Source: a virus
IMG/VR virus record: IMGVR_UViG_3300025818_000058
Coordinates: 1 to 38,328 of that record
Reading direction: 5' to 3' (one strand)
DNA length: 38,328 nucleotides
The position numbers and the translations under genes are program-made. Positions 1 through 38,328 of the stretch are shown here, piece after piece. Numbering within the stretch: position 1 is the stretch's first letter; every line of letters starts with the position of its first letter. Below the pieces are notes generated by a model, which was not told where the DNA came from, ran no database searches, and was given only the letters and a program-made list of their open reading frames with translations.

Positions 1-1299
1 GAAGACACAAAAGATTTAATTAACAAAGCTGCTTTTGAACCAGTCACTTCCGATGAATTAGGATTGAACAAAGCCTATGTTAATCTAAACAATCTTATTA
101 TAGCCAGCAGAATAGAAAACATAAATAATGTTTATGATGGTGTTTTGAAACTATTCCCAATTTTAGCAGTTGTGATAAATAAAGAAAACAGAAACAAAAA
201 CTCTGTAATGGAAGAGATCTTCGATGGTTTATCTGCTGCTATTCCAGCAACAGACACAAAAGCTCTTTTAAACGGAACAGCCCAAGACTTCTCTTACAAT
301 AAGGTAATCAACTATTCTAAGACTCAACCTTTCATTGAGTCTGTTTTGGACAACAAATTCAATGTAGAAACCCTCTACAATTACTTGAGTAAATTCATAA
401 ACATCCAAATTATCAACAACAAGATAGCTCAGGTCACTACAATTATTCCTGATCCCTGCTTTGTTAATTTTGGTAGTCTCGGAATTAAAGATTTAGAGGT
501 CTTAGGAGATTTAGACACCGACAGTTTGGTGAACACTGCTGCCGATGAGATAAACTCTATTTGTTCCAGACTGGCTAATAATCTATTAAATTTCTCAATA
601 GAACTTCCAAGTCTGATTTCAGATTCTTCTAAGAAGGCTCTACAAAAGGTAGTTGATGCCGGTGTAGAGCAGATTGCTAGTGCTCAACAGGATTCAAAAG
701 ATCAGATTGTAAAGGGTAAAGATGAAATCTTAAAAGGTCTTAAGGCAATTTTTAATTCAGAAAAAAAGACAAAGCCTTTTACTCAAATTCCTATTGGAAG
801 TGAAACAAATATAGAGTTGGTAGATTTTAAAAATCTAATTGAACAAGTTGAAACTGAAAATAAATTTTTAGCCATTTTAAAAACAGATTATAAAATTCAA
901 GATCTTTATGATGTTTATTACAAATCTTTAAATGCTAATTTTACAGGTAATCCAGCTAAAGGGTTTATTTATTCCTCAGGAAATAATACAAGCCCATTTA
1001 CTAATGGTGAAAATGCTGGCTATAATACAACACAATTCTTAACATTTTATTCTTATTGGATTTTAAACCATGCGAAGATTACAACAAAGATTTTTGACAC
1101 TACCACAAAAGTATTAGAGGATTCTACAAGTTTAAACAATTACATAGAGGATTCATTTAAACCCAAAGACGAGATAAGCAACGAAGCAAAACAAAGATTC
1201 AATAAACTTATAAACGAAGGTGGGAAAAATTCTAATTTTTACATTTCTAACTTAAAGAAAATGAAGGAATTAATTAAAGTAGCGAATAAAGAGGGATAA
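1..1299 (+). CDS. Unrecognised structural protein, 5' end cut by window edge
   Basis: The reading frame is open from the first base to the TAA at 1297-1299, so this is the C-terminal 432 residues of a longer protein. A TTG at 64 could be taken as a start, but codons 1-63 are open in the same frame with no ribosome site, so I treat the gene as truncated. I do not recognise the family. The visible part is soluble, Asn/Lys/Ile-rich, with a helical Gln/Lys/Asp-rich segment around residues 215-255 and a Lys-rich helical C-terminus. It lies one base upstream of the next gene and two genes upstream of gp25, so a baseplate or tail role is the reasonable inference. No transmembrane segment or enzyme motif was seen. 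Confidence 0.7.
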   Translation, partial: EDTKDLINKAAFEPVTSDELGLNKAYVNLNNLIIASRIENINNVYDGVLKLFPILAVVINKENRNKNSVMEEIFDGLSAAIPATDTKALLNGTAQDFSYNKVINYSKTQPFIESVLDNKFNVETLYNYLSKFINIQIINNKIAQVTTIIPDPCFVNFGSLGIKDLEVLGDLDTDSLVNTAADEINSICSRLANNLLNFSIELPSLISDSSKKALQKVVDAGVEQIASAQQDSKDQIVKGKDEILKGLKAIFNSEKKTKPFTQIPIGSETNIELVDFKNLIEQVETENKFLAILKTDYKIQDLYDVYYKSLNANFTGNPAKGFIYSSGNNTSPFTNGENAGYNTTQFLTFYSYWILNHAKITTKIFDTTTKVLEDSTSLNNYIEDSFKPKDEISNEAKQRFNKLINEGGKNSNFYISNLKKMKELIKVANKEG

Positions 1300-1300
1300 C

Positions 1301-2848
1301 ATGTTAGGTTTTGATTCTTATTCAAAAAGCATTATTGGTTCAATAGTAGAACAAAGAATAAGATTGTTTTTAACAAAAAGAAAAATAATCAACATTCCGG
1401 TTTTCAAAACAGTTTCTAAGTCAGATACCGCCACAATTGTACCGATAGGAGATAAATTATTTGAATTTTTTAAAGGTGAAACCGCCGATCTTTTTTACTA
1501 CTATGCCTTTTCTTCTATCCTTCTTAACACTCCAGATTATAACTTTTTAATAAACGACGATGCGGAATCTTTAAAGAAAGCTGAAGATAATCTAAGGGCT
1601 ATGTTCGACAAAATTCTTCAAGATTTTTTTGAAGGAAAGGCTCCCGACGAAAACAATCAAGGAGAACAAGTCGATAATTCTAATTTATTTAATTTTATTA
1701 AAGATCCAAAATACCAAAGAGATTTACCTCCGTTTAAAACCAGACTTAAAGGGACTCAATTAGATAAGCAAAATTTTAAAGATGTCCCTCTTTTTGCCGA
1801 TGTTTTAAGCAAAACCTCTGTTGACAACCAAAAACTTATCTATGAAATGCCTCAACCTTTTTATGTTGATTTCTTTTATAGGTACAAAGGAGAAGATAAA
1901 CAACTACTTAAATATGAACCGCTACTTAAATATGTAAGCTCCGGAGATGGAATCGGTGACCCCTTGAACCCGGCGACGGCCTTCGACGTAGCCAATACAG
2001 GTTTATTTAATCGCGGCGCCCGACTCATGTTTAACCTAACAAGTGGAATAACTCAACCAACTGGCAGTACTGACTCTTTTGGCTTATTTAATTACTATCC
2101 TCTTCAGCCCTCTAGGTTTTTACCTTTCTTCTCATCACAAACAGGTAATACCAGTCCGTCAAAATTTGTTAAAGATTATCCACTTCCATTCTTATCAACA
2201 AATGTTCCAAGAATAACAGGCAAAAATAAAAATGGCGTTGTTGAAACAACAAATCGTCCTACCTCTGGCGAATCTCCCGTTTATGGACCAACCTTCCTTT
2301 ATGGTGTTGTAAGAAAAATTCAAAATGGTAACGGCGCGAAGCCCTTGAAAGAAGTCCACTGGATAAAAGACAAAGACGGTTATGCGACTTCTAAAGATTC
2401 CCTAGACAAACACTATTTTTATGCTCTCAAATCAGCAGGGGCTTATCCTGAATTTAAAAAATGGAATGAGTTTATGTGGTCTAAAAGCTTAGTTTGTTTT
2501 GATTATTTACCAGAGTCAAACCCGCCAGAAATGTATGCTTATTTTCCAATGATTATAGCGGAGTATGTTTCTGAAAGTGGTGAAGATGATGAAACAATTA
2601 TAAGCAAACTCTTAGAAACCAAAGAAGTGAAATTATTTAACGATCTTATTAATACAGATAAAATTTCTGAACAACCAACAAGTTTGGTTTCAATAGTGGA
2701 AACCAATGAAAAAAATAACATAAAAAAACTATTTGAGATAGCCGAGATAAAAAATGAACCAGGAGAAAAAATAGATCCGATAAAAACTCAAGAAGAAAAA
2801 TTAGATAATATGCTCTTAAAACTAATTAATTTTGACGAGGAAACATAA
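1301..2848 (+). CDS. Unrecognised protein, probable baseplate/tail component
   Basis: 515 residues starting at ATG 1301, preceded by GAGGG at 1291-1295. The stop overlaps the gp25 start (TAATG at 2846-2850), so the two are translationally coupled. I do not recognise the family. The N-terminus is basic (several Arg/Lys in residues 15-30), the middle is rich in Phe/Tyr/Pro/Asn as in many virion proteins, and the last 90 residues are very rich in Glu and Lys and probably extended or helical. The position immediately before gp25 and gp6 suggests a baseplate part. A short stretch near 1940-2030 is more GC-rich than the surrounding DNA. Confidence 0.7.
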   Translation: MLGFDSYSKSIIGSIVEQRIRLFLTKRKIINIPVFKTVSKSDTATIVPIGDKLFEFFKGETADLFYYYAFSSILLNTPDYNFLINDDAESLKKAEDNLRAMFDKILQDFFEGKAPDENNQGEQVDNSNLFNFIKDPKYQRDLPPFKTRLKGTQLDKQNFKDVPLFADVLSKTSVDNQKLIYEMPQPFYVDFFYRYKGEDKQLLKYEPLLKYVSSGDGIGDPLNPATAFDVANTGLFNRGARLMFNLTSGITQPTGSTDSFGLFNYYPLQPSRFLPFFSSQTGNTSPSKFVKDYPLPFLSTNVPRITGKNKNGVVETTNRPTSGESPVYGPTFLYGVVRKIQNGNGAKPLKEVHWIKDKDGYATSKDSLDKHYFYALKSAGAYPEFKKWNEFMWSKSLVCFDYLPESNPPEMYAYFPMIIAEYVSESGEDDETIISKLLETKEVKLFNDLINTDKISEQPTSLVSIVETNEKNNIKKLFEIAEIKNEPGEKIDPIKTQEEKLDNMLLKLINFDEET

Positions 2849-3237
2849 TGGCAACCGGAGTTTCAGTAAAATTACCCTTGAGAGTCACCAAAGAGGATGG
2901 TCCTTACGGTCTAAACAAAGATCTAATCAGTACCGTTAAACAAAATTTTAAGAATCTTGTTTTAACTGCTCCTGGTGAAAGAATAATGGATACCGAATTT
3001 GGAGTTGGTGTTTATGCTCTTTTATTTGAGAACTACACTTCGGAAGCCAAGGAAAAAACAAGAGCTAGAATAGTAGAACAAGCAAAGTACTACATGCCAT
3101 TTGTTCAGATTCGTTCAATTAATTTTGATGATTCTGAAATCGATTCAAACAAAATCTACATAGGAATCAACTATTTTATCAGCGCCCTAAACTACGAAGA
3201 CATTCTACAAATCAACCTTAATGGAGAGTCATTTTAA
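2848..3237 (+). CDS. 25: gp25-like baseplate wedge protein
   Basis: 129 residues, close to T4 gp25 (132). Residues 43-55 (GERIMDTEFGVGV) match the conserved core of the GPW/gp25 family, where a Gly-Glu-Arg stretch is followed by a [DE]FG motif, and the rest has the expected short alpha/beta layout. In T4, gp25 forms part of the core wedge bundle with gp6 and gp53, joining the tail tube region to the baseplate periphery. It shares one base with the gene before it and one with the gp6-like gene after it. The 25-6 adjacency is common in contractile-tail phages and supports the call. Confidence 0.9.
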   Translation: MATGVSVKLPLRVTKEDGPYGLNKDLISTVKQNFKNLVLTAPGERIMDTEFGVGVYALLFENYTSEAKEKTRARIVEQAKYYMPFVQIRSINFDDSEIDSNKIYIGINYFISALNYEDILQINLNGESF

Positions 3238-5027
3238 TGCCTAATGTGAAGCCACCTATCTCTTATACCAGTAGAGATTTTAATTCAATCAAACAAGATC
3301 TAATAAACTATGCGAAAGTTTATTACCCAAACACTTACAAAGACTTTAATGATGCTTCTTTTGGTTCAATGATGATCGACATGGTTTCTTATGTTGGCGA
3401 CATCTTATCATTCTACATTGATTATCAAACAAATGAATCTCTCTTGGCGACAGCCATCGAAGAAGGCAACATAGTTAAGATAGCAAAGCAATTAGGCTAC
3501 AAGTTCAATAGCGCCCCAGTCTCAACTGGTCAAGCCGCCTTTTATGTTTCTGTTCCAGCTCTCAATAATGGCTCAGGTCCAGACACAGACATTATTCCAA
3601 TCTTAAAAGCCGGAACAATTGTAGCTTCAGATTCAGGAGCTACCTTTACTCTAACTGAAGACATTGATTTTGCCAATGCTAACACAGAAATCAAAGTTTC
3701 CACTGTAGATGCGAACGGAACACCAACCGCATTTGCCTTCAAAGCTTATGGAAACATAGCTTCCGGTGAGGATTTCCAAGAACAAATTGATGTTGGCGAT
3801 TTTGAAAGATTCTTAAAACTAAGATTAGCTGAAGATAACATTTCACAAATTTTAAGCATTTATGACTCAGACGGCAATGAATACTTTGAAGTTGATTATC
3901 TATCACAAAACACTGTTTTCAGATCAATAAGAAACATAGGCGAGGATGCTGAAACAGTTCCTTACATTCTAAGAAGCATGTATGTTCCAAGAAGATTTGT
4001 TGTTGAACACACTGTCGATGGTGAAACTTACATTCAATTTGGTTTTGGTTCTGAAACTGAGATAGAAAACAAATCATTTCCAGATCCAACAGCAGCTTCT
4101 TTACAACTAAACGGCAGAGTCTTCTTTTCTGATTCTAGTTTTGATCCTTCTCAGATCTTAAAAACAGAGAAGATGGGCATAGTTCCAGTTAACACAACCC
4201 TGACTATTAATTACAGAAAGAACACAATAGACAATGTTAATGCCGCCGTAGGAGCAGTTTCTACAGTTGTGAACAGCAAAGTAGAATTCAGAGTAAGCTC
4301 AATCGCAGCAGCCACAGCCCTACAACAAATCTCTGCTTTTGAAGTAAGCAACGAAGAACCTATCGTTGGCAGTGTTGCTCTTCCAACTGCCGAAGAAATC
4401 AAGTTTAGAGCGATGGATGCTTATGCTGCTCAAAATAGAGCAGTAACAAAGCAAGACTATATTAGTTTAGTTTATAGAATGCCTGCTAGTTTTGGTTCTG
4501 TAACAAGATGTAATATCACCCAAGACACCAACAGTTCTAAGAGAAACCTAAATCTATTTGTTGTTTCTGAGGGAGCAAGTGGTAATTTAACCAATGCTTC
4601 TACAACTCTAAAGCAAAATGTAAAGAACTGGCTAAACAATTACAAAATGATTAACGATTCTATAGACATTTTAGATGCTCAAATCGTCAACATTGGAATC
4701 AATTTTCAAGTTGTTGGAGAATTAGACAAAGATTTTACAATTGTTTTAAATGATTGTATTGAAACTCTCAAATCAAAATACCAAACTAAATTTAACCTTG
4801 GAGAGCCTTTCTACATTTCTGATGTCTATAGCACTCTTAATGAAGTAGACGGAGTTGTTGATACAACAGCAGTAAGCATTGTAAGAAAGTCTGGTTCAGG
4901 TTATAGTCCAACTCAATTTGACATTCCGCAAAACACAACTAAGGACGGCAGACTAATTAAAGTACCAGAGAATTTAATTTTGGAAATTAAAAACTTTGAC
5001 TCAGACATCGTTGGAGTGATTAGATAA
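3237..5027 (+). CDS. 6: gp6-like baseplate wedge protein (baseplate J family)
   Basis: 596 residues against about 660 for T4 gp6. The N-terminus has the typical pattern YTSRDFNSIKQDLI (residues 8-21), then DASFGSMMIDMVSYVGD and a helix-rich segment ending in KQLGYK. The middle is beta-rich and the C-terminal third has the baseplate-J-like region containing AQNRAVTKQDYISLVYRMP. gp6 dimers link neighbouring wedges into the inner baseplate ring. The start overlaps the gp25 stop by one base (TAATG at 3235-3239) and the stop overlaps the next start in the same way at 5025-5029, so gp25, gp6 and the following gene are one translational unit. Confidence 0.9.
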   Translation: MPNVKPPISYTSRDFNSIKQDLINYAKVYYPNTYKDFNDASFGSMMIDMVSYVGDILSFYIDYQTNESLLATAIEEGNIVKIAKQLGYKFNSAPVSTGQAAFYVSVPALNNGSGPDTDIIPILKAGTIVASDSGATFTLTEDIDFANANTEIKVSTVDANGTPTAFAFKAYGNIASGEDFQEQIDVGDFERFLKLRLAEDNISQILSIYDSDGNEYFEVDYLSQNTVFRSIRNIGEDAETVPYILRSMYVPRRFVVEHTVDGETYIQFGFGSETEIENKSFPDPTAASLQLNGRVFFSDSSFDPSQILKTEKMGIVPVNTTLTINYRKNTIDNVNAAVGAVSTVVNSKVEFRVSSIAAATALQQISAFEVSNEEPIVGSVALPTAEEIKFRAMDAYAAQNRAVTKQDYISLVYRMPASFGSVTRCNITQDTNSSKRNLNLFVVSEGASGNLTNASTTLKQNVKNWLNNYKMINDSIDILDAQIVNIGINFQVVGELDKDFTIVLNDCIETLKSKYQTKFNLGEPFYISDVYSTLNEVDGVVDTTAVSIVRKSGSGYSPTQFDIPQNTTKDGRLIKVPENLILEIKNFDSDIVGVIR

Positions 5028-6496
5028 TGGCGATCAAGAGGTTCTTTGCTACTAAAGACAACACAATAACTAATGCCTTCAAAGATGGTTTAACAACTCG
5101 CGGAACCGGCTCAAACATGGGCGCTGCGGACATAATGGAAGTGTTCAGCATCTACGGTCAAGCCTCTTCTGCTTCAAGCGAGCTTTCAAGAGCCCTTGTG
5201 GAATTTGACATAAGTTCAGTTTCAGCGGCTAGATCAGCAAAAACAATTCCAGCTTCAGGATCAGTCGATTTCTATCTTCGCATGTTTGATGCCGAACACA
5301 CAGAATCCACACCAAGAGACTTTACCCTTACAATCGCAGCGGTTTCACAATCATGGGTCGAAGGAACAGGCTTAGACACTTACAATTACACGGATTTAGG
5401 TGTTTCGAACTGGATTAAGCCAAACTCATCAACCAACTGGACTAATCAAGGCGGTGATTTTTTAACGGGTTCTGGTGATTCTTTAATATTCACAACCCAA
5501 GAGTTTCCAATTGGAACAGAAGATCTAAATGTTAATGTAACTTCTCTTGTTGAAGAGTGGATTAAAGGAACAACAGGAAGTTATGGTTTCGGTGTTTTCT
5601 TAACTTCAAGCCTTGAGGAAGACACAAGTTCATACTACACAAAGAAATTCTTTGCTAGAGGAAGCGAGTATTTCTTAAGAAGACCGGTTTTAGAAGCCCG
5701 TTGGAATAGTGTGGTAGCCGATGATAGTTCGAACTTCTATCTCAGCAGTTCAAGAGCCCCAGCAGCCGACAACCTAAACAACATTTACATGTACAACTAT
5801 GTCAGAGGTCAGTTGGTCAACATTCCCAGCATTGGTGAGAGCGCCATTTATGTTAGCCTCTATTCAGGCTCAGACGGCCCCACAGGCTCTCCTTTGGCTC
5901 TACCCGTAGGTGGAGGCGTTTCTGCTGGCGGAGACGCTACAGCGACCGGTAGCTTCGTTTCTACGGGCATCTATAAGGCTAGTTTGGCTTTCGATTCATC
6001 CTCAATCACCACCGTCTACCCAGTCTGGCACGACAATGCTGGAACTCAATTCTTTACAGGTTCAGCTATCACAGTTAAACCTCAAGATAGCGCAGCAATT
6101 TACCCAATAACAGATTGGGTAATCAACATTACAAACCTTAAAACAGTTTATTCTAGAGATGAAGTCGCCAGATTTAGACTTTATGTGAGACCAAAGAATT
6201 GGAATCCCAACCTTTACACAGTAGCCCAAACTCAGATTGAAACAACTCCTATTGATGAAGCTTACTATAAGCTAACAAGAGTTGTCGATGATTTTGAAGT
6301 TATCTCTTACGGGACAGGAAGTGGCAACGAAGCCTACACTCAACTTTCTTATGACGCATCAGGAAATTATTTTGATTTAGACATAAGTATGTTAGAAAGT
6401 GGCTACACTTATCAGTTATCATTCCTATTTAATCTAGTAGGTAACTATCAAGAACAGAGAACTAAATTTAAGTTTAGGGTAAGCGATGACGATTAA
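5027..6496 (+). CDS. DNRLRE/CBM-like structural protein, probable baseplate or fibre part
   Basis: 489 residues. Residues about 40-230 look like a DNRLRE-type beta-sandwich: SRALVEFDISSV, a strand with hydrophobic alternation, then SQSWVEG followed by NLNVNV-type and VEEWI segments, the usual layout of that carbohydrate-associated fold. The remainder is beta-rich and Ser/Gly/Thr-rich. It follows gp6 with a one-base overlap and is preceded by GGAGTG, so it is expressed with the wedge genes. The stop overlaps the giant gene by 11 bases. I infer a virion surface protein that may contact host glycans. The DNRLRE call rests on pattern only. Confidence 0.75.
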   Translation: MAIKRFFATKDNTITNAFKDGLTTRGTGSNMGAADIMEVFSIYGQASSASSELSRALVEFDISSVSAARSAKTIPASGSVDFYLRMFDAEHTESTPRDFTLTIAAVSQSWVEGTGLDTYNYTDLGVSNWIKPNSSTNWTNQGGDFLTGSGDSLIFTTQEFPIGTEDLNVNVTSLVEEWIKGTTGSYGFGVFLTSSLEEDTSSYYTKKFFARGSEYFLRRPVLEARWNSVVADDSSNFYLSSSRAPAADNLNNIYMYNYVRGQLVNIPSIGESAIYVSLYSGSDGPTGSPLALPVGGGVSAGGDATATGSFVSTGIYKASLAFDSSSITTVYPVWHDNAGTQFFTGSAITVKPQDSAAIYPITDWVINITNLKTVYSRDEVARFRLYVRPKNWNPNLYTVAQTQIETTPIDEAYYKLTRVVDDFEVISYGTGSGNEAYTQLSYDASGNYFDLDISMLESGYTYQLSFLFNLVGNYQEQRTKFKFRVSDDD

Positions 6497-9400
6497 AGAT
6501 TTATTCTCAAAACAAAAAGAGCAATCAATACAAATCAGGGGAGCCAACCAGAAAAGTCTAGATGAATTTAGACAAGATGTTGAGTCCCCAGAAGAGATTA
6601 ACCAAATACAAATTCAAGATAATTTGGTTATTCCTGATTTAAATTATGCCTCTGCTTCTAACTTTGTAAAGTATGGATCAGCAACAAAATACTATGCCGA
6701 TGCTATCAAGAGAATTTATTCACAGTATCCTTATGATGGCTCTAATGCTGAAAAACTAGCATTCAGTAACGGTATAACTCAACTTGAAAGATACATTTTA
6801 GATAACGAGTATCCAAAAACAACTGGTTTTGCCGAATTTGGTAAAAGTGGTTGGGGATCTTATGATGGTGATAGCTCTGTTGGTTTTTCAAAGACTACAG
6901 AACCAGAATACATTACCGCATACGGCTACAAACAAAATCAAGTTTGGGACACAACTTCCAAGCAACAACAAAGTTTTAGATTGGACTTTGAAGAGGGCGT
7001 GACTGTAGAATTCTGGATGAAGAAGAACGGCTTTGTAGCTCCAGCTTCTCCAGTAAATTCAGCAGAGGCCATTTTAGATATTAGAGATCCATCACTAGCT
7101 TCCTCAAGTTTTAGTGTTTTTCTTAATGGAACAACAACTTCTACAATTTACACCGCTTACAACACTCCAGCATCAAACGCCACATTTTTTATGTTTTTTG
7201 ATACGGGTTTGGCTACTATTGCCGACTCTGAATGGCACCACTATGCCATTTCTTATTATGTTTCCGGTACCGAATACTTTGCCGATCTTTATGTTGACGG
7301 TAAACATGTCGATAGCTATAAAGATGGCAATACAATTGTAGCTTTAACCGGTTCTTTAAAGGCGACAATAGGCGCTCTTGGCGGTGACTATTATAACCAA
7401 GATTCAAATATACCAGCAGGCTATGGTAAATTGTCTGGTTCTTTGGATGAGTTCAGGTTCTGGCAAGAAACAAGAAATGCCCAACAAATTGGTAGAAACT
7501 ATTTTACAGTTGTAAATGGCGGCGGCAACACTGATACTTCAAAAGTTAATGATGATAATCCATTAAAACTATCATGCTACTTTAAATTTAATGAAGGCAT
7601 AACCGGTAATTCAACTACGGATGCCACTGTTTTAGATTATTCAGGCCGTCTTGCCAATGGTATTTGGACTGGCTATTCTTCTAATAGCCGAGACACTGGT
7701 TCAGCTATAACTCTAGCAGGGGTTGGAACTGAAACTGGTGATCCAATTATCTATTCAACTCATCCAGATGTTCAAACTCTATCAACAAACCTAGAAGCAT
7801 CTGGAACTCAATATGATTCTCAAAATGTTGGCAATCTCCAAAACTCTATGCCACTATGGATGTTGGATGAAGACCAAGAATCAGGTGGAGAATTAAAGAA
7901 CTTACTACAAATTGTCGGTAGTTACTTTGATACTCTACATCTACAAACAACTCAAATAACAAAATATAGATATCCAGAATATCAAGACAATAATAATGTA
8001 GGAGCAAATCCTTATAACAGAAGATTATTAACTTCTCTTGGATTTGACACACCAGAACTTTTTATTGATAAAAATGTTTTAGAAACAATTGTCAACCAAG
8101 ACGACAAAAGAAAGTATGAAGATAAATTAAATGAGATTAAAAACCTCATTTACAAAAACATTTATAATAACTTAACCCACATCAATAAATCAAAAGGTAC
8201 CGTAAAGGCTATTAGAAATCTTCTAAGATGCTACGGTATTGATGATGACCTATTCAACTTCAATGTTTATGCAGACCAAGCTGAATATGTTCTCAAAGAT
8301 GACTACAAAAACAGTTCAATCAAATTTGATTCACTTGATTTAACTCCATTCGCAAACACACAGAACTCTGAAGGTGTTATTTATAACTTTGCCGAGGCTG
8401 GAAATTCGAATTCATCTCCTTATATCTCAGGTTCCACATATGACAAACTTGGTTTCACTGTCGAGGTTAACACTATCTTTCCTCATACACCACCAAGTTA
8501 TCAAGACTCTGTTAACTTAACCGAACCAGCAATAGTCACCGCTTCTGTCTTTGGTATTAGAGAAGCAAATTACACCGACCAAACAACGGTAATAGCTCCA
8601 GATTTTGCGGATGTTAGTGTTAGAGTAATTAAAGTTGATAACACTGCTAAATTCCAATTAACTTCTTCGATTGGTAGCGGTTTCTTATTAGAAACAGATA
8701 GATTCTATGATGTTTATGAGAACTCAAGATGGAGCCTTTCGGTAAGATTAAAGTATGATTCTGATGAATTTAAAACAATGCCAGTAACATCAGTATCAGG
8801 CAAGGTCTACACATTAGAGTTTAATGGCTATAATTACGAACAAGATATTCTACAAAATTCATTTGCTCTTACAAGTAGCATCGTATCTGGTGATGGTGAA
8901 TTATTTGTCCAATCTGATAAAAGAGTTTATGTTGGGGCAGAAAGAGATAATGTCACAGGTTCTCTAAACTATCGTTCAAACATGAAGTTACTCAGCACAC
9001 TAGTCTGGGCTGATTATGTCGAGGATGATGAATTAACTGCTCATGCTAGAGATGTAACTTCATTTGGTAGAAAAGAACCATACGACAACACATTTACATT
9101 CACTTCCAACAATTTTGATGAGATTTACATTCCAAAATATGACTCTCTAGCTATGAACTGGGGATTTGACATTGTAACTTCATCTAATGGTTCTGGCAAG
9201 TTTGTTGTCCCAGATCTTTCATCGGGTTCAATAGATTTGGTTTCTAAGTATGGCGACTACTCTAAGCTAGTAGGAATTCAAAATACTGCTCAAGGATCAG
9301 GATTCCCAGCCTCATCTGATGTCAAGGATATTCAATATCTAAACATCATGACTCAGCAAATTCCCGAGAACCTCAATGCTGATAACATGATTGAGATTCT

Positions 9401-12400
9401 TGAGAATGATGATGATAAATTCTTTTTAGATAACCGTCCAGTCAAATACTTCTTCTCTTTAGAAGCAAGCATGTATGACACAATCTCAAGAGAGATGTTA
9501 AAAACATTTGCCGGGGTTCTAGATTATGGCTCCATGATTGGATCGCCAATCGTAGACTACCAAACAGAGAATAAAGATCTAAGAATTGCTAGAGAAAACT
9601 TCTACAGCAGAGTAGAAAATCAACCAGATTTAGAGAAATATGTAAGCCTCTATAAATTCTTAGACAGTGCCATTGAAGGTGTTCTTTTTAACTTGATGCC
9701 TGCTTCGGCAAATGCTTCAGGTAGAGTAAGAACTGTTATTGAAAGCCACATTCTAGAAAGAGCTTCTCAAAGAAAGGTCTTAATTCCAAACTCTAAGTCT
9801 ACAACGGACAAAGACACACCAAAGCCAGTTCAATTCCCAGAAACAGGCCCAATCTCAGCCGCACCAACAGGCCCAGGCAACGCCGACGCCGAACCATCAT
9901 TTGGTTCAGCCAAAGATGTTATTGACACAAAGATCTCAATAATGGGTAAGCCAGAGCTAGAAGTCAAAAAAGGAGACTTCGGCGGAACATTCAAAGTTCC
10001 ACTTTCGTTTCAGGCAGAACAAAAATTAAAAGAGTGGTTAAATCAGTATAACAATAAAAGATTCACAGAAGCAAATGATTCAGCAGGAACTTCTGGTTGG
10101 TATGCCATTATGGCTGAAAGAACCGAAGCAGGCTTGGTAGCTACTACTGACGGCGACAAGAGAACAAGAAGATCTTTGCTTAGAACAGTAAAGCAACAAA
10201 GAATCCTTGAAGCTGGTGGTGTTACAAAAATAAGGGGCAGTGTTCAACCAATAGCTCTCTATGCTTCACAACAAGTTAATCAAGGTGGAAATGTAATAAT
10301 TCCACTAATTCAACCAGAAGAAATCGGCAACATTGTTTTATTAACCAAAAAAGATCAAATAATAGTTGCCGAAGACCTAATTAAAAACTTTGTAAATTTT
10401 GAAGTTTCTTCAAATGATAGTTTAGTGGACCCAAATAAATTACCAATTAGATTTACTGTTAGCGGTTCTAGTGATTTCTTTGGAGTTTTGAGTGGGTCTC
10501 TAACAGGGCATCATTTAGACACTTATTACGGTGAGAGCTTACAAAATCCATTACAAGGCCCATTTACCGAGCAACATGTTGGTGGCTACAAGCATAGACA
10601 CACTGAAGTTGGTCAGACTTTAGATAGACCAGAATTTTACAAGATAGACACAAGTGGCTCTTCTGATAATAAAGTCAGAATTTACAATCCTAGATTTAAT
10701 CCAGACTCAAACACTTATGATTTTAACATTCCAAGAGTTAAATTCTCTAGAGAAGAATTAGTCAAAAGAGTCTACAACACAAAGAACATTAAAACTGTAA
10801 CTGGTTCACAACATTTAGGCAATTTCTCTAAAAACTATGAAGTTGTAAGCATGAACGGTAGAAAGGAAAACAACTTTGCTTTCGTTCAACAAGGCGGTTT
10901 CAATATAACCGGCTCAGAATCAACAGCAGTTTCAGGTGTTATTGATTTTACTCTGCCAAATAGAGCTTTATCTGACGGGACTTATAACAAGACTGTAATC
11001 GTAAATCGCTTCTCATCTCCAGGTGAAGTGGCAACTCTAAGCGAAGGTTATTTAGATGTTGAAGCAGCAGAATATAGCCCCTACAATGCCCTTCCCTATA
11101 GAAACAGAGAAGCAGTTAACAATTTAAACCTATTCAATCAAATTCCATCTGCTTTTGGCGGTTATGAATCAGGCTCAACAGTAACAGCATCTTTCCATAA
11201 AGTTCAAAGAAATAGAGTCAATAGGCTGAAATATGCCATAGGCGGAACACTTTACACGGGTTCTAGCTTCGATAATGGCTTTGTTATGAACAATATTCCA
11301 AGAAAGGACTTTGGTTACTGGTGGATTAGTTCATCAGCAGACCCTTCTCTTTCAATGGATGGGCTTTACGGTTTTGCTACAAGCTCAGATGGAATTACTT
11401 TCCTAAGTGGCGCAATAAGAGACTTTGAGACTTCTCCAATAACAAATTATTTAATCAATTTTGTGGGAATCTCCACTCCTGGCGAGTTCTCCCAGTTTGC
11501 TGGTTACCATTATGAGATAACTGATGACCAAAATCTTTTAACCACACCATTAAATTACCTTAATAATGCTTCACTTGCAGATAACATTGATGTCTACTTT
11601 TTAAATATTAATGGCCCATACGGTCATCCAACATGGAAACAAATAAGAGGTGGTGAACATCCCGTAGCTAGATTCTTAAACAAGAATAGTTACATTATTT
11701 CTCAGGTAGACGGTGACAACTTAAGAATCAAGCATCCACCTCTGTCGTCTAGATTTAAGCCAGTTATACACAATGTTACAAGCAGGGAAATAATTGGCGG
11801 TGAACCAGTTGAAAGAGACTTGATTCTAGCTTACACTTTTGGAAACGATTATGATTTCTATGGAAATTACTACGACTACACAAATAATAGATTAGACAAC
11901 CCATTCAGAGAAAAGAATTTTGACATTGTAGATAAAGGAGACAGCCTTCTCTACAACATTTCAAGACTTTACACTAAGGGAGTTTCAGTCCTAAAGTCAA
12001 ACTCTTTGATTCACAGAGAAAAAATCTATCCAAAAGAGACAAACACTTATCTTGCTAAAACAAGAGATAGAACAAGGTTTATCTTTAAATGGAGAGACGA
12101 TTTAGACAATAGGATAGACGGTACAACTGGCTCACAAGATGGTCAAACCTTTTCTTTATGGGCAATGGACATAAATTCAACTGCCACCAAGTACGGAGAA
12201 CTGTTAAATGATGTGTCCGCAGAGTTCTTAAACTTAGCTCCAAGATTTGGCAGATATAGATTATCTGGGTCTTCTGGTTATACATACCTAACAGCTTCCG
12301 CTCCCTACAATAGCGTTCAATTTGGAACGGCAGACTCAGCAGGACAAGGAGCCTTTGAAGATAGCTACTCTGAATGGAACCATCAACTAAGATTAATAGC

Positions 12401-14957
12401 TAAAGACCAATCAATTCTGCCAGAATACAGAATTTCAGAGCATATTTCAGACATTATTGATTCCGGCTATGACTTATCTAATGATGTTTACCAGTCACTT
12501 TCTTTAACTGGTAGTCAAGACACAGGAACAAATGCTCGCTTCTTAGAAGATTACTGTCACTCAGAGGACATCCCCTCTATTGAAATTCTTAAGGAAACAC
12601 AAGATAGAGATGCTGATAGGATATCAATAAACATAACAGCAACTAAAAAGCTTCTACCTTACGATGGCTTTTATCCAGTTCAAAGAACTCTACAGCTATC
12701 AACGATGTTTAACCAGTCAATAGCCCCAAATGCTTCTTTAGGAGGTACAGAAGGGACATTCCAGACTCTAAATAATACAATCTACTCTAGATTGGCTTAT
12801 GGCTCAATTAGAGCAGGATTGGCGACAGATACGGCTATTTGGCAAGGTGGAACTTTATTTACAAATTCTTCTACGTCAGCAGCCTCTGCCTCAACAGCCT
12901 TTGAAATACTTGACTACTATAATCTCGAAGGATTAAAATTTGCAATTTCTTCCTCGCTTGGACATGAATGGTTTACTTATGATTCAGTCAACACCGGTTA
13001 TCCGGGCAACGGCACGGTGGCAAGTCCATTTGTTATTGTCAATGTTACAGATAACGCAACTACGGTTTTAAACACACAGGCAATAATTGCAGCATCAAGC
13101 TCTGTTGGAATAGTTTCAAATAGGACAGGAGCAATTCTTGAATTAACATCTTCATTTGATGCTGGTGGTAGTGGCAATGAAAATGTCTTATATTGGGAAG
13201 CCACTGCAATTTCGTCGTATATAACTGGATCAACATTTGATTTAACAGGAACAGTCACCTTTGACACAGTTACAGCTTATACCTCATCATTTGCTGGTGG
13301 GGTAGATGCTGTAACAAATAAGTCGTTTAACCCAACTGCTTCATGGAGTCGTCTACCATTTGAATCAATTATTACACCATCTACTTATTTAACTTCAGAG
13401 ATAATTGAAAATGATCCTGAAAATCCAATTGACTCAACTGCCAGTGTTGGATTTGTAAGCAAAAATTATGAACTAGCTGCTTCTAACTTCTATGCTGGAC
13501 TAGTCAACACATTTATTCAGAATAAAACTTTAACAACTGTCAAATCTAAACCACAAAGTGAATGGGTTTTCTCTGATGGCAACTCAAGCAATTATTCCAT
13601 GGATGTTGTGGTTAAAAAGGATAGATTATTCAGTAATCACGATGACCCTGCCGCCAATGGAGCCCCTTATACCGCCCATGCTAATTTCTATCAACCTTTA
13701 TCAGCTAGTAGTGGTCAATGGTGGTATAAACACATAAACAATGGAAGTTCTAGTGTAAATGCTGAAATCCCACCAGCAGCCTCTTGGTCTGATAATGAAG
13801 CCTATGTTACTCTCAATTTTGATTATAATGCCTTTAAGAGTGTTGTTACAGATAGAAATCCAACAATAAATGATATTCTATTCTACTCAACAAAAACTTA
13901 TGCGAATAAACAAATGTTGGAACAACTTGGAAACACTCAGGCAACATCTACAAACAACAACAGTTCACAATTCATGACAATTGAAGCTGGTGTTGATTTA
14001 TTTAACTATGATAACCAAACAGGTCAATGGATTATTAATACCAAGTGTGAATTCCCAGTTCACAACTTTGTGGACAATGGCGATGGATCACCAGTTATAG
14101 CTCTTTACCCAGATGGAACAATCGGCGCTGATGGATCCGCTGCTGGCGATGTTAATAGAGGTGTTTGGCATCAGTTCTCTTCTAACACCAACAGCGGTCT
14201 AAAACTAATGGTTAGAAGCCCTGACACTACAACAAATAGAACAACTGGCTCATTAGCAACTGCTTGTGGCTTTGAAACAGAACAAAAAGTTGTAAGCCAA
14301 TTAGCTGATTCTACTACACTTAAAGAGTATGTGGTTGTGGTTCCATTCGTAACAAACGAATGCGATGAAGAGGTTCTTTTCCACTATCCAATTGGCGAGT
14401 TTGAAAGAGCTTACAATAAGATTGGAGAGGATAGAGAAAGCAGCTTAACTCAAATGCTTTCTAAGATGAGAAATCTAATCCTACCAATCAAATTCAACTT
14501 TATGGATAAAAGAATCGCTGCTGGCAAGAGATTAGAACAGGAAGACTATGCCCCCATCTTACCTCCATTTGCGATGTACATTTTTGAGTTTAATCAAGAG
14601 TTAAATCAATCAGATTTATCTAGATGGTGGCAAGGTGTTCTACCTGAAGCTGGAAGCAAGCTATCTCTAGAGACATTTAACATTTCACACAAGATCGCTA
14701 ATGGTGAAATTATTAGCCCCGTGGTTCTTAACAACGACTTATTTAAAGGTAAACTACCAGAAAACTTAAGATTTAAGATCTTCAAAGCCAAACACAGAGA
14801 CAATATAACTTACTCTGAAATGAAGAATAAATCTATTTATGGAACAGAGCCAAATAACTTGGTCTTTGGTTACAACTATCCACACGATTTCTACTCTTTG
14901 GTAGAAACAGCTAAAGTTGAACTTGGGCTTAGTTACGAGGGTGAAGAAGGACAATAA
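6486..14957 (+). CDS. Giant (2,823-residue) baseplate/tail protein with LamG-like domain
   Basis: One uninterrupted frame fills 22% of the window. Residues about 160-345 look like a LamG/concanavalin-A-like sandwich: VTVEFWMK, SEWHHYAISYY, LYVDGKHVDSY and GSLDEFRFWQETRNAQQIG. Around 570-592 is a helical patch with KAIRNLLRCYGID. A Pro/Gly/Ala-rich linker lies near 1110-1140, a His-rich motif (HVGGYKHRH) near 1365-1380, and long Ser/Thr/Gly-rich beta regions follow. Near 2690-2725 are PPFAMYIFEFNQEL and WWQGVLP. It starts at ATG 6486 behind AGGGTA, inside the end of the previous gene, and ends with a TAATG overlap. T4 has the large wedge protein gp7 in the comparable position, but I cannot show homology. 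A baseplate-periphery or receptor-contacting role is inferred. Confidence 0.8.
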   Translation: MTIKDLFSKQKEQSIQIRGANQKSLDEFRQDVESPEEINQIQIQDNLVIPDLNYASASNFVKYGSATKYYADAIKRIYSQYPYDGSNAEKLAFSNGITQLERYILDNEYPKTTGFAEFGKSGWGSYDGDSSVGFSKTTEPEYITAYGYKQNQVWDTTSKQQQSFRLDFEEGVTVEFWMKKNGFVAPASPVNSAEAILDIRDPSLASSSFSVFLNGTTTSTIYTAYNTPASNATFFMFFDTGLATIADSEWHHYAISYYVSGTEYFADLYVDGKHVDSYKDGNTIVALTGSLKATIGALGGDYYNQDSNIPAGYGKLSGSLDEFRFWQETRNAQQIGRNYFTVVNGGGNTDTSKVNDDNPLKLSCYFKFNEGITGNSTTDATVLDYSGRLANGIWTGYSSNSRDTGSAITLAGVGTETGDPIIYSTHPDVQTLSTNLEASGTQYDSQNVGNLQNSMPLWMLDEDQESGGELKNLLQIVGSYFDTLHLQTTQITKYRYPEYQDNNNVGANPYNRRLLTSLGFDTPELFIDKNVLETIVNQDDKRKYEDKLNEIKNLIYKNIYNNLTHINKSKGTVKAIRNLLRCYGIDDDLFNFNVYADQAEYVLKDDYKNSSIKFDSLDLTPFANTQNSEGVIYNFAEAGNSNSSPYISGSTYDKLGFTVEVNTIFPHTPPSYQDSVNLTEPAIVTASVFGIREANYTDQTTVIAPDFADVSVRVIKVDNTAKFQLTSSIGSGFLLETDRFYDVYENSRWSLSVRLKYDSDEFKTMPVTSVSGKVYTLEFNGYNYEQDILQNSFALTSSIVSGDGELFVQSDKRVYVGAERDNVTGSLNYRSNMKLLSTLVWADYVEDDELTAHARDVTSFGRKEPYDNTFTFTSNNFDEIYIPKYDSLAMNWGFDIVTSSNGSGKFVVPDLSSGSIDLVSKYGDYSKLVGIQNTAQGSGFPASSDVKDIQYLNIMTQQIPENLNADNMIEILENDDDKFFLDNRPVKYFFSLEASMYDTISREMLKTFAGVLDYGSMIGSPIVDYQTENKDLRIARENFYSRVENQPDLEKYVSLYKFLDSAIEGVLFNLMPASANASGRVRTVIESHILERASQRKVLIPNSKSTTDKDTPKPVQFPETGPISAAPTGPGNADAEPSFGSAKDVIDTKISIMGKPELEVKKGDFGGTFKVPLSFQAEQKLKEWLNQYNNKRFTEANDSAGTSGWYAIMAERTEAGLVATTDGDKRTRRSLLRTVKQQRILEAGGVTKIRGSVQPIALYASQQVNQGGNVIIPLIQPEEIGNIVLLTKKDQIIVAEDLIKNFVNFEVSSNDSLVDPNKLPIRFTVSGSSDFFGVLSGSLTGHHLDTYYGESLQNPLQGPFTEQHVGGYKHRHTEVGQTLDRPEFYKIDTSGSSDNKVRIYNPRFNPDSNTYDFNIPRVKFSREELVKRVYNTKNIKTVTGSQHLGNFSKNYEVVSMNGRKENNFAFVQQGGFNITGSESTAVSGVIDFTLPNRALSDGTYNKTVIVNRFSSPGEVATLSEGYLDVEAAEYSPYNALPYRNREAVNNLNLFNQIPSAFGGYESGSTVTASFHKVQRNRVNRLKYAIGGTLYTGSSFDNGFVMNNIPRKDFGYWWISSSADPSLSMDGLYGFATSSDGITFLSGAIRDFETSPITNYLINFVGISTPGEFSQFAGYHYEITDDQNLLTTPLNYLNNASLADNIDVYFLNINGPYGHPTWKQIRGGEHPVARFLNKNSYIISQVDGDNLRIKHPPLSSRFKPVIHNVTSREIIGGEPVERDLILAYTFGNDYDFYGNYYDYTNNRLDNPFREKNFDIVDKGDSLLYNISRLYTKGVSVLKSNSLIHREKIYPKETNTYLAKTRDRTRFIFKWRDDLDNRIDGTTGSQDGQTFSLWAMDINSTATKYGELLNDVSAEFLNLAPRFGRYRLSGSSGYTYLTASAPYNSVQFGTADSAGQGAFEDSYSEWNHQLRLIAKDQSILPEYRISEHISDIIDSGYDLSNDVYQSLSLTGSQDTGTNARFLEDYCHSEDIPSIEILKETQDRDADRISINITATKKLLPYDGFYPVQRTLQLSTMFNQSIAPNASLGGTEGTFQTLNNTIYSRLAYGSIRAGLATDTAIWQGGTLFTNSSTSAASASTAFEILDYYNLEGLKFAISSSLGHEWFTYDSVNTGYPGNGTVASPFVIVNVTDNATTVLNTQAIIAASSSVGIVSNRTGAILELTSSFDAGGSGNENVLYWEATAISSYITGSTFDLTGTVTFDTVTAYTSSFAGGVDAVTNKSFNPTASWSRLPFESIITPSTYLTSEIIENDPENPIDSTASVGFVSKNYELAASNFYAGLVNTFIQNKTLTTVKSKPQSEWVFSDGNSSNYSMDVVVKKDRLFSNHDDPAANGAPYTAHANFYQPLSASSGQWWYKHINNGSSSVNAEIPPAASWSDNEAYVTLNFDYNAFKSVVTDRNPTINDILFYSTKTYANKQMLEQLGNTQATSTNNNSSQFMTIEAGVDLFNYDNQTGQWIINTKCEFPVHNFVDNGDGSPVIALYPDGTIGADGSAAGDVNRGVWHQFSSNTNSGLKLMVRSPDTTTNRTTGSLATACGFETEQKVVSQLADSTTLKEYVVVVPFVTNECDEEVLFHYPIGEFERAYNKIGEDRESSLTQMLSKMRNLILPIKFNFMDKRIAAGKRLEQEDYAPILPPFAMYIFEFNQELNQSDLSRWWQGVLPEAGSKLSLETFNISHKIANGEIISPVVLNNDLFKGKLPENLRFKIFKAKHRDNITYSEMKNKSIYGTEPNNLVFGYNYPHDFYSLVETAKVELGLSYEGEEGQ

Positions 14958-15829
14958 TGGCTGGAATTTTTGATAAAAAACAAGAAGTTTTAGACTTTAT
15001 TCTGACAAGAGAAGGTCGAGAATTAATTCACAAAAATAAATTTAAACCAGCCTATTACGAGTTTTATGATTCTGACATTATTTACGAAGCTGATAATAAT
15101 GAAACTCAAAACGCTTCCAAAGAAAGAATCAAAGAAGGTCTTTATTCAAAGGCTATTCCCTCTATCGATCAAATAAATGCTCTTGGTGGAATAATCAAGA
15201 ACGACAACACAAATCTTCTTAAAAATCCATTAGGAAGTTACCAGATTCAAAATCAAAATGCTCCAGCTTGGCAGATAGCCTTTAATGAGTCGCCTTATCT
15301 AACAGGTTCATTCTCTACATCACAGAGAGAGATCGTAAGAACCACAACAGCAGGAAATGCTGTCTCTTCAGGTTCCCTCAAAGATGTTGACACCTATGAA
15401 GAAAGAATTCCTCAGTTTTATGTGAATGTTGATTATAAACTTTATCAATATACCTATGAAATTGTAGAAGGCCCAGAAGGACAAGAAACCACATCAAGTA
15501 TCACCCAGCTTTATTTCGATCAAAGAAACAAAGATCTTTTTATAACTCTTGATGAGGTAAATGCCTTTGAAGATTGGGAACCAAGAGAGTTTGAGATTGA
15601 AATTTTCAAAGTAATCGACCCACAAGAACTAGGCTATTTGCCGGGAACAGGCCAATACACCTTAGATAGACTTTACTTTGACGAACAAGACTTTGAATCA
15701 GCTAATTCAGTCAATAAATACTTCAATGTTCTGTTTGATGAAGAAGCCAGATTTGAAAGTAATTTCAAACAAAAGAACATTTACCAAGAAATTTCAGCAG
15801 ATCCAGAAGAAATTTGTGAGCCTCAATAA
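14957..15829 (+). CDS. Tail structural protein with N-terminal LTxEGR module
   Basis: 290 residues, starting at a TAATG overlap behind GAAGGA. Residues 10-45 contain VLDFILTREGREL, then KFKPAYYEFYDSDIIYE. The same pattern opens the 328-residue protein at 21352 (LLDAVLTDEGRKRL, then TFRPVKFALGDDEINY), so the two share a paralogous N-terminal module. Beyond residue 60 they diverge. The C-terminal part is acidic, beta-like and ends in a Glu-rich tail. I infer a baseplate or fibre-attachment protein. No enzyme motif is visible. It is followed by another TAATG overlap. Confidence 0.75.
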   Translation: MAGIFDKKQEVLDFILTREGRELIHKNKFKPAYYEFYDSDIIYEADNNETQNASKERIKEGLYSKAIPSIDQINALGGIIKNDNTNLLKNPLGSYQIQNQNAPAWQIAFNESPYLTGSFSTSQREIVRTTTAGNAVSSGSLKDVDTYEERIPQFYVNVDYKLYQYTYEIVEGPEGQETTSSITQLYFDQRNKDLFITLDEVNAFEDWEPREFEIEIFKVIDPQELGYLPGTGQYTLDRLYFDEQDFESANSVNKYFNVLFDEEARFESNFKQKNIYQEISADPEEICEPQ

Positions 15830-18087
15830 TGAAAATTGCTTCAGAACAAAATTTTATTCCAAATAGAAAAATAGAGGTCAATAGTCTCTCTTATTCTTAC
15901 TCTGATGATCCCTCTAATCAAATAGAGGTGATGTTTAATGTTTCAATCAACAACTTTGAAGATTTAGATCGACTTAAATTCAAAGTTGCTTTTGGTAATC
16001 TCGACACGGATAATCCTACATTTGTAAATTCCATGGAGATGGATTTAGTCGATTATTTAACCCACAATGAACTTAAAGTTGTAGTCCCTATAGATGTTTT
16101 ATTGGACGATTTATTTTGTTATCTAACAATTTACAATTCAGAAAAGTTCTTTTTACAAAAATACAATGTTGTTTTCACAGAGCAGATTCTATCCAATGGA
16201 GAGCTACTAACAAATAATTTTGTAGATGTAAGAGCTTTTTCATCAAAATCAATAAAGGTTTTTGAATTAACCCAAAAGGAAGTCGAAGTTTCTCTTTTCA
16301 AAGAGGCCCAAAAAGATTTATTTGGCTATAGCTATGTTTCTGATTTGTTTTACAGCCTTAAAAAGAACCTTTCAGTAAATTGCTTTTTTGGTGTAGATGA
16401 GTCTGGTTATTTTACAGATAAAAACTTTTTGACTTTCTTAAATAAAGATCAAAACTACTTGGACTACATTAACTTAAATAGTTTTATCATCGGGGGAGAG
16501 GGGTTTGTTTATAGCGGACAAGATTGTTCTAAAATCGATCCTGTTCGAACACCTGGGTTTTCAAACATAGAAACTAGTTTTGGAACTCTTCATCAAATTA
16601 ACTTTGCTGTGAATAAAAAACTATCCAAGGATAATAAGTTTGGTTATAGAGTAAAACTATTTTTGAAAAATGCGATAACTGATTATTCTTTAAATGTCTT
16701 AAGCCCTCGACTAAAAGCCGAGTTTAACTTTTTAAATCCAATAAATGCTGAAGATAGATTTGTAGTTATTCCTAAGAGTGAAATCTCTTCAACCCTCAGA
16801 ATAGTTAAAGCTATTTTTGAGTCTGAATCAGATGAGGTGGGAGATTTATTTGTCTTCTGGGATAACTCGGAAAGAATCGCTTTAAATCAAGAACTTAAAG
16901 ACTTATTAATTCTAGCTAATAATAGCATTGTTGAATTGATAGCAAGAGGCAACGAGATTAATAGAGTTTCAAATAGTCCAACCATAGAGATAACAAAAGA
17001 CTTTGGAAACATAATCGATGTTTCTAGAATAGAAGTCGGAGCAGAAATAATTGATTTTGAAGCAGAAACAGAAACACTTCAAGAGATAAGCTTAGAGCAA
17101 TTTACTACAAGAGCCCAATCAGAGGTCGATAAGTTCTTTGAAGCTGGTTCTACTTCTACGACGATCCAAACAAAAAGCGGATTAACCTCTGTAGATTTAT
17201 CATCATTATCTTATGGTTTTATGTCAGCAGAAGCTCTCTATGCTAATGGAGTAAAGTTCTTTGACAACACCCGTGGATTGAGCTATGATTTTGATTATAA
17301 TGATTTCTTAAGTTATGTTGAGGCTATCAATAAAACCTGTTCTGAAAATCTAGATTATGATTTTAAGATCTTTGATTCACCCACTTTAGAAAGAATCACC
17401 CCACAAGAGTTTAACACAGAAGAACAGAGCAAGCAATTAACCTCTATCCTCAACTCTATGGTTGTAGAAGAGCTGCCAAGATTCAAAGATTCTGCCGAGA
17501 GACAAACTTATTTAACTTCGGTTAGTAATGTCGTTAAGTTATTTGAAATTCCAGAAACTCTTAGAACAGATGTTTGCCTAGATAACAGAACTCAATCAGA
17601 TCCAAGAAACGAAGCTCTAACAACAAGAACTGCTAATCCGGATAGTTTTATAGGCAACAACCTTCTTTACTTTTCAGTTCTAAGCAAAATGAAGAGATTC
17701 GATGACAAAAAATTCTATGAGTTTTATCGTTATTTATTGAATAATGAATTAAATGTAGATCAAATTCCAGTCCAAGTCGCATTTCTTTATAAGTTCTACA
17801 GAGAAGGGTTACAAGAGCCGGCTTTCTTAGAAAAGCAAAACCTTTATGAAAACTTTGTTGTTTTTGGACTAATTTATTTTCTTTTCAAACACCTATTCAA
17901 AGTAAGCATTTACATTGAAGAAGAAGGAGGTTTTGTGAAACTAACTTCAACAATCTTAAATGGTCTAGTTCAAGGACAAGATTATTTAATCAGGTTAGAT
18001 CACTATAGAAACTCAAACCTGGGTGTTGAGACTCCTAATTTATTAATGGAATCTATTTACAACAAGCATTTCGTAATAAGAGCATAA
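15829..18087 (+). CDS. Unrecognised virion protein (752 residues)
   Basis: 752 residues starting at the TAATG overlap 15827-15831. I do not recognise the family. The first 150 residues are beta-like (many alternating Phe/Val/Leu, for example VMFNVSINNF). Two central stretches around 400-480 are Glu/Gln-rich and probably helical. The last 150 residues are rich in Phe, Tyr and Leu (for example FYEFYRYLLNNELN), which looks like a helical assembly domain. It lies between two large structural proteins and is probably part of the baseplate/tail-fibre network. One base separates it from the next start at 18089, whose upstream purine stretch (AATAAGAG) lies inside this gene's end. Confidence 0.7.
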   Translation: MKIASEQNFIPNRKIEVNSLSYSYSDDPSNQIEVMFNVSINNFEDLDRLKFKVAFGNLDTDNPTFVNSMEMDLVDYLTHNELKVVVPIDVLLDDLFCYLTIYNSEKFFLQKYNVVFTEQILSNGELLTNNFVDVRAFSSKSIKVFELTQKEVEVSLFKEAQKDLFGYSYVSDLFYSLKKNLSVNCFFGVDESGYFTDKNFLTFLNKDQNYLDYINLNSFIIGGEGFVYSGQDCSKIDPVRTPGFSNIETSFGTLHQINFAVNKKLSKDNKFGYRVKLFLKNAITDYSLNVLSPRLKAEFNFLNPINAEDRFVVIPKSEISSTLRIVKAIFESESDEVGDLFVFWDNSERIALNQELKDLLILANNSIVELIARGNEINRVSNSPTIEITKDFGNIIDVSRIEVGAEIIDFEAETETLQEISLEQFTTRAQSEVDKFFEAGSTSTTIQTKSGLTSVDLSSLSYGFMSAEALYANGVKFFDNTRGLSYDFDYNDFLSYVEAINKTCSENLDYDFKIFDSPTLERITPQEFNTEEQSKQLTSILNSMVVEELPRFKDSAERQTYLTSVSNVVKLFEIPETLRTDVCLDNRTQSDPRNEALTTRTANPDSFIGNNLLYFSVLSKMKRFDDKKFYEFYRYLLNNELNVDQIPVQVAFLYKFYREGLQEPAFLEKQNLYENFVVFGLIYFLFKHLFKVSIYIEEEGGFVKLTSTILNGLVQGQDYLIRLDHYRNSNLGVETPNLLMESIYNKHFVIRA

Positions 18088-18088
18088 A

Positions 18089-21000
18089 ATGGCAATAGAT
18101 TTTAAAACTCCAAATAAATTTGTTTTTGATCACAAGAAAGGCAAAGTAACAGACAAGCTAAGAAAGCTTTTAGGATTAGTCTATGAAACACCAGGAGATC
18201 CTTTAGATCCTTTTATTGACTTCACACAAATTCCAGATCAAAACGAAGCGATTGGAAAGCTTGGTTCTCAATTCGTTATTACAAGAAGCAATAAACAGTT
18301 AGGCAACGAAGCTATAGAATCTTTTATAGTAAAAAGATTAGAAGAAGTCCAGGTTGGAAATCAGATCGGTTATTCTGAATTATTTGAAGATTTTAACTTT
18401 AAGATTGACGACACTCAGGTTCAAAATTTTAGTGTTCAAACAATCGTAAGAGACCTACAAGAAAGCGACATTCAGGAAAATAATCTGGATTATCCAGGCG
18501 GGACATTAAGTTCAGATAAAAATGAAACTTCACTTAAGTTTGCTTATGCTTTTGAAACAATTAGAATTCAAGGCGAGGAACAGATAGTCTTTAGAAAAGT
18601 TCAATTAACAAACGAATCAAAAGAACTAATAAAACAAGCTGATAATGAAAATTTAAATTCTAAAGAAATCGCCACGCTTAAAAATCTATTCTATAAGACA
18701 GAAGAAGGGGCCGAGATTGAAAAAGAGTTAATCGATGAGGGAAGCCAAGCTGATTTCGGAATTGATAAAATTTATAACATTATTACAATAGACTTAAACC
18801 CAGACAAAGAGAAAAATAGTCTCTATAAATTTAAGGAGTTAATCAACGGTTTATTCACCAACTATGTAACCGATTTAGAATTATATAATTCAATTGATAA
18901 AATTAGTTTTTTAAACAATGCAAGAGGAACAGGATTTTTTTTAAAGCCCGAGTTTGAAAAGCTAGATGATTTCGAATTCACAACAACTGGTTATAATTTA
19001 ACAGAAGCGTTAGCTCTCAGAACAGAACTTTTAGGATCTTTATTGTCACTTGAAAATTTTATAAATCCCTCCAGCGCTTTTAGTGTTTTACCAAACACAT
19101 TAATAAAAAAGAATGAAATTGAAAAAATATGGAGTCTCTCTAGTTTCATTTCAACAGATAACAACTTCAAACAAGAACTAGAAAAAACTATTAGTGATTT
19201 TATAGTTTATGATTCAATTTTATCCAGTCCATTTAGTTATGACCTAGTTGATGTTTCAACTAAATTTTCTGTTGGCTTTAAATCCCCACTCGTAAATTGG
19301 ACTCAAGCAGACTTATTTAGATCTGCTAATAAGAAGGGTGGACAGTTTGTTTTTAGCTATGGCGATAGACAGGCCAATCTTTTAAGAGACGGAAAGATGG
19401 TAGGATTGAAACTAGTAAAATCTACATCCCCCTATGATCCTGCCAACCCAACTGCCAACATAGGACAAATTCAAGCTTTTTACTTGCCTCTTAATAGTTC
19501 GAAGGAATCCAGACAAATAAGGCTTTTTGATTCACAAATAATCTATGGCAAGACCTACTATTATACTTTATTTGGAATTTATTATGTTGATGGCAAATTC
19601 TATTTTTATCCAGAGACAACATTAAACAAAGTAAAGATAAAGACTGGAGAACAAACTGTTACCATAGAAGAAAATAAAGAAGAAATTAGCAGCGGAAATA
19701 AAGCTTATAAAAACCCTTGTTGTGAATATAATTATTTTACCCCAACAGCATTTTTTAATAATTTTGTTGAACCGGTAAATTTAAGCGAAGGCAATGTAAT
19801 AGCTTTTAAAAATGATGCTGCTGGAGGACAAGTGCTTTATGATTCTCTACCTGCTGACCAAAAATATGCACTAGATAGACTGGCTGAAATAGGACTTGCC
19901 TGGGGGAAATATACCGACGCAGGAAGTTTTGTCAATCCTTCTGAACTCCAGAAATCATATGAAAAGTTAGAACCAGAAATTCAAAAAAGTTTTGCGTGTT
20001 TCATTTGTAGAGAAGGGCAGTCGATAAAACGATTAAGGGACAATGCCGGAAAGAAAGGTACTAATATATCATATGGGGCAGAGGATAATATTTCGGGGGA
20101 AAAGCCTCTTTTTCTCAAAGAATCTTACGCCTTAATTGGAAGAAGACCTCAAATCGCAGCTCTTATCGATTGCACTGAATTTGGATGGAATACTGCTTAT
20201 GGTGATGCTGCGAACTCACCCGTCCTGCTCGACTACTCTCTTGAATATTTTGGTAAAAATAAAGAATCTACAGAAATCTATGAAGACGGGAATAATATAA
20301 CTCTGAGTGGCCCAGGAATTCCAAGATGTAAAATAAAAAACATAACCAACGTTCTTACTGAAAAACTAAAAGAGTTTAAGTTTCAACTATTTGAATCTAA
20401 CGCTAGAAGAACCTATCAAATTCCGCTTTTACCAAGCTTGGAAAATTCTGTAGTTAGCCTTATTCCATTACCACCCGTGGTAGAATTTGTCCCATTGGCA
20501 GATGTAAATGATAGAATAAAGATCAAATTTCAAGAATCTGTTGGCTCTGATTACACAAAAGTTAAAGTAGATGCGGCTGTAAAGATTCTAAATGGACAAG
20601 AAACTTATCTTAAAATTGAAAATAGATCTATTAATGTAGCTAAAGAAAATGGGATTACATTAACTCAAAATGCGGCTACATTAATTACTGAAGAATTACT
20701 AGCTCGTTCTGAGGGCGATATTAAAGAAATTTATTCATTCAAGCTAGATAGGGTGCCTGATTCTTTACAAGACTTAATTGATAGCGGCGAAAGATTTATT
20801 CTTGATTACAAGAATGGCAAAACCGCTTATTTCAGCAATATTTTACCAAACCAAAAGTATTACTACTGCTTTGTCTCTAGAGATGTTACTGGTCTTTACT
20901 CCATAGCAACAGAAACATTCCAAGTAGAAATAATTGAAGACTCTGGATTTGTTTATGCAAAGATAAGTGTTTATGACTACATTACAAAAGAAGAGAAGGT

Positions 21001-21301
21001 AATAAGTAAAGATTTCCAAAAACTACTTAAGATAAAGCCAAGTTTTGAAGAAATGTTACCACAACAGTCAGTCAGCTTGGGTTCAACCGATCTTTATTCA
21101 AGAATAAAATTTGCAGATGGCGGATCAGCCGGCTCCGATGACCAACCCCCTAAATTCAAAATTAGAATTAGGTCCAAGAAAACAAACAGAGTTTTTGATA
21201 TTAATCTTAAATACTCACAAACAATTAAAGAGATTACTTCAAAGAAATTAATAGAACAACTAAAGAAAATTTCTGAACTAGTAGATGAGAAAAAGAACTA
21301 A
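18089..21301 (+). CDS. Unrecognised large tail protein (1,070 residues), possible FnIII-like C-terminal domain
   Basis: 1,070 residues. N-terminal residues 1-120 are charged and include FVFDHKKGKVTDKLRKLLG. A central part near residues 545-750 contains several Cys residues (NPCCEY, FACFICREG, LIDCTEF, IPRCKI), unusual in this Cys-poor tail module. Around 900-960, ILPNQKYYYCFVSRDVTGLY followed by an alternating-strand segment resembles the end of a fibronectin-type III fold. The C-terminus is Lys-rich. The 50-base gap after its stop is the largest in the tail region. Function is unknown; a long tail or baseplate appendage is inferred from context. Confidence 0.7.
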   Translation: MAIDFKTPNKFVFDHKKGKVTDKLRKLLGLVYETPGDPLDPFIDFTQIPDQNEAIGKLGSQFVITRSNKQLGNEAIESFIVKRLEEVQVGNQIGYSELFEDFNFKIDDTQVQNFSVQTIVRDLQESDIQENNLDYPGGTLSSDKNETSLKFAYAFETIRIQGEEQIVFRKVQLTNESKELIKQADNENLNSKEIATLKNLFYKTEEGAEIEKELIDEGSQADFGIDKIYNIITIDLNPDKEKNSLYKFKELINGLFTNYVTDLELYNSIDKISFLNNARGTGFFLKPEFEKLDDFEFTTTGYNLTEALALRTELLGSLLSLENFINPSSAFSVLPNTLIKKNEIEKIWSLSSFISTDNNFKQELEKTISDFIVYDSILSSPFSYDLVDVSTKFSVGFKSPLVNWTQADLFRSANKKGGQFVFSYGDRQANLLRDGKMVGLKLVKSTSPYDPANPTANIGQIQAFYLPLNSSKESRQIRLFDSQIIYGKTYYYTLFGIYYVDGKFYFYPETTLNKVKIKTGEQTVTIEENKEEISSGNKAYKNPCCEYNYFTPTAFFNNFVEPVNLSEGNVIAFKNDAAGGQVLYDSLPADQKYALDRLAEIGLAWGKYTDAGSFVNPSELQKSYEKLEPEIQKSFACFICREGQSIKRLRDNAGKKGTNISYGAEDNISGEKPLFLKESYALIGRRPQIAALIDCTEFGWNTAYGDAANSPVLLDYSLEYFGKNKESTEIYEDGNNITLSGPGIPRCKIKNITNVLTEKLKEFKFQLFESNARRTYQIPLLPSLENSVVSLIPLPPVVEFVPLADVNDRIKIKFQESVGSDYTKVKVDAAVKILNGQETYLKIENRSINVAKENGITLTQNAATLITEELLARSEGDIKEIYSFKLDRVPDSLQDLIDSGERFILDYKNGKTAYFSNILPNQKYYYCFVSRDVTGLYSIATETFQVEIIEDSGFVYAKISVYDYITKEEKVISKDFQKLLKIKPSFEEMLPQQSVSLGSTDLYSRIKFADGGSAGSDDQPPKFKIRIRSKKTNRVFDINLKYSQTIKEITSKKLIEQLKKISELVDEKKN

Positions 21302-21321
21302 AAGGATAATTAAATTACAAA

Positions 21322-21339
21322 CTACTATTTATGTAGTAG
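21322..21339 (+). promoter_or_regulatory. Small hairpin before the ribosome site of the 328-residue gene
   Basis: CTACTA at 21322-21327 pairs perfectly with TAGTAG at 21334-21339 around a six-base loop. The right arm ends on the first G of GAGGAGA (21339-21345), a strong ribosome-binding sequence eight bases before the ATG at 21352. The hairpin lies in the longest intergenic gap of the tail region. It could modulate initiation, protect a processed mRNA end, or be chance, since the stem is only six pairs. Confidence 0.35.
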
Positions 21340-21351
21340 AGGAGAAAATAG

Positions 21352-22338
21352 ATGGCATTTTTAGATAATTCAGGCGACATTCTACTTGACGCCGTTTTAA
21401 CAGACGAAGGAAGAAAGCGATTAGCTGCTGGCACATTTAGGCCGGTCAAGTTTGCTCTTGGCGATGACGAAATCAACTATGGACTTTATGACAAGACAAA
21501 TGCTAGTGGTTCAGCTTATTTCGATTTAAGCATTCTAGGATTACCAGTCGAGATAGCCCACACAAATGCTTCTATCTCTCTTAAAACAAAACTTTTCAGC
21601 CTTGCTAGCCAAAATGGCGACCCAAGCATTCTTTACCTTCCAGAGATTAAATTAGACACAACAAGTTATGGTCTAGGTTTCGCATCAGGAAGAAGCGCTT
21701 TTGCTCTTATTGCCGATGATGAAACTTATGATGCTCTAACTAGTAATAGTTCCACTGCCCTACCACAAGGCTTCATGGACGCTAGAACAGCCGATAATGC
21801 CGTCAATACTCTCAGACTAAGAACTCCACTAGGCATCGACAATGGAGCGGCTGGCGACCCCGTTACGGAGGATTTAGACCCATCCTTAGACGAGACACAA
21901 TACTCTGTAGTCGTCAATGATAGGTTCATCAAGCTTGTTCTACCAGGATCTGTTGTTCAAGGCGGGGCTTTATCGACAAACACACTCAATCTAGGTGGCT
22001 CTTCTATTGCCACACCAGCAGCGAGATCAAATGTCTTTTCAGGTGATGACAACCTAAGAGTTTATGATGTTTCTACAAGCACAGAGCCAACTCTATTTGT
22101 AGCAAAATCACCAACACCACCATTCGCTGGACCAAGCACTAATAGGGTGTTAGCTCCTTCTTTTGTTGTTAATCAAACAAATCAGGACTACCTATTCACA
22201 ACTTACAAGATCGGAAATGTTTCAAGCTATGCTGGAACTTCTCAAACAATGGAAGTTATTTCAACTAGCATGAGAGTTATTGCTAACTCTACCGGTCTCT
22301 CACTAAATGTTCCATTAGAAATAATTAGAAAGGTATAA
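21352..22338 (+). CDS. Tail structural protein with N-terminal LTDEGR module
   Basis: 328 residues with a strong ribosome site (GAGGAGA) upstream. The N-terminal motif LLDAVLTDEGRKRL followed by FALGDDEINY is shared with the protein at 14957. The remainder is Ser/Thr/Asn-rich and beta-like, typical of virion proteins, and ends in short strands (VISTSMRVIA, VPLEIIRKV). It heads a three-gene run (21352, 22351, 23459) of similar-sized, similarly composed structural proteins. The strong ribosome site, against mostly weak or coupled starts elsewhere in the module, suggests higher expression. A multi-copy tail or fibre component is inferred. Confidence 0.75.
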   Translation: MAFLDNSGDILLDAVLTDEGRKRLAAGTFRPVKFALGDDEINYGLYDKTNASGSAYFDLSILGLPVEIAHTNASISLKTKLFSLASQNGDPSILYLPEIKLDTTSYGLGFASGRSAFALIADDETYDALTSNSSTALPQGFMDARTADNAVNTLRLRTPLGIDNGAAGDPVTEDLDPSLDETQYSVVVNDRFIKLVLPGSVVQGGALSTNTLNLGGSSIATPAARSNVFSGDDNLRVYDVSTSTEPTLFVAKSPTPPFAGPSTNRVLAPSFVVNQTNQDYLFTTYKIGNVSSYAGTSQTMEVISTSMRVIANSTGLSLNVPLEIIRKV

Positions 22339-22350
22339 CGGAGATAATTA

Positions 22351-23448
22351 ATGGCTATTTTTAAAACACTAGGTCAAAACGATTCAGTCGCAACAAAGAC
22401 TAATCTTTATGAACAAATTCCAGTAACAGGAACTATTATCTCTGGTACTTATGGAACATTCCCATCGGAGAGTAACATTAAGTACTTCTCTAGCGGCGAT
22501 CACATCGATGTTTATGACTATCCATATGCCAGCTCATCTGCCAACTTCATGTTTAGCCTCACTGCTGGTCAATCAGCGGACACTGGAGGAACAGCGGCAG
22601 AAACACAACTAGCTCTCAAAAACAACATCTACAGATTGTTTGCTCAACAATATGTTGGTTACGATTCAAATCAAAATGTTATTCCATTCAATGTTTCCGG
22701 TGTTTTAAACCCAGCAAATACTTGGGATCCAGATAAAGTTTCAAATTGTGTTTTCATGGACTTCTCAAGAGTTTTAATGAAAGATGAAATTCAAAAAGGA
22801 ACCTTTGAAATAACAATTGGACAAGATGCTTATGCGACTCCATTTGCCACTACCGAAACTTTTACTGATTCTTATGCTGTGGCTACAAACCCAGCAACAT
22901 ACAGATCAAATTCTCCAATGGGCGATTATGCCTTCTTGGTTACAGAAGCACAGGCAACTGCTTATGCTACGGCTGGTACAGCGCCTTCTAGTTCGTCTTA
23001 TGGCTTTGTTTTTTATCAAGCTGGTTTAGTTGTTCTGTTTAATTCATCTGATGTTTTCGGCAATGAACTTACAAGCGGATCAAGCTATGCTACAACAACT
23101 GCTTTGACCCCACAACAAGCGGCAGTATCATCAAGCATTAATGACATTACTAATGGCGTAAGAGCCCACATTCAAAATGTCCAATTCAACAACTCTACTG
23201 AGCTAAACTCAACTGTTTATTTCTGTAGAGCAAACAATAACGAATTCAACTATAGCTCAAACCCATCATTCACATCTGCTAGCCAAATTGTTGTTAAGTC
23301 CAGCCCAAGTGATCCATCAACAACTTACATTACTTCTGTTGGTCTTTACAGCGCAGATAATCAACTTCTAGCAGTTGGTAAGCTAAGTGAGCCAATCAAG
23401 AAGACTAGCGCATCAGAATTTACTCTAAGAGTAAGATTAGACTACTAA
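22351..23448 (+). CDS. Tail structural protein, paralogue of the next gene
   Basis: 365 residues, starting at ATG 22351 behind GGAG at 22341-22344. The last ~90 residues match the end of the 398-residue product of the next gene: both have an NP[ST]F turn, TTYI.[ST]VG[LI]Y, then LLAVGKL/LIAVAKV and a final lysine-rich strand ending in LD plus one hydrophobic residue. Weaker resemblance extends through the middle (FVFYQAGLVVLF against FALYEEGIIVLT). The two genes therefore look like a diverged tandem duplication. No enzymatic motif is present, and composition (Ser, Thr, Asn, Ala) is that of a virion surface protein. Confidence 0.75.
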   Translation: MAIFKTLGQNDSVATKTNLYEQIPVTGTIISGTYGTFPSESNIKYFSSGDHIDVYDYPYASSSANFMFSLTAGQSADTGGTAAETQLALKNNIYRLFAQQYVGYDSNQNVIPFNVSGVLNPANTWDPDKVSNCVFMDFSRVLMKDEIQKGTFEITIGQDAYATPFATTETFTDSYAVATNPATYRSNSPMGDYAFLVTEAQATAYATAGTAPSSSSYGFVFYQAGLVVLFNSSDVFGNELTSGSSYATTTALTPQQAAVSSSINDITNGVRAHIQNVQFNNSTELNSTVYFCRANNNEFNYSSNPSFTSASQIVVKSSPSDPSTTYITSVGLYSADNQLLAVGKLSEPIKKTSASEFTLRVRLDY

Positions 23449-23458
23449 GAAAAATGGC

Positions 23459-24655
23459 ATGTTTAAATTTGAAGAAAACGACATTATTTCAAACACAGTA
23501 GTAGCCAATCCAAGGTTTAAATTCAGCTTTTATAATGGTGTTGCTTATGTCAACGAACAAGCCGACAATGGTGTTTATGGAACAGGCTCGATTTATGTTA
23601 ACGACTTAAATGTTTTAGATCCTTCACTTCATAAAATTTTTACAAATTTAGACTCAAATTATGCCAACACTTCAGATAACTATCCAATAACAAGCTCGGG
23701 ATTAATTCCATTTGAATTAAAAAGAGACTTTATCAAGAAGAGCGGTAACACCTATAATCCACAATATACAACTGGATTTGGTAGCCCAGCAACTTCTTCT
23801 ATTGCTAAATTTATTTCACTTAAAAGCTCTATGGAATCAAAAGAAGTTCAATCTTTGGCTTTTAAATTTAGCGAATACATAACTGAAACCTTCAATCCGC
23901 CATTACAAGTTCCAAAGACAGCGGTTTTAAACCAAGATCTCACCATCTTTAGCATGGATGACATTTTCTGTGGTTCTTTAATAAATCCAGGCAGCATTGA
24001 TCTTAAATTCTACAAGGGTGGCTCTCTACTGGCTCAAGCCAAAGACATAAAAAAGAATGGTGAACTTATAGAGCAAACAAACTCTACAATTGGAACTGGT
24101 TCTATTGTTGGCTTTGCTCTTTATGAAGAAGGAATAATTGTCCTTACAGACACTTCAAGTTTGGGCGGTGGTCAAGAATACTACCAACAACCAACCGCTT
24201 CTGCTGGCACTGCCGTCTTAGACGATCCCAAATGGATTCACTTTGGTTCTTACATCGATGTTGAAGGCGGGGTGGGAACAGCCATTACAGGCTCATCCTA
24301 CACAATGGAGTTAGAGGGAACAAAGACAAAACAAACCATTACTCTTATGGCTTATGCTCCCAAAAATAAATTAAATTGGAGCAACAACCCAACCTTCTTG
24401 GATGCTAGCACAAAAGCAAATTACATTAACAATACCTCTTCTTTCTATTATGAAGAAAGTCCCAATGTCTTAGTTAAGAATGTTGTTTCAAGTTCTTTTT
24501 CGCATTATTCAGCTAGCTTTGTTCCTACAACCTACATTAGAACAGTTGGCATTTACGACGAAGACAAAAACCTTATTGCTGTCGCTAAAGTAGCTAATCC
24601 AGTTATAAAGACCACTGAACAAGACTACACTTTTAAGTTAAAATTAGACCTATGA
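23459..24655 (+). CDS. Tail structural protein, paralogue of the previous gene
   Basis: 398 residues. The start at ATG 23459 has only the weak purine run AAGAAAAA upstream; an earlier ATG at 23454 is in another frame. The C-terminal ~95 residues (NLNWSNNP-type turn, TTYIRTVGIYDEDKN, LIAVAKVANPVIKTT) match the end of the 365-residue protein, supporting descent from a tandem duplication. It ends the tail module: its stop overlaps the start of the resolvase gene by four bases (ATGA at 24652-24655), physically coupling structural and replication genes. Confidence 0.75.
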   Translation: MFKFEENDIISNTVVANPRFKFSFYNGVAYVNEQADNGVYGTGSIYVNDLNVLDPSLHKIFTNLDSNYANTSDNYPITSSGLIPFELKRDFIKKSGNTYNPQYTTGFGSPATSSIAKFISLKSSMESKEVQSLAFKFSEYITETFNPPLQVPKTAVLNQDLTIFSMDDIFCGSLINPGSIDLKFYKGGSLLAQAKDIKKNGELIEQTNSTIGTGSIVGFALYEEGIIVLTDTSSLGGGQEYYQQPTASAGTAVLDDPKWIHFGSYIDVEGGVGTAITGSSYTMELEGTKTKQTITLMAYAPKNKLNWSNNPTFLDASTKANYINNTSSFYYEESPNVLVKNVVSSSFSHYSASFVPTTYIRTVGIYDEDKNLIAVAKVANPVIKTTEQDYTFKLKLDL

Positions 24656-25176
24656 TTTTAGGACTAGATATCTCAACTTCAATCACGGGATTTGCCCTGA
24701 TTGACGAAAATTTAAATTTAATTTATACTGACCACATTGATTTAAGAAAAGTCGAAGGCATTTTCAAAAAAGCTAAAAAAGTTCAAGAAGTTTTGTTAGA
24801 ACTCAAACAAAATTATCCTATAACTGATGTAATAATAGAAATGCCCTTTACTTTCTTTAACTCTGGCGGTTCATCGGCAAAGACTATGGCTATTCTACAG
24901 AGATTCAACGGAATGATTAGCTGGATAGTATCCGAGGCTTTCTCTAGAGACCCAGATTACATTGGAGCCTCTGAAGCAAGAAAGATTTGCTCTGTTAAAA
25001 TAAATCGCGGCGAGAACACCAAAGAAGTCGTGCTTAAAGCTGTGCTTGACCTTTACCCCAATTTTGAGGTAGAATGGACGAAACAAAGAAACCCAAAGCC
25101 GGGATACCATGACCGTGCTGATGGCGTCATTCTAGCTAGAGCAGGGGCTATTCAATGTCAGACACAAAGAAACTAA
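24652..25176 (+). CDS. RuvC-type Holliday junction resolvase-like nuclease
   Basis: 174 residues, the usual RuvC length. The RNase H-fold acidic residues are in place: D6 in MILGLDIST, E63 in VIIEMPF, and D154/D157 in YHDRADGVILA, the last following a helix as in RuvC. These residues would bind the two metals used to cut branched DNA. In T4 the same job (resolving junctions before packaging) is done by the unrelated endonuclease VII, so this is a replacement, as in several other phage groups. It starts at an ATGA overlap with the preceding tail gene, with no clear ribosome site, and its end overlaps the primase gene by 22 bases. Confidence 0.85.
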   Translation: MILGLDISTSITGFALIDENLNLIYTDHIDLRKVEGIFKKAKKVQEVLLELKQNYPITDVIIEMPFTFFNSGGSSAKTMAILQRFNGMISWIVSEAFSRDPDYIGASEARKICSVKINRGENTKEVVLKAVLDLYPNFEVEWTKQRNPKPGYHDRADGVILARAGAIQCQTQRN

Positions 25177-26105
25177 ACATTTTAAAAGAAGTTCTAGGTT
25201 CTCCAACAAAACACGGAAAAGAAAACATTTATTATTGTCCTAAGTGTAAGCATCATAAAAAGAAGATGTCTGTGAACTTGGACAAAAATAAATTTAAATG
25301 CTGGGTTTGTGATTTCTCTGGTAATGACATCACTTACCTTATTAAGCGTTATGCTACAAGACCACAAAGAGAAGAGTGGTTTTCTGTTTGCGAAATCTTT
25401 GACCATTCAGATTTAGAACTTCAATTGAACGAAGCTCTAAACCCGCCCTCTTTTGAACCAGAGAAAGAACAAAAAATTGATCTACCAGAAGAATTTACAA
25501 CTCTTACTTCCATTAAATTAGCTCCAGCATCCCTATCAGCTATCAATTATTTAAGAAGGCGAGACATTGAAAGAGAAGAAATCCTAACTTGGAAGATTGG
25601 CTATTGTTCAAGAGGTCTCTATAAGGATAGGATTATCATTCCCTCTTTTGATTCAGATGGAGATGTAAATTACTTTGTTGCTAGGTCTTATTCCAAAGAA
25701 GCCTTTCCAAAATACAAGAACCCAACAGCTTCAAAGAAGATTATCTTCAATGAATTATTCCTTGACTTTTCAGTCCCACTTGTTATAGTAGAAGGCATCT
25801 TTGACGCTATCAATGCTGGAGGTAATGTGGTTCCTATCTTGGGTTCAACTTTGGACGAATACCATCCTCTCTTTCAGAAGATTATTGAGAATAAAACTCC
25901 AGTTTATCTAGGCTTAGATCAAGATGCTCATCTAAAAGAAATTAAAATAGCAGAATCACTAAGGTCTTATGGAATTGATGTTTACAAGATAAACACAAAA
26001 GGCTATCAAGACATTGGTGTAATGCCAAGAGACATCTTTCATGAAAGAAAGAAAAAAGCAAAACGGTTTACAGAGACCTCTCTTTTAAATCACGGACTAT
26101 TATAA
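25155..26105 (+). CDS. 61: DNA primase with CHC2-type zinc ribbon and Toprim domain
   Basis: 316 residues. The N-terminal zinc ribbon has C28, C31, C49 and C52 (YCPKCK and FKCWVCDFSG). After a linker, the catalytic part carries DRIIIPSFDSDGDV, the Toprim Glu in LVIVEGIFDA (E213, D217) and the second acidic pair in YLGLDQDAH (D255, D257). It would make RNA primers for lagging-strand synthesis with a separate helicase, since no helicase domain is attached. T4 gp61 is similar in size (342). The ribosome site AGGGGC lies inside the resolvase gene, and the stop overlaps the next start (TAATG at 26103-26107). The assignment to primase is strong; strict orthology to T4 gene 61 is less certain. Confidence 0.85.
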   Translation: MSDTKKLNILKEVLGSPTKHGKENIYYCPKCKHHKKKMSVNLDKNKFKCWVCDFSGNDITYLIKRYATRPQREEWFSVCEIFDHSDLELQLNEALNPPSFEPEKEQKIDLPEEFTTLTSIKLAPASLSAINYLRRRDIEREEILTWKIGYCSRGLYKDRIIIPSFDSDGDVNYFVARSYSKEAFPKYKNPTASKKIIFNELFLDFSVPLVIVEGIFDAINAGGNVVPILGSTLDEYHPLFQKIIENKTPVYLGLDQDAHLKEIKIAESLRSYGIDVYKINTKGYQDIGVMPRDIFHERKKKAKRFTETSLLNHGLL

Positions 26106-29100
26106 TGAAATTCGCTCACATAGCAGACACACACATCAAAAATCTTAAATACCACAAAGAATACCGCGATGTGTTTTCACAACTTTATAAAACGCTAAAA
26201 GACCAAAAGGTTGATTACATTATCCACTGTGGCGACATTGCCCACACCAAAACTCAAATTTCACCTGAGTTTGTTGAACTATGCTCTGAGTTTCTCAAGA
26301 ACTTAGCTGAAATAGCTCCAACCTACATTATCTTAGGTAATCACGATGGCAATCTACGGAACTCATTCCGTCAAGATGCCATTACTCCTATTGTAGATGC
26401 CTTAGACCATCCCAACCTACACCTACTCAAGAATGCTGGTGAGACTCACCTAAACGATGATTTTTGTTTAAATGTTCTTTCAGTGTTCGATGAGGACAAT
26501 TGGGTAAAGCCTTCTAACCCAAATAAAATTAACATAGGATTATACCACGGTGCTATTAGAAATTCGCGAACTGACATCGGATTTATCTTGGAACACGGAG
26601 AGCATGATCTTTCTATCTTTGAAGATTTTGATTTTGGTTTCCTTGGCGATATACATAAAACGCAGTCTTTGGATCACAAAGCTAGAGTAGCTTATGCTGG
26701 TTCTACTATTCAGCAGAACTTCGGTGAAACACAAGATAAAGGCATTTTCATTTGGGACATTCAGTCAAAAGACGAATGGACAAGAACCAAATTTGACTTT
26801 GTAAATCCAAAGCCTTTTATCACAATCAATCTTACCAATTCAGGCAGAATTCCAAATGGCTTCACTTGTCCAGACGGAGCCAGACTTCGCCTTGTAGCCA
26901 ACGCAAACATTCCCTTAGAGAAGCTCAGGAGGGCCGTAGACATCGCCAAACATCGCTTCAAGCCCGAGAGCATCACCTTCCTAAACAAAGCCAACACAGG
27001 CGATTTAACGGCTTCTGGTAAAGTTGGTTCTGAAATTTTTGAAAACCTTCGTGATGAGAAGGTTCAGCAAGATCTAATTAAGGAGTACTTAAAAGAGTTC
27101 AATCCAACGGAGGAAACCCTCAATGAAGTCTTTGCTCTCAACTCAAAATACAATAAAGTTGTTGAAGAAAGCGAAGACATTTCCCGTAATGTTCATTGGA
27201 AAATTAAGAAATTTGAATGGGATAATCTTTTCAATTATGGAGAAGGCAATTCTATCGACTTTGATAATCTTTCTGGAACTGTTGGAATCTTTGGTAAAAA
27301 TTATAGCGGTAAGTCGAGTGTTATTGATTCGCTACTCTATACGATTTACAATAACACTTCTAAAAACATTAGAAAAACATACAACATTATCAATCAAAAC
27401 AAAGATTGGGGCGCTGGAAAAGTCGAAATTGAGGCGAATAATAAGATCTACACGATCACTCGTAAATCTGACAAATACACTAAGAAACTCAAAGGCAAGG
27501 TTACAGATGAAGCTAAAACACAAGCAGATTTCGATTATGTAGATCAAGTTTCAGGTGAAGTGGGCTCTCTTAACCAAACAGAAAGAGGCGGAACAGACAA
27601 AGCAATTCGCAATGTCTTTGGAGACATGGAAGATTTTTTGATTACCTCAATGTCTTCACAGATGGGGGCTCTTTCATTTATTAATGAAGGCTCAACTCGT
27701 CGTAAAGAAATCTTAGCTAAGTTCCTTGACTTAGAGCTTTTTGAAAAAAAGTTCAAGTTAGCCAAGGACGATGCTGCTGATTTAAAAGGATCCCTTCGTA
27801 GAATTCAAGACATCGACTATGATTCTTTAATTGACCAAGTAAAGAAAGATCTCTTTACAGAAGAAGCCAATCTTCTAAAACAAAAGAACCTTTGTACGAA
27901 ACTAAAGGCTGACTTAACTTTTGTGAGGGATGAGATTTCAGCTTTGGAAACTCAATTAAATCAAGTTCCATCTGAATTGGCTTCTATGGCCCATGTAGAA
28001 GAGAAATTAGTCCAAGCTACAAATAAAAAATCAAGATTAGAGACAGAAATTGATAGCTTTAACAAGTTAATCGAAGAAAAAGAAGCTTTCTTAAACAAAT
28101 GCGATGCCCTATTGGAAACAATCGACATTGTTGATTTAAACAAGAAAGAAAAAGACTTTGACACCATTCAAAAGGAAATTGATGAGTTGATTTCCAAAAA
28201 AACAAAAGAAGATTCAAATTTGTTTATTTACACAAAACAAACTGGTATTCTAAGTGGGATTCCCTGCGGCGATTCTTATTTGACTACCTGTAAGTTCATT
28301 AAAGATGCGAATGATTCAACCAATCATATTCCTCTTGTAGAGAAGGTAATAAAAGAAATAGAAGCCAAGATTGAAGAGAAAGAAGGTGAAGCCAGCAGTT
28401 TAGATGTAGAAAAAGTCAAGAAGACAATTGATAATTTCAATCGTTTAACTCAAAAAAGAAAGGAAGAGGACTCACAACTCAGTATTATTAAGGTAAAGCT
28501 TGATCTTTCTAAAACTGGTTTGGCAAACTGCCTCAAAGAAATTGAAGAAATCAATAAAACAATCGAAGAAGCAAACAAAAATAAAGAAGCAATTGAAAAC
28601 TTTGAGAGAATAACAGAAGAACTAACCAAAAAGAAAAAAGACCTGTCCGGTGTAGAGAAAAACCTTGAAGATTGCGAAGAAAAGGTTTATTCGCTTGTAG
28701 CCCAGCTTGGAGCAACAGAACAAAAGAAAAGAAATCTTGAAGAACAAAAAGAATCAAAGATTCAAATGAATAGAGAGTTTTCTGCTTACGATCTCTTTAT
28801 GACTTGTATGCATTCCAACGGCATCGCATTTGATGTTATTAAACGAGCCCTTCCAGTAATCAACACAGAAATCGCAAAGGTTCTATCTAATGTTGTTGAG
28901 TTTGAGGTGTTCTTTGAGAACAATGAAAACAAATTAGACATTCAGATTAAGCATCCAAAGCATGACCCCCGACCACTTGAAAATGGTTCAGGAGCAGAGA
29001 AAACACTTGCTGCCATAGCTATTAGAATTGCTTTATTAAACATGAGCAACCTCCCGAAAGGAAATATTTTTATCCTTGACGAACCAGGAACTGCTCTTGA

Positions 29101-29260
29101 TGCTGAAAACATGGAAGGGTTTGTGAGGATTTTAGACCTTGTAAAAGGTTTTTTCGATGTGACGCTACTAATTACTCATATAGAATCTCTAAAAGACATA
29201 GTAGATACGACTATTGAGATTTCGAAAACAGACGATGGCTATGCCTTCATAAACCAATAG
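26105..29260 (+). CDS. Mre11-Rad50 (gp47-gp46 / SbcD-SbcC) single-chain fusion
   Basis: One 1,051-residue frame holds both subunits. Residues 1-~300 are a calcineurin-like nuclease: D8 and H10 (ADTHI), D44 (CGDIAH), N79-H80-D81 (GNHD), LYHGAI, then GDIHKTQ and YAGSTIQQNFGE. Residues ~300-360 are a linker/Rad50-binding-like region. From ~362 a Rad50 ATPase begins: Walker A GKNYSGKSS (397-405), coiled coils ~570-720 and ~745-900 around C721 and C729, signature NGSGAEK (960-966), Walker B IFILDEP (D992, E993), D-loop ALDAEN and H-loop ITHIE. T4 gp47 (~339) and gp46 (~560) are separate genes. The complex resects DNA ends for recombination-dependent replication and degrades host DNA. The GDIH motif where many Mre11 proteins have GHIH, and the long C-x7-C hook, are deviations. 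Confidence 0.92.
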   Translation: MKFAHIADTHIKNLKYHKEYRDVFSQLYKTLKDQKVDYIIHCGDIAHTKTQISPEFVELCSEFLKNLAEIAPTYIILGNHDGNLRNSFRQDAITPIVDALDHPNLHLLKNAGETHLNDDFCLNVLSVFDEDNWVKPSNPNKINIGLYHGAIRNSRTDIGFILEHGEHDLSIFEDFDFGFLGDIHKTQSLDHKARVAYAGSTIQQNFGETQDKGIFIWDIQSKDEWTRTKFDFVNPKPFITINLTNSGRIPNGFTCPDGARLRLVANANIPLEKLRRAVDIAKHRFKPESITFLNKANTGDLTASGKVGSEIFENLRDEKVQQDLIKEYLKEFNPTEETLNEVFALNSKYNKVVEESEDISRNVHWKIKKFEWDNLFNYGEGNSIDFDNLSGTVGIFGKNYSGKSSVIDSLLYTIYNNTSKNIRKTYNIINQNKDWGAGKVEIEANNKIYTITRKSDKYTKKLKGKVTDEAKTQADFDYVDQVSGEVGSLNQTERGGTDKAIRNVFGDMEDFLITSMSSQMGALSFINEGSTRRKEILAKFLDLELFEKKFKLAKDDAADLKGSLRRIQDIDYDSLIDQVKKDLFTEEANLLKQKNLCTKLKADLTFVRDEISALETQLNQVPSELASMAHVEEKLVQATNKKSRLETEIDSFNKLIEEKEAFLNKCDALLETIDIVDLNKKEKDFDTIQKEIDELISKKTKEDSNLFIYTKQTGILSGIPCGDSYLTTCKFIKDANDSTNHIPLVEKVIKEIEAKIEEKEGEASSLDVEKVKKTIDNFNRLTQKRKEEDSQLSIIKVKLDLSKTGLANCLKEIEEINKTIEEANKNKEAIENFERITEELTKKKKDLSGVEKNLEDCEEKVYSLVAQLGATEQKKRNLEEQKESKIQMNREFSAYDLFMTCMHSNGIAFDVIKRALPVINTEIAKVLSNVVEFEVFFENNENKLDIQIKHPKHDPRPLENGSGAEKTLAAIAIRIALLNMSNLPKGNIFILDEPGTALDAENMEGFVRILDLVKGFFDVTLLITHIESLKDIVDTTIEISKTDDGYAFINQ

Positions 29261-29320
29261 GAAAGGAAATAGGATGAAAATCACAAAAGACTATCTAAAA
29301 AGACTAATCAAAGAGGAAAT
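29210..29320 (+). repeat. Duplicated boundary segment, copy A (native Rad50 end + leader + tag)
   Basis: This segment comprises the last 16 codons and stop of the Rad50-like gene, the 13-base leader with AGGAAATAGG, and the first 15-16 codons of the tagged gene at 29274. It recurs at 29618-29729 with four substitutions and one inserted base by hand alignment. The shorter copy C (30083-30153) and the tag-only copy D (30726-30776) are related. Confidence 0.9.
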
Positions 29321-29612
29321 TACCAGAAAAAATCTAAGAGAGTCACTGGCTGACGAATTTAATGCTGCCGCAGAGCAGCACTTGGGTTCTACCTCGAAAA
29401 CAAATAATGAATTGAATGATCTTGCAGATACTGTTATCGATAAAATGAATGATGGATTGTCAGCACAGAAGGCTAAAGAACTACTTGATCAAATTACCTT
29501 TAAGGCAGACGGTCGCGGCGGCGAAACTTCAACTGACGCTGTTATCAAGCTTGTTTCACAAAAAGACTCAGAAAAAGGTAAAATGCTTAATCAAGTAAAT
29601 ACGCTTAGATAA
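29274..29612 (+). CDS. Tagged small protein A
   Basis: 112 residues. Residues 1-15 are MKITKDYLKRLIKEE, the tag shared with the genes at 29683, 30108 and 30726. The body is not recognised: soluble, helical, rich in Ala/Asp/Lys/Asn, with no membrane segment or enzyme motif. AGGAAATAGG immediately upstream supplies the ribosome site. The tag is amphipathic and contains I-K-E followed by Glu, resembling the T4 capsid-targeting leader (MKTYQEFIAE), which prohead protease gp21 cuts after an [IL]xE motif. I infer, without proof, that the body (from about residue 16) is head-packaged cargo. The stop is immediately followed by a mini-frame that repeats the end of the Rad50-like gene. Confidence 0.75.
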   Translation: MKITKDYLKRLIKEEITRKNLRESLADEFNAAAEQHLGSTSKTNNELNDLADTVIDKMNDGLSAQKAKELLDQITFKADGRGGETSTDAVIKLVSQKDSEKGKMLNQVNTLR

Positions 29613-29668
29613 TGACAACTATTGAGATTTCTAAAACAGACGAGGGCTATGCCTTCATAAACCAATAA
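29612..29668 (+). pseudogene. 18-codon remnant of the Rad50-like 3' end, still open
   Basis: ATG 29612 overlaps the previous TAA in the TAATG form used throughout the window, and the frame runs MTTIEISKTDEGYAFINQ then TAA. The last 17 residues match the last 17 of the Mre11-Rad50 fusion (TTIEISKTDDGYAFINQ) with one conservative Asp-to-Glu change. The other differences are synonymous (ACG/ACA, TCG/TCT) or keep a stop (TAG/TAA). It is either a recent duplication remnant or a translated micropeptide; I favour the former. Confidence 0.8.
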
Positions 29669-29729
29669 GGAAAGGAAATAGGATGAGAATCACAAAAGAC
29701 TATCTAAAAAGAATAATCAAAGAGGAAAT
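29618..29729 (+). repeat. Duplicated boundary segment, copy B
   Basis: Near-identical to 29210-29320: Rad50-like 3' end remnant, leader and tag. Differences by eye are G/T, T/G, one inserted A at the stop, A/G in codon 2 of the tag (Lys/Arg) and C/A in codon 11 (Leu/Ile). This is homology at the DNA level, not convergent protein similarity. Confidence 0.9.
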
Positions 29730-30033
29730 GAAAAAGATTCGTTATACTAGACCAGAAGATTATAAAAATGACCCATCATGGGAGCCAGATGTAGAGGTTG
29801 ATGATTACGATGAGGAACCGGAATCAAGTGGAACCAATAGAGGCGATGCTGAAAGATTTCTGGATCGTCTCGAAAGAAAACTTCCAAATCTTTACAATTT
29901 TATTGATTCAGACTACCGCGACGAATTTATTAAGGCAGCCGCAGACCTGCAAAGAAACAAAGGACTTCAAGGTAGGATGAACACCTCTCTAGTTGATGGA
30001 GACATCGCAGAGATTCTCAACAAGATCCTTTAA
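29683..30033 (+). CDS. Tagged small protein B (acidic)
   Basis: 116 residues. The tag MRITKDYLKRIIKEE differs from that of protein A at two positions. Residues 24-50 are very acidic (for example EVDDYDEEPESS), then a helical domain with RFLDRLERKL and a C-terminal helix ending IAEILNKIL. No family is recognised. The strongly acidic stretch next to the tag recalls the acidic stretch of the tagged protein at 30726, which could mean DNA mimicry or simple solubility. It uses the same AGGAAATAGG leader as genes A and C. Its stop is followed by a broken copy of the start of the holin-like gene. Confidence 0.75.
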   Translation: MRITKDYLKRIIKEEMKKIRYTRPEDYKNDPSWEPDVEVDDYDEEPESSGTNRGDAERFLDRLERKLPNLYNFIDSDYRDEFIKAAADLQRNKGLQGRMNTSLVDGDIAEILNKIL

Positions 30034-30034
30034 C

Positions 30035-30081
30035 TGATGCCAGCAATAAAAGCATTCACAGATAAAAACTTGTAGAAATTC
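30035..30081 (+). pseudogene. Broken copy of the start of the holin-like gene
   Basis: TGATGCCAGCAATAAAAGCA at 30035-30054 is identical to the start region of the holin-like gene at 30995, and similarity continues to AAATTC at 30081. Read from ATG 30037 it gives MPAIKAFTDKNL then TAG, against MPAIKAFADEHLEKF in the intact gene; the intact GAG codon aligns with the TAG. After 30081 the sequence switches to a remnant of the Rad50-like gene's final codons and the tag leader. Confidence 0.88.
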
Positions 30082-30082
30082 T

Positions 30083-30153
30083 ATAAACCAATAGGAAAGG
30101 AAATAGGATGAAAATCACAAAAGACTATCTAAAAAGACTTATTAAGGAAGAGA
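30083..30153 (+). repeat. Duplicated boundary segment, copy C
   Basis: ATAAACCAATAGGAAAGGAA at 30083-30102 and the following ATAGG are identical to the last codons and leader at the native Rad50-like boundary, and lead into the tag of the pentapeptide gene. The 3' part (AGACTTATTAA, GATCGCC) is closest to copy D at 30726, so C and D are sister copies. Confidence 0.85.
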
Positions 30154-30974
30154 TCGCCAAGACCTCTATGACGAACAAGGAAATTAAAGAAGTTCTCGAT
30201 CTTCATAAAGCATGGCTTGATTCTAACGGCGCAGAAGGCGAAAGGGCCAACCTGAGGGGAGCCAACCTGAGGAAAGCCAACCTGGAAGAAGCCGACCTGA
30301 GGAAAGCCGACCTGAGGAAAGCCAACCTGAAAGAAGCCGAGATGACGTATGCCAACCTGAGTGGAGCCGACCTGAGGGGAGCCGAGATGTTGTTGGTCAA
30401 CCTGTGGAAAGCCGACCTGAGTGAAGCCAAACTGAGTGATGCCTTCTTGTTCAACGCCAACATGCTGTATGCCGACCTGACGGGAGCCGACCTGAGGGGA
30501 GCCTTGATGCACAGAGCGAAACTGAATGCAGCCAACCTGAGTGGAGCCGACCTGGAAGAAGCCGACTTGAAAGATGCCAACCTGTGGAATGCTGACCTGA
30601 GGTATGCCAACCTGAGGAATGCCAACCTGAGTGGAGCCAACCTGAGGAATGCCGACCTGGACAGTGTTAAACTGGACGGGGCCAAACTGGACGGGGCCAT
30701 TTTACCTAAAATACAGGAAAATAAAATGAAAATTACAAAAGGTTATCTAAAAAGACTTATTAAAGAACAGATCGCCGCAATGGATGACGACGATGATTAC
30801 AAGGTAGGCGACTTTTTAGAAATATTAATCAGTGACGACGGCGAGCGTTCCTTTGAGAAAGTAGAAAGCCCAGGTAATGAACACACAACAAATTATACTA
30901 GGAGTTACCCGACTTCATTTAAAGCATTGGTCAAGATTGAAAAAATCGCAAAGCCCGAATATTCAGATGATTAA
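30108..30974 (+). CDS. Tagged pentapeptide-repeat protein, fused in frame to a further tagged protein
   Basis: The 288-codon frame has four parts. Residues 1-15 are the tag MKITKDYLKRLIKEE. Residues 22-46 (KEVLDLHKAWLDSN then GERAN) are the lead-in often seen before bacterial pentapeptide repeats. Residues 47-201 are 31 consecutive A[ND]Lxx pentapeptides in unbroken phase, expected to form a right-handed quadrilateral beta-helix. From M207 a second tag (MKITKGYLKRLIKEQ), an Asp run and an unrecognised 60-residue domain follow. Some pentapeptide proteins (Qnr, MfpA) mimic DNA and bind gyrase, but most have no known role, so no activity is assigned. A separate start at ATG 30726 is possible, so the full fusion may be only one of two products. 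Its Leu codons are mostly CTG, unlike its neighbours. Confidence 0.85.
   Translation: MKITKDYLKRLIKEEIAKTSMTNKEIKEVLDLHKAWLDSNGAEGERANLRGANLRKANLEEADLRKADLRKANLKEAEMTYANLSGADLRGAEMLLVNLWKADLSEAKLSDAFLFNANMLYADLTGADLRGALMHRAKLNAANLSGADLEEADLKDANLWNADLRYANLRNANLSGANLRNADLDSVKLDGAKLDGAILPKIQENKMKITKGYLKRLIKEQIAAMDDDDDYKVGDFLEILISDDGERSFEKVESPGNEHTTNYTRSYPTSFKALVKIEKIAKPEYSDD
30246..30710 (+). repeat. 31 tandem 15-bp units (pentapeptide coding repeat)
   Basis: Thirty-one contiguous degenerate 15-bp units of the form GCC-[AG]AC-CTG-x-x. Several neighbours are almost identical, for example GCCAACCTGAGGAAAGCC against GCCGACCTGAGGAAAGCC. The alternating GCC/CTG codons make the block clearly more GC-rich than flanking phage DNA. 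There are no spacers, so it is not CRISPR. Confidence 0.92.
30726..30776 (+). repeat. Tag repeat, copy D (tag only)
   Basis: DNA resembling the tag-coding part of copies A-C (ATGAAAATTACAAAAGGTTA, then the conserved AAAAAGACTTATTAA and AGATCGCC). It lacks the Rad50-end remnant and the AGGAAATAGG leader seen before the other three. Confidence 0.85.
30726..30974 (+). CDS. Possible separately translated tagged protein D (internal start)
   Basis: 82 residues in the same frame as the pentapeptide gene, starting at an internal ATG with AGGAAA at 30715-30720 upstream. It begins with MKITKGYLKRLIKEQ, exactly where the other tagged proteins start, followed by DDDDDY and an unrecognised small domain (VGDFLEIL, then SFKALVKIEKI). 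Because the tag elsewhere is always N-terminal, I think the ancestral gene began here and the upstream stop was lost or never formed. Translation could be from this start, by read-through as a fusion, or both. If protease cleavage after IKE occurs, the fusion would be split here. Confidence 0.55.
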   Translation: MKITKGYLKRLIKEQIAAMDDDDDYKVGDFLEILISDDGERSFEKVESPGNEHTTNYTRSYPTSFKALVKIEKIAKPEYSDD

Positions 30975-30992
30975 ACAACCAGAGAGGATAAA

Positions 30993-31187
30993 ATGATGCC
31001 AGCAATAAAAGCATTCGCAGACGAACACTTAGAGAAATTCATTTCAAAGAAGCTCTTGGTGTGGCTCACAACAACAGGACTACTCCTTGCCGAGAAAGTC
31101 ACAGCAGAACAGTGGGTTATTATTGCTTCTGCTTATGTCGGAACACAAGGCTTCGTTGATGTTGTAGCTCGCCTAAAGGGAAAATAA
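30993..31187 (+). CDS. Small holin-like membrane protein
   Basis: 64 residues. Two hydrophobic segments, LLVWLTTTGLLLA and WVIIASAYVGTQGFVDVV, are separated by a short charged loop, with a basic C-terminus (RLKGK). This is the size and layout of small phage holins, which make holes in the inner membrane at lysis, but no endolysin is present in this window. Two ATGs (30993, 30996) are in tandem behind GAGAGGA; the duplicated fragment at 30035 conserves only the second, so 30996 may be the true start. It is followed one base later by another membrane protein. Confidence 0.6.
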   Translation: MMPAIKAFADEHLEKFISKKLLVWLTTTGLLLAEKVTAEQWVIIASAYVGTQGFVDVVARLKGK

Positions 31188-31188
31188 A

Positions 31189-31593
31189 ATGAACTGGCTA
31201 ATAGCCAAACAAGTCCTTCAAAAGACTTGGTTCTACATAAAGAATTATTGGTGGGTAGCAGGGCTAATAGCAATTGGCTTTGTTATCCACAAGTTTTTTA
31301 TGTTCGACAAAAACCCTTTCGAACACCTTTACAAAAAGAAAGTAAAACAAGCCGAAAAAGAAAAGAAGGTTATAGAGCAAGCCCATCAAGAAGAAAGGAT
31401 TGAAAAAACCAGAGCAGTAGAAGACTACAAGGTTGCTCTAAAAGCTCTTGAAGAAGAACGAAAAGAAGCAGGCGAAATAGTCAAGGAAGAAGAGAAAAAG
31501 AGAATAAAAGAAATAGTTGCCATGCCAGAAGAAGACAGGGTTAAAACTTTAGCCGACGAATTTGGCTTGGAAATAGTGGAGGTAGAAGAATGA
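31189..31593 (+). CDS. Membrane-anchored coiled-coil protein (spanin-like layout)
   Basis: 134 residues. One transmembrane helix lies at about residues 20-39 (WWVAGLIAIGFVIHKFFMF), followed by a highly charged Glu/Lys coiled coil (about 48-115) and an acidic end. This N-in, coiled-coil-out layout is that of inner-membrane spanins (Rz type), which help break the outer membrane, but many unrelated phage proteins look alike. It sits directly after the holin-like gene, and AGGGAA inside that gene's end serves as ribosome site. The stop overlaps the next gene (ATGA at 31590-31593). Lysis function is inferred only. Confidence 0.6.
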   Translation: MNWLIAKQVLQKTWFYIKNYWWVAGLIAIGFVIHKFFMFDKNPFEHLYKKKVKQAEKEKKVIEQAHQEERIEKTRAVEDYKVALKALEEERKEAGEIVKEEEKKRIKEIVAMPEEDRVKTLADEFGLEIVEVEE

Positions 31594-32054
31594 AAGAAAT
31601 GAAGTTAATTATGGAAAACTTCAATAGATTCTTATTGACTGAACAAAAAGTTAGTTATTCAGGTGTTGTTTTAGATGATGAGAGTGTTCAAAAATTAAAA
31701 GAAGCAGCAAAAAAATTTGGAGTCCCAGAGGGGTTTGTTTTTAAAACAAAGGCTGGCGAACCTCTTCCTCACCATATGACAATTACACTTGGTCCTTTGG
31801 GTGATTTTAGCACCAATTATCCTGTTGGGGAAGAAATAACTTTAGAGGCGACACACATTGGAGCAGATGAAAGAGCAATGGCTGTAAAGGTTGAACCACC
31901 CGCAGCAATTTCAAAAAAAATAGCTTTTCCTCATATAACTTTAGCAATACCAGAAGGGGGTAAGCCATTTTTTTCAAATAAAATTCCAGAAGAAAATTTT
32001 AAAGAGCTTTCCGAGAAAATTGAATTAAAAGGAAAAGTAGAAGAGGTAAAATGA
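31590..32054 (+). CDS. 2H-phosphoesterase-like protein with N-terminal leader
   Basis: 154 residues. Two H-x-T motifs are spaced as in the 2H phosphoesterase superfamily: H62-M-T64 in PHHMTITLGP and H115-I-T117 in FPHITLAIPE, with the GGKPFFSN segment afterwards. 2H enzymes act on 2',3'-cyclic or 2'-5' phosphodiesters; family members include RNA ligase/CPDase-like enzymes and phage Acb1, which destroys CBASS cyclic nucleotides. The first 18 residues contain MKLIMENFNRFLLTE, different from the ITKDY tag but again a short amphipathic leader ending in LxE. The start at 31590 has GGAGG seven bases upstream and overlaps the previous stop. Substrate is unknown. Confidence 0.7.
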   Translation: MKEMKLIMENFNRFLLTEQKVSYSGVVLDDESVQKLKEAAKKFGVPEGFVFKTKAGEPLPHHMTITLGPLGDFSTNYPVGEEITLEATHIGADERAMAVKVEPPAAISKKIAFPHITLAIPEGGKPFFSNKIPEENFKELSEKIELKGKVEEVK

Positions 32055-32491
32055 AAAAACTCTCAACAATCATCCTACTCATAACCCTACTACCTACCCT
32101 TTGCTTTGCTCAAGGCAAAGTAGCCAACATAAAGAAGGGACAGACTGCTCCATTCGACGGCATCTTATTAGACAAAGAAGCCGAAGCAACAATGGCAGCA
32201 AAAAGAGAATCGGCAGTCAAAATCTGCGAGATAGAAAAAGACTACGAAACTAAAAAATTAAAAGCAGAATGCGATTTCGATAAAAGGCTTCTAACAATAG
32301 AAAAAGAAGCAGCCGAAAAAAAGTATAATGGTCTAATGGCTCTCAAGAATGCCGAGATTAAAAGATTAGAAGATTCTCTTAAAAAGACAACTAAACCAGA
32401 CTATACTCATTGGTGGTTTGCTGGCGGTGTTTTAGCTGGCATTGGATTATCGGTTGGAATTTTTAAGATAGCCGTCGAAATTAGACAATGA
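32051..32491 (+). CDS. Secreted coiled-coil protein with C-terminal membrane anchor
   Basis: 146 residues. A Sec signal peptide is clear (residues 1-20, MKK, a Leu/Ile-rich core and LCFA before Gln21). The Cys lies at residue 18 without a proper lipobox, so signal peptidase I cleavage is more likely than lipidation. Residues about 42-115 are a charged coiled coil, and a second hydrophobic segment (WWFAGGVLAGIGLSVGIFKI, ~121-140) anchors the C-terminus. It lies one gene away from the other membrane coiled-coil protein, so the two could form an envelope-spanning pair. It overlaps its neighbours by four bases at both ends. Confidence 0.6.
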   Translation: MKKLSTIILLITLLPTLCFAQGKVANIKKGQTAPFDGILLDKEAEATMAAKRESAVKICEIEKDYETKKLKAECDFDKRLLTIEKEAAEKKYNGLMALKNAEIKRLEDSLKKTTKPDYTHWWFAGGVLAGIGLSVGIFKIAVEIRQ

Positions 32492-32811
32492 AAAAAGATT
32501 TAAATGAAGTTGCCAAGATAGAACAAGCCGTTGAAAAGCGATGGGGGAAGGAAGCTGTTGAGAATCCTGCTTCTCATTGGGATGATCAAAAAGAGAAAGA
32601 TTATCTAGAGCAATTAAAAGAAAGAACATCTACGGAAGATAAATCTTCTATCACTAGAGAGCATGATGGTATTTTAATTACATCTAAACTATTTATTGAT
32701 AGAAAAGCTGACAAATGCCCTGTTTGTTATAATTTTAAGATGTCCAACATCGACAAGGTTATGATAAAGAAAAAGGGACACTGCCAGACCTGCGAATGGA
32801 AGAAAAACTAA
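32488..32811 (+). CDS. Small zinc-ribbon protein of unknown function
   Basis: 107 residues. The C-terminus has two Cys pairs, C77-x2-C80 (KCPVCYNF) and C99-x2-C102 (GHCQTCEWKK), a typical zinc ribbon. The N-terminal 55 residues are charged and helical, with NPASHWDDQ near 27-35. It lies between the lysis-like genes and the packaging genes, starting at an ATGA overlap. It could bind nucleic acid or regulate late genes, but the sequence shows only the metal site. Confidence 0.65.
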   Translation: MKKDLNEVAKIEQAVEKRWGKEAVENPASHWDDQKEKDYLEQLKERTSTEDKSSITREHDGILITSKLFIDRKADKCPVCYNFKMSNIDKVMIKKKGHCQTCEWKKN

Positions 32812-33386
32812 TGTATGATGATAATGTCCATAAAATAATTCAAGGTATCTCAGCCGCAATGGCTAACTCCTATGATGGGGCTACAGACGAGAAGGGTGAG
32901 CCAATCAAAATTGGTCTTCGTAGAGAAGAAGGCAATCCCGTTCTAGATAGCCGTGTTATGGACGGATTTGGCTGTAAGATTCAAGGTGACCTTCTAGTTG
33001 TAAAGTACAACACAGAAGAGAATCTCCAAGGTCTTCGTGGTATTCACAAGATGGGTCTTGAGAAATACCAAAAAGAAATCGAACAAAGAATGGCTGACAT
33101 CATCATTTTCATCAAGAAAGAGGCTAAGAAAGCCACCAAAGCCAATGTTGATCTTAAACTAGAAGGCAAGATTGACATTCTCATTGAACCAATGAATAAA
33201 CTTCGCACCATTGTAACCGCTAAAGCCATGTACAAGATTGGTGGCATGAAAGCCCAAGAAGATCCAAAGCCAGAAGGCAAAGAAAGAAAGTCTGAAGCCG
33301 ATTTCTACAAGGGTTTCATTTCAAACCTCAAAGAAGCCAAGAGAAATAAAACACTAGGTTATAAGCCTTTCTGGCGTAAATACTAG
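32811..33386 (+). CDS. Unrecognised protein upstream of terminase (small terminase candidate by position only)
   Basis: 191 residues. I choose ATG 32811, which forms the TAATG overlap used by many genes here and has GGAAGA 13 bases upstream; an in-frame ATG at 32796 would add five residues but lacks a ribosome site. The sequence has an alpha/beta N-terminal half (IIQGISAAMANSYDG, then a DGFGCKIQGDLLVVKYN core), a long Lys/Glu-rich helix, and a basic C-terminus. I do not recognise the family. Small terminase subunits often precede terL, which makes that a candidate, but no helix-turn-helix or DNA-binding motif is visible. Confidence 0.65.
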   Translation: MYDDNVHKIIQGISAAMANSYDGATDEKGEPIKIGLRREEGNPVLDSRVMDGFGCKIQGDLLVVKYNTEENLQGLRGIHKMGLEKYQKEIEQRMADIIIFIKKEAKKATKANVDLKLEGKIDILIEPMNKLRTIVTAKAMYKIGGMKAQEDPKPEGKERKSEADFYKGFISNLKEAKRNKTLGYKPFWRKY

Positions 33387-33394
33387 TTATTTTA

Positions 33395-34975
33395 ATGGCG
33401 TTCAAATTAACAAAAGCTCAAATTGTTAACGAAATTGTAAAGTGTGGTAAAGATCCAAATTATTTTATTACAAACTTTTGTAGGATCTCTCACCCACTTG
33501 AAGGAACTATTCCATTCAAGCTTTATGATTTTCAAGCAGATTGTATTAATCAATTCAACGAACATAGATTCAATGTAATCAACAAAGGCCGTCAGCTTGG
33601 TATCTCTACCACTGTAGCTGGCTATGTTTGTTGGATGATGCTTTTTCATAAAGATAAGAACATTCTTATCATAGCTACGAAATTAAGCACAGCATCTAAC
33701 TTAGTTAAGAAAGTAAAATTTATGATGAAGTCTTTACCGGATTGGATGAAGATTTCTAAAATTACCACAGACAATAAAAACTCATTTGAACTAGCTAATG
33801 GTTCACAGATAAAAGCCTCTTCAACTTCCGGCGATGCTGGTCGTTCAGAGGCTTTAACTCTTTTGGTTATTGACGAAGCAGCCCACGTTGAAGGTCTTGA
33901 AGAGCTTTGGACTGGTCTTTATCCAACACTATCTACTGGTGGTCGTTGTATTGCTATTTCAACTCCCAATGGTGTAGGTAACTGGTTCCATAAAACATTT
34001 ACCGAGGGTGAAGAAGGTAAAAACGACTTCAACACAATTAACCTTCCATGGCAAGTCCACCCAGACAGAGATCAAACTTGGTTCGACAAAGAAACAAGAA
34101 ACATGTCTCGTAGACAGATAGCCCAAGAGCTTGAATGTTCTTTTAATTTCTCAGGTGAAACGCTAATCCACGGTGAGGACTTAGAAAGGCTACAAAAAAG
34201 TTTAGTTGAACCAAAATATAAAACTGGCTTTGACAGAAACTTCTGGATTTGGGAGCCCTATGAGCCTGGAAAGAATTATGTTTTAGTGGGTGACGTTGCC
34301 CGTGGTGACGGTCTAGACTTTTCAGCTTTCCACATCTTTGAGACAGACACAATGACTCAAGTAGCTGAATACCAAGGCAAACCAACCCTAGATGTTTATT
34401 CAGAGATGATTTTTGAAGCTAGCCGTGAATATGGCTTCTGCTTAACTGTAGTAGAAAACAACTCAATCGGCATGACGGTTTTAGATAAATTAAGAGAAAC
34501 TCGTCATCCAAATATTTATTATTCAATTAAACATTCTCATGATTATGTTGATAGGTATGAGGCTGAAAATATTTCTAATTCAGTTCCAGGTGTAACCATG
34601 TCTTCAAAATCAAGACCATTAATCATTGCCAAATTTGAAGAGTTCATCAGAACAAAACTAATTACAATAAAATCTCCTAGATTGGCAAACGAAATGAAGA
34701 CTTTTATTTGGAACAACGGCAGAGCAGAAGCAATGAAGGGTTATAATGACGACTTAGTTATGTCCTGTGCTATTGCTTGTTGGGTAAGAGACATTGCCTT
34801 GGTAGCCAATAAAAGAGAATACGATTATAAGATGGCAATGCTTAATTCCGTCACTCGTTCAAATAAAGAATTTAACACTAAAATTCCTGGTATGGTAGGT
34901 TATAATAATTCACAGGATAATTTAATGAAACAAAAACAACAAGTAAATAGCTTTGCTTGGTTGTTCAAAGGGTAA
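33395..34975 (+). CDS. terL: Terminase large subunit (gp17-like packaging ATPase/nuclease)
   Basis: 526 residues. The ATPase part has a Walker A-like NKGRQLGIST (63-72), Walker B LLVIDEAA (D160, E161) and coupling motif ISTPNG (188-193). The nuclease part has VLVGDVARGDGLDFS (D300), VVENNSIG (E354) and NDDLVMSCA (D452/D453), matching the RNase H-like acidic triad of T4 gp17. It pumps DNA into the prohead through the portal and cuts concatemers. In Walker A the usual final Lys is Ile, a variant that I believe occurs in other phage terminases of this type. T4 gp17 is 610 residues, so this is slightly short. No good ribosome site precedes ATG 33395 (TTATTTTA). The portal gene follows directly. 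Confidence 0.92.
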   Translation: MAFKLTKAQIVNEIVKCGKDPNYFITNFCRISHPLEGTIPFKLYDFQADCINQFNEHRFNVINKGRQLGISTTVAGYVCWMMLFHKDKNILIIATKLSTASNLVKKVKFMMKSLPDWMKISKITTDNKNSFELANGSQIKASSTSGDAGRSEALTLLVIDEAAHVEGLEELWTGLYPTLSTGGRCIAISTPNGVGNWFHKTFTEGEEGKNDFNTINLPWQVHPDRDQTWFDKETRNMSRRQIAQELECSFNFSGETLIHGEDLERLQKSLVEPKYKTGFDRNFWIWEPYEPGKNYVLVGDVARGDGLDFSAFHIFETDTMTQVAEYQGKPTLDVYSEMIFEASREYGFCLTVVENNSIGMTVLDKLRETRHPNIYYSIKHSHDYVDRYEAENISNSVPGVTMSSKSRPLIIAKFEEFIRTKLITIKSPRLANEMKTFIWNNGRAEAMKGYNDDLVMSCAIACWVRDIALVANKREYDYKMAMLNSVTRSNKEFNTKIPGMVGYNNSQDNLMKQKQQVNSFAWLFKG

Positions 34976-34978
34976 AAA

Positions 34979-36943
34979 ATGGCAGACCAAAGTAGAAATC
35001 CAAGAAATAATGTTTCTCCACTTTTTAAGGCTCTGACAAGAATCTTCTCTGGTCCGATTGTTAATTACAATCAGCGACAAGTAGCTCTTGATAGAAGAAA
35101 CAATTTAAACAAGTATTCAACTAAATTCAAATCACTAGCAGGTTTAGAGTTCAAAAAAGCTCGTTATAATCCCTATGATTACATGCAAACCTCTATTATG
35201 GTTAATCACAATAGAGCAGAGCGATACTTAGACTTTGATCAAATGGAATATACACCAGAGCTAGCTTCTGCTTTGGACATTTATGCTGATGAAATGACCA
35301 CTCACAGCATTTTAACTCCACTTCTAAAGATCGACTGTCACAATCAAGAAATCAAATCAATTCTAGAAGAACTTTACTATAATGTTCTCAACATTGAATC
35401 CAATCTATTCAGTTGGTGTCGTAACATGTGTAAGTATGGAGATTACTTTCTTTACTTAGATGTTGACGATAAGATGGGAATTACTTCTGTTATCGGCCTT
35501 CCAATGAGAGAAATCGAGAGGTTGGAGGGTGAAGATAAGTCTAATCCCAATTATGTCCAATTCCAATGGAATAGTGGTGGTTTGACTTTTGAAAACTGGC
35601 AAATGGCTCACTTCCGCATTTTAGGAAATGACAAGTATGCTCCATATGGAACATCAGTTCTAGAATCAGCCCGTCGAATTTGGAGACAATTGACTCTAAT
35701 GGAAGATGCGATGATGGCTTACAGAATCGTAAGAGCACCAGAAAGAAGAGTCTTTAAGATTGATGTTGGTGGCATCCCCCCAGAGGATGTCGAGCAATTT
35801 ATGCAGAAAACCATTACCAATATGAAGAGACACACTCTTGTTGATGCTCAAACTGGCAACATGGATCTTCGCTATAACCCAATGTCAGTAGAAGAAGATT
35901 ACTATCTACCAGTTAGAAACGGATCAGCAACAGAAATTGTAAATCTCCCTGGTGGAACCAATGCTGCTGCTATTGATGATGTAAATTACTTAAGAGACAA
36001 GCTGTTTTCAGCTATTAAGATTCCAAAGTCTTATCTTTCACAGCTAGATCAAATGCCCGAAGAGAAGACAACTCTAGCTCAAAAGGACATTCGCTTTGCT
36101 AGAACCATCCAAAGACTACAGAGATCAGTTATTGCAGAGTTGGAGAAGATTGGTATTATTCATCTTTACACTCTAGGTTACAGAGGCGAAGACATTCTTT
36201 CATTTGATCTCGTTCTAAACAACCCAAGCAAATTAGCCCAGATCCAAGAACTTGAGTTTATCAAGCAGAAGTTTGAGGTGGCTGGATCGGCCCAGGACAC
36301 AATGTTTAGCCGTCGTTGGATTGCTCAAAACATCTTTGGCATGGATAACGAAGAATTCCTCAGAAATCAAAGAGAGAGATTCTTTGATAAGAAGATTGAC
36401 AAACAACTTGAAGCCGCCGCCGAAGAACCAGCTTTTGAAGGCTCGCCATCTGATGGTGGAGCCGCCGAAGGTATGGGTGGAGCATTGGGCGAGGAAGGCT
36501 CAGAAGCCGCTCTAGGAGGCGGCGCAGACCTTGGAGGGGAACTTGGTGGGGCAGGCGAAGAACTCGCACCAGAAGCCGCCCCAGAGGCTCCGGCAGCAGA
36601 GGAAGAAAAGACCCCGCTTCTAGTTGAGCCAGGAGCAGCCAAAAGAGACGATGGTATGAGTCCCGTTAAAATGACTTTCAAAGATGGAACAGAAATGTAT
36701 ATGGGCGCTGGAAAAGGCAAAAAGTATAAGCCTGTCCCATTATTCAAAGATGGTCGTAAATCTGCTGGTCATTTAAAAAATGCTTTAAGCACCGCAGGCA
36801 AATCAAAAGACATAGGACAATTAGGTCGAGGCTTAGTTGAGAACAAGGAAACTATTTATAATAGTTTAGCAGCCCAGTTAGAATCATTGACTGAAAGGGC
36901 AAATAAGATAGTCAATGAACTGGAGAAGGAAGATGAATTTTAA
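34979..36943 (+). CDS. 20: Portal protein (gp20-like) with long low-complexity C-terminal extension
   Basis: 654 residues against 524 in T4. The N-terminal and core patterns of the T4 portal family are present: YTPELASALDIYADE (91-105), SLFSWCRNMCKYGD-type helix, and SAIKIPKSYL in the clip/stem region. Twelve copies would form the head vertex channel through which terminase packages DNA. From about residue 478 to 550 the sequence is almost wholly Ala/Gly/Glu/Pro (for example GGALGEEGSEAALGGGADLG), followed by ~100 residues with a beta-hairpin-like VKMTFKDGTEMYMG segment and a helical end. That extension is absent in T4. It directly follows terL, a standard order. Confidence 0.92.
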   Translation: MADQSRNPRNNVSPLFKALTRIFSGPIVNYNQRQVALDRRNNLNKYSTKFKSLAGLEFKKARYNPYDYMQTSIMVNHNRAERYLDFDQMEYTPELASALDIYADEMTTHSILTPLLKIDCHNQEIKSILEELYYNVLNIESNLFSWCRNMCKYGDYFLYLDVDDKMGITSVIGLPMREIERLEGEDKSNPNYVQFQWNSGGLTFENWQMAHFRILGNDKYAPYGTSVLESARRIWRQLTLMEDAMMAYRIVRAPERRVFKIDVGGIPPEDVEQFMQKTITNMKRHTLVDAQTGNMDLRYNPMSVEEDYYLPVRNGSATEIVNLPGGTNAAAIDDVNYLRDKLFSAIKIPKSYLSQLDQMPEEKTTLAQKDIRFARTIQRLQRSVIAELEKIGIIHLYTLGYRGEDILSFDLVLNNPSKLAQIQELEFIKQKFEVAGSAQDTMFSRRWIAQNIFGMDNEEFLRNQRERFFDKKIDKQLEAAAEEPAFEGSPSDGGAAEGMGGALGEEGSEAALGGGADLGGELGGAGEELAPEAAPEAPAAEEEKTPLLVEPGAAKRDDGMSPVKMTFKDGTEMYMGAGKGKKYKPVPLFKDGRKSAGHLKNALSTAGKSKDIGQLGRGLVENKETIYNSLAAQLESLTERANKIVNELEKEDEF

Positions 36944-37754
36944 GCATAATAAGAAAAGAAATCCGGCTTTTATCTTTGAGGCTCTTACAAGAGAGTTCGC
37001 AAAGGCAAAACTTTATAAAGATCAAAAGAGATTAAATAGTGTAAAAAAAGTAATGAAGGAAGTCTTTCACAAAGAAAGTCTTCTTTATAAACAACTAAGA
37101 CTTTATAAAGCCTTGATTGAAACAAGAGAAGTCGATTACATAACAGCAGAAAAGATTATCGCTGAAGTTCATAGGGTTTATTCTACCTTCGATAAGAAAG
37201 CTCTTTATGATGAGCAAACTGCCGCTATTCATAAAATCAATCATGAAGTTTCACCAGCAGTTTTTCAAAACTTTGTTTCAAATTACAAGTCTTTAGCTTC
37301 AGCTTATCAAATGTTTCATGACGACACTATTGGAGTAAAGGATAGAGTTCTTTTAGAAAGAAAGATTATCCAAGAAATGGTTAGTGAAGCTGTCGAACAA
37401 AAAGAAGAAGCCCCCGTTGATGAATTGGTTGTTCGAACATTTATTAAGAAATTCAACAACACATTTGGCACTCTAATGACAGAACAAAAGACTCTTATAT
37501 CAATGTATATGGGAAGCCTAGAAGACGACGACACTGAATTGAAGATGTTCGTTAACGAAGAGTTGGAGAGACTAAAAGGGATTATTAAAGAAAACATTAA
37601 AATTGAAGAGATTGAATCCGATAATCAAATGAAGCAAAAGATTGTCAAAGTTTATAAACTCCTTGAAGGATTCAGATCAAAGAAAGATCTAACCAAAGAT
37701 GATTTAATCTTTATTCTCAAAACACAAGAACTGGCTAAGGAGATCCAAGCATAA
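36933..37754 (+). CDS. Unrecognised helical protein after portal (prohead-core candidate)
   Basis: 273 residues from ATG 36933, which has GGAGAAGGA immediately upstream. An in-frame ATG at 36915 is further inside the portal gene and less well placed. The protein is helical and Lys/Glu-rich throughout, beginning MNFKHNKKRNPAFIFEALTR. T4 has small core genes 67 and 68, then the protease 21 and scaffold 22, after gene 20, so a prohead-core role is plausible, but I see no sequence identity with those. It overlaps the portal end by 11 bases and its stop overlaps the next gene (TAATG). Confidence 0.7.
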   Translation: MNFKHNKKRNPAFIFEALTREFAKAKLYKDQKRLNSVKKVMKEVFHKESLLYKQLRLYKALIETREVDYITAEKIIAEVHRVYSTFDKKALYDEQTAAIHKINHEVSPAVFQNFVSNYKSLASAYQMFHDDTIGVKDRVLLERKIIQEMVSEAVEQKEEAPVDELVVRTFIKKFNNTFGTLMTEQKTLISMYMGSLEDDDTELKMFVNEELERLKGIIKENIKIEEIESDNQMKQKIVKVYKLLEGFRSKKDLTKDDLIFILKTQELAKEIQA

Positions 37755-38328
37755 TGGCTATCGAAATAACAGTTGGAGAAAAAGAAATAAAAGCGGCTGG
37801 AATAGATCTAAAAAAATTAGATGATAGTCCAGATATTATCATCGACATTAAAGGTCCAATTTTTACAGTTAAATTAAATGCTAGAAAGACTCTGGACAAT
37901 AATGTTATTGTTTACGATCATCCTTTCTTTACTGTTACTTTTATTCCATTTAAAAATAAGATTCTAACCCTCCCCAAACCAAATGTGAATAGAGACACCT
38001 ATTCTATGCAGAACGATTATTTAACATTCTTACAAAATAAAGGTGCTATACAAGTTGGAACAATAAGAAGCGGAGGTGTTTTTAGATCCCTAGAAGCTTT
38101 CTATCCGGTCAATAAAGATCTTGATGTTTTACAGGTTTTATTGCTTCTAACCAAAGAATATATGACAAAACATGGCGGTGATTTCTCTAGAATGGAAGAA
38201 TACTTTGATGAAGTTGAAGACATGTATGTCGATCCACCAGAAGATGAAACAACACCTTATGGCAAGGTACCACAAGAAGCCGAAAAGGGAGCCCTACCAT
38301 CACCCTATGGAAAACCATACGGTCTAGA
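37754..38328 (+). CDS. Unrecognised protein, 3' end cut by window edge
   Basis: The frame opens at ATG 37754 in the TAATG overlap 37752-37756 and stays open for 191 codons to the window end. It begins MAIEITVGEKEIKAAG and has a beta-rich segment (IIIDIKGPIFTVKLN, then VIVYDHPFFTVTFI). The last ~30 visible residues are rich in Pro, Gly, Glu and Asp (DPPEDETTPYGKVP), probably a disordered linker. It lies in the prohead-core position of T4-like order. No protease motif is visible in the part seen, so I do not call it gp21. Confidence 0.75.
   Translation, partial: MAIEITVGEKEIKAAGIDLKKLDDSPDIIIDIKGPIFTVKLNARKTLDNNVIVYDHPFFTVTFIPFKNKILTLPKPNVNRDTYSMQNDYLTFLQNKGAIQVGTIRSGGVFRSLEAFYPVNKDLDVLQVLLLLTKEYMTKHGGDFSRMEEYFDEVEDMYVDPPEDETTPYGKVPQEAEKGALPSPYGKPYGL

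Follow-up and report, generated by a model that had tools for sequence, protein, structure and literature searches.

The window, that is, the whole 38,328-base stretch of DNA analyzed here, is a fragment of an uncultured bacterial virus from an IMG/VR record that encodes a T4-type portal protein and stops shortly past it, ahead of any recognisable prohead protease, such a protease being found in relatives. Within the window, a group of small genes occupies the interval between two fixed neighbours [Table 1]. The left neighbour, originally predicted to be Rad50, indeed carries a Rad50-like ATPase part, but Pfam revealed it to be fused to an Mre11-like phosphoesterase; it is referred to as Rad50 hereafter. 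The right neighbour is a conserved 64-codon ORF; its identification as a holin found no support in Pfam or PHROG profile searches, neither of which returned a match, and the putative holin label derives from size and hydrophobicity alone. Reading from left to right, Rad50 is followed by gene A, a Rad50-end remnant, gene B, a holin-start remnant, a short Rad50-tail remnant, genes C and D, and the holin. C and D form a single 288-codon open frame (30108-30974) with an internal tag at 30726. Gene D has a possible RBS of its own (CAGGAAAATAAAATG) and is free-standing in two relatives, L004 and L005, from both of which gene C is missing. A structure model of C-D yielded a pLDDT of 48, too low to be used.

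Table 1. Genes and repeat remnants of the Rad50-holin interval and its surroundings in the window.
Feature	Position	Strand	Basis
Left neighbour: Mre11-like phosphoesterase fused to Rad50/SMC-like ATPase, 1051 aa	26105..29260	+	Pfam PF00149 E 2.7e-12, PF02463 E 1e-5
Gene A: tag T1 + 90-aa body	29274..29612	+	ORF; homologue search
Rad50 3'-end remnant (TTIEISKTDEGYAFINQ, then stop) + RBS, ahead of gene B	29615..29677	+	Repeat match
Gene B: tag T1 + 94-aa acidic body, net charge -11	29683..30033	+	ORF; allele differs in L004
Holin-start remnant with early stop	30032..30081	+	Repeat match
Short Rad50-tail remnant (TATAAACCAATAG) + RBS	30082..30107	+	Alignment with units A and B
Gene C: tag T1 + pentapeptide-repeat body, 206 stop-free codons	30108..30725	+	Pfam PF00805 E 1.1e-50
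Gene D: internal second tag (MKITKGYLKRLIKEQ) + acidic 60-aa body	30726..30974	+	In frame with C
Right neighbour: intact 64-aa putative holin	30993..31187	+	40 relatives, 48-100% identity
Fifth tagged gene: tag T2 (MKEMKLIMENFNRFLLTEQ) + 2H-phosphoesterase-like body	31590..32054	+	Tag swap comparison
T4-type portal protein	34979..36943	+	Pfam PF07230 E 1.4e-79

Genes A, B, C, and D all carry the sequence MKITKDYLKRLIKEE or one close to it, the copy in D being internal, and conform to the consensus M-[KR]-I-T-K-x-Y-L-K-R-[LI]-I-K-E-[EQ]. They have about 15 tag residues in common, followed by unrelated bodies whose net charges range from -4 to -11. In a homologue search of 2.9 million viral contigs, the body of A was otherwise found only in L004 and that of B had zero homologues; thus, no single-gene donors of these exact bodies were found, nor were exact donors of B, C, or D. 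Pentapeptide-repeat proteins, the class to which the body of C belongs, include known DNA mimics.

Direct repeats were present where they had originally been predicted. The Rad50 end (29207-29269) recurs at 29615-29677 with a 53-nt core that is 94% identical, the remnant ahead of gene B being an in-frame copy of the last 17 Rad50 codons with the stop retained, whereas the third Rad50 remnant, upstream of gene C, consists of the last ~12 nt of the gene and the RBS only (TATAAACCAATAGGAAAGGAAATA). The holin start (30991-31040) recurs at 30032-30081 with 86% identity, or 87% over 47 nt. A further repeat of ~77 nt, covering RBS and tag, lies at 29249, 29658, 30083, and 30701, the latter three copies being 86%, 91%, and 70% identical to the first. 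When the interval was shuffled 200 times, no shuffle matched the 50-nt Rad50 end at more than 30/50 positions, compared to 47/50 in the actual sequence, nor the 50-nt holin start at more than 30/50, compared to 43/50. Both matches are far above chance, and the interval is, as the original prediction had it, a stack of flank remnants and tagged genes. The possibility of an assembly artefact was considered and judged unlikely because the L004 contig displays the same three-unit order with different bodies. Also considered were the mobile regulatory cassettes of T4-type phages, which consist of a promoter and a stem-loop between cassettes. They were rejected: a repeat search of the interval found no inverted repeats between units, and a scan found no terminator-like sites on the plus strand and no excess of promoters at the unit boundaries.

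A scan for the holin retrieved 40 loci, 31 of which have both the Rad50 end and the holin on the contig. The expectation that each relative would carry one tagged gene in the interval held in part: single-gene alleles occur in 7/31 relatives, of which four have a tagged gene (L029, L030, L031, and L033) and three a GIY-YIG homing endonuclease (L013, L017, and L018), but 19/31 have an empty interval of at most 98 nt. The remaining relatives harbor either a mixed set (2/31; L037 and L039) or a stack (3/31; L004, L006, and L007), the stacks of L006 and L007 being the same. Tagged genes are also common further downstream, in the gap between the holin and the next gene (L008, L011, L019, L022, L023, L025, L028, L030, L032, and L036) and, in L028, as a run of four past the gene that follows the holin. 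Thus, it is the whole neighbourhood, beyond the Rad50-holin gap, that takes tagged genes.

Comparison of the window with L004, a 99%-identical relative whose stack differs in the body of B, lacks C, and has a diverged D, revealed 95-100% DNA identity over the Rad50 end, gene A, and the holin, with an abrupt drop to ~72% in the body of B and to 59-85% in D. Relative to L004 and L005, gene C amounts to an extra 618 bp, exactly 206 codons, with tag copies at both bounds; in L005, the short Rad50-tail remnant lies immediately before D. The stack shared by L006 and L007 is independent of that of the window. It runs from the intact Rad50 through a GIY-YIG gene, a first Rad50-end remnant, and a tagged gene to a holin-start joined to the end of the post-holin gene; then come a 52-codon ORF, a second Rad50-end remnant, and the intact holin. 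The Rad50 remnants of this stack are 91-94% identical to the Rad50 end of L022 and 66-71% identical to their own Rad50, and are thus derived from another lineage. The RBS variants go by genome, the window having AGGATG in A, B, and C, and L004 having AAAATG in A, B, and D, a pattern to be expected if exchange also takes place between the repeats themselves. The mosaicism of L004, the foreign remnants of L006/L007, and the relatives with single-gene alleles support the original proposal that alleles have been joined at conserved flanks, with the amendment that a lone tagged gene is not the usual state of the interval.

Homing endonucleases might drive such exchange, in which case the stack would have arisen incidentally, through GIY-YIG homing with co-conversion of the flanks. 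In line with this, the interval holds a GIY-YIG gene in the three relatives named above, and that of the L006/L007 stack adjoins a Rad50-end remnant. The endonuclease is, however, absent from the window, from L004, and from most tagged loci, making this explanation possible but doubtful; homing would, moreover, fit as a trigger within the capsid-targeting (CTS) cassette explanation developed below, and offers no alternative as to function.

Marine phage ORFs with the tag number at least 340, are mostly unrelated, and are often arrayed, with tandem runs of up to 10 tagged genes and up to 16 tagged ORFs in loci of 8 kb. Two further tags, T2 (MKLIMENFNxFLxE) and T3 (MKHLRQYIRQILxE, in L199), differ in sequence but have the [LI]-x-E end in common with T1. 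The 362 distinct ORFs bearing T1 or T2 fell into 270 body clusters at the BLAST cut-off used, including one loose cluster of 48 that may result from low-complexity linkage, and 74% of the tagged bodies are negatively charged. A degenerate DNA pattern for the tag matched at least 120 stretches in viral contigs; in bacterial and archaeal genomes totalling 257 billion bases, it matched only five stretches, spread over three contigs. Of the three genome bins concerned, two have a T4-type portal and an S77 protease, the third match being a 10-kb contig. Pfam analysis of 96 tagged proteins returned few domains (zeta-toxin-like, YkuD, pentapeptide, and tRNA-ligase CPD), so that a common function could not be read from them. 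Among isolated phages, a tblastn search with this very short query yielded no convincing tagged ORF, and none was present across the 70 kb examined of Microcystis phage Mel-JY01, the nearest isolate by Rad50. A literature search with the tag strings MKITK and MKLIMEN retrieved no paper.

The fifth tagged gene of the window [Table 1] bears on the relationship between tag and body. In the window, L194, and L195, the 2H body follows T2, whereas in L037 and L192/L193 the same body follows T1; the L192 copy sits within the head cluster, 1 kb upstream of the protease gene. With the same body found behind either tag, the tag is separable from its cargo. As for the body itself, the L037 homologue matched Pfam PF08302 (E 1.4e-6), and a weak AlphaFold model (pLDDT 66) submitted to Foldseek retrieved CNPase-type 2H folds (E ~4e-4, TM ~0.5), while comparison with PDB sequences gave nothing useful. 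These matches are suggestive of a resemblance to 2H phosphodiesterases, which would fit a role in RNA-end or cyclic-nucleotide chemistry.

The common end of the tags, [LI]-x-E (I-K-E in T1, L-x-E in T2), is the cleavage motif of T4-type prohead proteases. Short as it is, the motif would often turn up in amphipathic helices with many I, K, and E residues. In T2, whose core was picked without the motif, [LIF]xE came right after the core in 28/29 ORFs. [LI]xE was further present in 100/113 T1 ORFs outside the search pattern, often with a second site, against a background of 8% within bodies and 16% in other N-termini, and in 6/7 T3 ORFs. Part of the T1 set was collected with a pattern that itself contains I-K-E, a bias that the unbiased T1 subset (100/113) and T2 (28/29) meet. 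An S77 protease was found in 9/11 relatives of the window and, among 17 long T1 contigs, in all 11 of those with an interior T4-type portal and downstream room. A gp21-type (S77) protease thus accompanies the tag wherever the head module is on the contig, an association that partly reflects the carriers all being T4-like.

Short, amphipathic, basic, and helical in one low-confidence model, the tag could conceivably be some other N-terminal handle, whether a membrane-binding amphipathic helix, a helix that docks onto a host or phage protein, or a translation leader. We regard this as unlikely in that differently sequenced tags interchange while sharing the [LI]xE end, tagged genes adjoin the protease in the head cluster, and, as far as testable, only phages with a T4-type portal and S77 carry the tag. 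A translation leader is further argued against by the preservation of the amino-acid motif through synonymous change, the same-codon fraction between tag loci being 56%. Finally, local tandem duplication, whereby an ancestral tagged gene would have been copied in place with bits of its flanks and the copies would have diverged beyond recognition, could account for the RBS and tag common to all units (57-94% DNA identity over 96 nt in the window) and for the RBS variants being in step by genome, but is highly improbable given that the bodies lack detectable similarity where tag and remnants retain 86-94%, that C is a pentapeptide-repeat protein and no diverged A or B, and that the L006 remnants, nearer to another phage's Rad50 than to their own, largely refute it.

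We consider it likely, on these grounds, that the Rad50-holin interval is a hotspot for the exchange and stacking of T4-like, CTS-tagged cassettes encoding injected head proteins. Each cassette would consist of an RBS, an N-terminal tag of ~15-22 aa, and an unrelated body. The tag would act as a CTS and pull the protein into the prohead core, where a T4-gp21-type (S77) protease would cut after [LI]-x-E; the freed body would then enter the host with the DNA and probably block host defences or aid take-over. Because tag and flanking genes are conserved, co-infecting relatives could recombine there, and a crossover within the tag or within one of the flanking stretches (Rad50 end or holin start) would either exchange a body or join entire alleles, with flank remnants staying behind. 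The stacked locus may then be viewed as a frozen record of cargo gain, in which alleles from related phages were joined at conserved neighbours with remnants at the seams. We also lean, although only slightly, toward the broader proposal that in uncultured marine T4-like phages the interchangeable tags T1, T2, and T3, with their protease-site ends, form a small set that serves as a general code for loading injected effectors, hundreds of them and unrelated, which are swapped and stacked via the tag and the flanking genes. No counter-defence reaches the cell earlier than injected phage proteins, few of which are known outside coliphages because their bodies share no homology. If the loading code holds, the tag would provide a handle for finding new anti-defence and take-over proteins; as a packaging address, a 15-residue pattern would flag hundreds of candidates in marine virus data.

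Several known systems invite comparison. The ejected head proteins of the giant phages phiKZ and SPN3US bear propeptides, which a gp21-related protease cleaves off at a motif with E as its last residue (PMC9026906). The present locus resembles them in its protease motif ending in E and, as far as may be deduced, in its injected protein cargo; unlike here, the phiKZ motif is S/A-x-E, and PMC9026906 describes no shared short tag on small cassette genes. In an experimental segmental amplification in T4, the copy number of one gene was raised (PMC9391042). Here too, a T4-type phage shifts its accessory, probably anti-defence content by recombination, except that different alleles are stacked rather than one gene amplified. 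The T4 CTS, 10 residues in length, sends internal proteins into the prohead and is removed by gp21 (PMC9026906). Once injected, T4 Ip1-3 block type IV restriction enzymes (PMC12373910), and T-even ip loci are polymorphic according to Repoila et al. (1994), as cited in PMC12373910. T4 ipII and ipIII stand in tandem beside the lysozyme gene; both encode the N-terminus MKTYQEFIAEA, and the DNA immediately upstream is nearly the same in the two. T1 displays no significant similarity to the T4 CTS and T2 is loosely like MKTYQEFIAEA, at lengths too short for statistics. Unlike at the ip loci, the tags have other sequences (T1, T2, and T3), arrays reach 10 or more genes with far more bodies, remnants of the flanking genes lie inside the array, and the bodies are mostly acidic, T4 internal proteins having been described as basic, a trait that does not define them. 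Like IPI, IPII, and IPIII, in contrast, the proteins encoded by the present array combine one short N-terminal sequence (10-19 aa class) with unrelated bodies, and their genes, as at the T4 ip loci, stand in tandem with shared tag and upstream DNA, have a tag ending in [LI]xE, occur with a T4-type portal and S77, vary strongly among close relatives, and lie beside a (putative) lysis gene. Given this likeness in layout, motif, protease, and hypervariability, the array most likely works as the T4 ip genes do.

The longest arrays observed, in L203, L201/L176 and L200, comprised approximately 12-16 tagged genes whose bodies were unrelated. A third tag type, T3 (MKHLRQYIRQILxE), was carried by at least seven adjacent genes of contig NHDW01000006.1 (L199). 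This contig was assigned to a Methylococcaceae MAG, yet it looks phage-like despite this binning, the genome bin containing both a T4 portal and an S77 (T4-gp21-type prohead) protease. The T2-tagged or T2-like genes of L195 formed an uninterrupted run, the bodies of which, as judged by eye, included a 2H phosphoesterase, a HAD-like protein and a nucleotide-kinase-like protein; these are possibly injected enzymes.

In two neighboring genes of L028, the first 25 N-terminal residues were identical (MKITKTLLKQIIKEEYDKESKKQAT) and the sequences diverged completely beyond them; this pair appears to represent a fresh tag-to-body junction. In the window, the pentapeptide body of C and the next tagged gene, D, shared one frame with a second tag mid-way, encoding either a two-tag fusion protein or an additional internal start for D.

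Positions of tagged genes and associated features
Feature	Sequence	Position	Strand
C-D frame	window	30108-30974	
Possible internal D start	window	30726	
Gene pair with identical N-termini	L028	7973-8560	
Seven consecutive T2-tagged or T2-like genes	L195	2590-7066	
T3-tagged genes	NHDW01000006.1 (L199)		reverse
Small MKVGDLV... protein	L006	2177-2335	

A small MKVGDLV... protein lay within the L006 stack, and small proteins resembling it in appearance recurred beside the L200 array. In the Rad50-to-holin interval of L008, L023, L024 and L032, a conserved cysteine-rich ORF of ~30 codons (MCGCDNCKCENNCGCDCCCG) overlapped the Rad50 end, at the place that tagged genes occupy in other phages.
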